A stretch of DNA of 64,000 nt from Henriciella aquimarina (GTDB lineage: Bacteria; Pseudomonadota; Alphaproteobacteria; Caulobacterales; Hyphomonadaceae), in contig NZ_NCST01000041.1 in NCBI RefSeq assembly GCF_002088975.1, positions 1 through 64,000 of the forward strand, written 5' to 3'. Position 1 is the stretch's first letter; each line of letters opens with the position of its first letter. The notes under the pieces are model-generated. The model saw only the letters and a list, made by a program, of their open reading frames with translations, was not told the DNA's origin and did no database searches. Of this stretch, positions 1 to 64,000 are shown piece by piece. Position numbers and translations under genes: made by a program.

Positions 1-162
1 GCCGTCGGCGACAAGGTGAAGAAGGGCGATACGCTGATGCTGGTCGAAGCCATGAAGACCTTCAACCCGGTCGAGGCCACGGCCGCCGGCACCGTGAAGG
101 AAATCATCGTGGAAGATGCCCAGCCCGTCGAGTTTGGCGAACCGCTGATCGTCATCGAGTGA
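1..162 (+). CDS. accB: Acetyl-CoA carboxylase biotin carboxyl carrier protein, C-terminal part
   Basis: The reading frame is open from the first base of the window, so only the last 53 residues are seen. They form the biotinyl domain. The motif VEAMKTF carries the lysine that is biotinylated in this family, and the fold ends PLIVIE before TGA. The carrier shuttles carboxybiotin between AccC and the carboxyltransferase in the first step of fatty acid synthesis. accC starts 10 bases after the stop, so the two are almost certainly one operon. The N-terminus lies outside the window. Confidence 0.95.
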
Positions 163-172
163 GGTCGGTCGT

Positions 173-1513
173 ATGATTGAGAAAGTCCTGATCGCCAATC
201 GCGGCGAAATTGCCCTGCGCATCCACCGCGCCTGCAAGGAAATGGGCATCTCGACCGTCGTCGTGCACTCCGAAGCCGACCGCGATGCCATGGCTGTGCG
301 TCTGGCCGACGAAAGCGTCTGCATCGGCCCGGCCCCGTCTTCGGAGAGCTATCTGAAGAAGTCCCGCATCCTGGCGGCCGCCGAGATCACCAATGCCGAT
401 GCCATCCATCCCGGCTATGGCTTCCTGTCGGAGAATGCACAATTCGCCGAAATGGTCGAAGCCCACGACATCAAGTTCATCGGCCCCAAGGCCGAGCATA
501 TCCGTACCATGGGCGACAAGATCGCGGCCAAGAAGGCCATGATCGATGCCGGCGTGCCCTGCGTGCCGGGCTCCGATGGCGGCGTGACCAGCACCAGCGA
601 AGCTAAGAAGATCGCCAAGAAGATCGGCTATCCCGTCCTGGTAAAAGCTGCTTCAGGCGGCGGCGGCCGCGGCATGAAGGTCGCCAAGACGGAGAAGGAA
701 CTCGAGAACGCAATTCGTACCGCCAAGACAGAAGCCAAGGCGGCTTTTGGCGATGATGCGGTCTATCTCGAGAAATACCTTACCACGCCACGTCACATTG
801 AAATTCAGGTGATTGCCGACAGCCATGGCAATGTCGCCCATCTCTGGGAGCGCGACTGCTCGCTGCAGCGCCGCCACCAGAAGGTGTTCGAGGAAGCCCC
901 CTCCCCGGCCCTCAACCAGGCCCAGCGCGAGGAGATTGGCACGATCGTCGCCAAGGCGGTCGCCAAGCTCGGCTATCTCGGCGCGGGTACGATGGAGTTC
1001 CTGTACGAAGACGGGAACTTCTACTTCATCGAAATGAACACCCGCCTGCAGGTCGAACACCCGGTTACAGAGATGATCACGGGCATTGATCTTGTGCGTG
1101 AACAAATCCGCATAGCCGACGGAAAGAAACTCTCTTTCAGCCAGGAAGATGTCATGCTGGTCGGGCATGCGATCGAGTGCCGGATCAATGCCGAACACCC
1201 GGAAACCTTCATGCCGTCTCCCGGCACAATCACCGAGTTTCACGCCCCGGGTGGCCCGGATGTGCGCCTCGACAGCGCGGCTTATGCCGGATACCGCATC
1301 CCGCCGCACTATGACAGCCTGATCGGCAAGCTCATAGTGCATGGGCGCACGCGCAATGAATGCGTCATGCGCCTGCGCCGTGCGCTCGACGAGATGGTGA
1401 TCGGGGGTATCGAGACCACGCTGCCCCTGCACCAGCGCCTTGTGGATGAAAAGGACGTCGTCGACGGCTCCTATGACATCCACTGGCTGGAGCGTTTCCT
1501 CAGCAAGGAGTAG
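173..1513 (+). CDS. accC: Biotin carboxylase subunit of acetyl-CoA carboxylase
   Basis: 446 residues, the usual length for AccC. It carboxylates biotin on AccB using ATP and bicarbonate, in the cytoplasm. The N-terminus reads [14 protein letters not shown], typical of biotin carboxylases. The ATP-grasp region has the glycine-rich loop [12 protein letters not shown] (about residues 158-169), and the motif [14 protein letters not shown] carries the catalytic and metal-binding residues. GAGGT lies 7 bases before the ATG. It follows accB directly, and aat follows 12 bases downstream on the same strand, so accB-accC-aat may share a transcript. Confidence 0.98.
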
Positions 1514-1525
1514 GCTGGTCCGGCC

Positions 1526-2194
1526 ATGTCCGACCGCTTCGATACAGAGAGACTACTCGACTGCTACCGGCAGGGCGTGTTTCCCATGGCGGATTCGCGC
1601 GACGACATGAATCTGTTCCTCATCTCACCCGAGATGCGGGGCATCCTGCCCCTGGACCATTTTCACATCCCCCGACGCCTGAAACGCACGGTCAAGCAGC
1701 AGCCCTTCAATGTCACGGTCGATCTGGCCTTCAACCGCGTCCTGGAAGCCTGTGCGGAAGAAACTCCGGAGCGGCCGACCACCTGGATCAACCCGACCAT
1801 CCTGAACCTGTATGGCGCACTGCATCATCAGGGCTACGCCCATTCCATCGAATGCTGGAACGAAGACGGCTGGCTGGTCGGCGGCGTCTATGGCGTGGCG
1901 CTCGGCGGGGCCTTTTTCGGGGAAAGCATGTTCTCGCGAGAGACAGACGCCTCAAAGGTTGCGCTGGTGCATCTCGTCGCCCGCCTGATCCATGGCGGCT
2001 TCACCCTGCTCGACGCACAGTTTCACAATCCGCACCTCGAACAGTTCGGCCTGGAAGAGCTTCCGAAGAAGGAATTCATGAAACGGCTGGATGCCGCCCT
2101 AGCCGTGAAGGCGGACTTTTATTCCGCCGGCTCAGCCGGGGTCGATTCCTTGACCGGCGTACGCTCGGTGCACCTGATCACCCAGACGTCGTAG
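1526..2194 (+). CDS. aat: Leucyl/phenylalanyl-tRNA--protein transferase
   Basis: 222 residues. The enzyme adds Leu or Phe from tRNA to N-terminal Arg or Lys of proteins, marking them for ClpS/ClpAP degradation (N-end rule). Family features seen include the N-terminal YRQGVFPM and the central segments SIECWN, GGVYGVALGGAFFGESMF and DAQFHNPHLEQFG. It starts 12 bases after accC. The end (ITQTS) overlaps the end of the opposing DUF2155 gene by 76 bases, so the last 24 residues are encoded antisense to that protein's C-terminus. Confidence 0.95.
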   Translation: MSDRFDTERLLDCYRQGVFPMADSRDDMNLFLISPEMRGILPLDHFHIPRRLKRTVKQQPFNVTVDLAFNRVLEACAEETPERPTTWINPTILNLYGALHHQGYAHSIECWNEDGWLVGGVYGVALGGAFFGESMFSRETDASKVALVHLVARLIHGGFTLLDAQFHNPHLEQFGLEELPKKEFMKRLDAALAVKADFYSAGSAGVDSLTGVRSVHLITQTS

Positions 2195-2808
2195 ACCGGA
2201 TGCTCAAGCGCGTTGAGGCCCGGTGAGGACGCAAACATCCAGCCGGAAAAGAGCAGCTCTTCGTCCTTTTCGTCGGCTTCTTTCTCTTCTTCATCGCGGC
2301 TGGCCAGCGCCTTGGCATCCACGCCGGAACCTTCCACGCCCTCGACGTCACTCGCCAGGCGCGGAACCGTCATCGACTGCATGCGCACCGCCTCCGCGGT
2401 CTCGATCTGCAGGAAGGCCGCGCTTTCCGGCGGCTCTTCAGGCGGACTCTGGAAGCACACCTCCAGATCGATCTTCAGGGAGCCGTAAACGACCGGCTCA
2501 CCGACCTCGATCTCGAAATCGGTCGACCGGCCCGTAATCTTGTCGAGGGCGCGCAGCGTTGCTGTCTTTTCCTCAGACATGGACCCGTGACGGCCGGGCG
2601 TCTTGTTTTCGCCTGAGCTTGAAAACGACCCCAGGCCGAAATCATCGGCCGCATCGCCCTCATCCGTGCCGTCCTGCGACGGCGTTGACGTATCCGGGGC
2701 ATCCTGCTCTGCCGGTGCAGGGGCGGGATCATCCTGGAATTGCGCCATGGCGCACGGGCTCACCAGAGCAAGGGCCGCCGATGCGCACAATAATTTGGCA
2801 AGTGTCAC
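2119..2808 (-). CDS. DUF2155 family exported protein
   Basis: 229 residues, with an N-terminal signal peptide (hydrophobic ASAALALVSPC, cleavage near AMA-QF). A low-complexity Pro/Asp/Glu linker follows to about residue 65. The DUF2155 core then runs from ATLRALDKITGR through VYGSLKIDLEVCF to the characteristic LEHPVYDVWVI. A Glu/Asp/Lys-rich insert sits in the core near residues 170-185. The function of DUF2155 is unknown. It is the last gene of an operon behind NDUFA12 and mlaD, with a 4-base ATGA overlap with mlaD, which suggests an envelope role. Its 3' end overlaps aat by 76 bases. Confidence 0.88.
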   Translation of the reverse strand: MTLAKLLCASAALALVSPCAMAQFQDDPAPAPAEQDAPDTSTPSQDGTDEGDAADDFGLGSFSSSGENKTPGRHGSMSEEKTATLRALDKITGRSTDFEIEVGEPVVYGSLKIDLEVCFQSPPEEPPESAAFLQIETAEAVRMQSMTVPRLASDVEGVEGSGVDAKALASRDEEEKEADEKDEELLFSGWMFASSPGLNALEHPVYDVWVIRCTERTPVKESTPAEPAE

Positions 2809-3524
2809 TGATCGTCTCCCGGAGCAGCCGTATCTGGATAAGGCTCTCCGAATGAAGTCGATGAATCGGTCGATTCTGTGTCGCTTTCCGCACCGTCTGC
2901 AGGGGCACTGTCATTGCCGGACGCGGGGGCCTCGGTCTCTGTGCCGGAGTTCGCTGCAGGCTCGCTTGCAGCCGAGGCGCCGCCGGCACTTCCGCTGGAG
3001 GCTGCGCTGCTGCCCGAACTGCTGTCGCCGGAGCCGTCACCGCCGCCATTGGCGAAGGAGGCAAACAGGGTCAGCAGGTCGACGCTGCCCTGCGTGTACA
3101 TGATCTCACCACAGCCCGTCTCGCCGAACAGCTCCTCGCCTTCCGGGCAAGGCTCGATCGTGCCAAAGCCGGCGGCCGGTTCGAGGTTGATGTAGTTGCC
3201 ACCAAGCAGCCCCTCGGTCTGGATCCGGGCACTCGTGCCGTCATCGAGCGGCATCAGGTCTTTTGAGATCGCCATGGTGACCAGCGCTTCGGCGCGTTCG
3301 ACATCAAGGCTGATATTACGCACCGTGCCGATTTTCACGCCTGCCAGGCGCACATCTGTGCCGCGCTCGATTCCGCTGACGCTGTTAAAGCGCGCGCCGA
3401 TCTCGACACTGTCAGAGGGGGATGTGCCCGCTTCTCCGCCACGCGCCAGCGCAAACCAGAGGAAAACGCCGGCAACGCCCAGAACGACCGCGCCGACCAG
3501 GGTCTCGAAAATTGATTCACGCAT
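2805..3524 (-). CDS. mlaD: MlaD family outer-membrane lipid asymmetry substrate-binding protein
   Basis: 239 residues. MlaD is the inner-membrane-anchored periplasmic ring of the Mla phospholipid transporter. One N-terminal transmembrane helix (about residues 8-26, TLVGAVVLGVAGVFLWFAL) is followed by an MCE domain with the typical VSGIERGTDVRLAGVKIGTV and a lipid-facing segment around TEGLLGGNYINLEP. From about residue 155 the tail is low-complexity Gly/Ser/Ala/Glu/Asp, much longer than in E. coli MlaD. It overlaps NDUFA12 upstream by 8 bases and DUF2155 downstream by 4. The permease and ATPase genes are not in this window. Confidence 0.92.
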   Translation of the reverse strand: MRESIFETLVGAVVLGVAGVFLWFALARGGEAGTSPSDSVEIGARFNSVSGIERGTDVRLAGVKIGTVRNISLDVERAEALVTMAISKDLMPLDDGTSARIQTEGLLGGNYINLEPAAGFGTIEPCPEGEELFGETGCGEIMYTQGSVDLLTLFASFANGGGDGSGDSSSGSSAASSGSAGGASAASEPAANSGTETEAPASGNDSAPADGAESDTESTDSSTSFGEPYPDTAAPGDDQ

Positions 3525-3906
3525 CGGGGGTCCATGCCTCGTAATCGGAGTCTGACTTCTGCCGCTGGCCGGATTCCTTCAAGGACCCGTCCGGGCGATA
3601 GGCGAACAGCGTCCCCGTCATGTTCGGCTTGTGATCGGCTTCCCAGTCACGCCGGTTGAGCGGTGCTTCCGTCGGCGGCTTGTCGAGGGTGTGGTGCAGC
3701 CAGCCATACCAGTCGGCCGGCACCTTGGACGGTTCGGCCAGGCCCCTGTAGATCACATAGCGGCGATGGCGGTGTTCCACCGACTCCTTGCGATCCTCAT
3801 AATACTTGTTTCCATACTCATCCGTCCCGACGAGCTTGCTGCGGCGGGTAATGTCGAACAAACCGCCGAGTGTGACGCCGTTCCACCAGGTGAAGAGCTT
3901 GAGCAT
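3517..3906 (-). CDS. NADH:ubiquinone oxidoreductase accessory subunit, NDUFA12 family
   Basis: 129 residues from the ATG giving MLKLFTWWNGVTLGG. The family is the alphaproteobacterial counterpart of the mitochondrial complex I accessory subunit NDUFA12/B17.2. Seen features are GTDEYGNKYYEDR, RRYVIYRG and PADWYGWLHHTLDKPP, all typical of the family. No signal peptide or membrane segment is visible, so it should act peripherally on complex I. It heads the operon NDUFA12-mlaD-DUF2155. An upstream in-frame start at 3981 would add 25 unconvincing residues. Confidence 0.93.
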   Translation of the reverse strand: MLKLFTWWNGVTLGGLFDITRRSKLVGTDEYGNKYYEDRKESVEHRHRRYVIYRGLAEPSKVPADWYGWLHHTLDKPPTEAPLNRRDWEADHKPNMTGTLFAYRPDGSLKESGQRQKSDSDYEAWTPDA

Positions 3907-4070
3907 ATTCGAATCCTGATCTTCCTGTGAGCTGGAATATGGGGCATGCCTTGCCGCGAATCCAGTTAGGCTAGGGCTCACAATATCTCAAGCGTACCGT
4001 CAAGCTTTCGCCTCATCTTGTCGCGGTCGGCACAGCGGGTACGCAAGCCATCAAAACCGGGAGAGCAGCC
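3907..4070. promoter_or_regulatory. Divergent promoter region with two GANTC sites
   Basis: This 164-base gap separates NDUFA12 (leftward) from the NrdJ-like gene (rightward). It must hold promoters for both, but I cannot place convincing -35/-10 boxes. Two GAATC sequences (3911-3915 and 3958-3962) fit the CcrM methylation motif GANTC used by Caulobacterales and relatives. Two sites 47 bases apart is only a modest enrichment. GGGAGA lies 6 bases before the ATG at 4071. Confidence 0.4.
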
Positions 4071-6338
4071 ATGCCCCGCACACAGAAAAGCGATGCCCTT
4101 CTGACAGCGGCGATCGAAGCAGGCCATATCAGCCCCGTCGTGCGGCTCGACCGGCTGGTCTCCCTGCCTGCCGCCATTTCGCACGCATCGGACGAGGCGC
4201 TGCAGCAGGCCATCAACGAGCGCGAGAACCTCGAACTGGCCAAGCGCACAACGCTCGGCCTGGCCGATCTGGTCGAACAGCTTGGCCCCGCACCCAAGAA
4301 TGCCGAACTGGCCGAAGCGATCCTGTCCGGCCTGCCTGTGCCGCTGGTCGAAGCGGGCCTGCAGGACCCGGAAGGCTTTTCCGGGCTGGAGCGCCGGCTG
4401 CGCCAGAATGCGATGGCTGAAAGCCCCGCCCGGCCTGTGGCGGTGCCGCCCTCCGCTTTCGAGGCCGAAGCCGCTCTCGTCTCCGACGCCCGCCATACCG
4501 GTATTCCCGTGTGGGTCGGGGAGAGCCCGGCCTTCGCCCCGAATGCGCAAGCGATTGCTGTCGATCTGTCGAGCTTTGTAAGCGAGGACGGCTTCGACAC
4601 CGACCTGCTCGCCAAGACCATCGGGGCGGCGGCCGCCACGCTGGACGAAGGCGAGACGCTGACTGTGCTCGCTCACGGCCTCATGGCCGGAGCCCTGTCC
4701 CTGGCTGCACAGGGCGAACCCAGTCTCGCCAAACGGGCCGCTGCGCTGCTCGCCTGCCTGTCGGCGATCTCCAGTGGCGAAGCCCTTACCAAGACCGATG
4801 CCGCACGCCTTGGCCTTGCGACCGAGACCGACCTTTCCCCCAACGGACCGTTCCACATCCTGATCGCTCCGCTGAACGCACATGCCGATCATGACTTCCT
4901 GCCCGCCAGTGACGGCCTCTCAGGCAAATGCACCATGACGCTCACCGATGAGGACGGCGCCCTGTCGCTGTCGCCCGCCGCCAGGCTGATGCTTGCCGGC
5001 ACACCGGACGTGCTTGCCAGCATGGAAGACGGGCTGGCGTCGGTCTGCGATCTCGACCGCCTGCCGGCCATCAACACAGAGACCCTGCGCCTGCGCGGCT
5101 TCTCCGATGAAGCGATCGCGCGCGTCAGCAATGCGATTCGTGAAGGCCTGCCGCTCAGTGCCGCCTTTTCGCGCTGGGTGATCGGCGATGATGTTATTGG
5201 CGGTAATCTGAAGCTGTCCCCCGATGCCTTCGACACGAACGGCCATGCCCTGCTGAACGCGATCGGTTTTGGCCGGGATGCCATTGAAAGCGCGGAAGCC
5301 GCCCTGGCCGGCGCGGGCGAAGCGGCTGTGCGCGCCCATCTCGAACAGGAAGGCTTTGCCCTGCCCGACGATGCGAGCTTCGTGCTGGAAACCGCCCGGC
5401 TTGCCCGCAAGCACGTGTCCGGCGCCATCGTCGTGGACGGCAGCGACTGGGCCACCGACATGGCCAGCACCGCCGCCGAAGCCGGCCTGTCTGTCCTGCT
5501 CAGCGCCGCGCCGGACGGTCAGAGCGCAGAGACGAGTGACCGGATGGGCGCCATTCTTACCCTTGTCGAGGACATGGCCGAAGAGGTCTCCCAGGAAGAA
5601 GCGGCCACGGCGCCGTGGCCCGTGCAGCAGGGCGCCCAGCGCACCCGCCTGCCGGACCGGCGCAAGGGCTATATCCAGAAAGCCACCGTCGGCGGCCACA
5701 AGGTCTACCTGCACACGGGCGAATTCGATGACGGTGCGCTCGGCGAGATCTTCATCGACATGCACAAGGAAGGCGCGGCTTTCCGCTCGCTGATGAACAA
5801 TTTCGCCATCGCCGTTTCGCTTGGCCTGCAATATGGCGTACCACTGGACGAATATGTCGATGCTTTCGTCTTCACCCGGTTCGAACCGGCCGGCGAAGTC
5901 ACTGGAAATGACCGCATCACCAAGGCGACGTCCATTCTCGACTACCTCTTCCGTGAACTCGCCATCTCCTATCTCGCCCGCGAGGACCTCGCCGAGATCG
6001 GAGAGGATGTCAGCCATGACGGTCTCGGCCGCGGGCTTCAGGATGGCACGCGCCAGAGCCCTCAGCCGCTGCCGGAAGAGGCTGTCCAGTTCATCTCGCG
6101 CGGCTTCTCCCGGGGCCAGCTGCCGGACAATATCGTCATTCTCGACCGCAAACGCGCCGAACGCGAGGAAGCCGGAGCGGAATCAGATGAGACAGCGGCA
6201 GAAACAGACGACCCGGATTATCTGCCCCAGCCCTGCCCCAGCTGTTCCAGCTTCACCCTGATGAAGCTGCCGGAGGAAGACACCGTCCACTGCGAGACCT
6301 GCGGCGAAGAAACCGCACCGGAGAGCCTGTTCAACTAG
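4071..6338 (+). CDS. Diverged NrdJ-like protein lacking the ribonucleotide reductase core
   Basis: 755 residues. From about residue 525 to the end it closely matches the C-terminal part of adenosylcobalamin-dependent class II reductase NrdJ as I recall it: [82 protein letters not shown] zinc ribbon follows (C722xxC725, C741xxC744). The first 500 residues only faintly echo NrdJ ([11 protein letters not shown] near 365-375; [18 protein letters not shown] near 231-248). NrdJ is usually about 1,200 residues; the catalytic barrel and its active-site cysteines are not recognisable. It is intact and codon use matches its neighbours, so it is probably a kept non-catalytic paralogue. Its function is unknown. 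Confidence 0.8.
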
Positions 6339-6406
6339 GGCGCATTGGCAAGCCGATTGCGACGCCGGGAGCTGAGCCTCGCTCAGTGCACACAAGGTGT
6401 CCCATT

Positions 6407-6895
6407 ATGAAACACGTCGTCATTGCTCTCGCCCTGATCACTGCCAGCCTCCCGGCAACCGCGCAGGATGCAACCGAGATTGCCCGCGTCCAGGGCGGCC
6501 AGTCCTGCCCCGGCTGCAATCTGTTCCAGGCCGAACTGGCCTATCGTGATCTCAAGGGCATCGATGTCTCCGGCGCCCGGCTGCGCCAGTCTGACATGCA
6601 GCTGTCGACCTTCGACGACTGGAACCTGTCCAACACCAATCTCTCCATTGCGAACATGTTCGGTGTCCGCTTCAACCGGTCGGATTTCACCGGCGCCAAC
6701 CTTCAGCGGGCCACCATGGTCGGGGGTTATTTCGGCCGCTCGAGCTTCAAGAACGCCGATCTGACAGATGCCAACCTGTCTGGTGCCGACCTGTCGCTGG
6801 CCCGCGACCTGACTCAGGCCCAACTCGACACAGCTTGCGGCGATGAAGAGACCCGCCTGCCAAAAGGCCTGACGATTGCTCACTGCGCAGGCTAA
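6407..6895 (+). CDS. Exported pentapeptide-repeat protein with cysteine caps (paralogue 1)
   Basis: 162 residues from the ATG preceded by AAGGTG at 8 bases. The signal peptide is MKHVVIALALITASLPATAQ. After SCPGC (C34, C37), pentapeptide repeats of the A(D/N)LXX type run from about residue 38 to 138, for example GANLQ, NADLT, DANLS, GADLS. The end carries C144 and C160. Such repeats fold as a right-handed quadrilateral beta helix. The cysteines flank both ends and may form capping disulfides in the periplasm, which is inference. The next gene is a longer paralogue with the same cysteine plan. The function is unknown. Confidence 0.88.
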   Translation: MKHVVIALALITASLPATAQDATEIARVQGGQSCPGCNLFQAELAYRDLKGIDVSGARLRQSDMQLSTFDDWNLSNTNLSIANMFGVRFNRSDFTGANLQRATMVGGYFGRSSFKNADLTDANLSGADLSLARDLTQAQLDTACGDEETRLPKGLTIAHCAG

Positions 6896-6997
6896 CCCTG
6901 CCCCGTGGTGCAGCGTTTTGGCAACACCTGTGACAAGACTGCAGTTATTACCGGGATTTCAGTTCTAGCGAGGCGGTGAGCGCCATACATTGGGCCC

Positions 6998-7750
6998 ATG
7001 CTTGATAGAAGCTTGAAAAGACTTTTCGCAGCCTCAGCGCTGCTGGCTTGCCTCCCGGCGGGCCACGCCATGGCCCAGGACGGCTCTACCCGTGTCGCAT
7101 GGGCGCCCTCTTATGGCGGCTCCTGCGAAGGATGCGACATGCGCGGGCGCAACATGTCCGGCTGGGATGTCTCCAGCGCCAATTATCCGCGTGTCAATCT
7201 GTCCGGCGCCCTGCTGCGCGGGACACGTGCACTTGAGGTCGATTTCTCCAACATCAAAGCCCGGCAGACCGACTTCCGTCAGGCTGTGCTCGATGGATCG
7301 AAATTCCCCGATGCCCAGATGCCTGACGCGCGCTTCGACAAGGCGAGCCTTCTGAACACCGACCTGTCGCGTACCATCATGACCGGCGCAAAGCTGCATG
7401 GCGCACGGCTCAACGGTGCCACACTGCGCCAGGCAGACCTGTCACAGGCCAGGGCCCGCGGAGCTGACTTTTCCGGGGCCAACGCCTCCGGCGTCATCTT
7501 TGACGGCGCGGATCTGACCCGGGCGCAATTCAACAATGCGGTCGTCAGCGGGGCTTCGTTCCGCCAGGCGGATCTCGATGACGCCAACTTCTCGCATGTC
7601 CGCCTGATGGCGGTAGACTTCACGCAGGCCGAAGGGCTGGAAACAGCCATTTTTGATGGCGCCTGCAAGGACACACTCACCATCCTACCGGAAAGCGTGA
7701 CGGTCGAGAGCTGCACGCCGGAAGGCTCGCTGCTGTCCAAGCTGCAATAG
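6998..7750 (+). CDS. Exported pentapeptide-repeat protein with cysteine caps (paralogue 2)
   Basis: 250 residues. The signal peptide runs to about AMA-Q27. SCEGC (C43, C46) precedes roughly 17-18 pentapeptide repeats (about residues 48-220: VNLSG, TDFRQ, ADLSQ, ADFSG, ADLTR, ADLDD). The end has C223 and C239, spaced exactly as C144 and C160 in paralogue 1, within similar text (LPESVTVESC versus LPKGLTIAHC). It probably arose by tandem duplication with repeat expansion. It lies 102 bases after paralogue 1 on the same strand. A hairpin terminator follows at 7781-7808. The function is unknown, probably periplasmic. Confidence 0.88.
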   Translation: MLDRSLKRLFAASALLACLPAGHAMAQDGSTRVAWAPSYGGSCEGCDMRGRNMSGWDVSSANYPRVNLSGALLRGTRALEVDFSNIKARQTDFRQAVLDGSKFPDAQMPDARFDKASLLNTDLSRTIMTGAKLHGARLNGATLRQADLSQARARGADFSGANASGVIFDGADLTRAQFNNAVVSGASFRQADLDDANFSHVRLMAVDFTQAEGLETAIFDGACKDTLTILPESVTVESCTPEGSLLSKLQ

Positions 7751-7780
7751 GCTTTCCGCCGGCATCACCAGACCGAAATC

Positions 7781-7808
7781 AAAAGGGCGCCTCGTGAGGC
7801 GTCCTTTT
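7781..7808. terminator. Bidirectional hairpin terminator between pentapeptide gene and aspS
   Basis: The arms AAAAGGGCGCCT and AGGCGTCCTTTT pair around the loop CGTG with a single G-T wobble. The A-rich start and T-rich end serve both strands, so it can end the rightward pentapeptide transcript and the leftward aspS transcript. Confidence 0.85.
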
Positions 7809-7812
7809 CGTA

Positions 7813-9651
7813 TCAGCTGTCTTTCTTGACCTGTGGCGCGAGCCTGATGTGCAGCTCCCGAAGCTGTTTCTCGTCGACCGGCGAAGGCGCGCCCATCATG
7901 AGGTCGCGGGCCTGCTGGTTCATCGGGAAGAGCGTCACATCACGCAGATTGTCGACTTCCGCCAGCAGCATGACGATCCGGTCAACGCCCGGCGCGATGC
8001 CACCGTGCGGCGGGGCGCCATAGCGGAAGGCGTTCAGCATACCGCCAAACTCCTCTTCCACGACATCCGCGCCATAGCCGGCGAGATCGAAGGCTTTCAG
8101 CATGATGTCCGGACGGTGGTTCCGGATTGCGCCGGAGGACAGCTCCACGCCATTGCAGACGATGTCGTACTGGAAGGCCTTGAGATCGAGCTGCTTTTCG
8201 ACCGTATCGGCCTGCTCCAGCGCCTCGAGACCGCCTTGCGGCATCGAGAACGGGTTGTGGGAGAAGTCGATCTTCTTGTTGTCTTCGTCCCACTCATACA
8301 TCGGGAAGTCGACAATCCAGCAGAAGCGGAACACGCCCTGCTGGATCAGCTCGAGCTCTTCGCCGACCTTGGTGCGGGCCGCACCCGCCAGCTTGTAAGC
8401 GTCGTCATACTTGCCGGCGGAGAAGAAGATGCCGTCACCGGCCCCGAGGCCGAGATGGTCGAGGAAGGCCTTGAGGTGATCGGGGTCGAAATTCTTCAGC
8501 ACAGGGTCCTGGCTGTCGACACCGCCGCCATCGGCCTCTTTCAGGCGCGCATAGCCAAGGCCGGGCGCCTGCATCTCTTTCTTCGCCCACTTGTCGAGAT
8601 CGTCGAAGAATTTACGCGACTTCTCAGCCGCCGCTTTCGGCGCCGGAATGGCGATGACCTTGCCGCCCCCGCCGATGATCTTGGCGAAGATGGAAAAGCC
8701 GGTCTTGCTGTCATCGGCAAAGAACTCGGTCACATCGGCCAGTTCGATCGGATTGCGAAGGTCCGGCTTGTCGGAGCCGTACTTCGCCATGGCTTCGGCA
8801 TACGGGATTTGCGGGAACGGGCCTTCGGGCATGGTGCGGCCCTTACCCTGCCAGTCGCAAAATTCCTCGAAGACGCCGCGCATGACCGGTTCAATCGCCT
8901 GGAAGACATCTTCCTGGGTAACGAAGCTCATCTCGATATCGAGTTGGTAGAACTCGCCCGGCGAGCGGTCGGCGCGCGCATCCTCGTCACGGAAACACGG
9001 TGCGATCTGGAAGTAGCGGTCGAAGCCAGACATCATCAGCAGCTGCTTGAACTGCTGCGGCGCCTGCGGCAGCGCATAGAACTCGCCCGGGTGCAGACGG
9101 GACGGGACCAGGAAGTCCCGCGCGCCTTCCGGCGAAGAGGCCGTCAGGATCGGCGTCTGATATTCGGTGAAGCCCTGGGCGACCATACGCTGGCGAAGCG
9201 AGGTGATGACATCGCTGCGCAGCTTCATATTGGCGTGCAGCGTCTCACGGCGCAGGTCGAGATAGCGGTGCTTCAGGCGGATGTCTTCCGGATAGTCCGG
9301 CTCCCCGAAGACTGGCAGCGGCAGCTCCTCGGCCCGGGCCTGGACCTCGACCGCGCTCACCACAACCTCGATCTCGCCGGTGGAGAGATTCGGATTGATC
9401 AGTGATTCTTCGCGGGCGACGACCTTGCCCTCAATCGTGAGCACGCTTTCGGCGCGCAGATACTCGACCGTTTCAAAGCCCGGCGCACCGGGATTGAAGA
9501 CGCACTGCGTCAGGCCATAATGGTCGCGCAGGTCGATGAACATCACACCGCCATGGTCGCGCCGGCGGTGCAGCCAGCCGGACAGCTTTACAGTTTCACC
9601 AACTTGAGACTTCGTAAGTTCGCCGCAAGTATGCGAGCGGTATGCATGCAT
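7813..9651 (-). CDS. aspS: Aspartyl-tRNA synthetase, bacterial class IIb with GAD domain
   Basis: 612 residues from the ATG giving [12 protein letters not shown], the conserved N-terminus; a longer open frame upstream reads into rnd and is not used. It charges tRNA with aspartate. Seen: OB-fold anticodon domain ([23 protein letters not shown]), class II motif 2 region ([24 protein letters not shown]), the GAD insertion, and class II motif 3 near [17 protein letters not shown]. GatCAB is also encoded here, so this AspRS may be non-discriminating and make Asp-tRNAAsn, but that cannot be judged from sequence alone. rnd is divergent. Confidence 0.97.
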
Positions 9652-9745
9652 TCTCTCGCTCCGAGGATTTGTTTTTGTGGGGCTGGCCAGCTTTCGTGTA
9701 GCAGCCCCTCGCCTTTGTTCTGCGGATGCGATACGCGTGCGCGCC

Positions 9746-10918
9746 ATGACTGACAAGATACTGAAGCCGATTACTGCGCAGGAAGAACTGCAAAAGTTCT
9801 GCGCATCGCTCGCTGAGAGCGATTTTGTGTGTGTCGATACCGAATTCCATCGCGAAACGACGTTCTGGCCGGAACTCTGTCTGATCCAGGCATCCGCGCC
9901 CGGCACGGAAGGCCTGATAGACCCAATGGTCAAAGGGCTGGATTTGACGCCTTTCCTCGACCTGATGGCCGACCCGTCGCGCGTGAAGGTTTTTCACGCC
10001 GCGCGCCAGGACATGGAAATCTTCAATCGGCTTATCGGTGCGCCACCGGCTCCGGTCTTCGATACGCAGATCGCGGCCATGGCGCTCGGGCTCGGCGATT
10101 CGATCTCCTACGACAATCTCATCCAGCGCGTCCTGCGCCGGCATATCGACAAGTCCAGCCAGTTCACCGACTGGAAGCGCCGCCCGCTCTCGGACCGGCA
10201 GCTGAAATACGCGCTCGGGGACGTCACCCATCTGCGCGATGCCTATATCCAGATGCGCGATGAGCTGGACAAGCTTGATCGCACCAACTGGGTCAAAAGC
10301 GAAATGGCCGACATTTCAGACCCGGCCGTCTATGACACCGATCCGAAGAATGCCTGGCAGCGGCTAAAATTCCGCAAGACCCACAAGGATTATCTCGCCG
10401 TCTTCGCGGCTGTCGCGGAGTGGCGCGAGCGCCAGGCCCAGACCATCGACCGCCCGCGCCGGCGCATCCTCAAGGATGAGGCCATCCAGGAAATCGCCGA
10501 CCAGAAACCGAAGAGCGAAGACCAGTTCGACCGCCTGCGCGCGGTGCCGAACGGCTTCATCCGCTCGCGCAATGCCGATGGCCTGGTCGAGACCGTCGAG
10601 GCCGCGCTTGCCGATCCCGACGCCTATGCGCCGAAACTGCCCAAGCGCCAGCACAACCCGCAAACGCCCGCGGGTGCCCCGGAAATGCTGAAAGTGCTGC
10701 TCAAGGCGGTCAGCGACGATATCAATGTCGTACCGCGCCTGATCGCGAACGCGGCCGATATCGAGCGCATCGCCCGGGGCGAGACCTCCAACGACATTCC
10801 GGCCCTGAGCGGGTGGCGTCACGATGTCTTCGGCCAGAAGGCCCGCGCCCTGCTGACCGGCAAGCTGGCGCTCTCCTTTGAGGATGGCCAGGTGCGTCTG
10901 TTCGAACCGAAAGGCTAG
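9746..10918 (+). CDS. rnd: Ribonuclease D
   Basis: 390 residues from the ATG giving [12 protein letters not shown]; an open extension upstream overlaps the start of aspS. RNase D is a 3'-5' exoribonuclease that trims tRNA precursors. The DEDD exonuclease motifs are visible: [19 protein letters not shown] (motif I), [11 protein letters not shown] (motif II) and the Tyr-Asp region of motif III near [17 protein letters not shown]-type helical domains follow (DFLAVF-like region, then residues about 210-375). Its stop overlaps the end of the convergent ppx gene by 4 bases. Confidence 0.95.
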
Positions 10919-12426
10919 AGCCCGGCCTTCTCCTCGACGGAGATCTGTGCGTCGAGATCCATGAAAGTGGCGAGCTGGTTGAACCGCTTCTCGACAGTGG
11001 ACGAGATCATGTCCTCGCAGCCTTCACGCACCTCCAGAACCAGCTTCGACTTGGTCGTGCGCAGCCGGATCTGCTGCAGGAGCAGCGAAGACCGGCCGGA
11101 ATAGATCGCGCCGAGCCGCATGGCGGCCCCCATGATCCGGGCCAGCTGTTCGTCCGACTCCCGCCCGATCCGCGTAAAATCGCGCGGGCGCCTGAACTTG
11201 TGGGTATAGCGCGCCCCGATCGTGTGCGCGAGCAGTGCCCGATCCTCATGGGTCAGACAGCCAACCGGTGCACGCAGGACAAGGTAATACGCCATGTCGG
11301 CGCGGTGATCGGGATGGAAGCGCGCGCCGCAATCGGCCATCAGGCAGGCGGCCCGGAAGATCCGCTCACGGGTGACCGACCTTGGCAGGATCGGCTTGAT
11401 GAAGCGGTAGAGCGTCTCGCCGAAATCATGCTGGAACCGGTCCAGCCGAAGATAGGCCACGATGCCGTCAATCAGCGGGTCGCCTGCCGGTGCGTCCATG
11501 GATCGGAAAAGCGTCTTGCCGCGCTGGTCGAACAGCACGCCGTCGCGCAGGCCATTGGCGGAAATCACGATTTCCTTGAAGCCGCCCATGTCGAACACTT
11601 CGTCCAGCACCAGCGCCGCATGGGTGATGGTGTCATAGCGCCGCCCGACGATGGAAGAGACGAGTGAGGCCTTTTCCTTGTCGCGCTGCGTCGACAGGAT
11701 GTCCCGGGTGACATGGCGGATCGCCTGCCCGTTCATGCGGTAGCCATGCAAGATACCTAGCGGATAGGCCGTCAGCTCCATCTGCACACTCGCGAGCGCG
11801 CGCCAGGAGCCGCCCACGGCATAAAGCCGCCGCGCCCCGGTCTTGAGCAACGCGGACTCCTTCAGCACCTTGCGGATCGCTTTGCGCCGGTCGGCCGGTT
11901 TGGCATTGTCCGGCAGCGGCAGCGAAAACGGCCCGAGCGGATGGGTCTCGCCGAGTCCCTCCTGCCCCGCCGGCGTGATGCGATGAAACTCCAAGCTGGA
12001 GCCGCCAAGATCACCGACAATCCCGTCCGGCTGATCGAAGCCGACCCGTACGCCAAGCGCCGAGAGGCGGCCTTCATCGGAACCTGAGAGGATCTGCAGC
12101 TGGGCGCCGAGTTCGGTCGCGGCCTGGCGGGCAAAGTCCGGCCCGTCCTCGGCATCGCGCACAGCCGCCGTGGCCACGGCAATCACCTGCTCCACACCCA
12201 GCCCGCTGAGAATGGCCCGGTAGCGCCGCAACGCGCCGAGAGCCTGTTTCACACCCTCCGGCGAGAGACGGCCCGTCTCCGGCAGCCCCCGGCCCAGCCC
12301 GGCCAGCACTTTCTCATTGAAATAGGGAAGCGCCGCCGAGCCCGTCACTTCATAGATGACCAGCCGCACAGAGTTGGACCCGATGTCGACGACCGCCGAC
12401 TTCTGGGGCAACATCGCCGGCCGCAT
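10915..12426 (-). CDS. ppx: Exopolyphosphatase, Ppx/GppA family
   Basis: 503 residues. It releases phosphate from polyphosphate; some family members also hydrolyse pppGpp. The actin-like ATPase fold is shown by VVDIGSNSVRLVIYEV (phosphate 1 loop) and GIVGDLGGSSLEFHRI (phosphate 2 region). An HD-like C-terminal part covers about residues 310-500, including the segment MADCGARFHPDHRADMAYYLVL. It begins directly after the ppk stop, so synthesis and breakdown of polyphosphate are co-transcribed. It is the last gene of the DUF2066-hdaA-ppk-ppx operon. Confidence 0.95.
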   Translation of the reverse strand: MRPAMLPQKSAVVDIGSNSVRLVIYEVTGSAALPYFNEKVLAGLGRGLPETGRLSPEGVKQALGALRRYRAILSGLGVEQVIAVATAAVRDAEDGPDFARQAATELGAQLQILSGSDEGRLSALGVRVGFDQPDGIVGDLGGSSLEFHRITPAGQEGLGETHPLGPFSLPLPDNAKPADRRKAIRKVLKESALLKTGARRLYAVGGSWRALASVQMELTAYPLGILHGYRMNGQAIRHVTRDILSTQRDKEKASLVSSIVGRRYDTITHAALVLDEVFDMGGFKEIVISANGLRDGVLFDQRGKTLFRSMDAPAGDPLIDGIVAYLRLDRFQHDFGETLYRFIKPILPRSVTRERIFRAACLMADCGARFHPDHRADMAYYLVLRAPVGCLTHEDRALLAHTIGARYTHKFRRPRDFTRIGRESDEQLARIMGAAMRLGAIYSGRSSLLLQQIRLRTTKSKLVLEVREGCEDMISSTVEKRFNQLATFMDLDAQISVEEKAGL

Positions 12427-14646
12427 CTAGCTTTTGCTCCGCTTTTTCGGGGCAAGCCGCGGTGGAATGCTGACGACCAGCGCATTGCCGCGTCCCGAGA
12501 GGCTCGGGTTTTCCATGAAATAGCGGTGCGCGCTGAAGCCCTCGCCGCGCTCCGGCGGGCGCAGTCTGTGGAAGTCGCCGTCGCCATCCATTTCCCAGCT
12601 CTGCTCGTCATCGTTCAGATTCGCAATCATGATCTGGTTGAGCACCTGCCTGTGAACCGTCGGGTTCTCGATCGGGACGAGCGCCTCGACCCGGCGCTTG
12701 AGGTTGCGCTGCATCCAGTCGGCAGAGGAAATGAAAACCTTTGCTTTGGGCGATGGCAGGGTTTCGCCATTGGCGAAGCAGACAATGCGCGAATGTTCGA
12801 GAAAGCGCCCGATCAGGCTTTTGACCTGGATGTTCTCAGACAATCCCTCCACGCCGGGACGCAGGCAGCAGATACCGCGCACGATGAGCACGATCGGCAC
12901 ACCGGCCTGGCTCGCCTTGTAGAGCGCATCGATCACATCACCATCGACCAGCGAGTTCATCTTCGCCCAGATCCCGCAGGGCTGACCGGCCTTGGCAGCT
13001 TCGGCTTCCTTGCCGATCAGTTCGACCAGCGTCTTTTCCAGCGTCCGCGGCGACATCGCGATCTTCTCAAAATCCGGAGAAATTTCAGGCGGTTCGCGAT
13101 AGGCCGTGATGTAGTTGAACAGCTTGTTGGCATCGCGCCCGAGCGCCGGGTCGGCGGTAAACAGCGAAAGGTCGGTATAGATGCGCGCGGTGACCGGGTG
13201 GTAATTGCCGGTCCCGAAATGGGCATAGCTCTGCAGGCGCTCGCCCTCACGGCGGACCACGAGCGAAACCTTGGCGTGGGTCTTGTAGTCGATGAAGCCA
13301 TAGACGACCTGCACACCGGCCCGCTCAAGATCGCGGGCGAGACGCAGATTGGTCTCTTCATCGAAACGGGCCTTGATCTCAACAAGCGCGGTGACGTTCT
13401 TGCCCATCTCGGCGGCTTCCATCAGCGCAGAGACTATCGGGGAATTCGGTGTTGTGCGGTAGAGCGTCTGCTTGATCGCGATGACATTCGGATCGATCGC
13501 GGCCTGCCGGATGAACTGCACCACCACGTCAAAGGCCTCATAGGGGTGGTGAACGATGAAGTCCTTCGCCCGGATCGCGGCGAAACAGTCCCCGCCCATT
13601 TCGCGGATGCGCTCGGGATAGCGCGGTTCATAGGGCTTGAACTGCAGGTCGGCCCGGTCCTCCACGATCAGCTCCGACAGGCTCTTCATGCCAAGCAGGC
13701 CATGCAGCACCATGATGTCGCGGTCTTCCGCGCCGATCTCGCGGGTAATGAAGTCCTGCAGCGCGTCCGGAGCATCGCCGTCGATGTGGATGCGCACGAT
13801 CCGGCCGCGCCGACGCTGCTTCAGCAGGATCTCGAACTCGTGGATGAGATCCTCGGCCTCTTCCTCGATCTCGATATCGCTGTCGCGCACGATCCGGAAC
13901 ACGCAATGGCCCGAAGAGCTGAAACCCGGAAACAGCATGTCCATGAACTGCGCGATCACACTCTCCAGACGGACAAAGCGCGTCGCTTTCTTGTTGCCCT
14001 TTGCCGGCAGGCGGATGAAGCGCGGGGAGAAGGCCGGCATCGGCACCAGCCCCACCATGGCTTCGCCACCGGCGCGGTCCGGCACAAGCTGGAAGGCGAC
14101 GGCAAAGCCGAGATTGGTAATGAACGGAAAGGGATGCGCCGGGTCGACAGCCTGCGGGGTCAGGATCGGGAAGACGTTCGCCTCGAAATGCTCTCGCAGC
14201 CATTTGATGTCGGCCTTGGAAAGCTCCGCCATGCGCAGCACGTCCATCTTCTGCTCGCCGAGCAGGGTCCGGAGTTCTTTCCAGCAGGCCTGCTGGGAAT
14301 CCATCAGGCTGGCCGACTGCTTCTCGATGGCTTCGACCTGCTCGCCCGGTGTCATGCCTTCCTGGCTGACCCGTGTAACGCCAGCGCGCAACTGCTCGCG
14401 CAGGCCGGCATAGCGGACCATGAAGAATTCATCGAGATTGCTCGCCGAGATCGACAGGAAGCGGAGCCGTTCCAGGAGGGGGTGCGAAACATTGTGCGCC
14501 TCTTCCAGCACCCGTTCATTAAAGCGCAACCAGGACAGCTCCCGATTGAGGAACCGCTCCGGCGTTTTCATGAGATCGCTGGCCGTAACCGATGCGACCG
14601 CTTCGGTGCTTTTACCGGCCTTTGCCGCAGAGCCTGCAGACGCCAT
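12427..14646 (-). CDS. ppk1: Polyphosphate kinase 1
   Basis: 739 residues. It reversibly polymerises the gamma-phosphate of ATP into polyphosphate. The family N-terminus is clear (RFLNRELSWLRFNERVLEEA), as is SASNLDEFFMVRYAGL. The phosphorylated histidine lies in YAHFGTGNYHPVTARIYTD, and the second conserved histidine in RFLEHSRIVCFANGE. The C-terminus ends in a basic stretch (PKKRSKS). The start overlaps the hdaA stop by one base and ppx follows without a gap, so the three are translationally linked. Confidence 0.97.
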   Translation of the reverse strand: MASAGSAAKAGKSTEAVASVTASDLMKTPERFLNRELSWLRFNERVLEEAHNVSHPLLERLRFLSISASNLDEFFMVRYAGLREQLRAGVTRVSQEGMTPGEQVEAIEKQSASLMDSQQACWKELRTLLGEQKMDVLRMAELSKADIKWLREHFEANVFPILTPQAVDPAHPFPFITNLGFAVAFQLVPDRAGGEAMVGLVPMPAFSPRFIRLPAKGNKKATRFVRLESVIAQFMDMLFPGFSSSGHCVFRIVRDSDIEIEEEAEDLIHEFEILLKQRRRGRIVRIHIDGDAPDALQDFITREIGAEDRDIMVLHGLLGMKSLSELIVEDRADLQFKPYEPRYPERIREMGGDCFAAIRAKDFIVHHPYEAFDVVVQFIRQAAIDPNVIAIKQTLYRTTPNSPIVSALMEAAEMGKNVTALVEIKARFDEETNLRLARDLERAGVQVVYGFIDYKTHAKVSLVVRREGERLQSYAHFGTGNYHPVTARIYTDLSLFTADPALGRDANKLFNYITAYREPPEISPDFEKIAMSPRTLEKTLVELIGKEAEAAKAGQPCGIWAKMNSLVDGDVIDALYKASQAGVPIVLIVRGICCLRPGVEGLSENIQVKSLIGRFLEHSRIVCFANGETLPSPKAKVFISSADWMQRNLKRRVEALVPIENPTVHRQVLNQIMIANLNDDEQSWEMDGDGDFHRLRPPERGEGFSAHRYFMENPSLSGRGNALVVSIPPRLAPKKRSKS

Positions 14647-15365
14647 CAGTCTTCCCCGTCCTCAAAGAGCGCACGTGTGCCACCTTGCGCATCCATCACA
14701 TCCCGCGCCAGCGGAACCGTGATCTCCCGGCCATCAGCCATTTCATGCAGGTTTTCAACAAAAGTCTCAATCGCAGGATAGTTCCGTTCAATGCGCGTCA
14801 GGACATAGGCTTCGACATCGTCCGGCAGTTTCAGGTAGCGCCGCTTCATCGCCGCGCGCAGTCGGATCTTCACCATCTCGTCGTCCGGGGGCCCAAGTTC
14901 GACCAGCGTCATCGACTTGAGCCGGGACTCCAGATCGCGCAGGCGCACCCGCCACCGTGCCGGAGAGACATGCCCTGTCACGAGAACCGATCCGCCAGCA
15001 CGCGCCGAGAGATTGATGATGGAGAGCAGATTGTCCTCATTCTTCACCGCCTCCCCAAGATCGATGGCGACAGGCCGCGCAGCCAAGGCCTCGATCTTCT
15101 TGTGGCTCAGCCGGTCGAATGCTTTCGCCTCGATCAGCTCGCCATCGGCATGCGCCACCCAGGCCTTTGCTGCTGTGGTCAATCCGGATTTCGGGGCCCC
15201 GACAACGGCCAGGGACGGGGTGCGCCAGTCCGGCCACCGTTTGAGCACGGCGATGGCGGTGCGGTTGGCGGCCGTCACAGGGAGCTGGTCGAGCGTTAGG
15301 GTCGCTTCGGGAAAGGCTAAGGGCAGCTGACGGCTTCTTTGAGGCTTTTCGTCGTGTCCACTCAC
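14646..15365 (-). CDS. hdaA: DnaA-related regulatory inactivator, HdaA type
   Basis: 239 residues. It is a short AAA+ protein related to DnaA domain III, with no DNA-binding domain IV. Hda proteins bind the sliding clamp and drive DnaA-ATP hydrolysis to limit initiation. Near the N-terminus RQLPLAFP contains the QLxLxF-like clamp-binding motif. A degenerate P-loop (VVGAPKSGLTTAAKAW), a Walker B-like region (RPVAIDLGEAV) and a sensor region (VLVTGHVSPARWRVRLRDLESRL) follow. It overlaps the upstream DUF2066 gene by 4 bases and ppk by 1. Confidence 0.9.
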   Translation of the reverse strand: MSGHDEKPQRSRQLPLAFPEATLTLDQLPVTAANRTAIAVLKRWPDWRTPSLAVVGAPKSGLTTAAKAWVAHADGELIEAKAFDRLSHKKIEALAARPVAIDLGEAVKNEDNLLSIINLSARAGGSVLVTGHVSPARWRVRLRDLESRLKSMTLVELGPPDDEMVKIRLRAAMKRRYLKLPDDVEAYVLTRIERNYPAIETFVENLHEMADGREITVPLARDVMDAQGGTRALFEDGED

Positions 15366-16456
15366 TGGTCGCTCAGATCGCTCAACTCTTCGGTATTATC
15401 GAGATCTCTCTGCATCTTCATCATGGCCGGCTCTTTGGGAAGGGTCTCGAAATTCGCCTGTGTGGAGCGCATGATCCAGCCTGTTTCGTTCTCTTCCAGC
15501 GCAATGCCGCGCTCTCTCAGATTGCTGGCCAGACGCTCGGCCTCACCAGCATAGACGAATTTCACCACGGCGCCCTTCCGCGAAAGCCCCTCAATGGCGA
15601 AATCCGACACCAGCGGTGAGCGCGACAGCGCTGTGCGCATGGAATTCCACTCCGACAATGACGTGAACAGGACCGAAGAGCGCGCCGGGGTGCGCTTGTC
15701 GCTACGGATGACCGATTGCTGTTTCCAGACATGATCCATGGTCTGCGCGGCGGCCTCGACCGCCTCTTCCAGCGTGGCGACGGAGCCGGTCGAGCCAAGC
15801 TGGGTTTCCCCGGCCGGCGTCACGGACATGAGGTCGACCCGGAAGGCACCGGGCGAACCGCGCAGCACGGCCTTGATGCCGCGCCGGGCGCCAGCGGCCT
15901 GAACATCGCTCTGCAGCTCGGCCCAGCCCGATTCAGGCGTTGCCATCGGGCTCAGCGATGTCTCGAACGACGCGAGCCGGCCTTGCGACTGTTCCGGCCA
16001 GACATCGGCCCAGACCGAGGGGGCGAACCGGTCGGAGACCGGAAAGAGAACCGCTTTCGGGGCCGGCTGGTCGACATAGGGGATCGCACGGTCCTCAAAA
16101 AACTGGCGCATCATCGACGGGTTATAGACGATGGCGAGCTTGCCGACATACCGGCCCCCGCCGCGGGTCTCTTCCTCGACATCGACGGCTGCTGCCAGAC
16201 GGTTGGCCAGGGACGGGTCGATCGAGCCGCTCATCAGCTTGCCCTGCCGGTCCTCTGGCAGCGTCAGCCGGTTAATCAGCTCATAGGCGCCCTTGATTCG
16301 CGCCGAGGCAAAGGCCTGCTGCTGGGCGGCGATGACCGTATCGGCGGTCTCTTCCACCTCGATGCCGCGCACCGTGTAGATATCGCGCGTCTGCGCCTGG
16401 GCCAGTCCGGCAGTGCCGATGACCAGGGCAGCAAGAGCAAACACGAAACGAATCAT
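15362..16456 (-). CDS. DUF2066 family exported protein
   Basis: 364 residues from the ATG giving MIRFVFALAALVIGTAGLAQAQ, a signal peptide. AAAGG 8 bases upstream supports this start; 16462 and 16480 are alternatives. The mature part matches the DUF2066 pattern (YTVRGIEVEETADTVIAAQ, with RLTLPEDR and KLAIVYNP). This family is commonly found directly upstream of hda-type genes. Its function is unknown. It is the first gene of the DUF2066-hdaA-ppk-ppx operon and is transcribed divergently from purM. Confidence 0.85.
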   Translation of the reverse strand: MIRFVFALAALVIGTAGLAQAQTRDIYTVRGIEVEETADTVIAAQQQAFASARIKGAYELINRLTLPEDRQGKLMSGSIDPSLANRLAAAVDVEEETRGGGRYVGKLAIVYNPSMMRQFFEDRAIPYVDQPAPKAVLFPVSDRFAPSVWADVWPEQSQGRLASFETSLSPMATPESGWAELQSDVQAAGARRGIKAVLRGSPGAFRVDLMSVTPAGETQLGSTGSVATLEEAVEAAAQTMDHVWKQQSVIRSDKRTPARSSVLFTSLSEWNSMRTALSRSPLVSDFAIEGLSRKGAVVKFVYAGEAERLASNLRERGIALEENETGWIMRSTQANFETLPKEPAMMKMQRDLDNTEELSDLSDQ

Positions 16457-16549
16457 CGGCATGGCCTTTCTCGACTTCAAGCCCTGCTGTCCTAGCAGGC
16501 CTCATTCACATCTGAAACCGCCAGACTGACTGGCTTCAACAGGAACCTC

Positions 16550-17593
16550 ATGCTACGCGCTTTTTCCATGAGTTCCAAAGATCAAACGCCCCTTTCATAC
16601 AAGGATGCCGGTGTCGATATTGAGGCAGGCGAGCGCCTTGTTGATGCCATATCTCCGCTGGCCAAGGCGACGACTCGCGCTGGTGTCATGGGCGGGCTCG
16701 GCGGCTTCGGCGCCCTGTTCGACCTGAAGAAGGAAGGCTGGAAGGATCCGGTCCTGGTGTCCGGCACCGATGGAGTCGGCACGAAGCTGATGCTCGCCTT
16801 CGAAACAGGCATCCACAATACGGTCGGCATCGACCTTGTGGCCATGTGCGCCAATGACGTGCTCGCTCAGGGGGCCGAACCGCTCTTCTTTCTCGACTAT
16901 TTCGCCTGCGGCAAGCTCGAGGGCGGCATTGCCGAAGGCGTCATTGCCGGCATCGCCGAAGGCTGCAAACAGGCCGGTTGTGCGCTGGTCGGCGGGGAAA
17001 CCGCCGAGATGCCGGGCATGTATCCGCCCGGCCATTATGATCTCGCCGGGTTTGTCGTCGGCGCTGTCGAGCGCGACCGCATCCTGCCGCGCATGGACGA
17101 GATGGCTGCCGGCGACGTGCTGATCGGCATCGCCTCGTCCGGGCCGCACTCGAACGGCTATTCACTGATCCGCCGCATCGTCGAACGCTCAGGCCTTGCC
17201 TGGGACGCCGCCTCGCCCTTCTCCAACACCACGCTCGGCGAAGCCCTGCTGCAACCGACCCGGCTTTATTCCACGGCGGCCCTGCCGCTTATCCGCAAGG
17301 GCGCGGTGAAAGGCCTGGCTCACATCACCGGCGGCGGGCTGACCGAGAACGTCCCGCGCATGCTGCCGGACGGCCTCACCCCCCGCTTCGACCGGGCTGC
17401 CTGGCCGGTGCCGGAAGTGTTCCGCTGGCTGCAGGCTGAAGGCCATGTCGCCGAGGACGAGATGCACCGCACCTTCAATATGGGCATCGGCCTCGTCTTT
17501 GCGGCCGCGCCCGATCAGGTGGACGGTGTCATTGAAGCCCTTCGCGCAACAGGCGAATCCCCGGTCATCATCGGAGACATCGTTCCGGAATGA
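16550..17593 (+). CDS. purM: Phosphoribosylformylglycinamidine cyclo-ligase (AIR synthetase)
   Basis: 347 residues. It closes the imidazole ring of AIR in purine synthesis, using ATP. Family motifs seen: LSYKDAGVDIEAGE, VLVSGTDGVGTKLMLA, DLVAMCANDVLAQGAEPLFFLDYFACGKL, GCALVGGETAEMPGMY and LAHITGGGLTENVPRMLP. AGGA lies 6 bases before this ATG; a second in-frame ATG at 16568 lacks a ribosome site. Its end overlaps purN by 4 bases (ATGA), the common purMN arrangement. Confidence 0.97.
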   Translation: MLRAFSMSSKDQTPLSYKDAGVDIEAGERLVDAISPLAKATTRAGVMGGLGGFGALFDLKKEGWKDPVLVSGTDGVGTKLMLAFETGIHNTVGIDLVAMCANDVLAQGAEPLFFLDYFACGKLEGGIAEGVIAGIAEGCKQAGCALVGGETAEMPGMYPPGHYDLAGFVVGAVERDRILPRMDEMAAGDVLIGIASSGPHSNGYSLIRRIVERSGLAWDAASPFSNTTLGEALLQPTRLYSTAALPLIRKGAVKGLAHITGGGLTENVPRMLPDGLTPRFDRAAWPVPEVFRWLQAEGHVAEDEMHRTFNMGIGLVFAAAPDQVDGVIEALRATGESPVIIGDIVPE

Positions 17594-18183
17594 GCCGGCT
17601 GCGCCTTGCCATCCTGATTTCCGGACGCGGCACGAATATGGAGCGTCTGCTGCAGGCCGCCGCGGATGAGACCTATCCGGCGCGCGCCTGCCTCGTCCTG
17701 TCGAACAGGGCTAATGCGGCCGGTCTGGACACTGCCCGCGCCTATGGCGTCGAGGCACTCGCCATTCCTCACAAGGATTTCGAGGACCGCGAAAGATTCG
17801 AGCACGCCATGGACGCGGCTCTGCGTGAGCATGGCATCGAAATTCTCGCGCTGGCCGGATTCATGCGCGTGCTGACGCCCTGGTTCGTGCGCCAGTGGGA
17901 AGGCCGGATGATCAATATCCATCCGTCCCTCTTGCCGAAATATCCAGGACTCGACACCCACAAGCGCGCCATCGAAGCCGGCGACGCCGAAGCCGGCTGC
18001 TCGGTCCACTGGGTCAGTGAAAGCGTCGATGCCGGTGATGTGATCGCGCAGGCGCGGGTCCCTGTGAAAGCGGGTGACACGCCGGAGGAGCTGGCTGACC
18101 GCGTGCTCGTCGAGGAGCATGTCCTCTATCCCCACGCCCTCGCCCAGGCCTGTGAGCAGATACAGAAAAAGCCCTCATCCTGA
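17590..18183 (+). CDS. purN: Phosphoribosylglycinamide formyltransferase
   Basis: 197 residues. It transfers the formyl group from 10-formyl-THF to GAR, the third step of purine synthesis. Seen: the N-terminal LAILISGRGTNMERLLQA, LAGFMRVL, the catalytic INIHPSLLPKYPGLDTHKRA, and HWVSESVDAGDVIAQ with the catalytic aspartate. It is coupled to purM by ATGA. The last codons (KKPSS-stop) lie inside a hairpin that acts as the ndk terminator on the other strand. Confidence 0.97.
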   Translation: MSRLRLAILISGRGTNMERLLQAAADETYPARACLVLSNRANAAGLDTARAYGVEALAIPHKDFEDRERFEHAMDAALREHGIEILALAGFMRVLTPWFVRQWEGRMINIHPSLLPKYPGLDTHKRAIEAGDAEAGCSVHWVSESVDAGDVIAQARVPVKAGDTPEELADRVLVEEHVLYPHALAQACEQIQKKPSS

Positions 18184-18195
18184 GGATGAGGGCTT
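18163..18195 (-). terminator. Intrinsic terminator of ndk, embedded in the purN 3' end
   Basis: A perfect 12-base stem (AAGCCCTCATCC at 18169-18180, GGATGAGGGCTT at 18184-18195) encloses the loop TGA, which is the purN stop codon. On the minus strand the hairpin is followed by TTTTTC, so it is a good terminator for ndk, whose stop is 28 bases away. On the plus strand no T-run follows directly. Confidence 0.85.
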
Positions 18196-18223
18196 CCTGA
18201 AGTCTGTTGAAACCGTGTGGCGC

Positions 18224-18646
18224 TTAGCCGACAATCTCGGCTTCAGAGAAGAACTGTCGGATTTCCAGATCGGCATTCTCTTCGCTGTCGGAACCGTGGA
18301 CGGAGTTCTCACCGATCGACTTCGCATAGAGCTTGCGGATCGTGCCTTCGGCGGCCTCTTCCGGGTTCGTGGCGCCCATGACGTCGCGATGCGCCTTCAC
18401 GGCATTCTCGCCTTCCAGAACCTGCACGACGACCGGGCCGGAGGTCATGAATTCAACCAGTTCGCCGAAGAAGGGGCGTTCCTTGTGGACTGCGTAGAAA
18501 CGCTCGGCCTGTTCCTGGGTCATCTTGATGCGGCGCTGGCCGATGATGCGCAGGCCGGCCTTCTCGATGACGGCATTGATCGCGCCGGTCAGATTGCGCG
18601 CGGTCGCGTCCGGCTTGATGATCGAAAAGGTGCGTTGGGTCGCCAT
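18224..18646 (-). CDS. ndk: Nucleoside diphosphate kinase
   Basis: 140 residues, the standard length. It transfers phosphate between NTPs and NDPs through a phosphohistidine. Seen: [19 protein letters not shown] at the N-terminus and the active site [20 protein letters not shown] sits 6 bases before the start. It is alone on its strand, between convergent purN and a divergent small membrane gene. Its transcript should end at the hairpin at 18163-18195. Confidence 0.97.
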
Positions 18647-18796
18647 GAAAGGCTCCTTTGAAAACTTTTGTGGAAACTCTCGCGCGGCCTATAGCGGGGC
18701 TTTGGGGTCGGAGCAACCGCTGCTGACACGCCGCCGCACCTGGCTTACACTGCTGGCATCCGCCCTATGGGCGAAACCGTGAGAGGGCATGGCGCC

Positions 18797-18988
18797 ATGC
18801 TTGGACTTGTCAGACTGATGTTCGCCTTCTCACTCCTGATCGGGGGCGTCTATGGCCTGATCTGGCTGTGGACCGGCACCCTGCCCGAACATGGGCTGAA
18901 AGTGCTGGCGACCATCGGCATCATCACCGTCTTGTCTCTGGCTGTCATGGCCCTGTCGAAGCCCGTGGGCGGACGGGGAGAAGGCTAA
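18797..18988 (+). CDS. Small two-helix membrane protein
   Basis: 63 residues from the ATG giving MLGLVRLMFAF. Two predicted transmembrane helices (about residues 3-23 and 33-52) are joined by the short loop TGTLPEHGLK. The C-terminus is short and polar (KPVGGRGEG). GAGAGG lies 10-15 bases upstream. I do not recognise a family. It ends with a 4-base overlap into the end of the convergent acetyltransferase gene. Composition is as in neighbouring genes, so it is probably real, but there is no functional clue. Confidence 0.5.
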   Translation: MLGLVRLMFAFSLLIGGVYGLIWLWTGTLPEHGLKVLATIGIITVLSLAVMALSKPVGGRGEG

Positions 18989-19407
18989 CCAGCCCCCAAG
19001 ATCCTGATCATGCCCGGACCGAAGGAAGAATTCGGGCGCGATATGAACCCGAATGATTTATAGAAATCTTGATGGCCCTTGGCGGCCATTAATCCAAGTG
19101 TCGCCCCTTCAGGATAAATGCCTTCCAGTTGCGCGAGGAGCGCATGCATCATGGCGCGGCCGATGCCCTGACCCCGCCAGCGTGGATGCACAATCACATC
19201 CTGAACATATCCATAAATCGCACCATCCCCGACAGCGCGCGCAAAGCCGACAAGTGTGTCATCGCAATAAGCGCAAACAGATGCCACGCCCGCTTCCAGC
19301 GCAGCTTGTGCTGTCGCGTGAGAGACTTTGCCCCAGCCTTCGTCAGCTCTCCACGCACAATAAAGATCTATGGGCGGGAGTTCATTCGAGATTTGAAACG
19401 CCGGCAA
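18985..19407 (-). CDS. GNAT family N-acetyltransferase, probable TTG start
   Basis: 140 residues if translation starts at the TTG at 19407, which follows the holC stop by 4 bases and has AGGGATAGG just upstream. The frame extends further back but only into holC, and its first ATG inside the domain is too late. The GNAT core is clear: YVQDVIVHPRWRGQGIGRAMM (acetyl-CoA loop), then LGLMAAKGHQDFYKSFGF. The substrate is unknown. It is the second gene of a holC-GNAT pair. Confidence 0.8.
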   Translation of the reverse strand: MPAFQISNELPPIDLYCAWRADEGWGKVSHATAQAALEAGVASVCAYCDDTLVGFARAVGDGAIYGYVQDVIVHPRWRGQGIGRAMMHALLAQLEGIYPEGATLGLMAAKGHQDFYKSFGFISRPNSSFGPGMIRILGAG

Positions 19408-19411
19408 TGAC

Positions 19412-19888
19412 CTATCCCTTGCCCGCTTCCTTCCAGCCGCCCTGCTCGGTCTGCTGGAAATAGCGTGTCGTGAGCCCCGCATCGGAGGCGGCCTTGTACA
19501 GGCTCCGCGCCTTGTTGCGCACCGGCGCATCGCCATCGTCGAACATCACCATGCAACGCTCATAAGGCGCATCGACGGGCACCTCCGCGCCATCCATCAG
19601 AAGCGCCACAGCCGCCGCATTCAGATTGTTGCCGGTCTCCGCGATGAGGACGGGCTGGCGCGCCGGATCGAGCCCGGCAGCTTCGGCCTGGCCGTGCGGC
19701 AGGAAGCTTTGGTCGTCATAGGTCCAGAGCGCGGCATCGAGCGCGCCGCGCCGACGGACATCGGGGCTGACTGCGAGCACGCGCCAGCCCCGCTCCAGGC
19801 ATTTCTCGAGCAAAGGACCGGCTGCCTGTTCAAGCGTCGTGCGCTTGAGGTGATAGAACCACCATTCAGGCTTGCCGGTCTCGCTCAA
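19412..19888 (-). CDS. holC: DNA polymerase III chi subunit
   Basis: 158 residues. Chi links the clamp loader (through psi) to single-strand binding protein. The family shows WFYHLKRTTLEQAAGPLLEK at the start, then CLERGWRVLAV, LWTYDDQSFLPHG, PVLIAETGNN and the end VMFDDGDAPVRNKARSLYK. It lies 3 bases downstream of the pepA stop, so pepA-holC-GNAT form an operon; pepA next to holC is common in proteobacteria. Confidence 0.92.
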   Translation of the reverse strand: MSETGKPEWWFYHLKRTTLEQAAGPLLEKCLERGWRVLAVSPDVRRRGALDAALWTYDDQSFLPHGQAEAAGLDPARQPVLIAETGNNLNAAAVALLMDGAEVPVDAPYERCMVMFDDGDAPVRNKARSLYKAASDAGLTTRYFQQTEQGGWKEAGKG

Positions 19889-19891
19889 GGT

Positions 19892-21358
19892 CTAGCCCTC
19901 GTAATTGTCCGCAATCCAGCGGTCGAGCAGGCGCGGGCCGAAGCCGGACGCCCAGCTCGGATCGAGCGGGGATTTCTCGCCATCGACCCAGGCCACGCCC
20001 GCAATGTCGATATGGGCCCATTTCTGCCCCTCATTGACGAAGCGCTTGAGGAATTGCGCCGCCGTGATGGAGCCGGCTGCCCGGCCGCCAATATTGCGCA
20101 TATCGGCAAATTTCGATTTGAGCAGCGAGTCGTATTCAGACCCGAGCGGCAGGCGCCAGACACGCTCGCCCTCGGTCAGGCCAGCCTTGGTCAGCCCGTC
20201 TGCCACACCGTCATCATTGGTGAACAGGCCGGCATGGTGATGGCCGAGCGAGATGACGATGGCGCCCGTCAGCGTCGCGAGGTCGACAATCGACTGCGGC
20301 TTGAAATGCTGCTGCGCATACCAGAGCACATCGGCCAGGACGAGACGGCCCTCGGCATCGGTGTTCTGGACCTCGATGGTCTGGCCAGACGCCGACGTGA
20401 GGATGTCACTCGGCTTGATCGCATTGCCGTCCGGCATGTTCTCGACCAGCCCGACCAGGCCAACGACATTCGCCTTCGCCTTGCGCTTGGCGAGCGAAAG
20501 CATGGCGCCCGTCACGGCCGCCGCGCCGCCCATATCGCCGCGCATGTCTTCCATGCCCGGTCCGGGTTTGATCGAAATGCCGCCGGCATCGAAGCAGACG
20601 CCCTTGCCGCACAGTGCGACCGGCGCGTCGCCATCCTTGCCGCCCATCCATTTCATGATGGCCAGACGGGATTCGCGCCGCGAGCCCTGGCCGACGCCGA
20701 GCAGCGCACCCATGCCGAGCTTTTCCATGTCGTCTTCGTCGAGAATCTCGACTTCCAGGCCGAACTCTTCCAGCTCCTTGATGCGCTTGGCGAAGGTCTC
20801 CGGATAGAGAACGTTCGGCGGCAGGTTCATCAGGTCACGGGCGAGTTTCGTGCCTTCGGTTGCGGCTTCATAGTGGCCCCAGTCGGCCTTGGCCGCATCG
20901 GCTTCAGACGTCACCAGCGTGAGCGCCTCGAGGCTCGGCTTCTGGTCGTCCTTCAGCTTGGTGAAGAACTGGTCGAACCGGTAGGAAGCCAGCTCGGCCC
21001 CGATCGCGGCACGGTTGGCAAAGGCCGCATCGTCGACATGCAGCGCCATCGTCTTGAAGCCGCTGCCGCCCTGCTGCTTGAACAGAAGCGCACCGATTTT
21101 CTCCTGGGCGCGGGCATCGCGCTCATTGAGTTTGCCGCCGCCGATCAGGACGGCCCGGCGCGACGGGGCCGACTTGGGCAGGACCACGGTTTCCTGCTGG
21201 CCATGCTTGCCGGTAAAGCGATCCTGCGAGAGCGCTTCGCTCAGAAGCCCGCCCGTTGCTTCGTCCAGAGCCTTGGCCGCTGGCGGCAGTCCGCCATCTT
21301 CATCAACAACAAAGGCAGCGATTTCTGCGTCTGCCTGTTCAGCGAATGTGATTTTCAT
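19892..21358 (-). CDS. pepA: Leucyl aminopeptidase (cytosol aminopeptidase, M17)
   Basis: 488 residues from the ATG giving MKITFAEQ; an ATG 11 codons upstream is less likely. It removes N-terminal residues from peptides using two metal ions. The M17 signature NTDAEGRLVLADVLWYA is present, with the metal-binding GKGVCFDAGGISIKPG, the DMGGAAAVTGAM segment, and the C-terminal end of the hexamer domain (WAHIDIAGVAW). It is first in pepA-holC-GNAT and divergent from lptF with 98 bases between. Confidence 0.97.
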   Translation of the reverse strand: MKITFAEQADAEIAAFVVDEDGGLPPAAKALDEATGGLLSEALSQDRFTGKHGQQETVVLPKSAPSRRAVLIGGGKLNERDARAQEKIGALLFKQQGGSGFKTMALHVDDAAFANRAAIGAELASYRFDQFFTKLKDDQKPSLEALTLVTSEADAAKADWGHYEAATEGTKLARDLMNLPPNVLYPETFAKRIKELEEFGLEVEILDEDDMEKLGMGALLGVGQGSRRESRLAIMKWMGGKDGDAPVALCGKGVCFDAGGISIKPGPGMEDMRGDMGGAAAVTGAMLSLAKRKAKANVVGLVGLVENMPDGNAIKPSDILTSASGQTIEVQNTDAEGRLVLADVLWYAQQHFKPQSIVDLATLTGAIVISLGHHHAGLFTNDDGVADGLTKAGLTEGERVWRLPLGSEYDSLLKSKFADMRNIGGRAAGSITAAQFLKRFVNEGQKWAHIDIAGVAWVDGEKSPLDPSWASGFGPRLLDRWIADNYEG

Positions 21359-21456
21359 GAATAAACTCCGTTTGTTGCCGAAACTAAGCATCGACGCGCG
21401 CCAATCAACTCGCTAGGCACGGGCGCACAGCAAAAAACTGCACGCACCGCTCAACG

Positions 21457-22566
21457 ATGAATCGAATCCAGAGCTATCTCTTCAGACAGGTCTTCCGCTC
21501 TGTCATCGTCATTGTTGGCGGGCTCACGCTCCTTGCCATTCTGGCGCAGGGGCTGTCACAGACCGACCTGATTGTCGAGAACCGTCAGTCAGCGCTCGTT
21601 TTCTTCTATGTTGTCGCCCTCGGGGCGCCGCAAGTGATCGCGCTGCTAACCCCGCTCGCCATTTTCGTGGCGACAGTCTGGTCTATGAACAAGCTGCACC
21701 GCGAGAACGAGATCGTCGTCGCCGGGGCCTCCGGTATGACGCGCTGGGATATCGCCTCCCCGATCATTCGGCTTGCGGTTCTCGCCGCCATCGCTCATCT
21801 CGCGGTGAATCTCTGGGTCCAGCCGACCGCCCAACGCACCCTGCGCGAAACCGTCCGGGAAGCGCGCGCCGACCTCGCCACTTCGCTCGTCCGCCCCGGC
21901 CAGTTCACCCAGGCCGGCGAGAACCTCACCGTCTATGCCCGCGAATCACGCGGCGGGGACCTGATCGGGGTGATGATTTCCGACAACCGGGCCGAAGCGC
22001 GGGACTATATCGCCCAGCGCGGACGGTTTGTCGAAGTCGATGGCGTGCCCAGCATCGTGATGTGGGAAGGCCAGATCCACCAGATCGATTCGAATGGCGC
22101 GCTCAGCATCCTCGACTTCGACCAGTCGACCTTCGACCTCTCACCCTTCATCGAGGATACCGATGCCGTCGTGCTTAAGGCCTCGGACCGATACCTTCAC
22201 GAACTCGTCTGGATCGACACGACCAATTACCAGGAATTGCAGGACCGGAAGAAGTTCCTGGCCGAAGCCCATACGCGCCTGACGACACCGCTGGTCAGCA
22301 TTGCCATGGCGCTCATCGCCATCATGGCCGTGCTGGGCGGGGACTTTAACCGGCGCGGCTATTCACGCCGGATCGCCTATGCGACGGGCGGCGCGCTCGG
22401 CCTCATCATGGTGCAGTTGACGGTGCAGTCGATCAGCGCCGACACCGTCGCGGCAAATGCCGGCCAGTGGCTGGTCCCGATCGGGACGATCCTCATCATC
22501 TCCACCATCTTCTTCAACTGGGGTGTTGCGCCGGCGCCTCGCCGGGCGGCGGGGGCCACGACATGA
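21457..22566 (+). CDS. lptF: LPS export ABC transporter permease LptF
   Basis: 369 residues. With LptG and LptB it forms the inner-membrane engine that extracts LPS. Transmembrane helices lie near residues 15-35, 48-75 and 100-120, then a periplasmic beta-jellyroll domain (about 135-265), then three more helices at the end. The start NRIQSYLFRQVFRSV and the coupling segment NKLHRENEIVVAGASGMTRWDI are typical. Its stop overlaps the lptG start (ATGA). Confidence 0.95.
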   Translation: MNRIQSYLFRQVFRSVIVIVGGLTLLAILAQGLSQTDLIVENRQSALVFFYVVALGAPQVIALLTPLAIFVATVWSMNKLHRENEIVVAGASGMTRWDIASPIIRLAVLAAIAHLAVNLWVQPTAQRTLRETVREARADLATSLVRPGQFTQAGENLTVYARESRGGDLIGVMISDNRAEARDYIAQRGRFVEVDGVPSIVMWEGQIHQIDSNGALSILDFDQSTFDLSPFIEDTDAVVLKASDRYLHELVWIDTTNYQELQDRKKFLAEAHTRLTTPLVSIAMALIAIMAVLGGDFNRRGYSRRIAYATGGALGLIMVQLTVQSISADTVAANAGQWLVPIGTILIISTIFFNWGVAPAPRRAAGATT

Positions 22567-23684
22567 TCGGGCTCAACCGCATCCAGCGCTACATCCTGCT
22601 GCAATGCGTGCTCGGCCTGGCGATGGTCATGGCGATCTTCATCGTCACGATCCTGCTCGTCGATGTGGTCGAACAGCTGCGCACCGTTGGCGGCGATGTG
22701 GAGCTCTCGCCGGTCACCGCCGTCAGCCTGTCCCTGATGAAGCTGCCGGGCCTGGCCGAGCAGACCCTCCCATTCGCCATCCTCGTCGCAGCCATGATTG
22801 CCTATAGCCGGCTCAATGCCCGCTCGGAGCTTTCCGTGATCCGGGCCTCCGGCCTGTCGGCCTGGCAATTCCTCACCCCGGTTACCGTGATGTGCGTCGT
22901 GGTCGGCCTGTTCGCGATGATGGTGCTGAATCCACTCGGTGCGCGTCTCTCAGACCGTTTCGAGTCTCTGCGTAACGATCTCCTCATTGCCGGCGGTGTG
23001 CGCGTCGACTCCAGCGAGAGCGATGTCTGGATGCGCCAGGGCGACGGCAATACGCAGATCGTCATCCATGCCGAAAGCGTCGATGAGACCGGCCAGGTCT
23101 TCAGGGGTGTGAAGATGCTCGAGCAGGGCCGTGTCTATCAGGGCGGCCGTCCGACCGACCGGTTCGAATTCGTGCGCCGTATCGATGCCGAGAAAGCCCG
23201 CATTATCGAGGGGTTCTGGCAAATGGAAAGCCTGATCGAGAACATTCCCGGCTCGCCACCCCAGCAGATGGACAGCCTGGCCATCCCGACCGATCTCGAT
23301 CCGGATACGCTGCTCGACCGGTTCACATCGCCGAACACAATCGGCTTCTGGTCGCTGCCGGCCTTTATTAAGCAAACGCGTGAAGCCGGCCTCGACTCTT
23401 CGCGCTTTGCCGTGCGCCTCTATAGCCTGACGGCGATCCCCGTCTTTTATACCGCGATGGGCCTGATCGGGGCGATCGTCTGCCTGCGCCTGTCGCGTCT
23501 GGGCGGCACAAGTCGCCTGATTGCAGCCGGAGGGCTGGCTGCCACAGGCGTCTTTTTCATCATGCAGTTCTCTGCGAGCCTTGGCGCGTCCGGCGCCCTC
23601 CCCCCGATCATCGCGGCCTGGTCACCGGCTCTGTTTGCCCTCTTCGCAAGCCTGGCCGTTCTGTCCTACCGCGAGGACGGCTGA
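22563..23684 (+). CDS. lptG: LPS export ABC transporter permease LptG
   Basis: 373 residues from the ATG giving MIGLNRIQRYILLQ, coupled to lptF by a 4-base overlap. It is the second permease of the LptBFG exporter. It has the same plan: three N-terminal helices, the coupling segment YSRLNARSELSVIRASGLSAWQ, a periplasmic jellyroll (about 130-270, VYQGGRPTDRFEF, QMDSLAIPTDLDPDTL), and three C-terminal helices. lptD and surA, which serve the outer-membrane end of the same route, are about 26 kb further on. Confidence 0.95.
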   Translation: MIGLNRIQRYILLQCVLGLAMVMAIFIVTILLVDVVEQLRTVGGDVELSPVTAVSLSLMKLPGLAEQTLPFAILVAAMIAYSRLNARSELSVIRASGLSAWQFLTPVTVMCVVVGLFAMMVLNPLGARLSDRFESLRNDLLIAGGVRVDSSESDVWMRQGDGNTQIVIHAESVDETGQVFRGVKMLEQGRVYQGGRPTDRFEFVRRIDAEKARIIEGFWQMESLIENIPGSPPQQMDSLAIPTDLDPDTLLDRFTSPNTIGFWSLPAFIKQTREAGLDSSRFAVRLYSLTAIPVFYTAMGLIGAIVCLRLSRLGGTSRLIAAGGLAATGVFFIMQFSASLGASGALPPIIAAWSPALFALFASLAVLSYREDG

Positions 23685-23762
23685 CACCCGAACACATCCA
23701 TGCCGGGTTGACAGCTCACCCCGCGCCAACCAAGTTCCGCCGCTCTCCGGAGGATCCATTAT

Positions 23763-26363
23763 ATGAAAGTTGTTGTTGTTGAGTCGCCTGCCAAAGCCAA
23801 GACGATCAACAAGTATCTCGGCAAGGATTACAAGGTACTGGCCTCTTATGGCCACGTCCGTGACCTGCCGTCGAAGGACGGGTCTGTCGATCCGGACAAT
23901 GATTTTGAGATGGTCTGGCAAGCCGATTCCAAATCGGCCAGCCGCATCCGTGAAATCGCAGATGCGACCAAGTCCGCCGACAAGCTGATCCTCGCGACCG
24001 ACCCGGATCGCGAGGGCGAAGCGATTTCCTGGCACCTTCTGGAAGCCCTCGAAAAGCGCAAGGCGCTGAAGGGCATCCCGGTCGAGCGCGTCGTTTTCAA
24101 CGCGATCACCAAGAATGCCGTGACGAATGCGATGGAACAGCCGCGCGAGATCGACCAGGAGCTGGTCGATGCCTATCTCGCCCGCCGGGCCCTCGACTAT
24201 CTGGTCGGCTTCAACCTCTCGCCTGTGCTCTGGCGCAAGCTGCCGGGCTCGCGCTCGGCCGGCCGGGTGCAGTCCGTTGCCCTGCGCCTGATTTGCCAGC
24301 GCGAACTGGAGATTGAGACCTTTGTCGCGCAGGAATACTGGTCGATCGAGGCCGATCTGCGCGCCAGCGACGGGACAGATTTCAAGGCCCGGCTGCATGC
24401 GCTCGACGGGAAGAACCTGAAGAAATTCGACCTGCCGGACGAAAAGGCCGCCACGGCCGCGCTCGAAGCGGTGAAGGTCGGCGGCTATTCCGTTACCTCC
24501 GTGGAATCGAAGCCGGTCAAGCGCAATCCGCCACCGCCCTTCATTACCTCCACCCTGCAGCAGGAAGCCTCCCGCAAGCTCGGCTTTGCAGCCAAGCGCA
24601 CCATGCAGGCCGCCCAAAAGCTCTATGAGGAAGGCCGCATCACCTATATGCGGACCGACGGCGTCAACATGGCCGAAGAGGCCTATCACGCCTCGCGCAA
24701 GCAGATCGAAAGTGATTACGGCGCCCGCTACCTGCCGGAGAAACCGCGGCGCTATTCTTCCAAGGCCAAGAACGCCCAGGAAGCCCACGAAGCCGTGCGC
24801 CCGACCGATTTCAGCGTCCGCCCCGAAGCTTATCGCGGCGATGGCGACCTGAAGAAGCTTTATACGCTGATCTGGCGCCGGGCCGTCGCGTCGCAGATGG
24901 AAGCGGCCGAATTCGAACGGACGACGCTGGACTTCCTCTCCAAGGACAAGCGCGCCCAGCTGCGCGCCAGCGGCCAGGTCATCGTCTTTGACGGCTTCAT
25001 CAAGCTCTATACCGAGGGCCGCGATGATGGCGACGATGACGAGGACAGCCCGGACCGCCTGCCGAAGATGAAGGAAGGCGAGCATGCCGACCTGAAGGAG
25101 GCCAAGTCCGAGCAGCACTTTACCCAACCGCCCCCACGCTACACCGAAGCTTCCCTGGTCAAGCGCTTGGAAGAACTCGGCATCGGGCGCCCGTCGACCT
25201 ATGCCTCGACGCTGTCGACGCTGGAGGATCGCGACTATGTCCGCCTCGAGCAGAAGAAGCTGATCCCCGAGGACAAGGGCCGGCTGGTCACGGCCTTCCT
25301 GGAGAATTTCTTTGCCCGCTATGTCGAATACGACTTCACGGCAGAGCTGGAGGAAAAGCTCGACGTCATTTCAGATGGCAAGCTCGACTGGAAAGCCTTC
25401 CTGCGGGACTTCTGGGTCCAGTTCCAGGCCGCTGTTGCCGATACGAAAGAACTGCGTGTTTCCGACGTTCTCGACGCGCTGAACGAAGCGCTTGGCCCCT
25501 ATGTCTTCCCGGCGAAGGACGCGGATGGCAACGAGAAAGCCAATCCGCGTGAATGCCCATTGTGTGGCGAGGGCGAGCTGTCGCTGAAGCTCGGCCGCCA
25601 CGGCGCCTTTGTCGGCTGCTCTCGCTATCCCGAGTGCAAGTTCACCCGGCCCTTCTCGGTCGACAATGAGAAGGAACATGCGATCAATCCGGAAGGCGAG
25701 GAGCTTGGCCTGCATCCCGATACGGGCGAGCCGGTCCTGCTGAAGACCGGACGGTTCGGCCCCTATGTCGAAACCTCGAACGGCGAAGGCGAAAAGCCCA
25801 GACGCACCAGCCTGCCCAAGGGCTGGGATCCGCAGTCGCTGACGCTGGAAAACGCGCTGAAACTGCTGTCCCTGCCCCGTGAAGTCGGCAAGCATCCGGA
25901 GGATGGCGAGCCGATCCTCGCCAATCTCGGGCGCTATGGCCCCTATGTGCAACACCAGCGCACCTTCGCGAACGTGCCGAATATCGAGGAACTGTTCGAG
26001 ATCGGCCTGAACCGGGCCGTCACGCTTATCGCCGAGAAGAAGGCGAGCCGGGGCGGTGGACGGGCAGCGGTCAAGCCGCTGAAGGAGCTTGGCAAGCATC
26101 CGGGCGACGACGAGCCGATCCATGTCTATGAGGGCCGCTACGGGCCTTACGTCAAACACGGCAAGACCAATGCGACCCTGCCAAAGGAGACGACACCGGA
26201 TACGGTGACGCTCGAGCAGGCCATCGAACTGATCGATGCCAAGGCGAAGAAGCCCGCCAAGAAGAAAAAGGCGCCGGCGAAAAAGAAGACCACCGCCAAG
26301 AAGACGACGGCCAAAAAGACCTCGACAGCGAAGAAGACCTCGACGGCGAAAGCCAAGGACTAA
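23763..26363 (+). CDS. topA: DNA topoisomerase I
   Basis: 866 residues. It relaxes negative supercoils by single-strand passage. The Toprim domain is at the start (KVVVVESPAKAKTINKYL; DPDREGEAISWHL). The active-site tyrosine is Tyr295 in RITYMRTDG. A zinc ribbon appears near residues 600-625 (CPLCGEGELSLKLGRHGAFV). Three C-terminal repeats follow, each ending GR(F/Y)GPYV. The last ~45 residues are Lys/Ala/Thr-rich like an H1 tail. GGAGG lies 8 bases before the ATG. dprA, a frequent neighbour of topA in alphaproteobacteria, is 22 kb away here. Confidence 0.97.
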   Translation: MKVVVVESPAKAKTINKYLGKDYKVLASYGHVRDLPSKDGSVDPDNDFEMVWQADSKSASRIREIADATKSADKLILATDPDREGEAISWHLLEALEKRKALKGIPVERVVFNAITKNAVTNAMEQPREIDQELVDAYLARRALDYLVGFNLSPVLWRKLPGSRSAGRVQSVALRLICQRELEIETFVAQEYWSIEADLRASDGTDFKARLHALDGKNLKKFDLPDEKAATAALEAVKVGGYSVTSVESKPVKRNPPPPFITSTLQQEASRKLGFAAKRTMQAAQKLYEEGRITYMRTDGVNMAEEAYHASRKQIESDYGARYLPEKPRRYSSKAKNAQEAHEAVRPTDFSVRPEAYRGDGDLKKLYTLIWRRAVASQMEAAEFERTTLDFLSKDKRAQLRASGQVIVFDGFIKLYTEGRDDGDDDEDSPDRLPKMKEGEHADLKEAKSEQHFTQPPPRYTEASLVKRLEELGIGRPSTYASTLSTLEDRDYVRLEQKKLIPEDKGRLVTAFLENFFARYVEYDFTAELEEKLDVISDGKLDWKAFLRDFWVQFQAAVADTKELRVSDVLDALNEALGPYVFPAKDADGNEKANPRECPLCGEGELSLKLGRHGAFVGCSRYPECKFTRPFSVDNEKEHAINPEGEELGLHPDTGEPVLLKTGRFGPYVETSNGEGEKPRRTSLPKGWDPQSLTLENALKLLSLPREVGKHPEDGEPILANLGRYGPYVQHQRTFANVPNIEELFEIGLNRAVTLIAEKKASRGGGRAAVKPLKELGKHPGDDEPIHVYEGRYGPYVKHGKTNATLPKETTPDTVTLEQAIELIDAKAKKPAKKKKAPAKKKTTAKKTTAKKTSTAKKTSTAKAKD

Positions 26364-26390
26364 CCGACGGACTTGTGAGGGCCGGTAGCA

Positions 26391-26849
26391 ATGAAAGTCA
26401 GGCCAGCCACGCTGGACGACCTGCCGGTCCTGCTTGAGTTCGAGCAGGGCATCATCGCCGCCGAACGGCCTTACGATCCGCTGCTGAAGCCCGATCCGAT
26501 CAGCTATTACGATATCGGCGAGATGATCGAGGCAGACGATGCCGAGGTCATGGTCGTCGAAATAGGCGGCGAACTTGTCGCTTCGGGCTATGCGAAGACC
26601 CGGCGGTCGCGCCACTACACCTCGCCGGACTGGCATGCCTTTCTTGGCTTCATGTTCGTGAAGGAGGGTTTTCGCGGCCGCGGTCTCAACCGCGTCCTAC
26701 TCGATGCCCTGCTGGGCTGGGCCCGCCGACACGACCTGACGGAAGTCCGCCTCACGGTCTATCCCGGCAATGAGCCGGCCATACGCGCCTATGAAAAGGC
26801 GGGTTTTTCCCCCTATCTCACAGAAATGCGTCTCGGTCTGGACGATTAG
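26391..26849 (+). CDS. GNAT family N-acetyltransferase
   Basis: 152 residues. The whole protein is one GNAT domain: MKVRPATLDDLPVLLEF at the start, then VMVVEIGGELVASGYAK, the acetyl-CoA loop FMFVKEGFRGRGLNRVLLDALL, and the end YPGNEPAIRAYEKAGFSPYL. The substrate is unknown. It starts 27 bases after topA on the same strand, so it may be read through from topA. Nothing in the sequence links the two functions. Confidence 0.9.
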   Translation: MKVRPATLDDLPVLLEFEQGIIAAERPYDPLLKPDPISYYDIGEMIEADDAEVMVVEIGGELVASGYAKTRRSRHYTSPDWHAFLGFMFVKEGFRGRGLNRVLLDALLGWARRHDLTEVRLTVYPGNEPAIRAYEKAGFSPYLTEMRLGLDD

Positions 26850-26959
26850 GCCCCTTCCACCTTGCTTTCATGGTAAACTGAACCAGATCGGCTGGGAGAC
26901 GTTGAATAGCTTTGTGAAATAAAAACAAGGCATTTCAAATGACGACGGAAGGACAGACC

Positions 26960-27091
26960 ATGACCGACCCGAAACTTCAGACAGACGAAGCCCGCCAGGG
27001 CGAAACCGGCTATGGCGTACGCTGGATCCTGGGTATCTCGGTAATTGCCGCCATCTTCGCGATGGGCATCCTCATCGGGACGATGATTTGA
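26960..27091 (+). CDS. 43-residue single-pass membrane peptide upstream of rnr
   Basis: The frame starts at an ATG with GGAAGG 7 bases upstream; an earlier in-frame ATG at 26939 has no such site. It encodes a polar, acidic N-terminus (about 20 residues, TDPKLQTDEARQGETGYG) followed by one hydrophobic helix (WILGISVIAAIFAMGILIG) and TMI-stop. No family is recognised. Length, ribosome site and topology all look like a genuine small membrane protein. It sits 64 bases before rnr on the same strand. Confidence 0.65.
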   Translation: MTDPKLQTDEARQGETGYGVRWILGISVIAAIFAMGILIGTMI

Positions 27092-27155
27092 GGCAGACGC
27101 CAGCCTGCCTGAATGAATCCGAGCATATGAACGCAGAATCCCTTATATCGTGGCC

Positions 27156-29405
27156 ATGAGTTTTCCCGACCGCGAGACAGTACTCGACTTCATCTCCAAT
27201 AATCCCTCGCTCACGACGAAGCAGGAGATTGCGCGCGGCCTGAAGGTCAAGGGCCGCGAACGCCAGGCCCTGCGCGCCATCCTGAAAGAGCTTGAAGCCG
27301 ACGGGACGCTGGAACGCACCGGCAAGCGCGCTTGGGCCAAGGCGGACACACCGCCGCCCACCGGCGTCGTGGTTTTCGAAGAAATCGACAAGGATGGCGA
27401 TCTGATCGCCCGTGCTGTCGGGCGTGAGGGCACATTCGGCCCACCTATCCGCTATGCCGGCTATCAGGGCAAGTCGCGTGGGCCGGCCCCCGGCGTCGGA
27501 GACCGCGGCCTTGCCAAGGTCAATGAGAGCAATGGCGAATACCACGCCAAACTGATCAAGCTGTTCGAACAGCGTGACGAAGACAGCCCGATGACCGGGC
27601 GCTTCGAACGCAATCCGAAGGGCGGGCGCGTTATCCCGGCCAGCCGCAAGGACAAGCGCACGCTGCTGATCGACAGAAGTGACAGTAAGGGCGCCGAGGA
27701 TGGCGACCTGGTCACTGCCATACCGAAGCCAGGCAAGCCGAACGGCCCGGCCTTTGGCGTCGTGACCGAAATTCTCGGGCGCATGGACGATCCGCGCGCG
27801 GCCTCCCTGCTCGCCATTCACGGCCACGACATCCCGGTCGAGTTCCCCAACGATGTCCTCAACGAAGCTGAATCGATCAAGCCGCTGCCGACCGAGCGCG
27901 AGGACCTCACTCATCTCGACCTGATCACTATCGACCCGGCCGATGCACGCGACCATGACGATGCCGTCTATGCCGAAAAACTGGACGATGGGTGGAAGGT
28001 GATTGTCGCGATTGCCGATGTGGCGGCCTATGTCCGGCCCGGCACCGCGCTCGACCGCGAGGCGCAGAAGCGCGGCAACTCCACCTACTTCCCCGACCGC
28101 GTCGTACCGATGTTGCCCTTCGAGCTTTCGGCGGATGCCTGCTCGCTAGTCGATAATGAGGATCGGCCCTGCATGGCCGTCGAGATGATCTTCGACCAAT
28201 CCGGTACGAAACGCTCTCACCGGTTCATTCGCGGCACGATGCGCTCCAAGGCCAAGCTTGCCTATGAGGACGCCCAGGCCGCCATTGACGGCAAGACGGG
28301 CGGACCGGGCGAACCTTGGCTGGAACCAGTCCTGAAACCGCTCTGGGGCGCGTATGAAGCGCTCGGCAAGGCACGGGCGAAACGCGCCCCGCTCGATCTC
28401 GACATGCCGGAAAAGAAGGTCGAGATCGACGAGGACGGCAAGGTCACAGCCATTGTCGAAAAGGAACGCTTCGATGCCCACCGGCTGATCGAGGAGTTCA
28501 TGATCCAGGCCAATGTGGCCGCCGCCGAGACACTGGAAAAGCTCGGTGCGCCCATGCTCTACCGCGTCCACGACCAGCCTTCCGACGCCAAGATCGCCGC
28601 ACTGGCGGACTTCCTGCAGACGCTCGACATCAAATGGGCGCTGGGCGAACGCCCGCAAACCCACCGCTTCAACAAGCTGCTCGGCGAGACGCGCGACACA
28701 GATCATTCGGAAGCCGTCTCCGAGATTGTCCTGCGCTCACAGGCCCAGGCCATCTACGATCCGGACAATGTCGGCCATTTCGGGCTCAATCTGACGCGCT
28801 ATGCCCACTTCACCTCGCCCATCCGGCGCTATAGCGACCTCGTCATTCACCGCGCCCTGATCAGCGCGCTGAAGCTTGGCGATGATGGGCTGACCAAGGA
28901 AATGGGCGCGCAGCTGCACGATCTCGCCAGTCATCTCGTCGACACCGAGCGCCGCTCCATGGCGGCCGAGCGCGAGGCGACCGACCGCTATCTCGCCCTC
29001 TACCTGCAGGACCGGGTCGGCGCGGAATTCGAAGGCCGGATCACCGGCGTGACGCCCGCCGGCCTCTTCATCCGCATGGCCGGAACCGGGGCAGACGGGT
29101 TCTCCCCGATCTCGCGGCTGTCGGATGACTACTGGGTCCATAATGAGCAATCGATGGCGCTCATCGCCCGCGGGTCGGGTAAGCGGTTCGAGCTTGGCCA
29201 GACGGTGAAGGTACGCCTGCAGGAAGTGACCCCGCTCCAGGGCGGGCTTCTGCTCGAGGTCCTCTCGCCGCCCAAACCGAAAAAGCCCGGCGAAAAACCG
29301 CCCCCCTCGCGTGGCGGCAGGTCTGGCCCGCGTGGAAAGAACCGTGGCAAGCTTTCTTCCAAGCCCCGCCACAAGGGGAAGAAGAAAAAGGGAGGAAAGC
29401 GCTGA
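27156..29405 (+). CDS. rnr: Ribonuclease R
   Basis: 749 residues from this ATG; a GTG two codons earlier is an alternative. RNase R is a processive 3'-5' exoribonuclease able to unwind structured RNA. Seen: an N-terminal winged-helix region (residues about 10-60), cold-shock domains, the RNB catalytic domain with DLITIDPADARDHDDAVYAE (metal-binding aspartates) and HFTSPIRRYSDLVIHRAL, a C-terminal S1 domain (VGAEFEGRITGVTPAGLFIR), and a basic Lys/Gly/Arg tail. The stop overlaps the Nudix start by one base. Confidence 0.96.
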   Translation: MSFPDRETVLDFISNNPSLTTKQEIARGLKVKGRERQALRAILKELEADGTLERTGKRAWAKADTPPPTGVVVFEEIDKDGDLIARAVGREGTFGPPIRYAGYQGKSRGPAPGVGDRGLAKVNESNGEYHAKLIKLFEQRDEDSPMTGRFERNPKGGRVIPASRKDKRTLLIDRSDSKGAEDGDLVTAIPKPGKPNGPAFGVVTEILGRMDDPRAASLLAIHGHDIPVEFPNDVLNEAESIKPLPTEREDLTHLDLITIDPADARDHDDAVYAEKLDDGWKVIVAIADVAAYVRPGTALDREAQKRGNSTYFPDRVVPMLPFELSADACSLVDNEDRPCMAVEMIFDQSGTKRSHRFIRGTMRSKAKLAYEDAQAAIDGKTGGPGEPWLEPVLKPLWGAYEALGKARAKRAPLDLDMPEKKVEIDEDGKVTAIVEKERFDAHRLIEEFMIQANVAAAETLEKLGAPMLYRVHDQPSDAKIAALADFLQTLDIKWALGERPQTHRFNKLLGETRDTDHSEAVSEIVLRSQAQAIYDPDNVGHFGLNLTRYAHFTSPIRRYSDLVIHRALISALKLGDDGLTKEMGAQLHDLASHLVDTERRSMAAEREATDRYLALYLQDRVGAEFEGRITGVTPAGLFIRMAGTGADGFSPISRLSDDYWVHNEQSMALIARGSGKRFELGQTVKVRLQEVTPLQGGLLLEVLSPPKPKKPGEKPPPSRGGRSGPRGKNRGKLSSKPRHKGKKKKGGKR

Positions 29406-30133
29406 TGACCGTCAAACTCGGCAGCGCTTATGACAAGGAAGGCGACGGCGACATCATCCAGAAGGATAAACCGACACCGCGTCCGCGCGATGCCGCCACC
29501 CTGATCCTGATACGCCGCGACCAGGCCCAACCGCGCCTGCTGCTTGGCAAGCGCTCCGGGCGTCATGACTTCATGCCGGATAAATACGTCTTTCCTGGCG
29601 GACGCGTCGACGCCGCCGATGGGCGCGTCCCCAGCTTGTCGGAACTGCGCGGCCCCGTCGAACGGATGCTGGCCCACAAGACGCGGCGCAAACCCCGTGC
29701 TTTCGGCCTGACGGCGATCCGCGAGACATTCGAGGAAACCGGCCTGATCGTCGGACGTCCGGGCGATTTCCCGGGCACCCCGGCGGCAGACTGGACGAAG
29801 TACGCCGCACAAGGCGCCGCGCCCTGCCTCAAGGGCTTCACCTTTATTGGCCGGGCGATCACCCCGCCCTACCGCCCGAAACGGTTCGATGCGCGCTTCT
29901 TCATGGCCGAAGCCGAGGATGTGCTGATCGACGAGCGCCCCGCCATAGACGGCGCCGAGTTGCACGACCTGCAATGGGTAACGTTGAAAGATGCCATGGG
30001 GCTCGACCTGCCCAATGTGACCCGCTTCATGATTGGCGAAATCGATGAGCGCCTGAAACAGAAAGATCCTGAAGGCTTGCGCCCGCCCTTCCTGCGCTGG
30101 ACGCCCGGCGGGCATTCCCGCGACAGGATCTGA
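29405..30133 (+). CDS. Nudix hydrolase family protein
   Basis: 242 residues. A Nudix fold is indicated by AATLILIRR, KYVFPGGRVDAADGRVP and the Nudix helix RETFEETGLIVGRP. The spacing between the glycines and the helix is longer than in the classic box, as in larger CoA-pyrophosphatase-like members. The substrate is unknown. It is coupled to rnr by a one-base stop/start overlap (TGATG), an arrangement suggesting a shared transcript. Confidence 0.85.
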   Translation: MTVKLGSAYDKEGDGDIIQKDKPTPRPRDAATLILIRRDQAQPRLLLGKRSGRHDFMPDKYVFPGGRVDAADGRVPSLSELRGPVERMLAHKTRRKPRAFGLTAIRETFEETGLIVGRPGDFPGTPAADWTKYAAQGAAPCLKGFTFIGRAITPPYRPKRFDARFFMAEAEDVLIDERPAIDGAELHDLQWVTLKDAMGLDLPNVTRFMIGEIDERLKQKDPEGLRPPFLRWTPGGHSRDRI

Positions 30134-30158
30134 GTTTCAGTGCTATGCGCACAGCCGC

Positions 30159-30187
30159 TTGACTTTGGGCACCTGCCCCTTCATTAA
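30159..30187 (+). promoter_or_regulatory. Possible sigma-70-type promoter for rpmG
   Basis: TTGACT (30159-30164) and CATTAA (30182-30187) are separated by 17 bases, 42 bases before the rpmG start. The -35 box is close to consensus and the -10 is moderate. It would let rpmG be expressed independently of rnr and the Nudix gene. Confidence 0.5.
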
Positions 30188-30229
30188 GCGCCCTTCGAAT
30201 TCCAGAAACACCCGAAACGAGCTTTTGTC

Positions 30230-30397
30230 ATGGCCAAGCCGACAACCATCAAGATTCGCCTGAACTCGACTGCCGGGACGGGCTTTTTCTATGTGACCAA
30301 GAAGAACCCGCGCAACCTCACCGAAAAGCTGGTGATGCGCAAATACGACCCGATTGCGAAAAAGCATGTCGAGTTCAAGGAAGGCAAGATCAAGTAA
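30230..30397 (+). CDS. rpmG: 50S ribosomal protein L33
   Basis: 55 residues. The protein reads as alphaproteobacterial L33 throughout ([20 protein letters not shown], then [18 protein letters not shown] and the end EFKEGKIK). The cysteines of zinc-binding L33 forms are absent, so it is the zinc-free type. It follows the Nudix gene and is ended by a strong hairpin terminator 30 bases downstream. Confidence 0.98.
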
Positions 30398-30426
30398 AGG
30401 TCTTCTCCTTCGAGACGTCTTTGAAG

Positions 30427-30454
30427 AGCCGGGCCGAAAAGCCCGGCTTTTTCT
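30427..30454 (+). terminator. Intrinsic terminator of rpmG
   Basis: The arms AGCCGGGC and GCCCGGCT form a perfect 8-base GC-rich stem around CGAAAA, followed by TTTTCT. It is a classic rho-independent terminator. Confidence 0.92.
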
Positions 30455-30531
30455 ATGCTTTCTCCGTAATACCCCCTATGGAGTCCGGCACATGCTGGTT
30501 ATGATATTGCCGCTAGCAATAGGAGGTTTTT

Positions 30532-30996
30532 ATGGCTCTGGAATTCAATAAGGTTGTTGCTGTGATTGATGTCGATGACAGTCTGGCAGAGACCGTCTTC
30601 GATATCGCAAAGCAGATGACGGCCGCCTCCGGTGAGCTGCACGCCATCGATTCCAATCCTTACATAACGACCTTCGAATCTCCTTATGCGAGCGGCGCGC
30701 TGGAAGCCGATGCCAAGGCGCATGAGGCGGATGGCAAGCGGCGCATGGACAAGCTCAAGGAACTGGCTGACACAAAGGGCGGAGCCGCGAAACTCGCTGT
30801 GCTGGAAGGTAATCCCTCCCGCGATGCGGCCAGCTATGCCAAGAAGAACAATGTCGACCTGATCGTCATCGGCTCACACCAGAAGAACTGGTGGAAGCGG
30901 CTTCTGGAAGGCTCCGAAAGCTCCGACATGATCCGCGAAGCCCCTTGCGCGGTCTTCGTCGTGACCACGGCCCATCAGAAGCGCGCCAAGGCCTGA
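30532..30996 (+). CDS. Universal stress protein, UspA family
   Basis: 154 residues, a single Usp domain. Seen: KVVAVIDVDDSLAETVF at the start, the central VLEGNPSRDAASYAKKNNVDLIVIGSHQKNW, and the ending DMIREAPCAVFVVTT. The ATP-binding pattern G-2x-G-9x-G(S/T) is incomplete. The ribosome site AGGAGG, 5 bases before ATG, is the strongest in the window, so high expression is likely. A short inverted repeat (ATTGC-CGCTA-GCAAT, 30506-30520) abuts it and might be an operator. It is convergent with pleD, with 18 bases between stops. Confidence 0.88.
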   Translation: MALEFNKVVAVIDVDDSLAETVFDIAKQMTAASGELHAIDSNPYITTFESPYASGALEADAKAHEADGKRRMDKLKELADTKGGAAKLAVLEGNPSRDAASYAKKNNVDLIVIGSHQKNWWKRLLEGSESSDMIREAPCAVFVVTTAHQKRAKA

Positions 30997-31014
30997 CAGG
31001 CCCCCTAGCCTGCC

Positions 31015-32385
31015 TCAGGCGGCAAGATTACTGACACGGTTCCGTCCGGCCGTCTTGGCGCGGTAAAGCGCTTCGTCGGCCCGTTTCAGAATGGCGGCAA
31101 CCGTGTCGTTCTCGCCCTCGAATGCGGCAACCCCCGCGCTCACCGTAACGCTGAGCGTCTGATGCCCTTCTGAATCGAGCTCGAAAGGCCCGGCCGCAAT
31201 CGCCCGGCGGATACGCTCGGCCGCCTTGCAGGCGAGCTGACCGCTTGTCTCCGGCATGATGATGAGAAACTCTTCCCCGCCCGGACGGCAGACAATGTCC
31301 TTCGGGCGGACATGGGTGAGGATGCGTTCGGCAAATTGCTGCAGCACCCGGTCGCCTGCTTCGTGGCCATACTTGTCGTTGACCTGTTTGAAGTGGTCGA
31401 TATCGGCCGCGATCACCGACATGGACTGACCGCCGGAGGCGGCGCGCTTCATCCACAGCGCCAGCTGATTGGTCATGTAACGGCGATTGTAGAGCCCGGT
31501 CAGCTGGTCGACCACGGACAGTTCCAGGCCCCGGTCGACCCGCCGGCGCAGGATCTCCATGTACCGGGTCCGCTTGGTCTGCGTCGACACACGTGCCGTA
31601 AGCTCTTCGGAAATGATCGGCGTCAGGATGACATCGTTTGCCCCAAGCTCCAGCGCCTGGGCCGCCATATCCTGGTCCTGCGGATCGGCGACCACGATGA
31701 TCGAAAGCCCGCGCGTGACCTCGCTCGTGCGAAAATGCGCACAAAGACGCAGCGGGTCATAGGTCTGATGGCTGAGCGAGAGCAGGACAATGTCGAGATT
31801 GCTGCTGCGGCGATCGCCGGGGCTGCCGGCCTCGTCCAGCGAGAGGACCCGGTGCCCGGCCTCCTCGAGAGGCTGGCGGATCGCCTTGCTGCCACGCGGA
31901 TTCGTGTCGACGAGAAGGACATTGGCCTTGCGGTCGAGCGAGAGCGTTTCTTCCTCGCTCAGCGCCCCGGCGCGCACGCCGCTCGCCTCGCGTTTTCTGA
32001 GTTCGCCGGCCACGGCATTGTAGCGGTTGAGCGCATTGATCCGCGCCATCAGCGCGAAATCGTCCACGGGCTTGGTCAGGAAATCGTCTGCACCGGCCTG
32101 CAGGCCGCGCACGCGGTCTGCTGTTTCGCTGAGCGCGGTGAGCATGACGATCGGAATATGTGCCGTCTCGGCGTCTTCCTTGAGCCGGCGGCAGACCTCG
32201 TAACCGTCCATGCCTGGCATCATGATATCGAGCAGGATGATATCGGGCTCTTCGGTCCGCGTGAGTTCAATGGCCTGCTGCCCGTTTTCGGCCAGCAGGA
32301 CACTGTAATACTTCGCCTCCAGCTTCGCCTGCATCAGACGCCGGTTGGCGAGGATGTCGTCGACAACAAGGATGCGGGCGCTCAT
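31015..32385 (-). CDS. pleD: PleD-type response regulator diguanylate cyclase (REC-REC-GGDEF)
   Basis: 456 residues. It makes cyclic di-GMP when phosphorylated. REC1 (1-120) has ILVVDD, phospho-acceptor aspartate in [14 protein letters not shown], and TKPV. REC2 (about 155-275) lacks an acceptor aspartate, as in Caulobacter PleD where it is an adaptor. The GGDEF domain carries the active GGEEF, and RPKD five residues before it fits the product-inhibition I-site (RxxD). It overlaps divK by 4 bases. In Caulobacter, PleD controls the swarmer-to-stalked change. Confidence 0.95.
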
Positions 32386-32774
32386 GCAGCCTGCCTGTCA
32401 GAAACCAGTTCTTCGACGGTTGAAAGGAAGGAGCGCATCTGGATCGGCTTGGAGAGATAGCCTTCGCAGCCGGCCTCGCGCACCCGCTGTTCATCAGCGC
32501 GCATCGCGAACGCCGTCACGGCGAGGACCGGGATGTGACGAATCGCTTCGTCATCCTTGATCCAGCGGGTGATATCGAGGCCGGAAACTTCCGGCAGCTG
32601 GATATCCATGACGATCAGATCCGGCATGTGCTGGCGAGTCAGTTCGACGGCTTTGGCGCCATCACGGCATTGCAACGTCTCGAAGCCGAAGGCATCCAGC
32701 AGGTCGCAGAAGAGCCGCATATTCAGCTCATTGTCTTCCACGACCAGGACGGTTTTCTTGTCGCCTGTTGCCAT
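32382..32774 (-). CDS. divK: Single-domain response regulator DivK
   Basis: 130 residues from the ATG giving [18 protein letters not shown]. It is one receiver domain only. The phospho-acceptor aspartate lies in [13 protein letters not shown], with VTAFAM and GYLSKPI completing the active site. DivK carries signals from DivJ/PleC to DivL-CckA and so sets CtrA activity and cell polarity in Caulobacterales. It is coupled to pleD by ATGA, the known divK-pleD operon. A CtrA-like site with an adjoining GANTC lies about 60 bases upstream. Confidence 0.95.
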
Positions 32775-32798
32775 TACTGCGATCTCAACTGTGCGCGT

Positions 32799-32850
32799 GA
32801 TTCCCTCAACCAACAAATTTCTAGCACGGAGAGTCTTAATCTTTGTTTGA
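32799..32850 (-). promoter_or_regulatory. Candidate CtrA box and CcrM sites in the divK-dinB intergenic region
   Basis: On the plus strand TTAA (32836-32839) and TTGA (32847-32850) are 7 bases apart, one mismatch from the CtrA consensus TTAA-N7-TTAA. The CcrM motif GANTC occurs as GAGTC at 32831-32835, touching the box, and as GATTC at 32799-32803. It lies 62-76 bases upstream of divK and about 50 upstream of dinB. CtrA control of divK is known in Caulobacter; here it is inferred from sequence. Confidence 0.55.
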
Positions 32851-32899
32851 ACCGGCCATTTGAACTTGTCCCGATCCCGGGAACATGAGATGAACAAAC

Positions 32900-34180
32900 A
32901 TGCATAGTCTGTGCAGGACCTGCTCGCATATCTTTGCCGGACAGGCGGATGCCTGCCCGCAATGCAGCAGTGCCCGTCTCATATCCCATCCCCGGCTACC
33001 CCACCTCTCCGTCGCCCACATCGACTGTGATGCATTCTACGCAGCAATCGAGAAGCGCGACAATCCCGAACTGCGCAACAAGCCCGTCATTGTTGGCGGG
33101 GGCACGCGCGGCGTGGTCTCGACATGCTGTTATATTGCCCGGCTGGACGGGGTGCATTCGGCGATGCCGATGTTCAAGGCGCTGAAAGCCTGTCCGAACG
33201 CCGTTGTCCTTCGTCCGGATTTCCAGAAGTATTCAGCCGTCTCGCGCAATATCCGGGCGAGGCTCGAAGCATTGACCCCGCTTGTTCAGATGGTCTCCAT
33301 CGATGAAGGCTACGTCGACCTTTCCGGCACAGCGCGCCTGCATGCCCATCCGCCGGCGGCCCTGCTGGCGACACTGGCGCGTGAGATCGAGGAGGATCTC
33401 GGCATCACCATCTCGATCGGCCTCTCCGCCAACCGCTTTCTCGCAAAGATGGCCAGCGAGATGGACAAGCCGCGCGGCTTCGCCGTGATTGCGCCCGAAG
33501 AGGTTGGCGACATTCTGGGCCCGATGCCGATCAGCACCATTCACGGCGTCGGCCCCACCTTCTCGAAGCGGCTTGCGGGCGATGGCTACCGGCTGATCAG
33601 CGATGTCCGCCGGGCGGATCGAAAGACGCTGCTGCTGCGATATGGCGAGAGCGGCCAGCATCTCTGGGAACGCGCCCACGGGATCGACCACAGGACAGTG
33701 TCGCCCAAGCACGAGCGCAAATCCGTCTCTGCCGAACGGACCTTCAGCGAGGACATTTCAGACCGGGCCATCCTGGAAGACCGGCTCTGGTCTGTCTGCG
33801 AGGAAACCGCCACCCGCGCCAAGAAGCACGGCATTGCGGGCTATGTCGTCACGCTGAAGCTCAAGCGGAAGGATTTCCGCACCCTCACCCGCAGCGTCAC
33901 GCTGAGCGATCCGACCCAGCTCGCCCAGACATTGTTCCGCACCGCCCGGCCGCTGCTCGAACGCGAGACGACGGGGCGCACGGCCTACCGCCTCATCGGG
34001 ATTGGCCTCTCCGACCTCTGCCCGTCCGGCGAGGATCATGCAGACCTTGTCGACCCTGGCGTCGCCAAGCGCGCGGCGGCCGAACGGGCCGCCGACAAGG
34101 CCCGTCACCGCTTCGGTCTTGCCGCCGTCCAGACGGGTCGCGGCGTGCGGCTGGAAAAGCGCAATTCACCCCGCGACTGA
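32900..34180 (+). CDS. dinB: DNA polymerase IV with N-terminal zinc ribbon
   Basis: 426 residues. It is a Y-family translesion polymerase. An N-terminal extension of about 35 residues carries C5xxC8 and C19xxC22, a likely zinc ribbon absent from E. coli DinB. The polymerase domain starts at [15 protein letters not shown] (metal-binding aspartate), with [11 protein letters not shown] carrying the second acidic pair, then helix-hairpin-helix [15 protein letters not shown] and the little finger (about 240-370). The C-terminus is rich in Ala/Arg. It is divergent from divK-pleD, separated by 125 bases. Confidence 0.93.
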
Positions 34181-34255
34181 TCTGCACCTTGCCCGGCAGC
34201 GGCGCATGTGTCTAAACCGCCTCAAATCCAACATGACGTAGGAGCATCCTCTCAC

Positions 34256-34717
34256 ATGAGCCCCCCTGAAGCCCGTCTTGCCGACCTCGGCATCTCCCTG
34301 CCCGAACCGATGAATGCTGTTGCGAACTATGTTCCCTTCGTGATCAGCGGCAACCAGCTTTTCATCTCTGGCCAGATCAGCGCCACGCCGGACGGGCGAA
34401 TCACGGGGCGGCTCGGCGAGACGATGGACCTGCCGGCCGGCCAGCAGGCAGCCCGTCAGTGCGGCATCAACCTCATTGCCCAGTGCAAGGCCGCCGTCGG
34501 CGACCTGTCCAGGATTTCGCGGGTCGTGAAACTTGGCGGCTTCGTGAACTCGCACCCGCTCTTCACCGACATCCCGCAGGTCATCAATGGCTGCTCCGAC
34601 CTCATGGTCGAGGTCTTCGGCGACAAGGGCCGCCATGCCCGCTCGGCCGTGGCCTGCCCCACCCTGCCGCTAGGTGTTGCCGTGGAAATCGACGGAATAT
34701 TCGAGATCGAGGGCTGA
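34256..34717 (+). CDS. RidA/YjgF family protein
   Basis: 153 residues from the ATG giving MSPPEARLADLGISLPEP. An earlier ATG at 34208 overruns the ribosome site GGAG. RidA proteins deaminate reactive enamine/imine intermediates. The family shows NYVPFVISGNQLFISGQI, then NLIAQCKAAVGDLSRISRVVKLGGFVNS, and the end ARSAVACPTLPLGVAVEIDG with the conserved arginine of active members. It starts 75 bases after dinB and precedes the phosphodiesterase gene by 7 bases. Confidence 0.9.
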   Translation: MSPPEARLADLGISLPEPMNAVANYVPFVISGNQLFISGQISATPDGRITGRLGETMDLPAGQQAARQCGINLIAQCKAAVGDLSRISRVVKLGGFVNSHPLFTDIPQVINGCSDLMVEVFGDKGRHARSAVACPTLPLGVAVEIDGIFEIEG

Positions 34718-34724
34718 TACAGAT

Positions 34725-35453
34725 ATGGCGGAGCGGTTCCCGCTGCTCGATTATGCTTATGCCCATCGTGGCCTCTGGCGCGAGGATGGCCGGCCTGAAA
34801 ACAGCCTGGAAGCCATTCTCGCCGCCGCAGATGCGGGGCTTGGCTGCGAAATCGACGTCCGCCCCGCCGCCTGCGGAACCCCTGTCGTCTTCCACGATCC
34901 GGTGCTCGACCGGATGACGGACCAGGCCGGCCTGGTTTCACATTACCCGGCCGACTATCTCGAAACGCTCTACCTGAAGGGGCGCGGCACCTTTGCCAGG
35001 CTGTCCAAAGTGCTGGACGCCTGGCCGGGAGAGACGCCCCTTCTCATAGAGATGAAGATCGACGGCAGCACCGATGCCTTCGGCTTTGCCAGGCTCGTCT
35101 CAGAGCGAGTGGCGGCCCACAAGGGGCCGGCGGCGCTCATGAGCTTCAGCCCGCGGGCCGTCAGTTCTGTCGAGGCCGGCCTGATGAAGGGCGCGCTCGT
35201 CATGCCGAGCCTGATGACGTCCGACGATCTTCCGCTGGACGCGCTGATCAGCAGCGCCGCCGGTCTGACGCCGGATTATCTTGCCTGCCACGTCACGGAT
35301 GCCGAAGCGGCTGCCCGCATGGCGAGCGATTACGGTTTGCCCATGGCGGTCTGGACGGTCCCCAGCGCGGACATCGCCAAAAAAATGGCGCGTCTGCCTG
35401 TGGCCCAGATCTTCGAAGGCTTCGATCCGGCCTTTGCGCGGCCGGGCACATGA
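34725..35453 (+). CDS. Glycerophosphodiester phosphodiesterase family protein
   Basis: 242 residues from the ATG giving MAERFPLLDYAYAHRG. It is a GDPD-type TIM barrel. Seen: the catalytic HRG (YAHRGLWREDGRPENS), EIDVRP with metal-binding acids, the second histidine in VVFHDPVLDRMTDQ, and LLIEMKID. No signal peptide, so it is cytoplasmic like UgpQ and would release glycerol-3-phosphate from glycerophosphodiesters. It follows the RidA-like gene by 7 bases and precedes the FemAB-like gene by 15. Confidence 0.92.
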   Translation: MAERFPLLDYAYAHRGLWREDGRPENSLEAILAAADAGLGCEIDVRPAACGTPVVFHDPVLDRMTDQAGLVSHYPADYLETLYLKGRGTFARLSKVLDAWPGETPLLIEMKIDGSTDAFGFARLVSERVAAHKGPAALMSFSPRAVSSVEAGLMKGALVMPSLMTSDDLPLDALISSAAGLTPDYLACHVTDAEAAARMASDYGLPMAVWTVPSADIAKKMARLPVAQIFEGFDPAFARPGT

Positions 35454-35468
35454 CCTACCTTTGACGGT

Positions 35469-36632
35469 ATGGACGAAGCGAGTTTCCAGATCCGGCTGAT
35501 TCACGGTCTCAACGAAATCGATCCAGATGACTGGAATGCCATCGCCAATCCCCCCGGTCTGCCATACGACCCTTTTCTGAGCTGGGAATTCCTAGAAGCC
35601 CTCGAACAGACACGCGCCGCCTGTCCCGAGACCGGCTGGGCCCCGCATCATATCCTTCTTGAAGCGCCAGGCCGCGGCCTCATCGGCGCGATGCCGCTCT
35701 ATCTCAAGGCACACTCGCAGGGCGAATTCGTCTTCGACCATGGCTGGGCGGATGCCTATGAACGCGCGGGCGGACGTTATTATCCCAAACTGCTATCTGC
35801 TGTGCCCTTCACGCCTGTGACCGGCCGGCGGCGCCTCGTCAAACCAGGCCCGGACGAGACGCGGATCGCCAATGCCCTGCTGTCCGGCGCCGTCCAGATC
35901 GCCCACCAGAACGACCTCTCCTCGCTGCACGTGAACTTCATCTCGAAAGACGAAGCCGACGCGATGGAAGAGACCGGGCTGATGATCCGCACCGACCAGC
36001 AATTCCACTGGCACAATCGCGGCTATGAAAGCTTTGACGATTTCCTCGCCGAGCTTTCCTCGGCCAAGCGAAAGAACCTCCGCAAGGAGCGCCGCAAGGC
36101 GCAGGAGGGGCTCGATTTCGTCCACCTTACCGGCGATGAGATCACCGAGGCCCACTGGGATACTTTCTACGAATTCTACATGGACACCGGCGCGCGCAAA
36201 TGGGGCTCGCCCTATCTCAACCGCGAGACCTTCTCGCTGCTGGGCGAGCGGCTGCGCGACCATATCCTGCTTGTCTTCGCCATGGAGGACGGCACCCCGA
36301 TTGCCGGCGCGCTCAACATGATCGGGGGCGAACGCCTCTTCGGGCGCTACTGGGGCACGATCGACCCGCGCCCCATGCTGCATTTCGAGACCTGCTACTA
36401 TCAGGCCATCGATTTCGCCATCGACCACGGGCTGAAAGTGGTCGAGGCCGGCGCCCAGGGCGGTCACAAGCTGGCGCGCGGCTATGTGCCGGAGACGACC
36501 TACTCAGCGCACTGGATCGCGCATGAAGGCCTTGCCATGGCCATCGAGGACTATCTCGAGCGCGAACGCGTCGCGGTTGACCGGGATGCGGCTTTCCTTC
36601 GCGAGCGCACACCCTTTAAGAAAGACAGATGA
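35469..36632 (+). CDS. FemAB-like GNAT-fold protein (DUF482/peptidogalycan biosynthesis family)
   Basis: 387 residues. It matches the FemAB_like (DUF482) family: PYDPFLSWEFLEALEQT near the start, VFDHGWADAYERAGGRYYPKL, then FISKDEADAME, SAKRKNLRKERRKAQ and the end AGAQGGHKLARGYVPETTYS. The family carries a double GNAT fold; its true substrate is not known. It lies in a run of closely spaced genes (phosphodiesterase, this gene, HIT protein). A tRNA-dependent aminoacyl transfer role is only suggested by distant similarity to FemAB. Confidence 0.85.
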   Translation: MDEASFQIRLIHGLNEIDPDDWNAIANPPGLPYDPFLSWEFLEALEQTRAACPETGWAPHHILLEAPGRGLIGAMPLYLKAHSQGEFVFDHGWADAYERAGGRYYPKLLSAVPFTPVTGRRRLVKPGPDETRIANALLSGAVQIAHQNDLSSLHVNFISKDEADAMEETGLMIRTDQQFHWHNRGYESFDDFLAELSSAKRKNLRKERRKAQEGLDFVHLTGDEITEAHWDTFYEFYMDTGARKWGSPYLNRETFSLLGERLRDHILLVFAMEDGTPIAGALNMIGGERLFGRYWGTIDPRPMLHFETCYYQAIDFAIDHGLKVVEAGAQGGHKLARGYVPETTYSAHWIAHEGLAMAIEDYLERERVAVDRDAAFLRERTPFKKDR

Positions 36633-36646
36633 AAGGGGCCTGATTC

Positions 36647-37081
36647 ATGACACTTCACGACCAATACGATCCCGACAATATCTTCGCCAAGATGCTGCGC
36701 GGCGAGGTGCCGTGCGTGAAAGTGCTCGACGACGATGTCGCGCTCGCCTTCATGGACATCTTTCCGCAGGCCGAGGGTCATACCCTCGTCGTGCCGAAAG
36801 ATGTCGAGGCGCGCAATCTGCTGGAGATGCCCGCCGAGAAGCTCGGGCCATATATGGAGCGTGTGCAAAAGGTTGCCGTCGCGGTGGAAAAGGCCCTCAA
36901 ACCCGACGGCCTCGTCGTCACGCAATTCAATGGCGCGCCCGCCGGCCAGACGGTCTATCATCTGCACTTTCACATCATTCCGCGCAATGAAGGTGAGTCG
37001 CTCAGGCGGCATGCTGGCGGAGACCCGGCTGACACGGAAACCCTCAAAGGGCTCGCCGACCGGATTGCTGCTTACATCTGA
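36647..37081 (+). CDS. HIT family nucleotide-binding hydrolase
   Basis: 144 residues. The histidine triad is in VYHLHFHIIPR, and the N-terminal half has NIFAKMLRGEVPCVKV and FPQAEGHTLVVPK, typical of Hint-like members. These proteins hydrolyse nucleoside phosphoramidates or dinucleotides; the substrate here is unknown. It begins 14 bases after the FemAB-like gene, so both are probably on one transcript. Confidence 0.93.
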   Translation: MTLHDQYDPDNIFAKMLRGEVPCVKVLDDDVALAFMDIFPQAEGHTLVVPKDVEARNLLEMPAEKLGPYMERVQKVAVAVEKALKPDGLVVTQFNGAPAGQTVYHLHFHIIPRNEGESLRRHAGGDPADTETLKGLADRIAAYI

Positions 37082-37223
37082 AGTTTGGAACTGAAACGCC
37101 CCATAGACGTTCTATATCGTCCATAGCCTTATTGCATGTTTTTGCAGCTTGAGGCGCAACCACGTGACAGACGTCATGGAGCGACTGAATTATAGCCACG
37201 CCTCTCCATCAGGAGCGGCAGTT

Positions 37224-37676
37224 ATGCAGTATCAGAACGGGTCCCGTCTTCGGGACAAGGCCGCAGAAAGCGGCGCGCCGCAAACCCGCGCGGAAGTTGA
37301 TTCCATGATTGCGCAGGCCAACAAGTCGGACATCCTGGTCTTCGTGCAACGCTGGCTCGGTCTGGACGACGAACTCCTGCAACTTTCTCAGCAAGCTGAC
37401 CATGTCGAGACGGTTCTCGGCGACAAGCTGCTTGGCGGCATGCTGAAGCAGCGTGCCCAGGACGTGATTTTCACCATGCAACGCCGGGCCAGGGATCTGG
37501 CTCGTCTGGTGGCCCAACAGCCCGAAGACATTGGCGCGAAATGCTATGTCCGCGCCCGGCTTCTGGAGATCAGTCCGGACGACGCCGAGACGCCCGAAAA
37601 GCTCTGTGAAGGCATCCTCAAGGATGTCGAGCGGCTCGGCATCGACGTGCCTGGTCTGAGACGGCCGTCCCACTGA
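37224..37676 (+). CDS. Uncharacterised protein, helical
   Basis: 150 residues from the ATG with AGGAG 8 bases upstream; earlier starts at 37176 and 37149 lack a ribosome site. I do not recognise a family. The sequence is polar and looks mostly helical (SDILVFVQRWLGLDDELLQL, GGMLKQRAQDVIFTMQRRA), with one cysteine at KCYVRAR, one at EKLCEG, and no signal peptide or membrane segment. It is isolated: 142 bases follow the HIT gene, and gatB is convergent. Composition is like the neighbours. Confidence 0.75.
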   Translation: MQYQNGSRLRDKAAESGAPQTRAEVDSMIAQANKSDILVFVQRWLGLDDELLQLSQQADHVETVLGDKLLGGMLKQRAQDVIFTMQRRARDLARLVAQQPEDIGAKCYVRARLLEISPDDAETPEKLCEGILKDVERLGIDVPGLRRPSH

Positions 37677-37720
37677 TGAGCTTGCGCGAACGCGCCGGCC
37701 CAGCCAGACCCGTAACGCCT

Positions 37721-39232
37721 CTAAAGCCCCAGTTTCTGTTTCAGGATCTGATTGACGGCCTGCGGATTGGCCTTGCCGCCGGAGGCTTTCATCACCTGCC
37801 CGACAAACCATCCCATCGCTTTCGGCTTTTCCTTCACCGATTCGGCCTGTTCCGGATTGGCCGCGATGATCTCGTCGACAATCGCTTCGATGGCACCGGT
37901 ATCGGTGACCTGTTTCAGCCCATGCTTCTCGACAATCTCGCCCGGGTCGCCCTCGCCGTCGATCATGCGTGCGAAGACGTCCTTGCCAATCTTGCCGGAA
38001 ATGGTGTCGTCGGAAATGAGATCGATCAGCGCGCCCAGCTGCACGGCTGAAACCGGGCTGTCGGCAAGCTCCAGGTCTTCCCGGTTGAGATAGCCGAACA
38101 GCTCCTGGCTGACCCAGTTGGCCGCAAGTTTTGCGTCCCGGTTATGGGCGACGACCTCGAAGAATTCCGCCCGCTCGGCATCGGCCGTCAGCACGCCGGC
38201 ATCATAGCGCGACAGGCCATAATCCTTTTCGAAGCGGGCCCGTTTCTCATCGGGCAGCTCCGGCAGACTTTCGCGGATATTGTCGATGAAGAGGTCATCG
38301 ATTTCCAGCGGCAACAGATCCGGGTCCGGGAAATAGCGATAGTCGTGCGCATCTTCCTTGTTGCGCATCGACCGCGTCTCGCCCTTGTTCGGGTCGAACA
38401 GCCGCGTCTCCTGGATGACCTTGCCCCCGCCCTCGAGGATCTCGATCTGGCGGCGGGCCTCATACTCGATGGCCGCCTGGATGAAGCGGAACGAGTTCAT
38501 GTTCTTGATCTCGCAGCGCGTGCCGAGATGAGAGAAGTCGCCCGTCTCGCGGAACTTCTCATAGTCGCCCGGACGGCAGACCGAGACGTTCACATCGGCG
38601 CGCAGATTGCCCTTCTCCATGTCACCGTCACAGGTGCCGAGCGCGACGACGATCGACTTCAGCTTCTTCACATAGGAAGACGCTTCCAGCGGGCTTCTCA
38701 CATCCGGCTTGGAGACGATCTCCATCAGCGCAACGCCGGAGCGGTTGAGGTCCACATAGGTCGCCGTCGGATCCATGTCGTGTATCGACTTGCCGGCATC
38801 CTGTTCCAGGTGCAGCCGCTCGATGCGGACCGGGAAGGCATAGGCCGGATCGCCATGCGCAGGCTCGACATCGACCTCGATTTCCCCCTCGCCGACAATC
38901 GGATGGTCGAACTGGGAAATCTGATAGCCCTGCGGCAGATCGGGATAGAAATAGTTCTTGCGGTCGAAGCGGGAGTATTTGTTGATCTTCGCCTTCAGGC
39001 CGAGGCCCGTGCGCACTGCCTGCTCGACGCACTTCTCGTTGATGACCGGCAGCATGCCCGGCATCGCCGCATCCACGAGCGAGACATTACAGTTCGGATC
39101 GGCCCCGAACCGGGTCGACGCGCCGGAAAAGAGCTTGGCCTCCGAGGCGACCTGGGCATGGACTTCCAGGCCCATCACCAGTTCCCAGTCTCCAGTCTCG
39201 CCTTTCAGCGTGTAGGTCGGGCGTTCACTCAT
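37721..39232 (-). CDS. gatB: Asp-tRNA(Asn)/Glu-tRNA(Gln) amidotransferase subunit B
   Basis: 503 residues. GatB binds the misacylated tRNA and phosphorylates its side chain before amidation. Seen: [22 protein letters not shown] at the start, the motif [36 protein letters not shown], and the tail domain ending [20 protein letters not shown]. It is the last gene of a minus-strand operon gatA-(two small membrane genes)-gatB. gatC is 3.3 kb upstream, outside this operon. Confidence 0.97.
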
Positions 39233-39326
39233 GTCTGAATCATCCAGCAGTCAAATTTCGGTCGAGCCGCGTTTAAGCATAGCTGCCGCGGCCATGCCAT
39301 AGGCCAAAACGCCCCCGGCGCAGCGA

Positions 39327-39653
39327 TCAGCTGTCCTCGCGCCCCTCGGCTTTCTTCTGAGCCGCAGCCACGCGTGCCTTGCGGGCGGCCATGCGGTCCT
39401 TGATGTTCGCGCTGAGCCGGCTCGGCGCCTCTTCCTCGGCGGCCTTCTGGCTGCGGCGGTACTGAATGCGCTCGACGAAGATCGATCCGCGGATCGACAC
39501 ATAGAGTGCCACCACGACCGCGAGCAGCCAGTACATGCGCGTGCGCGGATGCAGCGGATTGACCCCCTGCTGCCACGCCATGAGGAAAATCATCAGCAGG
39601 AGGACCAGAAAGGCCCCGGTGGCATAGAGCGCGGTTTTCGTCTTTCTCGACAT
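39327..39653 (-). CDS. Small two-helix membrane protein between gatA and gatB
   Basis: 108 residues from the ATG giving MSRKTKTALYA, which has AGGA 8 bases upstream. Two transmembrane helices lie at about 8-26 (LYATGAFLVLLLMIFLMAW) and 42-58 (MYWLLAVVVALYVSIRG). A basic, Ala/Lys/Glu-rich cytoplasmic tail follows (KAAEEEAPSRLSANIKDR, AARKARVAAAQKKAEG). No family is recognised. It is 50 bases behind the previous small membrane gene and 94 before gatB. Confidence 0.7.
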   Translation of the reverse strand: MSRKTKTALYATGAFLVLLLMIFLMAWQQGVNPLHPRTRMYWLLAVVVALYVSIRGSIFVERIQYRRSQKAAEEEAPSRLSANIKDRMAARKARVAAAQKKAEGREDS

Positions 39654-39703
39654 GTTTTCCATCCTAGCACCGCAGATAAAGCGCCGTCACGAGTCCAGAT
39701 GCG

Positions 39704-39973
39704 CTAATCCTGGCCATCTCTTTCTTCCCAAAGGTCAGCCAGCGGCAGGAGCGGCAGAACGACCAGAAAGACGGCGAAGAGGAACAGCAGAGCCGGGATA
39801 GCAGCGCTCTTGTCCTGGGCCTCGACCGCGGCCCCCGAGACCATCCAGTGGACCGCCAGACCGGCCAGCATGGCCGCAAGCGGCCAGCGGATCCAGCGGT
39901 GGCGGAAGACCGGCGCACCAAAGACCCAGCTCACAGCCCCTTCGAGAAACTTGCGGTGGCCTCTGGTCGACAT
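39704..39973 (-). CDS. Small two-helix membrane protein after gatA
   Basis: 89 residues from the ATG giving MSTRGHRKFLEG. Two hydrophobic segments (about 29-46, WPLAAMLAGLAVHWMVSG, and 58-78, PALLFLFAVFLVVLPLLPLA) with short polar ends, the C-terminus being acidic (DLWEERDGQD). No family is recognised. It starts 10 bases after the gatA stop on the same strand, so it is probably translated from the gatA transcript. Confidence 0.65.
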   Translation of the reverse strand: MSTRGHRKFLEGAVSWVFGAPVFRHRWIRWPLAAMLAGLAVHWMVSGAAVEAQDKSAAIPALLFLFAVFLVVLPLLPLADLWEERDGQD

Positions 39974-39983
39974 GACCGTCAGT

Positions 39984-41456
39984 CTACCACCACTTCTCCG
40001 GTCTGGCCACGAAGCCGGCGGCCTCTTCCAGCGCACCGGCAACCCGGAAACAGGTCGTCTCGTCGAGCGCCTTGCCGATGATCTGCAGACCAAGCGGCAG
40101 GCCCTGCTTGTCGAGCGCGGCCGGCACCGAAATGCCCGGCAGACCGGCCAGGTTCGCCGTCACGGTGAAGATGTCATTGAGGTACATCTGAACCGGATCG
40201 GCCTTCTCGCCATAGGCGAAGGCCGCCGACGGGCAGGTCGGTGTCAGCAGCGCGTCGCACTGGCCGAAGGCGGTGACGAAGTCGTTGAGGATCTTCTTGC
40301 GGACCTTCTGCGCGCGCAGATAGTAGGCATCGTAATAGCCGGACGAGAGCACATAGGTGCCGATCATCAGGCGGCGCTGGACTTCATCCCCGAACCCCTT
40401 CGAGCGCGTGCCCTCATAGGTGTTGACGAGATTGTCGCCATCGACACGGGCGCCATAGCGCATGCCGTCATAGCGCGCGAGGTTGGAGGAGGCTTCGGCC
40501 GGCGCAACAATGTAATAGGCCGGCAGGGCGTATTTGGTGTGCGGCAGCGTCACGTCGACAATCTCCGCACCCTGCTCCTTCAGCCATTCAATCCCCTGCG
40601 CCCACAGCGCCTCGATCTCTTCGGGCATGTCGTCGACACGGTATTCTTTCGGGATACCGATCTTCATACCCTGGACGCCACGATGAACCGCATCGCGCCA
40701 CTCCGGCACCGGTTCCGGCAGCGAAGTGGAATCCTTCTCGTCATGCCCGCACATGGCTTCCAGCATGATCGCGCTGTCTTCCACCGTCTTGGCAATCGGG
40801 CCGGCCTGGTCGAGCGAAGAGGCAAAGGCGACGATGCCATAACGGCTGGCGCGCCCATAGGTTGGCTTGATCCCAACCGTGCCGGTAAAGCTTGCCGGCT
40901 GGCGGATCGAACCGCCTGTGTCGGACGCCGTCGCCCCGAGGCAGAGATCGGCCGACACCGCCGTCGCAGAGCCACCCGACGAGCCGCCAGGCGTCAGCGT
41001 CTGGTTCGAGCCTTGCCGGCGCCATGGATTGGCCGGCGGGCCAAAGCGCGAGGTCTCGTTCGACGAGCCCATGGCGAACTCATCCATATTGAGCTTGCCG
41101 AGCATGACGGCCCCGGCATCCCAGAGCTGCTGGGTCACCGTCGACTCATAGGTCGGGGTGAACTCGCCGAGGATGTTGGAACAAGCCGTCGTGCGCACGC
41201 CCTTGGTGCAATAGAGATCCTTCACGCCGATCGGCGCGCCTTCCAAGGCTCCGGCCTCGCCGGAAGCGATGCGCTTGTCGGAAGCGGCCGCCATCTCCAA
41301 CGCCTTTTCCGGCGTCTTCACGACATAGGCATTCAGCGTCTCGTTCGAGGCTTCGATCTGGTCGATGAAAGCCTGAGTAATCTCGGTCGAGGAGAAAGCC
41401 TTGCGTTTGAGCCCGTCCAGGGCCGCAGCGAGCGTCAGTTTGGTCAGTTCGGTCAT
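39984..41456 (-). CDS. gatA: Asp-tRNA(Asn)/Glu-tRNA(Gln) amidotransferase subunit A
   Basis: 490 residues. GatA is the amidase that supplies ammonia from glutamine. The amidase signature and Ser-cisSer-Lys triad are clear: [19 protein letters not shown] (lysine), then [25 protein letters not shown] as the serine-rich loop (quoted in part as GGSSGGSA and [15 protein letters not shown]). The C-terminal part ends [19 protein letters not shown]. It heads an operon with two small membrane genes and gatB. Together with gatC it makes Asn-tRNA or Gln-tRNA by amidation. Confidence 0.97.
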
Positions 41457-41632
41457 GTCGCGTTCAGATGTCCGGAAGTAAGCTTGCGCCTTCGTATGCA
41501 GTCCGGCCGCGAAAGTTCAAGCCCCGATAACGGATGAAGCTGATTTGAAACCCCGTGCCGTAAACGTCATTTAACGTGTAGACTGCGCGCATTCATGACG
41601 CGCGAGTTGTGAAAAATGATCTGGAGGACCCC

Positions 41633-42085
41633 ATGACACACCTGATTCGCTCCCTCGCCGTGGCGACGGCAGCCTCCGCCATGCTGGCCGCCTGCTCCTC
41701 GGCACCGGCCGACTCGGAAAATGAGAATGAGTGGATGCAGGATGCCCGCCTTGGCGAGAAGGTCGACCGCATCTGTTTCAGAAGCAATATCGACAGTTTC
41801 CGCCAGAACACCCGTAACACGGTGATTGTCGAGAAAGGCGTGAATGACGAATACCTGCTCCAGACGATGGGAAACTGTTACGATCTGGACCACGCTCAGT
41901 CTCTCAGCTTCGACACGTCCATGGGCTCCAGCTGCCTGACCAAGGGCGACTCGATCTACGCTTTTGACAGCGTCTTCGGCCCGGATCGCACCGATCCCCC
42001 GTCCATCCGCTGCCCCATCGCAGCGATCTATGAGTGGAATGAGGATGCCGCTGAAGACGAAGAGGCCGACGCATCGGAAGACTAG
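41633..42085 (+). CDS. DUF6491-like lipoprotein
   Basis: 150 residues from the ATG with GGAGG 5 bases upstream. The N-terminus is a lipoprotein signal peptide with lipobox MLAAC, so a lipidated cysteine at about residue 23. The mature part has three more conserved-looking cysteines (DRICFRS, GNCYDLD, SSCLTKGDS) and a late one (IRCPIAA). The plan DRICF...YLLQTMGNCYDL resembles DUF6491 proteins, whose function is unknown. The C-terminus is acidic (EDAAEDEEADASED). A hairpin terminator follows. Confidence 0.75.
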   Translation: MTHLIRSLAVATAASAMLAACSSAPADSENENEWMQDARLGEKVDRICFRSNIDSFRQNTRNTVIVEKGVNDEYLLQTMGNCYDLDHAQSLSFDTSMGSSCLTKGDSIYAFDSVFGPDRTDPPSIRCPIAAIYEWNEDAAEDEEADASED

Positions 42086-42110
42086 CGCTTAGTCTGCCCT
42101 TGAAACGATA

Positions 42111-42142
42111 ACGCGGCCGGCTCGATGTCGGCCGCGTTTTTT
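42111..42142 (+). terminator. Intrinsic terminator of the DUF6491-like gene
   Basis: Perfect 9-base arms (ACGCGGCCG at 42111-42119, CGGCCGCGT at 42129-42137) enclose a 9-base loop and are followed by TTTTT. The run of T overlaps the stop codon of the convergent membrane gene. Confidence 0.9.
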
Positions 42143-42452
42143 AGGTCGCGGCCTGGAAAAGCAGGATGAAGATACGGGCCAGAACGACAATCGCCGCCTG
42201 AACCACCATCGCAATTGTCCATGCGTTCGACAGCTTGAACAGCCAGCCCGCCGCCAGACCTGCGACAAACATGATGATGAGCGCCCCGAGCCAGTTCATG
42301 CCGATGGCGAAGACGAGGGTCAGATAGCCAACCACGACGAGGATGTGCAGGCCGGTCCACGCGCAAAATCGAAGAAAGCCCCCGAACATGGCTTCGCGCT
42401 TGTCCACATCGACTTTCGGCGGAATGTCGGGGTTCGTGTCGTACTCGACCAT
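42141..42452 (-). CDS. Small membrane protein, COX4-like (aa3-type oxidase subunit IV family?)
   Basis: 103 residues. The N-terminal 25 residues are soluble and charged (DIPPKVDVDKREAMFGGFLRF), followed by three hydrophobic segments (about 29-48, 54-72 and 78-98). The motif REAMFGGFLRFCAW resembles the short bacterial COX4 domain (T/F-x-GF...), but the protein is about twice as long as the usual subunit IV. Assignment is therefore uncertain. It follows gatC by 93 bases on the same strand and is convergent with the DUF6491-like gene. Confidence 0.6.
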   Translation of the reverse strand: MVEYDTNPDIPPKVDVDKREAMFGGFLRFCAWTGLHILVVVGYLTLVFAIGMNWLGALIIMFVAGLAAGWLFKLSNAWTIAMVVQAAIVVLARIFILLFQAAT

Positions 42453-42545
42453 AACGACCTCCCATTTTCTGCTCCCGCCCTGACAGATTAAATCAATCAG
42501 GCAGTGTTGGGTTCCAGACCGGGACGTCGATTGTGTGGGAGGGGG

Positions 42546-42833
42546 CTATTCGACCGATTTCGGCACGACGAAGAAGCCATCTTCGCTCTTCGGTGCATTG
42601 GCCAGCACCTGGTCCTGGATGTTGCCGTCTGTGACGACATCCTCGCGCATCGGCAGGGTCGCATCGACAACCGACGTCATCGGCTCCACACCCTCGACAT
42701 CGACTTCGGTCAGCTGCTCGATCCAGCCCATGATGGCAGAGAGTTCCTCGGCCAGCGGCTCGAGACGGTCTTCCGGCACGGCAATACGCGTCAGGCGGGC
42801 AACCTTGAGGACATCGTCTTTCGTCACGCTCAT
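42546..42833 (-). CDS. gatC: Asp-tRNA(Asn)/Glu-tRNA(Gln) amidotransferase subunit C
   Basis: 95 residues from the ATG giving MSVTKDDVLKVARLTRI. GatC stabilises GatA and GatB. The family pattern is plain: VARLTRIAVPEDRLEPLAEELS, then IMGWIEQLTEVDVEGVEPMTSV and the end DGFFVVPKSVE. It lies apart from gatA and gatB, which are 1.1 and 3.3 kb downstream in a different operon. It is divergent from ruvX, with 87 bases between. Confidence 0.96.
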   Translation of the reverse strand: MSVTKDDVLKVARLTRIAVPEDRLEPLAEELSAIMGWIEQLTEVDVEGVEPMTSVVDATLPMREDVVTDGNIQDQVLANAPKSEDGFFVVPKSVE

Positions 42834-42920
42834 GGGCTTCAGGCTCTCTCCAATCGACAAGTGGCTGCGATACGCGCTAGGCAGGGCAAATTCAAGAGAT
42901 GAGCCCAGAGTCAGCCACAC

Positions 42921-43379
42921 ATGCCCGTCACAGACCTCTCCGCCCTGCCCGCTTTCGGGCCGCTGATCGGTATTGACCCCGGCACAAAAACGCTGGGGAT
43001 TGCCGCCTGTGACGCCGCCCGGCTGATCGCCTCACCGGTCGAGACGATCAGGAAAGGCCGCAAGCTTGGCCCCTCGCTCGACCGGCTGTTTGCCCTCATC
43101 GACGAGCGCGCAACCGTCGGCCTTGTCATCGGCCTGCCACTCAACATGGACGGCAGCGAAGGCCCGCGCGCCCAGTCGGCCCGCGCGCTCGCCCGTAACA
43201 TTATCGCCCGGCGCGATCTTCCCATTGCCTTCCAGGACGAACGCCTCTCAAGCGCCGAAGCCGAGCGCGCCATGATTGCCGGCGATCTTTCGCGAGCCCG
43301 CCGCGCCGAACTCATTGACGCCTCGGCCGCCGCTATCATCCTGCAGACCGCCATCGACCGTCTGGCCAACACCTCATGA
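42921..43379 (+). CDS. ruvX: Holliday junction resolvase-like RuvX (YqgF)
   Basis: 152 residues. It has an RNase H-like fold; the family processes the 5' end of 16S rRNA and may act on Holliday junctions. Seen: [17 protein letters not shown] (catalytic aspartate), [32 protein letters not shown], and [16 protein letters not shown] with the last acidic residue. Its stop overlaps the AEC transporter start by 4 bases (ATGA), so both are co-translated. Confidence 0.93.
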
Positions 43380-44302
43380 GCGCCTTCCTATCTGCGCTCG
43401 TCCCCATCATGCTGCTTGTGACGCTCGGCCGGTTTCTCGGCTGGCGCAAGGTGCTGCCCGACGATGGCTGGCGCGCCGTGGAACGGCTCACTTATGTCCT
43501 GCTCCTGCCGGCCCTCATCATCCGGGCGCTTGCCCGGGCCCCGTTCGAGACAGCCCCCTGGAAACTCGTCGTCGTCCTGATCGCCGCGCAATGCCTGCTC
43601 GGCCTGGTCGGGCTCCTGGCACGCGCCTGGCCCGGCATCCGGCGCCCGGAAGTGGGGTCGATCATCCAGTCGAACGTGCGCTGGAACACCTTTGTCGGCC
43701 TGTCGCTCGGCAGTGCGCTCTTCGGCGATGAGGGCCTCGCGCTCGTCTCGATCGCCGCGGCCGCCATGATCCCGACAGCCAACATTTTGAGCGTCGCCGC
43801 CCTGACCGCCCATGCCGAGCGTGAAACCGTGGTGCGCCGTCACCCGGCCGCCGAACTGATCCGCAATCCTTTGCTCATTGCCTGCGCCATCGGAGGTGGG
43901 CTTGCCGCGCTTGGCATTGACATTCCGCCGCTGATCGACAGCACGCTCGACCTTATCGGGCGCGGTACCATCGCGCTCGGCCTGCTCTGTGCCGGGGCCG
44001 GCATGGACATCTCCGCGCTGGGCCGGGCCGGCCTGAAAGCGCTCACCTGGTCGCTGGTGCGCCTGCTCGGCATGCCGGCGCTCGCCATCGCCGCGGCTCT
44101 CGCCATCGGGCTCACAGGGACGCCTTTCGCTGTCGCCGTTATCAGCGCCTCGACCTCGACGGCGACCACCTCCTACATCCTCGCGCGCCAGCTCGGCGGC
44201 GACGCGCCTCTGTCGGCCAATCTCATCGCGCTGCAGACCGTCCTCTCACTGATTACCATGCCGGTGATCTGGTTTGCCTGCACGGCGGCAGGCCTGTTCT
44301 GA
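43376..44302 (+). CDS. AEC (auxin efflux carrier) family transporter
   Basis: 308 residues, with about ten hydrophobic segments across the whole length and the AEC split around residues 130-160. It begins [20 protein letters not shown] and has the middle conserved region [16 protein letters not shown], and the late motif [12 protein letters not shown]-like region (about 205-215). AEC proteins export weak organic acids; the substrate is unknown. It overlaps ruvX by 4 bases, and pyrB starts 63 bases later on the same strand. Confidence 0.88.
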
Positions 44303-44365
44303 CATTTCGCCCTCTTGCCCCGATCCGGAATCGCGCATAAACCGCCGAAAATCGAAAGGTAAGGC

Positions 44366-45313
44366 ATGGCCATTCCGGGCTACAGCTACGAATTCAAGCA
44401 CACTCACCTGTTGAGCATTGAAGACCTTTCCCGTCTCGACATCGAGCATATTCTTGATCTTGCCGAAGAGTTCGCGGAAGCCACACGGCGCAAGGAGCGG
44501 CCCGAGCCGCACCTGAAGAACAACACCGTCATCAACCTCTTCTTCGAAAATTCGACGCGGACCATGTCCAGCTTCGAAATCGCCGCGAAACGCCTCGGCG
44601 CCGATGTCGTGACCATGCCGGTCGCCCAGTCCTCGGTGAAGAAGGGCGAGACGCTGATCGATACGGCGATGACGCTCAACGCCATGGCGCCGGATGCCAT
44701 TGTCATCCGGCATTCGGCCTCAGGCGGGGTGAAGCTCTTGTCCCGCAAGGTCGACTGCGCCGTGATCAATGCCGGCGACGGGACACACCAGCACCCGACC
44801 CAAGGCCTGCTCGACACCCTCACCATTCGCCGCGCCAAGGGCCGCATCGAAGGCCTCAAGGTCACGATCTGCGGTGACATCCTGCATTCGCGCGTCGCCC
44901 GCTCGACCACCATGGCGCTGCACATGCTGGGCGCGGAGGTCACCCTTTGCGGGCCGGCCACGTTGATGCCGAAAGGCACCGACACCTGGGGCGCAGCCCG
45001 TGCCCTCAATGATTTCGACACGGCCATCGACGGCGCCGACGTGGTGATGATGCTGCGACTGCAGCTCGAACGCATGAATGGTGCCTACCTGCCGAGCCAG
45101 CGCGAATATTTCCGCAGCTTCGGGCTCACCGCCGAACGGCTGAAACGCGCCGCCAGTGACGCCACCATCATGCACCCCGGCCCGATGAATCGCGGCGTCG
45201 AGATCGAGAGCGCCATTGCCGATGGCGACCAGTCCGTCATCACCGAACAGGTCGAGATGGGGGTCGCGGTCCGCGAAGCTGTCCTCAAACTCCTTTCGGG
45301 GAGGCGCACATGA
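44366..45313 (+). CDS. pyrB: Aspartate carbamoyltransferase catalytic subunit
   Basis: 315 residues. It makes carbamoyl aspartate in pyrimidine synthesis. The carbamoyl phosphate motif is intact ([13 protein letters not shown]), as are [16 protein letters not shown], the [10 protein letters not shown] loop, and the C-terminal [12 protein letters not shown] with the aspartate-binding residues. It overlaps the next gene by 4 bases (ATGA). No pyrI regulatory gene is seen; in class A-type enzymes an inactive dihydroorotase-like subunit partners PyrB, as the next gene may do. Confidence 0.97.
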
Positions 45314-46578
45314 AAACCCTGATCCGCAATGCCCGCCTGCTCTGCCCGGCCAATGGCTGGGACGAGGAAGGCGCTCTTCTGGTCGAAGACGGCGTCATCG
45401 CTGAAATCGGCAAGGTCTCCGGCAAGGCCGACGAGACCATCGACGCTGACGGCCTCTGCCTCGCGCCGGGCCTGATCGACCTCCGGGTCAAGATCGGCGA
45501 ACCGGGCGCCGAGCAGAAGGAAACGCTGGCCACAGCCTCGCGCGCAGCCGTTTCGGGCGGTGTGACCAGCATGGTCGTCATGCCTGACACCAATCCGGTC
45601 ATCGACGATGTGGCGCTGGTCCAGTTCATCGCCAATCGCGGGCGGGAAACCTCGGATGTGCGTATCTACCCTGCCGGGGCCCTGACCAAGGGGCTGAAGG
45701 GCGAGGCCATGGCCGAGATCGGCCTGATGTCGGATTCGGGCGCGGTCTTCTTCACAAATGGCGACCTGCCTGTTGCAGACCCCTCCGTCCTGCGCCGGAC
45801 CATGGGTTATGCCGCCAGCTGTGGTGCGCTCGTCGCCAGCCGGGCAGACGAGCATTCGCTGGGCAAGAACGGCGTCATGAATGCCGGCGCGCTTGCGGCC
45901 CGGATGGGCCTGTCCGGCCTGCCCAGAGAAGCTGAATGGATCGGCCTCGCCCGGGACCTGCTGATCGCGGAAGCCACGAAGTGCCCGCTGATCATCGACC
46001 AGATCTCGACGGCACGAAGCATGGAGATGATCAAGGCAGCCCGCACGCGCGGCGTGAAAGCGTATGCCAGCGTCGCCGCCCATCACCTCTTCTTCAATGA
46101 TCTCGATGTCGGGGACTATCTGACCTACTGCAAGGTCAATCCGCCCTTCCGCGCCGAGGAAGACCGCCAGGCCCTGATCGAAGCGCTGGCGCATGGCGAT
46201 ATCGATGCCGTCGTCTCGGCCCATGACCCGCAACCGCCCGAGGAGAAGCGCCTACCCTTCGCCGAAGCGAGCTTCGGGGCCGCCGGTCTTGAGACGGTGC
46301 TCTCGGCGCTGCTGGTTCTGGTGCAGGATGAGCGGCTTTCCATGCTGGATGCCCTCAGGCCCGTGACCACAAGCCCGGCCGATATCATTGGCCTGCCGCA
46401 GGGCCGGCTGGCCGAAGGCGCGCCAGCCGACCTCATCCTGTTCGATCCGGAAAAGCCATGGCTCTGTGAACGCGAGCACCTGCGCTCGCGCTCGGTGAAC
46501 TCGCCCTTTGACGGGCGGCGCATGGTCGGACAGGTCATGCAGACCTTTGTCGGCGGCAAGAACGTCTTCGCGCGCTAG
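45310..46578 (+). CDS. pyrX: Dihydroorotase-like protein, probably non-catalytic
   Basis: 422 residues with the full dihydroorotase barrel frame ([53 protein letters not shown]). The metal ligands look lost. The HxH motif is R59-V-K61, the histidine before ISTARS is Gln231, and the position of the catalytic aspartate in the DHAPH motif is Ala304 ([11 protein letters not shown]). It is coupled to pyrB by a 4-base overlap. Similar inactive partners (PyrC', PyrX) support ATCase in some proteobacteria, so it is probably an ATCase partner and a true dihydroorotase must be encoded elsewhere. Confidence 0.85.
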
Positions 46579-47153
46579 AGCGGGCTTTCGAGCACACTCA
46601 GCAGACGGGCCTGAAAGGCTTCTGGCGAGACCTCGACGCCGCGCGTCAGCACATCGATCTCGGTGCCCCGGCAGATCGCGATCAACAGCTCAGCGGCCGC
46701 GCGGGCATCGCCAATACCCTGACCTTCAAGCACTGCGGAAATCCGGGCTGGTAAAAGGCCCGCCCAACCGGCCACGTCATCCCGAAGGCCGTCATCGCGC
46801 TGGGCATGGGTGATCATCTCATATTCGATCCGGGCCAGTTCGGCAGCGTCCGGTGACAGCGTCGTGAGCGTCGCCAGGAAACGCGTAACGTCCTCAAGCG
46901 AGGTGAGTGGGCGCGCGTCAAGCGCGCCCTCGAGGCCGATTTCATAGTCCTCGATATACAGACCGAACGCCTGACGGATGAGGTCTTCGCGGGTCTCGAA
47001 ATGATAGGTCACGGTGCCTGGTGACACTCCTGCCGCCTCGGCGGCCATCCGGTGGGTCAGCCGGTCGGCGCCATGGCGAGCGATGAGATCAATGGCCGCG
47101 CGAAGCACATTTTCGCGCGCCGTCCCCTGCCCGTGTGGCCCCTCAACATCCAT
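46575..47153 (-). CDS. TetR family transcriptional regulator
   Basis: 192 residues from the ATG giving MDVEGPHGQGTARENV. The N-terminal helix-turn-helix is clear: AAIDLIARHGADRLTHRMAA, then EAAGVSPGTVTYHFETREDL, the last two helices of the TetR DNA-binding domain. The rest is helical ligand-binding domain, with no cofactor signature. A near-perfect palindrome overlaps the region just upstream of its start and a perfect one lies 100 bases further. It is convergent with the pyrX stop (4-base overlap). Confidence 0.9.
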   Translation of the reverse strand: MDVEGPHGQGTARENVLRAAIDLIARHGADRLTHRMAAEAAGVSPGTVTYHFETREDLIRQAFGLYIEDYEIGLEGALDARPLTSLEDVTRFLATLTTLSPDAAELARIEYEMITHAQRDDGLRDDVAGWAGLLPARISAVLEGQGIGDARAAAELLIAICRGTEIDVLTRGVEVSPEAFQARLLSVLESPL

Positions 47154-47155
47154 GC

Positions 47156-47171
47156 CCGTACAATGATACGA
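47156..47171. promoter_or_regulatory. Imperfect operator palindrome next to the TetR gene start
   Basis: CCGTACAA-TGATACGA pairs at 5 of 8 positions, and its right half matches 7 of 8 bases of the perfect palindrome at 47256. It lies 2 bases upstream of the regulator start codon, where bound protein could block initiation. Autorepression by TetR proteins is common, so it is a plausible second operator. Confidence 0.5.
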
Positions 47172-47255
47172 AATCGCCTGGGCTGCAATCATATGCTTCT
47201 GACAGGCGACTCGCCGAAGGCAGAGACAGGCCTTCAGCCCGGCTCCACTTCCACC

Positions 47256-47271
47256 TCGTATGATCATACGA
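47256..47271. promoter_or_regulatory. Perfect 16-base palindrome, likely TetR operator
   Basis: TCGTATGATCATACGA is a perfect inverted repeat, of a length typical for TetR-family operators. It lies 102 bases upstream of the regulator start and about 310 before plsY. A related, imperfect copy sits exactly 100 bases away. Confidence 0.65.
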
Positions 47272-47340
47272 ACGCCGCTGTCCGGCGAAACCTGCCGGAG
47301 CCTCACCGGGCAAAGAACAACCCTTGATTAATGAGTATGG

Positions 47341-47377
47341 CGATCTGTCTATTTCGCGTGACACGCGAACAAGATCG
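47341..47377. repeat. Nested inverted repeat upstream of plsY
   Basis: Inner arms TTCGCGT (47353-47359) and ACGCGAA (47363-47369) are perfect with spacer GAC. Outer arms CGATCT (47341-47346) and AGATCG (47372-47377) flank them. No T-run follows, so it is not an intrinsic terminator. It could be an operator or a leader hairpin. Confidence 0.5.
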
Positions 47378-47582
47378 ACTGATCTGCAATGATCTCGGGT
47401 ATGCCGTCCGACCATCAGCTGCGGGCACAATACGTCGTTCATTTGTACAGACCTTTGCCCGAACCGCATTCTTGCACCAGAAATTGCACGCCGACCTGTG
47501 CCCCGCCTGCTTGACCGCCCTGCCAATCGAATGGACAAGAGTCGCAACAATGTCCGGGGAGAAAAGGCCGGGGGCTGAGCCG

Positions 47583-48197
47583 ATGACCTATCTACCATTC
47601 GCCATTGCCGCGCTTGGCGGCTATCTCATGGGGTCGATCCCGTTCGGCCTGATCATCACGCGCGCCGCCGGACTGGGCGACATTCGCCAGATCGGCTCGG
47701 GCAATATCGGCGCGACGAATGTCCTTCGCACCGGGCGCAAGGATCTCGCCCTTCTCACCCTGCTGCTCGACAGCTTCAAGGCCGGGCTGGCCGTGCTCAT
47801 CTTCTGGCTGGTTTTTGGCAACCGCAATGTCGGCCTCATTGCCGGGGCCGTCGCCTTTCTCGGCCATTGCTATCCTGTCTGGCTCGGCTTCAAGGGCGGC
47901 AAGGGCGTGGCGACCTATGCGGGGCTCCTGGTCTTCGCCTCACCGAAAGGGCTCCTGATCGGCGCGCCTGTCTGGCTCGGCCTGTTCGCATTGACCCGCA
48001 TTTCCTCGCTGGCCGCGCTCGCAGCGGCTGCTCTGGTTCCCATTGGCGCCTTCCTGCTTGGCGAAACGGTCTTCGCCACGATCACCCTTGCCGCACTCAG
48101 CCTGCTCGTCTTCTGGACGCACCGGGCCAATCTCGCCCGTCTCCTGAAAGGGACCGAGCCGAAATTCGGCAAGAAGAAAACACCGGACGCGGGATGA
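47583..48197 (+). CDS. plsY: Glycerol-3-phosphate acyltransferase PlsY
   Basis: 204 residues from the ATG giving MTYLPFAIAALGGYLMGSIPFG. It acylates glycerol-3-phosphate with acyl-phosphate, the first step of phospholipid synthesis. The three PlsY motifs are present: GSIPFG, GSGNIGATNVLRTGR, and GHCYPVWLGFKGGKGVAT. About five transmembrane helices are visible. Its stop overlaps the dprA start by 4 bases. Upstream is the long palindrome-rich region. Confidence 0.95.
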   Translation: MTYLPFAIAALGGYLMGSIPFGLIITRAAGLGDIRQIGSGNIGATNVLRTGRKDLALLTLLLDSFKAGLAVLIFWLVFGNRNVGLIAGAVAFLGHCYPVWLGFKGGKGVATYAGLLVFASPKGLLIGAPVWLGLFALTRISSLAALAAAALVPIGAFLLGETVFATITLAALSLLVFWTHRANLARLLKGTEPKFGKKKTPDAG

Positions 48198-49267
48198 TCG
48201 CGCCAGCAGACGATGCCGCGCGGACTAACTGGATCGCGCTTGCCCGCGCGCCGCGCATCGGCCCGGTCAGCTTCTTCCAGCTCCTGGCGAGGTTCGGAAC
48301 GCCAGGCGAAGCCATAAAGGCCATGCCCTCCATCGACGCAGACCGGGAGGCCGCCGCGCGCGAGCTGGACGCCACGCGCCAATTCGGTGCCGAGATCCTG
48401 GTCGCGGCGGATCCTGACTATCCCCTCGCGCTGGGCGAGCTTTCGCCTCCGCCACCCGTCCTGTCGGTCACCGGCCAGCAGGCGCTTTTTACCCGGCCGG
48501 CCATCGCCCTTGTCGGAGTACGCGATGCCTCTGCTGCCGGGCGCCGGCTGACCCGAGACATCGCACGCGGTCTGGGCGAAAGCGGCTTTGTCACCGTCTC
48601 CGGCCTCGCCCGCGGCATCGATGGCGAAGCACATGCCGCCAGCCTCGAGACCGGCACCATCGCCGTGCTTGCCGGCGGGGTGGATCAGATCTACCCGCCA
48701 CAACACCGCGACCTGTATGAGGCCATCCGTGAGCAGGGCCTGATCGTCTCGGAACGCCGGCTTGGCCACAGGGCCACGGCCAAGGACTTCCCCCGCCGCA
48801 ACCGGATCATCACGGGGCTGGCCATCGGCACCGTCGTCATCGAGGCCGCCGAACGCTCCGGCTCGCTGATCTCCGCGCGCATGGCCGGCGAGCAGGGCCG
48901 CGAAGTCATGGCCGTGCCCGGTTCCCCCCTCGACCCGCGCTCGGCCGGAACGAATCGGCTCATCCGAAACGGTGCTCTCCTTGTGCGCCATGCTGGCGAT
49001 ATTGCGGAAGCCGTCTCCTACCAGCTCGGCCCGGAGGGGGTACGCCTGCAGCCAACCCTGCCGCTGGAGCCATCAGAAACCGGCCAGCCGGTGCCGGAAG
49101 GCCTGGCGGCCCGCATCTTCGAAGCGCTTTCGCCCACGCCCATGCCAATCGCGGAAATCGCCCGCACCAGTCAGTGTACGGCGCGTCAGTGCGCGGCCAT
49201 CCTGATGGAGCTCGAGATCGAGGGAACCGCGCTGACCCATGCAGGCGGGCTTGCCTCGCGCGCCTGA
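48194..49267 (+). CDS. dprA: DNA-processing protein DprA
   Basis: 357 residues from the ATG coupled to plsY by ATGA. DprA loads RecA on incoming single-stranded DNA in natural transformation. Seen: a SAM-like N-terminal part (about 1-70), the Rossmann fold with VGVRDASAAGRRLTRDIA, the motif SGLARGIDGEAHAASLETG, GGVDQIYPPQHRDLY, and AERSGSLISARMAGEQGREV, then a winged-helix C-terminus (about 295-355). It is next to plsY as in many alphaproteobacteria, but topA is not its neighbour here. Confidence 0.95.
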   Translation: MIAPADDAARTNWIALARAPRIGPVSFFQLLARFGTPGEAIKAMPSIDADREAAARELDATRQFGAEILVAADPDYPLALGELSPPPPVLSVTGQQALFTRPAIALVGVRDASAAGRRLTRDIARGLGESGFVTVSGLARGIDGEAHAASLETGTIAVLAGGVDQIYPPQHRDLYEAIREQGLIVSERRLGHRATAKDFPRRNRIITGLAIGTVVIEAAERSGSLISARMAGEQGREVMAVPGSPLDPRSAGTNRLIRNGALLVRHAGDIAEAVSYQLGPEGVRLQPTLPLEPSETGQPVPEGLAARIFEALSPTPMPIAEIARTSQCTARQCAAILMELEIEGTALTHAGGLASRA

Positions 49268-49379
49268 CCCGAAGACCACAGGTGCAGTGAATTCCCTGCA
49301 AGGAACAGCCGCAATGTCTGGACGGGCTAAGCCGTGCCGCTTATGCGGAACCTCTAGAGTAAATGGAATGGGAGGGCGC

Positions 49380-51569
49380 ATGGCCGTCTGGAAAAGTGCT
49401 TTTGCCGCTCTGGTCCTCGGCGCGCTCTGCCAGCCCGCCCTTGCGCAGGATTCCGGCACCGGCACCAGCGACAAGCAAGCCTCGCAGGTCACCCTGACGG
49501 CCGACAATGTGAACGTCCTTCAGGACGACAACCTCGTCATCGCCGAAGGCAATGTGAAAGCCGAGCATGAAGGCCGCGTGATGACGGCTGACAAGCTGAC
49601 CTATAACCGCGCCACAGGAAAGGTACGCGCCGAAGGCAATGTCGTCATCGTCGACCCGGACGGCACGCAGCGCTTCGCCGACGAGATGGAGACCAATGCG
49701 GATCTCGCGACCGGCTATGCCTCGGACTTCTCGATGCGAATGGCGGATGGGTCGACGGCATCGGCCAATCTGGTGCAGCGCGAGAGCGAGACGCGCAGCC
49801 GGCTCGACCGCGTCGTCTACACCTCATGTCAGATCTGCGAAGGCGAAACCACGCCGACCTGGTCAATCCGAGCGCGCAAGGCCGTCTTCGATGATGATGA
49901 GGGGATGTATACCTATCGCGATGCGGTCTTCGAGGTTGCGGGAATTCCCGTCCTTTATCTCCCCTGGTTCGCCCACCCGGACCCGGACGCCGAGCGGCGC
50001 TCCGGCTTCATGGTCCCGATGGTCGGCAGCTCATCCAAGACCGGTGTGATCTATCAACAGCCCTACTACTGGGCGATCTCGCCCTATCAGGACCTGACCA
50101 TCTCGCCGCGCGTCAATTCCAAGGTCAATCCGCTGCTCGAACTCGATTACCGCAAGCGGTTCTATTCCGGGCAGGTGAACTTCAATATGAGTTTCACCAA
50201 TGAGCGGGACTTTGACAGCGACGGCGAAAAGTTCGGCGACAAGGAATGGCGCGGCCACCTGTTCGGTCAGGGCCGGTTCGCCATCAACAAGCAATGGCAA
50301 TGGGGCTTCGGCGTGGAGAAGGCGACCGATGACCTCTACACCAAGCGCTATGACATTGACGGCGAAAACGAACAGCGCGGGCTCTATACCAACCAGCCGC
50401 GCTTCCTGCTGTCGCAGGTCTACACGCAAGGCCAGGCGAACAACTGGTACGCCGATGCTTCCGTCCTGACGTTCGACAGCCTGCGCTTCGACGACACGCG
50501 GGAAGACAATATCGCCGACGTGCTGCCGATCGGCTTTGCCGAACGCAGCTTTGATCTCGGCGGCTATGGTTTCGCCCGGGCCAATGCCTCAACGGCTTTC
50601 CTGGACAGGGCCACGGGCACCGACAGTCAACGCGCCTCCTTCGGGGCCGACTGGTCGGTTCAGAAGGTCCTGCCCGGCGGCTTCCTGGCCGAGCCTTTCG
50701 CCGAGACCCGGTACGACCACTACGAACTCGATGACTACCCTTCGACAGGTCAGGGCAACTCCGTCGACCGCGCCTTCGCGACCGGCGGCGTGAAACTGTC
50801 CTATCCGCTCTACCGGCCCGGCAAGTCGGTCGACCTGCTCGTCGAACCGATCGTGATGGGTGCGATCGGCACCAACAGCCCGAATCAGGACGACATTCCG
50901 GTCGAGGACGGCCTCTTCTACGAGCTTGACGTCTCTTCCCTGTTCGAAGCGAACGCCCAGGTCGGCTACGACCTCTATGAAGGCGACAACAAGGTCGCCG
51001 CCGGCATCTCCACCGTGGCGCGCTGGAAATCCGGCGTTCAGATTTCCGCCCTCGCCGGCCGGCGCTGGCGCAGCCGCAGCGACCCGAATTTCGACAAGGC
51101 TAGTAATCTGAATGGCACCTCCAGCGACTGGATCGGGGCCTTCGGCGTCGATTTCGGCGGGCCTTTGAAACTCAAGACCAAGGTTCGCCTCGACGAGGAC
51201 AGCATGGAATTGAGCCGGATCGACACCAGCATCGACCTCAATTTCAACCGGGTGCGTGCCAGCGCGCAGTACTACCAGATCGACGCCGCCGTTTCGCAGT
51301 CCAATGCCCGCCAGGAAGGCATCCTGCTGAACTCGGAAGTGAAGGTGACCGACAACTACTTCCTGATCTATGGCCTGCGGCGCGACATGGAAGGCAAGCG
51401 TGATATTCGCCACGAGATCGGGGTCGGCTACACCGACGACTGTTCGCGCTTCGAACTGATTTTCCAGCGGTCCGAACAGGTCGACCGGACGCTCGGGCCA
51501 TCGGATTCCATCCTCTTCCGCTTTACCCTCGCCTCCTTGGGCAATCTGGGCACCGACACCTTCGATTAG
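49380..51569 (+). CDS. lptD: LPS-assembly outer membrane protein LptD
   Basis: 729 residues from the ATG with GGGAGG upstream; it starts a signal peptide MAVWKSAFAALVLGALCQP. Longer frames upstream overlap dprA. LptD is the outer-membrane beta-barrel through which LPS reaches the surface. An N-terminal OstA/LptA-like domain (about 30-180, ADNVNVLQDDNLVIAEGNV) precedes the barrel (about 230-729). Two cysteine pairs link both parts in the family; here TSCQICEG is visible. It is first in the lptD-surA-pdxA-rsmA cluster, common in proteobacteria. Confidence 0.95.
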   Translation: MAVWKSAFAALVLGALCQPALAQDSGTGTSDKQASQVTLTADNVNVLQDDNLVIAEGNVKAEHEGRVMTADKLTYNRATGKVRAEGNVVIVDPDGTQRFADEMETNADLATGYASDFSMRMADGSTASANLVQRESETRSRLDRVVYTSCQICEGETTPTWSIRARKAVFDDDEGMYTYRDAVFEVAGIPVLYLPWFAHPDPDAERRSGFMVPMVGSSSKTGVIYQQPYYWAISPYQDLTISPRVNSKVNPLLELDYRKRFYSGQVNFNMSFTNERDFDSDGEKFGDKEWRGHLFGQGRFAINKQWQWGFGVEKATDDLYTKRYDIDGENEQRGLYTNQPRFLLSQVYTQGQANNWYADASVLTFDSLRFDDTREDNIADVLPIGFAERSFDLGGYGFARANASTAFLDRATGTDSQRASFGADWSVQKVLPGGFLAEPFAETRYDHYELDDYPSTGQGNSVDRAFATGGVKLSYPLYRPGKSVDLLVEPIVMGAIGTNSPNQDDIPVEDGLFYELDVSSLFEANAQVGYDLYEGDNKVAAGISTVARWKSGVQISALAGRRWRSRSDPNFDKASNLNGTSSDWIGAFGVDFGGPLKLKTKVRLDEDSMELSRIDTSIDLNFNRVRASAQYYQIDAAVSQSNARQEGILLNSEVKVTDNYFLIYGLRRDMEGKRDIRHEIGVGYTDDCSRFELIFQRSEQVDRTLGPSDSILFRFTLASLGNLGTDTFD

Positions 51570-51698
51570 GCCTGAGGATTAAACCACGGACACACAGGCG
51601 CCCGACTGGATTCAAGACGTTGCGTCGCGTTCCCGTCACGCTATGGTTCGCCACAATTTCAGCGACTTGTCGTGCCAAAACGGCAAGCGGAGGTTCGT

Positions 51699-52976
51699 AT
51701 GATGAGATTTGCTCTGGCCGCTTTCGCATTCGCCGCGTCAGCCCCTGCCCTGCCCGCACTGGCTCAGGCGCAGACCCAAAGCCCGTCGCCGAGCGTGACG
51801 CCTGGCGAGAATGCCCAGACCATTGAAGGCATTCTCGCTATCGTTAACGACCAGCCGATTTCCTATAGCGACGTGCGTGAGCGCGCGAGCCTGCTGCTCC
51901 TGACGCTCGGCGTCGAACAACCGAACCAGCAGCAGATCCAGCAGATCACCTCGCAGGCCCTCGACGAACTCATCGATGAGAAGCTGCAGCTGCAGGAAGC
52001 CGCCGAATACGAGGTCGAGGTGACGGAGGAAGACGTCGCCAACGCCGTCAGCGACATGGCGCGCCAGTCCGGTCTCGACCGGGACGGTCTGATGGGCGTG
52101 CTGCGCCAGTCCGGCGTCGATCCGCAAAGTCTCGAAGCCCAGATGCGCGCCGAGATCGCCTGGCGCCGCATCATGGGCGGCCTTTACGGGTCGCGGATCC
52201 GGATCTCGGAAAACCAGATCGACGAGCGCCTCGCCCAGCTCACCGCCGCCGCTCAGGAAACCCGCTACAATCTCAGCGAGATCTTCCTCTACACCGCCAA
52301 TGAGCAGGAAAAACAGCAGGCGCTGGATGGGGCCCAGACGATCATCGACCAGCTGAATGCCGGCGCGCCTTTCAGCGTCGCCGCCCAACGCTTCTCCTCC
52401 GCGCCGACATCGGCAGCAGGCGGTGAAATGGGGCTTGTCAGCCTGGACGATGTGGACCCGGCTGTGGCCGAGGCCGTGCGGAATATGGATGAGCCGGGCC
52501 TGACCGATCCGATCGTTGTCGAGGACGGCATCTATATCATCGCCTTCCGTGGCAAGCAGGACCCGGCTGAAACCGTCGAGGTCGTCGACCTTGTCCGGCT
52601 GGCCGTCGAAAATGGCTCGGAAGATGACCTGATCGCCGCGAACGCCGCAGCCGATGGCTGCGAAGGCGCTGTGGAACTGGCCGAAAACGACCCGAACCTG
52701 ACCGCGACCAATCTCGACGATGTACGGCTCAGCGATCTCGGTCCGGAAGCCCAGACCATGATCAACAACACCGAGGTCGGCCAGGCCACGGATATCTTCG
52801 CCATGTCCGGCTCGATCGGCGTTATGTATCTCTGCAATCGCAGCGACGATGGCAGCAACCTGCCGTCGCGCGAGGAAGTCGAGGACCAGCTTTATGGCCG
52901 CGAGCTCGCCATGATCTCGCGCCGCGAGCTGCGCGACCTGCGCCGTGAGGCCACCATCATCCAGCGGGGAAGCTGA
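51699..52976 (+). CDS. surA: Periplasmic chaperone and peptidyl-prolyl isomerase SurA
   Basis: 425 residues from the ATG with GGAGG upstream. A signal peptide (RFALAAFAFAASAPALPALA) is followed by the SurA N domain (ILAIVNDQPISYSDVRER, then LDELIDEKLQLQEA) and at least one parvulin-type domain near residues 175-275 (LSEIFLYT, then FSSAPTSAAGGEMGLVSLDD). It helps outer-membrane proteins, notably LptD, to fold. The second parvulin domain is weak or absent. It lies 129 bases after lptD. Confidence 0.93.
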   Translation: MMRFALAAFAFAASAPALPALAQAQTQSPSPSVTPGENAQTIEGILAIVNDQPISYSDVRERASLLLLTLGVEQPNQQQIQQITSQALDELIDEKLQLQEAAEYEVEVTEEDVANAVSDMARQSGLDRDGLMGVLRQSGVDPQSLEAQMRAEIAWRRIMGGLYGSRIRISENQIDERLAQLTAAAQETRYNLSEIFLYTANEQEKQQALDGAQTIIDQLNAGAPFSVAAQRFSSAPTSAAGGEMGLVSLDDVDPAVAEAVRNMDEPGLTDPIVVEDGIYIIAFRGKQDPAETVEVVDLVRLAVENGSEDDLIAANAAADGCEGAVELAENDPNLTATNLDDVRLSDLGPEAQTMINNTEVGQATDIFAMSGSIGVMYLCNRSDDGSNLPSREEVEDQLYGRELAMISRRELRDLRREATIIQRGS

Positions 52977-52984
52977 TCAACACC

Positions 52985-53974
52985 ATGCGCCCCCTCGCCC
53001 TGACAATGGGGGATCCCGCCGGCTGCGGGCCACAGATCACCGAGGCAGCCTGGGCTGCCCTGCGCGACACGCAGGACACGCCCTTCTATGTCATTGCCGA
53101 TCCGTCCCTGTTCGATGGCCCGGTCGAGACAATCTCGTCACCTGAAAAGGCCGCCGGTGTCTTCTCAAGCGCGCTGCCGGTGCTTCCCGTGAAAGCCCGC
53201 CTGCCCGATATCGAGACCGGCACACCCGATGCCGGCGCGGCGGCCGCGATCCTCGAAAGCATCGAACAGGCGGTCCGCCATACCCTGGCCGGAGAAGCGG
53301 CCGGCGTCGTCACCAATCCGATCTCGAAAGCGGTGCTTTATTCTGCCGGCTTTGCGCATCCCGGCCATACCGAATTCCTGGCAGACCTCTGCGAGGAGGC
53401 GACCGGCACACCCTCTCCACCGGTGATGATGCTGGTCGGTGGCGGCTTGCGCGTCTCTCTGGCGACCATCCACGTCCCGCTGATGAAGGTGCCGCGCTAT
53501 CTGACCCCCGATCATCTGGCGCAGACGGCGCGCACGACCGAAGCCGCCCTCAAGCGGGACTTCGGCATCGACACACCCCGGCTCGCCTTTACCGGCGTGA
53601 ACCCGCATGCCGGCGAGAGCGGCACAATCGGGTCGGAAGAGCGCGACATCATCAATCCGCTGGCGGCCAAGCTGCGCGCGGACGGGCTGGACATCTCCGA
53701 CGCCCGGCCCGGCGACACGGTCTTTACCGAAATGCTGGACGGGCGTTTCGATGCGGTCATCGCCATGACACACGATCAGGGGCTCATCCCTGTGAAGGTG
53801 CTGGACTTCTGGGGTGGAGTGAACACGACACTCGGCCTGCCCATCATCCGCACCAGCCCCGACCATGGCACCGCCTATGACGCGGCCCGCGAGCAGAAGG
53901 CACGGCCCGACAGTCTTGTCAGCGCGATCAAGCTTGCGGCCGGCATGGCCGCCAACCGGCAATCCCATGGCTGA
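52985..53974 (+). CDS. pdxA: 4-hydroxythreonine-4-phosphate dehydrogenase PdxA
   Basis: 329 residues. It oxidises 4-phosphohydroxy-threonine in the DXP-dependent route to vitamin B6. Seen: LALTMGDPAGCGPQITEAAW, VTNPISKAVLYSAGFAHPGHTEFLAD (the first zinc-binding histidines), TGVNPHAGESGTIGSEE, and VIAMTHDQGLIPVKVL with the third histidine and the end RTSPDHGTAYD. It begins 8 bases after surA and overlaps rsmA by 8 bases. Confidence 0.96.
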   Translation: MRPLALTMGDPAGCGPQITEAAWAALRDTQDTPFYVIADPSLFDGPVETISSPEKAAGVFSSALPVLPVKARLPDIETGTPDAGAAAAILESIEQAVRHTLAGEAAGVVTNPISKAVLYSAGFAHPGHTEFLADLCEEATGTPSPPVMMLVGGGLRVSLATIHVPLMKVPRYLTPDHLAQTARTTEAALKRDFGIDTPRLAFTGVNPHAGESGTIGSEERDIINPLAAKLRADGLDISDARPGDTVFTEMLDGRFDAVIAMTHDQGLIPVKVLDFWGGVNTTLGLPIIRTSPDHGTAYDAAREQKARPDSLVSAIKLAAGMAANRQSHG

Positions 53975-54809
53975 GAACGGCGCCGATCCCGAGCTGACGA
54001 AAGGCCGTGCCCGCAAGGCCCTCGGCCAGCACTTCCTGCACGATCCCGACATCCTGCGCCGCACAGCGCTTGCTGCCGGGCCAGTGGAGGGGCGCACCGT
54101 CATTGAGGTCGGCCCCGGCCCCGGCGGCCTGACGCGCGCGCTGCTGCGCGAAGGCGTCGACAAGCTCATCGCCGTGGAGGCCGATCCCCGCTTTGCCTCC
54201 GCGCTGGAAGACTGGCCCGAAGCCGCAACCGGACGGCTGACCGTGCACCAGGGCGATGCCCGCAAGGTGAACTGGCCGGAGCTGATCGCGACGGCTGGCG
54301 GCACTACGCCGGCCATGATCATCGCCAACCTGCCCTATAATGTCGGCACCCCCCTCGCCGTCGACTGGCTGAAGGCCGGCGACTGGCGTGGCGAGATGGC
54401 CCTGATGTTCCAGAAGGAAGTCGCCGAGCGCCTCGCCGCCGGGCCGGGCAGCCCGCATTATGGCCGCCTTGCGGTGCTCGCTCATGCCGTCACCAATCCG
54501 CACATCGCCTTCACCCTTCCGCCCGGCGCCTTCAAACCGCCGCCAAAGGTCGACAGCGCCGTGGCCGTGCTGGTGCCCCTGCAGCCGGAACAGCGCTTCG
54601 ACGATCTTGCCACGCTGGAGAAAGTCGCGGCCGCGGCCTTCGGCCAACGCCGCAAGATGCTGCGCGCCGCCCTCAAGCCGCTGGCGAAGACGAAGGGCCT
54701 CGACGCCATCGCCTGGCTGGAAAGCTGCGGCATCGATCCGACGGCACGGGCTGAGACGCTGACGCAGGATGAATTCAGGAAATTGGCGACAGCCTTCGCT
54801 GAAGCCTGA
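53967..54809 (+). CDS. rsmA: 16S rRNA (adenine1518/1519-N6)-dimethyltransferase
   Basis: 280 residues from the ATG overlapping the pdxA end. It dimethylates two adjacent adenines in helix 45 of 16S rRNA (KsgA). Seen: RKALGQHFLHDPDILRRTAL, the AdoMet loop VIEVGPGPGGLTRALL, and the catalytic motif IANLPYNVGTPLAVDWL. The C-terminal domain ends with the AAAFGQRRKMLRAAL segment. It is the last gene of the cluster; its stop abuts the stop of gmk on the other strand with no gap. Confidence 0.96.
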   Translation: MAENGADPELTKGRARKALGQHFLHDPDILRRTALAAGPVEGRTVIEVGPGPGGLTRALLREGVDKLIAVEADPRFASALEDWPEAATGRLTVHQGDARKVNWPELIATAGGTTPAMIIANLPYNVGTPLAVDWLKAGDWRGEMALMFQKEVAERLAAGPGSPHYGRLAVLAHAVTNPHIAFTLPPGAFKPPPKVDSAVAVLVPLQPEQRFDDLATLEKVAAAAFGQRRKMLRAALKPLAKTKGLDAIAWLESCGIDPTARAETLTQDEFRKLATAFAEA

Positions 54810-55463
54810 TCACGCTTCACCCATCAATTCCCGGACATGATCTTCCAGGCTGAGCTGGCGCAGGCGCTTCAGCCGCTCGACCAGCAGGATGCGTTTGAGG
54901 CGCTGATAGGCGACGTCAAGATCATCATTGACGATGGCATAGTCATAGCGCCGCCAGTGGCGCATTTCCGCCTTGGCGTCGCGCATACGGCGTTCGACGA
55001 TCTCGTCGGTCGATCCAGGCCGGGCCGCGAGGCGCGACTTGAGCGATTCGATGCTCGGCGGCAGGACAAAGACAGACACCACATCGCGCGGCATCTGGTC
55101 ATGCAGCGCATCGGCGCCCTGCCAGTCGACATCGAACAGGACATCCTTGCCGGCTTCCAGCATGGCCACCGTGTCGGCCCGCGGGGTGCCGTAGAGATGA
55201 TCGAAGACGCGCGCCCATTCGAGGAATTCGCGCCGCCGGATCATGCCGCGAAACTCATCCTCGGTCTTGAAGTGATAATCGACGCCGTCGGTCTCACCGG
55301 GCCGTGGCGGACGCGTCGTCACCGAGATCGACAGGGCAATATCGTCGAACTCTTCCATCAGCTTGCGCGCAAGCGTCGTCTTGCCCGCTCCCGACGGCGA
55401 GGAAATGACAAGCATCAGCCCACGGCGATCGCCCTGGTCCTTGGGGTGTCCGCTATTCGACAT
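54810..55463 (-). CDS. gmk: Guanylate kinase
   Basis: 217 residues. It phosphorylates GMP to GDP with ATP. The P-loop is SSPSGAGKTTLARKL. The GMP-binding part is SISVTTRPPRPGETDGVDYHF with the EFLEWARVFDHLYGTP segment, then DVLFDVDWQGADAL and the lid near RRMRDAKAEMRHW. The N-terminal 11 codons overlap the yicC end by 11 bases. It is the last gene of the mltG-yicC-gmk run. Confidence 0.97.
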   Translation of the reverse strand: MSNSGHPKDQGDRRGLMLVISSPSGAGKTTLARKLMEEFDDIALSISVTTRPPRPGETDGVDYHFKTEDEFRGMIRRREFLEWARVFDHLYGTPRADTVAMLEAGKDVLFDVDWQGADALHDQMPRDVVSVFVLPPSIESLKSRLAARPGSTDEIVERRMRDAKAEMRHWRRYDYAIVNDDLDVAYQRLKRILLVERLKRLRQLSLEDHVRELMGEA

Positions 55464-56346
55464 TGGCGGCCTGCTCCTTGACCTGATCTACCAGCCCTTT
55501 GAGCGCGAGTCCCTCATTCGTCAAATCGAGGCTGGCCGATTTGGAGCAGAGGGTATTGGCCTCGCGATTGAATTCCTGGGCGAGGAAATCGAGCTTGCGC
55601 CCGATCGTGCCACCTTGCGCCAGCAGGTCGCGGCCCGACGCGATATGGGCGGTCAGCCGGTCGAGTTCCTCGCGGACATCCGCCTTGGCCGCCGACAGCG
55701 CCACCTCGGCGGCCAGCCGGTCGGCATCGACACTGCGGTCAGCCTCGATCTCGGAGAGCTGTTTTTCCAGCCGCGCCTTGATCAGCCCCGGCTGGTCGCC
55801 AGCCAACGCTGTCGCGCGTGTAACCGCCGCAGCCATGTCATCGAGATGGGCCTTCAGCAGGCCCGCCAGCGCGTCGCCTTCGGCGTTACGCGCCTCCGCC
55901 AGCTGCACCAGAAGCGCATCCCCGGCCGCCTTCAGCATGGCGACAGTGTCCTTGTCGGCGGCAATATCTCGGGTCGACTGACTGCCTGTCTCGACCACAC
56001 CCTTGACGGTCATCAGCGTGGCGAGCGTGTCGCCTTCGGACACGGGCCGCGTCGACACCGCCTCATAGGCGCGCACGAGAGACTGCAGCGCATCCTCATT
56101 GACGCTGAGGGTCTCGGAGCCGCTGCCCAGCTCGATGCGCAGATTGAGCTGCAGGTTGCCCCGCGCAAAGTATTTCTTGGCCGCCTGCTTCATGTGCTGG
56201 TCCAGCGCCTCGAAACCCGACGGCACATTCACGCGCAGATCGAGCGAGCGGCCATTGACGCTTTTGGCTTCCCAGGCCCAGCTACCCCAGTCGGCTTCCC
56301 CGGCGACGCGGGCAAAGCCCGTCATGGACGAGACCTTCGCGGTCAA
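55453..56346 (-). CDS. YicC family endoribonuclease-like protein
   Basis: 297 residues. Family features are an N-terminal VSSMTGFARV, then WEAKSVNGRSLDLRVNVPSG, and a C-terminal DUF1732 part with REELDRLTAHIASGRDLL, GRKLDFLAQEFNREANTLCSKS and ENEGLALKGLVDQVKEQAANVE-type ending. E. coli YicC is reported to cut RNA. It overlaps mltG by 4 bases at its start and gmk by 11 bases at its end, the frequent yicC-gmk pairing. Confidence 0.93.
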   Translation of the reverse strand: MTAKVSSMTGFARVAGEADWGSWAWEAKSVNGRSLDLRVNVPSGFEALDQHMKQAAKKYFARGNLQLNLRIELGSGSETLSVNEDALQSLVRAYEAVSTRPVSEGDTLATLMTVKGVVETGSQSTRDIAADKDTVAMLKAAGDALLVQLAEARNAEGDALAGLLKAHLDDMAAAVTRATALAGDQPGLIKARLEKQLSEIEADRSVDADRLAAEVALSAAKADVREELDRLTAHIASGRDLLAQGGTIGRKLDFLAQEFNREANTLCSKSASLDLTNEGLALKGLVDQVKEQAANVE

Positions 56347-57377
56347 TTGCTGCGCTCCCGCGCAATCTCTTCGCGCTCATATTTGCGATAGGCGGCAACG
56401 TTGCGGTTATGCTCGGCCAGCGTCTCGGCAAAGAGATGCCCGCCCTTCCCGTCGGCGACGAAGAAAACATAGTCGGTCTCCGGCGGATTGAGCACGGCCT
56501 TGATCGCCTCCCGGCCGGGATTGCAGATCGGCGTCCTGGGCAGGCCGTCGATCTGGTAGGTATTCCAGTCTGTCACCTTGTCGAGCTCCGAGCGGTAGAG
56601 GGTGCGGCGCACCTGTTTGCCGTTGATCTTGCGGTAAAGCGGCTCGCCCCTGGACACACCATAGATCACGGTCGGGTCACTTTCGAGCCGCATGCCACGC
56701 TTGAGGCGCTCCGTGAAGAGGCCTGCGACGAGATCACGCTCACCGGCAATGCCGGTTTCCTTCTCGACGATGGACGCCAGAATCACGGCCTCTTCCGGCG
56801 TGTCGACCGGCAAGCCGTCCTTGCGCTGCTCCCAGATCCTGTCGAGCAGTTCGTCCTGTTCGCGCTCCATCCGCTCGATGATGTCGCTGCGGCTCGTGCC
56901 GCTGGAGAAGAGATAGGTGTCCGGCAGGAGCGTGCCCTCGGCGATCTCGCGCTCGGGCATATCGCCCTCAAGCTCGGCGTCGGCGGCGACAATACGCAGG
57001 ATCTGCGCCGTCGTCAGGCCCTCGGGGACGGTGATGCGATATTCGATGACGTCGCCGGAAACGAGCTTGTCGAGGATCTCGGCAACGCTGGCGCGCGGCG
57101 GAATGGCATATTCACCGACCTTGATCGCGGCTTCCTCGCCTTCCAGCCGGGCATGGGCCCTTAGCGCGCGGGCATTACGGATCAGCCCTTCCTCTTCCAG
57201 TCGCCGGGCCACGCTGCCCAGATGCTCACCGGACTTCACCTCGAAGACGGCTTCCTGCGCCATCGGCCCGGGCTTGGCGACTTCGCTGCGCAGCCACAGC
57301 CAGCCAGCGCCCACCGCAGCCGCACCAAGCACGGCAACGATGAAACCAAGAACGAAGATGGCCTTCAGGAAACGCAT
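56343..57377 (-). CDS. mltG: Endolytic peptidoglycan transglycosylase MltG
   Basis: 344 residues. It cuts growing glycan strands at the inner membrane. A single N-terminal transmembrane helix (about 5-27, AIFVLGFIVAVLGAAAVGAGW) leads into a LysM-like part (GEHLGSVARRLEEEGLIRNAR) and the YceG/MltG domain: VPEGLTTAQI, GTLLPDTYLFSSGTSRSD, and ILASIVEKETGIAGERDLVAGLF with the catalytic glutamate, then NTYQIDGLPRTPICNPG. It is 55 bases downstream of fabF and likely part of the fab transcript, as in many bacteria. Confidence 0.95.
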   Translation of the reverse strand: MRFLKAIFVLGFIVAVLGAAAVGAGWLWLRSEVAKPGPMAQEAVFEVKSGEHLGSVARRLEEEGLIRNARALRAHARLEGEEAAIKVGEYAIPPRASVAEILDKLVSGDVIEYRITVPEGLTTAQILRIVAADAELEGDMPEREIAEGTLLPDTYLFSSGTSRSDIIERMEREQDELLDRIWEQRKDGLPVDTPEEAVILASIVEKETGIAGERDLVAGLFTERLKRGMRLESDPTVIYGVSRGEPLYRKINGKQVRRTLYRSELDKVTDWNTYQIDGLPRTPICNPGREAIKAVLNPPETDYVFFVADGKGGHLFAETLAEHNRNVAAYRKYEREEIARERSN

Positions 57378-57432
57378 GGGTCCGACTCGATCTGACTCGC
57401 CCCACTTTGCCCCAGTGTCGCCGGCAACGGAA

Positions 57433-58716
57433 CTAGTCGACCTGTTTAAGGATCAGACAGGCATTCGTCCCGCCAAAACCGAAGCTGTTCGACATCGCGG
57501 CACGCACCTGTCCTTTCTTGGACTTGTGCGGGATGAGGTCGATCGGGGTCTCGACGCTCGGATTGTCGAGATTGAGCGTCGGCGGCATCACCTGGTCGCG
57601 GATCGCCAGCGCACAGAAGGCGCCTTCGATCGCACCGGCAGCGCCCAGCAGGTGGCCAACGGCCGACTTGGTGGACGACAGCGACAAATTCTTCGCATGG
57701 TCGCCGAACAGGCGTTCCACCGCGCCGATCTCGCCTTCGTCGCCTTTCGGCGTCGAGGTGCCGTGGGTGTTGACGTAGTCGATATCGGTGACGTCGAGAC
57801 CGGAATGGCCAAGCGCCATCTTCATGGCCCGGTAGCCGCCTTCGGAGCCTTCGGCCGGGGCGGTGATGTGATAGGCATCGCCCGTCAGGCCATAGCCGGC
57901 AACCTCGGCATAGATCTTCGCGCCGCGAGCCTTGGCGTGCTCATACTCCTCGAGCATGAGGATGGCCGCGCCTTCGCCCATGACGAAGCCGTCCCGATCC
58001 TTGTCATAAGGACGCGACGCCTTTTCCGGAGTGTCGTTGAAGCCTGTCGACATCGCCTTGGCTGAACAGAAACCGGCAATGCCGATCTCGCAGATCACAG
58101 CTTCAGAGCCGCCGGCCAGCATCATGTCGGCATCGCCATACTGGATCAGCCGGGCCGAGTCGCCAATGGCGTGCGCGCCGGTGGCGCATGCGGTCACGAC
58201 GGAATGGTTGGGGCCCTTGAACCCATGGCGGATCGAGACCTGGCCGGAGGCAAGGTTGATCAGGGCCGAAGGGATGAAGAAGGGGCTGACTTTCCGCGCC
58301 CCTTTTTCATAAAGGGTGATGGATGTCTCGTAGATGGACTGAAGGCCACCAATGCCGGAGCCGATCAGCACACCGGTGCGTTCACGGTCCTCATCGGTTT
58401 CCGGCTTCCAGCCGGAGTCAGCCACAGCCTCATCAGACGCCGCCAGAGCATAGAGGATGAACTCATCGATCCGCCGGCGTTCCTTGGCACTGGCCGCCGT
58501 ATCCGGATCGAAGGCATACGGATCCTCGGCACTGCCGCCGCCCCGCCCGTCATTCCACGGAACCTGGCAGGCGATCTTGCAGGGCACATCCTTGGTGTCG
58601 AACAGATCAATCGGTCCGGCTCCGGACTGCCCGGCAAGCAGCCGTTCCCATGTCGGCTCGCAGCCATTGGCGAGCGGGGAGACCATGCCGATCCCGGTTA
58701 TGACAACGCGGCGCAT
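57433..58716 (-). CDS. fabF: 3-oxoacyl-[acyl-carrier-protein] synthase II
   Basis: 427 residues. It condenses acyl-ACP with malonyl-ACP during elongation. The Cys-His-His active site is visible: VTACATGAHAIGDSARLI (cysteine), VNTHGTSTPKGDEGEI (first histidine) and SSTKSAVGHLLGAAG (second histidine). The N-terminus reads RRVVITGIGMVSPLANG. GAGG lies 7 bases upstream of its start. It follows acpP by 12 bases in the order fabD-fabG-acpP-fabF-mltG. Confidence 0.97.
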   Translation of the reverse strand: MRRVVITGIGMVSPLANGCEPTWERLLAGQSGAGPIDLFDTKDVPCKIACQVPWNDGRGGGSAEDPYAFDPDTAASAKERRRIDEFILYALAASDEAVADSGWKPETDEDRERTGVLIGSGIGGLQSIYETSITLYEKGARKVSPFFIPSALINLASGQVSIRHGFKGPNHSVVTACATGAHAIGDSARLIQYGDADMMLAGGSEAVICEIGIAGFCSAKAMSTGFNDTPEKASRPYDKDRDGFVMGEGAAILMLEEYEHAKARGAKIYAEVAGYGLTGDAYHITAPAEGSEGGYRAMKMALGHSGLDVTDIDYVNTHGTSTPKGDEGEIGAVERLFGDHAKNLSLSSTKSAVGHLLGAAGAIEGAFCALAIRDQVMPPTLNLDNPSVETPIDLIPHKSKKGQVRAAMSNSFGFGGTNACLILKQVD

Positions 58717-58728
58717 CAGCTTACCTCT

Positions 58729-58965
58729 TTAGGAGACGTGGGCCTTGATGTGGGTGACGGCGTCACCAACGGTGCGGATATTTTCCTGCACGTCGTCGGG
58801 GATTTCGATGTTGAACTCTTCCTCGAAGGCCATGACCAGCTCAACCAGGTCCAGCGAGTCAGCACCGAGATCGTCGATGAAGCTCGCCGATTCCGTTACC
58901 TTGTCTTCTTCAACATCGAGATTCTCGACAACGATCTTTTTAACACGCTCGAAAACGTCAGACAT
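58729..58965 (-). CDS. acpP: Acyl carrier protein
   Basis: 78 residues from the ATG giving [12 protein letters not shown]. The phosphopantetheine serine is in [20 protein letters not shown]. The whole protein is the acidic four-helix carrier used by FabD, FabG, FabF and PlsX/PlsY. An inverted repeat (58994-59010) lies in its leader, and fabF follows 12 bases downstream. GAGAGG is 5 bases before ATG. Confidence 0.98.
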
Positions 58966-58993
58966 GGAAACCTCTCTCATAATGTCTGATGGA

Positions 58994-59010
58994 AAGACCG
59001 ATCCGGTCTT
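58994..59010 (-). promoter_or_regulatory. Inverted repeat in the acpP leader
   Basis: AAGACCG-ATC-CGGTCTT is a perfect 7-base inverted repeat with a 3-base spacer, 29 bases upstream of the acpP start. It could be an operator or a weak attenuator hairpin in the fabG-acpP gap of 109 bases. There is no strong T-run, so it is not a good terminator. Confidence 0.5.
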
Positions 59011-59074
59011 GGAATGCCCGTTAGCACGAAGATTAATGCAACGCCAAGGGCTGTGACTGTTCGGCAAAGTGCCA

Positions 59075-59815
59075 TCAAATCATTGCCATACCGCCATTCA
59101 CATGCAGCGTCTGCCCCGTGACATAGGCTGCCTCGTCCGATGCAAGGTACACACAAGCGGAGGCAATGTCGCTCCCCTGACCGAGTTTTCCTGCCGGAAT
59201 CTGGCCTAGCAGCGCCTCTTTCTGCGCCTCGGGAAGCACATCCGTCATGGGCGATTCGATAAAGCCGGGCGCCACGCAATTGGCCGTGATGCCCCGGCTT
59301 GCGACTTCCTGGGCTAGCGATTTGGTGAAGCCGATCATGCCGGCCTTGGAGGCGCAATAGTTCGCCTGGCCGGGATTGCCGGTCACGCCGACAATGGACG
59401 TGATGCCGATGATGCGGCCATGGCGCCGCTTCATCATGCCCCGCACGACCGACTTGGTGAGCCGGTAATAGGAACCGAGATTGACGTTCAGGACATCGTC
59501 CCAGTCATCCGGCTTCATCTGCATCAGCAGCTTGTCGCGGGTTATGCCGGCATTGGCGACGACAATGTCGAGCGGGCTGCCGATGGCGTCTTCTGCGCGC
59601 GAGACCAGGCTGTCGACGGAGTCTGTGTCCGACAGGTTCGCCGTCACAACGGCGCCTTGACCCGGCAGGTTGCCTTTGACTTCGTTCAGGACGCTTTCCC
59701 GCGTGCCCGAAAGGGCCACCTTGGCGCCGGCTTCCGAAAGGGCTTTCGCAATCGCGCTTCCAATGCCGCCGGAGGCCCCGGTGACCAGCGCTGTGCGGCC
59801 TGTCAGATCAAACAT
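59075..59815 (-). CDS. fabG: 3-oxoacyl-[acyl-carrier-protein] reductase
   Basis: 246 residues. It reduces 3-oxoacyl-ACP with NADPH. It is a short-chain dehydrogenase: nucleotide loop [25 protein letters not shown], active site [20 protein letters not shown] (serine, then YxxxK), and [10 protein letters not shown] after the catalytic region. It follows fabD by 50 bases and precedes acpP by 109 bases. The spacing allows a separate acpP promoter. Confidence 0.97.
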
Positions 59816-59865
59816 GAATTCCCGTCCTTCTCCCGGAGACTTTTTCTTTCTGCCCCGTTGTCGCC

Positions 59866-60810
59866 TTAGCCGAGGCGTTCTGCAACCGATTCGACGTCAT
59901 CAGGCAGGCCCAATGTCAGTCCCTCGACGGCTTTCACGGTGCGCCGGTTCATCACACTGAGCACTTTTCCGGCACCTGCCTCGACGAAAAGCTCGACGCC
60001 CTGAGCGGCCATGTATTCGACGCTTTCACGCCAGCGCACCTGGCCGGTGACCTGCTCGACCAGCTGCTGACGGATGGAAACCGGGTCGGTCGTGATGTGG
60101 GCGGTGACATTGGCCACCAGCGGCACAGTCGGCGCCTTGATCTCGATGCCGCCAAGCGCCTTCATCATCTCGTCGGCCGCCGGCTGCATCAGCGAGCAGT
60201 GGAACGGCGCGCTGACCGGCAGCATCATCGCCTTCTTCACACCAACCTCGCCAACCTTCGAGGCGGCAAGCTCCACAGCTTCGCGCGAGCCGGAAATCAC
60301 GATCTGGCCCGGCGCATTGTCATTGGCGATCTCGCAGACCCCGCCCTCGGAGGCTCCGATGGCGCACAGCGACTGCGCCTGCTCCGGGTCAGCCCCCAAA
60401 AGCGCGGCCATTGCGCCCTGGCCGGCCGGCACAGCCGCCTGCATGGCATTGCCCCGGATGCGCAGGATGCGCGCAGCATCGGCCAGCGAAATCGAGCCGG
60501 CGGCAGCCAGCGCGGAATATTCGCCCAGCGAGTGGCCGGCCACGAAGGCGGCCTTGGCCGGCGCGACGCCTTTTGCTTCCAGCGCGCGCATGGCCGCCAC
60601 GCTCACCGTCATCAGGGCCGGCTGGGTATTGGAGGTCAGCTTCAGCGTATCCTCATCGCCCGACCACATCAGCTCCGACAGCTTCTGGCCAAGCGCCTCG
60701 TCGACTTCCTCGAAAACGGCTTTTGCTTCGGGATAGGCGTCCGCCAATTCCTTGCCCATGCCGATGAACTGGCTTCCCTGCCCCGGAAAGATGAACGCGA
60801 ACTTGGTCAT
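59866..60810 (-). CDS. fabD: Malonyl-CoA:ACP transacylase
   Basis: 314 residues. It loads malonyl groups on ACP. The catalytic serine is in GHSLGEYSALAAAG, and the N-terminal FIFPGQGSQFIGMGKEL is the family's oxyanion loop. The catalytic histidine is in APFHCSLMQPAADEM. It is first in the fabD-fabG-acpP-fabF cluster. The rpsF operon is divergent, 234 bases away. Confidence 0.97.
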   Translation of the reverse strand: MTKFAFIFPGQGSQFIGMGKELADAYPEAKAVFEEVDEALGQKLSELMWSGDEDTLKLTSNTQPALMTVSVAAMRALEAKGVAPAKAAFVAGHSLGEYSALAAAGSISLADAARILRIRGNAMQAAVPAGQGAMAALLGADPEQAQSLCAIGASEGGVCEIANDNAPGQIVISGSREAVELAASKVGEVGVKKAMMLPVSAPFHCSLMQPAADEMMKALGGIEIKAPTVPLVANVTAHITTDPVSIRQQLVEQVTGQVRWRESVEYMAAQGVELFVEAGAGKVLSVMNRRTVKAVEGLTLGLPDDVESVAERLG

Positions 60811-61044
60811 GGCATCCTGCCCTTTTGCATTTCGGAATCAGTTTTTTTAGCTGGCGCAGGGCCTATCCGGCTGCGCGCAGGCGCGCAAGAGCGGTTGATT
60901 CTTTCGCGCAGTTGAGGTTTAAGCGCGCTCTTCACGAAGACTGCGGTCCTGCGGTGCGGAATGAGCCGTACCAGCCAGGGGCCATCGCCGGAGCGGTTTC
61001 CCGCTTGCTCCAGCGCCGCGGTCTGAACACCAGGGAACGAACAA
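60811..61044. promoter_or_regulatory. Divergent region and possible rpsF leader
   Basis: This 234-base gap separates fabD from rpsF and must hold promoters for both. On the rpsF side a hairpin (AGCGG-tttc-CCGCT at 60992-61005, within a wider GGAGC/GCTCC pairing) lies 39 bases before the start. S6-S18 leader RNAs regulate rpsF in many bacteria, but I cannot match this hairpin to their consensus. No strong -35/-10 pair was identified. Confidence 0.4.
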
Positions 61045-61380
61045 ATGGCATATTACGAACACGTGCTGATTGCCCGGCCGGATATCTCGCCTGCACAGGT
61101 CGAGACTCTGATCGAGGAACTCGGCGACTTCCTGAAGAAGAACGGCGCCACGGTCGGCAAGACCGAATACTGGGGCCTTCGCAACCTGTCCTACCCGATC
61201 AACAAGCAGCGCAAGGGTCACTATTCCCTGCTCAACATCGATGGGCCGTCCGAGGCCATCGCCGAGCTTGAGCGTCGCCAGCGGATCTCCGACGACGTCA
61301 TTCGCTACATGACCGTCAAGGTCGATGAGCTCGACGACGAGCCGTCCGCAATGATGGGCCGCAAGGGCCGTAAGGACTAA
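61045..61380 (+). CDS. rpsF: 30S ribosomal protein S6
   Basis: 111 residues. It begins with the conserved ALPha-type S6 text ([21 protein letters not shown]) and has the loop [18 protein letters not shown]6 binds S18 and 16S rRNA on the platform of the small subunit. It is first of rpsF-rpsR-rplI, with 11 bases to rpsR. Confidence 0.98.
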
Positions 61381-61391
61381 GGGAGCAAGCG

Positions 61392-61664
61392 ATGTCTTCA
61401 GAAAACAACTCCGGTGATATCAACATCACCAACATCCCGGCCCGGCGCACCTTCAACCGCCGCCGCAAGGTCGATCCGTTCTCCGGCGAAGGCGCCCCGA
61501 AGATCGACTACAAGGATGTGAAGCTGCTGCAGCGCTACATTTCCGAGAAGGGCAAGATCGTGCCCAGCCGGATCACTGCAGTGAACGTCAAGAACCAGCG
61601 CAAGCTCGCCCGCGCCATCAAGCGCGCCCGCATGCTCTCGCTCCTGCCTTTCACCGTGAAATAG
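61392..61664 (+). CDS. rpsR: 30S ribosomal protein S18
   Basis: 90 residues. It is S18 by the text [40 protein letters not shown] and the end [20 protein letters not shown] lies 4-9 bases before the ATG. It is between rpsF and rplI and forms a heterodimer with S6. Confidence 0.98.
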
Positions 61665-61676
61665 GAGGACACCACC

Positions 61677-62270
61677 ATGGAAATCATCCTTCTTGAACGC
61701 GTCGAAAATCTCGGCGAGCTCGGTGACGAAGTGAAGGTGAAGAACGGCTTTGCCCGTAACTTCCTCCTGCCGCGCGGCAAGGCGCTGATCGCCAATGATC
61801 GCAACCGCGCCCGCTTCCAGGCCGAACGCGATGCCATTGAAAAGCGCAACGCCGACGCCCGTGCCGAGGCACAGACGACCGGCGACTCGCTCGAGGGTGT
61901 CGACCTCGTCCTGATCCGCCAGTCGTCCGACACCGGCAATCTCTACGGCTCGGTCTCGACCCGTGACATCTCCGAAGGCCTTGCCGAAAAGGGCTTCAAG
62001 ATCACGCGCGGCCAGATCAAGCTGGACCGTCCGATCAAGACGATCGGCGTCTACGAGATGGGCATCCGCCTGCACGCCGAGGTCATGGTCGACATCACCG
62101 TGAACGTCGCGCGTTCGATGGAAGAAGCCGAGCGCCAGGCCGCCGGCGAAAACATCATCGAAACCCTGCAGGCCGAGCAACAAGGCGCATCTGCCGAGCA
62201 GGCCGCGGAACTGGCCGAAGCCAGCGCCGAGCGCGAAGAAGAAACCCGCGAGGGCGCCGAAGAGGAGTAA
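61677..62270 (+). CDS. rplI: 50S ribosomal protein L9 with acidic C-terminal extension
   Basis: 197 residues. The N-terminal domain is clear (MEIILLERVENLGELGDEVKV, then NGFARNFLLPRGKAL), and the second domain covers about 75-150. The usual L9 is near 150 residues; the last ~45 here are extra, rich in Ala, Glu and Gln (ENIIETLQAEQQGA, EREEETREGAEEE) and look helical. Similar tails occur in other alphaproteobacteria. L9 lies at the base of the L1 stalk. A terminator follows at 62303. Confidence 0.97.
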   Translation: MEIILLERVENLGELGDEVKVKNGFARNFLLPRGKALIANDRNRARFQAERDAIEKRNADARAEAQTTGDSLEGVDLVLIRQSSDTGNLYGSVSTRDISEGLAEKGFKITRGQIKLDRPIKTIGVYEMGIRLHAEVMVDITVNVARSMEEAERQAAGENIIETLQAEQQGASAEQAAELAEASAEREEETREGAEEE

Positions 62271-62302
62271 GCTCCCCTTCGCCGCATTGCGAGGCTCCAG
62301 GA

Positions 62303-62335
62303 AGGCCGCGTTCGAAAGAGCGCGGCCTTTTCTTG
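62303..62335 (+). terminator. Intrinsic terminator of rpsF-rpsR-rplI
   Basis: The arms AAGGCCGC (62303-62310) and GCGGCCTT (62323-62330) pair around a 12-base loop region, then TTTCTT follows. It lies 33 bases after the rplI stop. Confidence 0.88.
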
Positions 62336-62436
62336 TGCCGCGGGGGAAAGGCTCCTGACCGCGATGTGTCGCCTTGCCGGCAGGAACTTCTGCGGCGATA
62401 GTCCTTCATCTCATGGCCTTGTGGGAGGGGCATGGC

Positions 62437-62829
62437 ATGCGGACTTTCCTCAAGGGCTATGCAATCCTGTTCGGGGCGGTTTGCGCCCTGATCGCGATCG
62501 GGCACATTGTCATGGGCCCTTCGATCATTCCCGGCAGCATTCCCGTCAATGCCAGCATGGACAGCGAGGACCGCTTCTACGCCACGCTCTTTCTTGGCTA
62601 TGGCATCGCCATGATCTGGAGCGGCCTGGATCTGGAGCGCCGCGGCCAGCTTTTTGGCTGGCTCCTGCTCGTCTTCTTTGTAGCCGGAATTTCGAGACTG
62701 ATTTCCTGGGCACTGGTCGGCCCGCCCATCGGCTTCTTCATCGTGCTGACAGCGATTGAGCTTCTCTCTCCGCCTGTCCTCTGGCTTCTCTACCGGCAGG
62801 CCTTTTCACAAGCCACCGGCCGATCCTGA
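62437..62829 (+). CDS. DUF4345-like membrane protein
   Basis: 130 residues from the ATG giving MRTFLKGYAILFG. Four hydrophobic helices (about 6-27, 44-63, 71-92 and 97-117) cover most of the protein. GIAMIWSGLDLERRGQLFG-like text in the second loop and the segment RFYATLFLGYG fit the DUF4345 family, whose function is unknown. GGAGG lies 8 bases upstream. It is alone between the rplI terminator and dnaB. Confidence 0.75.
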   Translation: MRTFLKGYAILFGAVCALIAIGHIVMGPSIIPGSIPVNASMDSEDRFYATLFLGYGIAMIWSGLDLERRGQLFGWLLLVFFVAGISRLISWALVGPPIGFFIVLTAIELLSPPVLWLLYRQAFSQATGRS

Positions 62830-62851
62830 AAGCTCTCACCTTCAGCGACCG

Positions 62852-62882
62852 CAATCCACAGCCAGGTTTGATCTGTGGACGA
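62852..62882. promoter_or_regulatory. Pair of inverted DnaA-box-like sequences upstream of dnaB
   Basis: CAATCCACA (62852-62860) and, inverted, TGTGGACGA (62874-62882) each match 7 of 9 bases of the DnaA box TTATCCACA. Their core TCCACAG/CTGTGGA forms a 7-base inverted repeat with 11 bases between. They lie about 95-125 bases upstream of the dnaB start. Confidence 0.35.
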
Positions 62883-62976
62883 AGTGAAAACTCCCGGGGG
62901 GTTCCTGCAAGTCAAGCCTGAAATATCTTCCGCGGCTTGGGTAAGACAGAATCATGCTAGGCTGGGAAATTGTCCG

Positions 62977-64000
62977 ATGAATGATATGTCCAACCCGCCC
63001 TCGACTGTCGAGGCTCCACACAACCTGTCGGCCGAGGCTGCCGTCATCGGCGCGATTCTCTATGACAATAATGCGTTCCAGCGCGTGGCCGACATTCTGC
63101 GTCCGGGTGACTTCTATTCCATCCCGCATCAGGAGATCTTCGAGGTCTGCGCGAACATGATCCAGTCCGGCCGTGTGGCCGATGGCATCACGCTGCGCGA
63201 GCATTTCGAGAAGGCTGACAAGCTACAGGAAATCGGCGGCGCGGCCTATCTGGCCGAGCTTCTGAACTCCGCCGCCTTCGGGCCGGAAATCTCCGACTAT
63301 GCGCATATGATCCGTGACTTCGCGATGCGCCGCGAGCTTATCGACATCGGCGCCAACGTGCAGTCGCGGGCCTTCACGCCCGGCCCGGACGAAAGCGGCG
63401 ACCGCCAGCTGGAGCTGGCCGAGCGTTCGCTGTTTGACCTGGCCGACCGCGGCTCCTCGGGCCGCGGCTTCCATACCTTCGCCTCGGCGCTGAAAGAGTC
63501 GCTGCAGATGGCGGAAGCCGCCTATCAGCGCGACGGCAAGATCGCCGGCATCGCCTCCTATCTTGACGACCTCGACCAGAAGCTCGGCGGCTTCCACCCA
63601 TCCGACCTCGTTATCCTCGCCGGCCGTCCCTCCATGGGGAAAACGACGCTGGCGACGAACATCGCCTTCAACGCCGCGCATGCCTGCCGGCGCGAGACAC
63701 AGGAAGACGGCTCAAAGAAGACCGTGGAAGGCGCAGTCGTCGCCTTCTTCTCGCTGGAAATGTCGTCAGAACAGCTCGCTACGCGTATCATCGCCGAGCG
63801 GACCGGCATCAATGCCCACCGCATCCGTCAGGGCGATCTCGACAAGCACGATTTCGAGAAGATCCGCGAAGCGACCGAAGAGCTTCAGAACCTGCCGCTC
63901 TATATCGACGACCAGGGCGGCATCTCGGTGAGCCAGCTTTCGGCCCGCGCTCGCCGCCTGAAGCGTACCGTCGGCCTCGACATGATCGTGATCGACTACC
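62977..64000 (+). CDS. dnaB: Replicative DNA helicase DnaB, N-terminal part
   Basis: The frame starts at ATG (MNDMSNPPSTVEAPHNL) and runs open to the end of the window, 341 residues of an expected ~500. DnaB is the hexameric helicase of the replisome. The N-terminal domain is seen (SAEAAVIGAILYDNNAFQRV), then the RecA-like domain with Walker A LAGRPSMGKTTLATN (about residues 216-229), FFSLEMSSEQLATRIIAE, and the Walker B region MIVIDY at the edge. The C-terminus lies outside the window. Confidence 0.96.
   Translation, partial: MNDMSNPPSTVEAPHNLSAEAAVIGAILYDNNAFQRVADILRPGDFYSIPHQEIFEVCANMIQSGRVADGITLREHFEKADKLQEIGGAAYLAELLNSAAFGPEISDYAHMIRDFAMRRELIDIGANVQSRAFTPGPDESGDRQLELAERSLFDLADRGSSGRGFHTFASALKESLQMAEAAYQRDGKIAGIASYLDDLDQKLGGFHPSDLVILAGRPSMGKTTLATNIAFNAAHACRRETQEDGSKKTVEGAVVAFFSLEMSSEQLATRIIAERTGINAHRIRQGDLDKHDFEKIREATEELQNLPLYIDDQGGISVSQLSARARRLKRTVGLDMIVIDY

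Follow-up and report, generated by a model that had tools for sequence, protein, structure and literature searches.

Reductase pseudoenzymes, in which catalysis has been lost but the subunit has been kept, are known among the R1 homologues of betaherpesviruses and in yeast Rnr4. They resemble the protein described here in being reductase subunits retained after the loss of catalysis, and differ from it in class (class I), in hosts, and in the part that was retained. Within class II, the NrdJb chain of the split reductases (Pseudomonas aeruginosa type, and viral open reading frames) combines an IscU-like domain with a zinc ribbon, and that chain has no working barrel. For the NrdJ of S. nassauensis, the accessible text of PMC5704485 proposes cysteines 920, 923, 936 and 939 as zinc ligands and 933 and 945 as a redox pair; zinc content dropped for three of the four proposed ligands, electron transfer required all six cysteines, and the tail was involved both in electron transfer and in the dATP/dGTP-induced formation of higher oligomers. 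As of 2022, according to the accessible part of PMC9669993, the IscU-like domain found in class II reductases had no reported role. Pairs of NrdJ, of which only one has the tail, are described from a few Alphaproteobacteria in the accessible text of Loderer et al.; these are a different case from the tail-only genes considered below, for which a search of the open PMC library found no prior description. In Caulobacter crescentus, PMC6538847 (accessible text) assigns CCNA_01966 to nucleotide reduction under the name NrdJ, and PMC5869019 (accessible text) calls it a B12-dependent reductase. For the same bacterium, PMC12186491 presents a strain deleted for nrdR together with measured dNTPs, and PMC13001252 an ordered transposon library.

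The window (the whole stretch of 64,000 nucleotides of DNA that was analysed) carries, at 4071-6338, a genuine gene descended from the class II reductase NrdJ. Its features are as follows:

3980..4026 (boxes at 3980-3995 and 4011-4026), no strand assigned: weak, possibly decayed NrdR box pair, not significant (p 0.022 with a working consensus, p 0.085 with the nrdA matrix)
4059..4065, forward strand: GGGAGAG, resembling a ribosome-binding site, seen in the upstream sequence and ending 5 bases before the ATG
4071..6338, forward strand: NrdJ-derived pseudoenzyme of 755 residues (open frame; PRK07562 match far under the cut-off; conservation in relatives)
4194..5003, forward strand: decayed reductase barrel, residues ~42-311, without active-site cysteines (profile chain; active-site columns without cysteine)
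5040..5378, forward strand: NrdJ insert in the barrel end, residues 324-436, model positions 738-850 (PRK07562 on residues 1-520; column conservation)
5640..5990, forward strand: IscU-like / TSCPD domain, residues ~524-640, almost as in true NrdJ (Pfam; columns; dN/dS)
6234..6302, forward strand: zinc ribbon, residues 722-744, with four proposed zinc-ligand cysteines kept and two proposed redox cysteines absent (sequence comparison; cysteine roles from the accessible text of PMC5704485)

The window protein shares with NrdJ (PRK07562) its neighbourhood at some true loci, the insert, the IscU-like domain, and a ribbon with four of the six cysteines; unlike NrdJ, it lacks the active-site cysteines and the redox pair of the ribbon, its barrel is decayed, and it is 755 rather than ~1220 residues long. 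Compared with NrdJb, which it matches in the absence of a working barrel beside the two tail modules, it has no redox pair, it retains the NrdJ insert along with a decayed barrel, and no NrdJa was detected in its genome.

An intact frame of 755 residues and a ribosome site had both been claimed by an earlier first-pass annotation of this DNA, and both were confirmed. The NCBIfam model PRK07562 for alphaproteobacterial B12-dependent reductases has 1222 positions and a curated cut-off of 1737 bits; the whole protein scored 310.7 bits against it, and some full-length NrdJs of the order likewise score under that cut-off. The best-matching stretch was residues 520-709 (model 965-1151), and Pfam placed TSCPD at 536-631 (E 3e-10), which bears out the proposed resemblance of the tail to the C-terminal region of NrdJ. 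No Pfam match to the catalytic barrel (PF02867) was obtained. When residues 1-520 were searched alone, as the annotation had suggested, PRK07562 directly matched the insert, at 324-436 (model 738-850; E 5.8e-15).

Compared directly with the true barrel, residues 1-322 align over a short stretch of 49 columns (score 37.7, shuffled maximum 21.3), and a two-step profile chain was therefore used. Residues 42-311 of the window type matched the N-terminal part of longer tail-only proteins with a score of 94.4, the highest among 30 column shuffles being 17.6; this N-terminal part in turn matched the true NrdJ barrel with a score of 226.1 (shuffles no higher than 20.5). PF02867 itself can still recognise the barrel relic: of 18 tail-only genomes searched, 5 gave a match, with E from 3.7e-6 to 1.3e-18. 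Judged by these profiles, the first ~320 residues are a worn-down barrel and not a novel domain. The annotation was right that the working core is missing from the first ~500 residues; it needs one correction, in that the decayed barrel and the insert can both be detected there.

Two sets of relatives were compared. The second was found by family profile and hand-picked from high-scoring rows. Conservation was measured over 509 columns whose conservation among 53 true NrdJs reaches 95% or more, and checked in 22 tail-only proteins of the first set, namely 8 of the window type and 14 others, the window protein being among the 22. Across the bins of the barrel, as far as position 740, the window type kept 3-12% of these columns and the other tail-only proteins 5-32%; the insert kept 52-54% at reference positions 741-800 and 30% at 801-860, and the barrel end (861-960) kept 12-22%. 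The ribbon region kept 35-42% in the 22 proteins and the IscU-like domain 94-100%, in a set that was itself found partly via a motif inside that domain and comprises the best 80 of at least 589 relatives. The second set agrees with the first on column conservation and cysteine pattern: its 40 tail-only proteins kept 6-24% of conserved columns in the barrel and 95.2% in the IscU-like domain.

Reference columns 199, 476 and 487 are those which we take, from other class II enzymes, to hold the thiyl-radical cysteine (NPCSE) and the active-site redox pair. None of the three holds a cysteine in the window protein or in 21 relatives, most cells being gaps, and the absence of active-site cysteines that the annotation had reported is real. 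So is the paired-CxxC zinc ribbon, which lies at residues 722-744. The six-cysteine C-terminal array of NrdJ is incomplete in it, with four kept and two lost; in 21 of 21 tail-only proteins with a complete tail, C1, C2, C4 and C5 are kept and C3 and C6 lost. The kept cysteines correspond to the proposed zinc ligands of S. nassauensis and the lost ones to its proposed redox pair, so that the losses fit lost reduction, not a lost module.

The same division runs through both sets. Of the 58 proteins of the first set that bear NPCSE, two are truncated at contig ends and the remaining 56 show the six-cysteine ribbon; among the 22 without NPCSE, 21 have the four-cysteine ribbon (L063 included) and one is cut. 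In the second set none of the 40 tail-only proteins has NPCSE, and 39 of them have the four-cysteine ribbon, the exception being L119, which lacks a ribbon altogether; all nine full-length NrdJs have the six-cysteine ribbon, eight with NPCSE and one (L089) with SPCSE, so the motif is not absolute. Across 57 tails no invariant or near-invariant cysteine lies inside the IscU-like domain, the conserved cysteines being the four of the ribbon.

At L063:2-2119, on a contig of Brevundimonas UBA2388, an intact barrel half is joined to a four-cysteine tail. It is classed as lacking NPCSE only because the contig starts after the motif, and its two halves overlap in a conserved domain; it is as likely to be a recombinant, or a chimeric contig, as an evolutionary intermediate. 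We counted L063 among the 22 loci without NPCSE for ribbon and neighbourhood, left its row ungrouped in the tree, and kept it out of the column and profile comparisons. The reverse loss was observed on the minus strand at L097 (genome G198), where a 902-residue NrdJ frame has the barrel and the six-cysteine ribbon without the IscU-like domain; no match to that domain was found elsewhere in the G198 genome.

Selection was estimated from ten pairs of relatives, the window protein being in none. The dN/dS ratio was 0-0.081 for the IscU-like domain, 0.064-0.462 for the barrel relic and 0.081-0.307 for the insert region; for the remainder, including the ribbon, it was 0.066-0.479 in nine pairs, silent sites being saturated in the tenth. 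The IscU-like domain is under far stronger constraint than the barrel relic. The values for the relic indicate that it too is partly constrained, so that selection extends beyond the tail. The earlier view of an NrdJ descendant that was retained although its core no longer works, with the tail as the selected part, is upheld, and we are highly confident that the 755-residue protein does not act as a reductase and owes its retention mainly to the tail.

The full-length structure model had a mean pLDDT of 74.8, with the IscU-like part at only about 52-67, and the tail model reached 80.1. Foldseek found no PDB match at E<=0.001 for the full-length model and no significant one for the tail; the assignment of an IscU-like fold therefore rests on sequence and the literature. 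The comparison of predicted structures that the annotation had called for did not clarify the origin of the barrel. Class I reductase chain 5im3_B had the highest probability (0.21) among the 50 rows listed, too weak to be accepted. The tail model gave three matches at E<=0.001 in a viral structure library, all phage reductase proteins or pieces of them, and the tail sequence profile returned nothing reliable against solved structures.

How widely the gene occurs was surveyed in 299 genomes of the order, each genome being assigned to a class, by hand, on the best E-value it gave against PRK07562; for most tail-only genomes, nearly all of f1 among them, that value is the whole basis of the class. 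By best match, 204 genomes were tail-only, 76 had full NrdJ and 19 were other. The window's own family (f1) was tail-only throughout (61/61). No full NrdJ was found in f2 (56/60 tail-only, 4 with partial or no match) or f3 (54/60 tail-only, 6 with partial or no match); f4 was mixed (33 tail-only, 18 full NrdJ, 8 neither); and f5 had full NrdJ in 58 of 59 genomes, a few of them cut by contig ends and one with an internal stop, the remaining genome having no match. From their place in the tree, f2 and f1 would be Caulobacteraceae and Hyphomonadaceae, respectively. A few relatives (e.g. G093, G260) have a stop inside the PRK07562 match. The check on conservation across the order thus shows the tail-only state to be clade-wide and old, not local. 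Among the matches listed, a full NrdJ and a separate tail-only protein never occurred together in one genome. The IscU-like domain was searched for in 16 of the 299 genomes and gave no match in 13, nine of which are at least 94% complete (G198 included), so that lineages can do without it. In one genus of f4 (g18), eight of nine genomes (G019, G024, G029, G098, G108, G118, G168 and G292) gave only NrdA-level matches, with no IscU-like domain in the four of them that were searched; the ninth, G252, has a full NrdJ.

NDUFA12 lies in the flank, mostly directly adjacent, at 19 of the 22 loci without NPCSE and at 21 of the 58 with it, and a true NrdJ of Robiginitomaculum (L022) has almost its whole neighbourhood in common with tail-only loci. 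Since these neighbours are shared with some true NrdJ loci, the tail-only gene occupies the ancestral nrdJ locus. In a tree of 69 tails, three rows of which have long branches, 42 tail-only rows fell on one side of a branch with 100/100 support; the tree agrees with a single origin of the tail-only form and falls short of proof.

The genome of the window (4.34 Mb, 99.99% complete) has as its sole detected reductase-barrel (PF02867) gene a class I-type NrdA of 623 residues, which ends in CLACQ and so has a C-terminal CxxC of its own. One NrdB and an NrdR were also found; searches found no full NrdJ, NrdJa or NrdD, and no second copy of the 755-residue protein. A full-length nrdJ elsewhere in the genome had been a point to check for the suggestion that the protein binds NrdJ or acts as its decoy, and with none found that suggestion has lost its support. 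No ATP-cone was seen in NrdA (Pfam) or NrdB (by eye), which makes NrdAB the obvious candidate for a partner. A barrel gene was looked for in 21 genomes (18 tail-only, three with full NrdJ), and every one has an NrdA-like gene; its presence in the three with full NrdJ means that a class I reductase alone does not explain the bare tails. In addition to the NrdA-like protein, an extra reductase-barrel protein is encoded in G137, G001, G053 and G057 (loci L125, L126, L127 and L131), the frames being 582-784 residues long.

NrdR boxes were scored first with a consensus taken as a working assumption, and then with a matrix trained on nine nrdA promoters chosen with that consensus (9 of 22 scored at least 19; the other 13 fell below, perhaps because start positions were guessed). 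In this genome, NrdR-like boxes occur in pairs at both nrdA and nrdB, at a distance of 31-32 bases, which corresponds to the usual spacer of 15-16 bp (PMC12051234, accessible text). The pair upstream of 4071-6338 is a relic at best. By the matrix, pairs precede the tail-only gene in 26 of 26 f2 promoters, at p 0.005 each, the lowest value reachable with 200 shuffles, and in f3 at six of nine loci at p<=0.01 and eight of nine at p<=0.05. None of the 25 loci of f1 (0/10) and f4 (0/15) reached even 0.05, so that the link to dNTPs is not general; with the working consensus, four f1/f4 promoters (the window, L008, L019 and L015) had p 0.016-0.026. Among 361 real windows from 35 f2 and f3 loci, 28 scored at least 18, each of them its own locus's promoter score, and the best other window scored 13.9. 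NrdR-type operators therefore precede the tail-only gene in the Caulobacteraceae-type relatives. Many f2 loci are close relatives (L023 and L100 are near-identical), so 26 promoters are not 26 independent events, and because 21 of 52 true NrdJ promoters also reach a score of 18, the boxes may simply have been inherited.

The reading that we rank first, at a probability of about 0.4, is that the gene is an orthologous, decayed NrdJ and its product a pseudoenzyme kept for a non-catalytic role of its IscU-like domain and zinc ribbon in dNTP control beside NrdAB. The events would have run as follows: NrdJ lost catalysis in an ancestor equipped with a class I reductase as well; the barrel then shrank and drifted, and the redox pair disappeared from the ribbon; the IscU-like domain and the presumably zinc-holding ribbon were retained under very strong selection, doing a job independent of the barrel. 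The likeliest such job would be non-catalytic control or assembly in dNTP metabolism, in which the tail may self-associate or bind a partner in a dNTP-dependent manner, as the same module does in cis in full NrdJ. Zinc binding, oligomerisation, a partner, and a dNTP role are what we infer for the tail-only protein; electron transfer is unlikely, since the redox pair is lost. A broader and more speculative extension, which we think doubtful, would make the class II tail an independent dNTP-responsive regulator that in Caulobacterales was freed to tune or assemble the class I reductase in trans.

The NrdR-type operators in part of the clade place dNTP control beside NrdAB first and an unrelated takeover next. 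By that second account, a quite conceivable one, the dead NrdJ was recruited outside dNTP metabolism, its IscU-like domain binding another conserved protein or nucleic acid, and the Caulobacteraceae boxes were merely inherited. The tail is conserved in f1 and f4 although no NrdR pair was found there, and boxes are common enough in true NrdJ promoters for inheritance to be possible; against this, the tandem boxes occur in every f2 promoter, though many are close relatives, and the tail residues that were kept are those kept in working NrdJ, which points to the old function of the tail.

NrdB is a metal-dependent subunit, and one is present in this genome, so that an IscU-like carrier of metal or clusters could help to load its cofactor. 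The domain is described as IscU-like in the accessible text of PMC9669993, but the same text finds most such domains to be without cluster cysteines, and here the domain has none of the conserved cluster-ligand cysteines expected of an IscU scaffold, conserved cysteines occurring only in the ribbon; we consider the carrier improbable.

Far less probable is a split-reductase subunit that passes electrons to the class I reductase in trans. The domain make-up does resemble NrdJb, and stand-alone frames with IscU-like domain and ribbon occur at 15 of 38 viral-contig loci; the 14 complete ones, however, carry six cysteines, whereas the proposed redox pair is missing in all 21 complete-ribbon proteins and from the second set (39 of 40 with four cysteines, the other without ribbon), no NrdJa was found in the genome, and NrdA has its own CxxC end. 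A decaying pseudogene is scarcely credible: the shrunken barrel, the genomes in which the gene was not found and the internal stops in a few relatives (G093, G260) would suit it, but frames are long and open at the loci examined and the IscU-like dN/dS stays at 0-0.081 with silent sites diverged. Equally hard to credit is a decoy or regulator of working NrdJ, or a B12 binder, for which the shared NrdJ tail speaks, since no NrdJ was found in the genome, no genome among the matches listed has both forms, and the barrel is decayed to a degree that would make B12 binding unlikely. Decoy, B12 binder, pseudogene and electron shuttle were all rejected on the evidence given against each.

CCNA_01966 is probably a tail-only NrdJ descendant, a view based on its relatives rather than on its own sequence: three named Caulobacter loci (L023, L028 and L039) are tail-only, none of 60 f2 genomes has a full NrdJ, and a Caulobacter vibrioides control genome falls below the PRK07562 cut-off, which alone is not decisive; L063, which comes from a Brevundimonas bin, may be an exception in Caulobacter's family. 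The printed assumption that CCNA_01966 is NrdJ would then probably be corrected. Under the broader extension described above, which we regard as rather unlikely, what is catalogued in Caulobacter as a B12-dependent reductase would be a so far unrecognised protein of dNTP control. Nature has here removed the enzyme and kept the domain, so that the role of the IscU-like domain can be tested by deletion in a model organism without touching catalysis, and G198 (L097), with barrel and six-cysteine ribbon and no IscU-like domain, offers the reverse case.

Some minor observations were made along the way. The stand-alone frames with IscU-like domain and ribbon on viral contigs (L188, L192, L195-L202 and L204-L208) are 208-267 residues long and NrdJb-like. 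In a viral-contig NrdJ (L212), a stretch that looks intein-like by eye interrupts the sequence around the active-site cysteines. In the window, positions 6386-7750 encode two adjoining pentapeptide-repeat proteins whose starts resemble signal peptides by eye; a relative of the second lies in the flank of 20 of the 22 loci without NPCSE.
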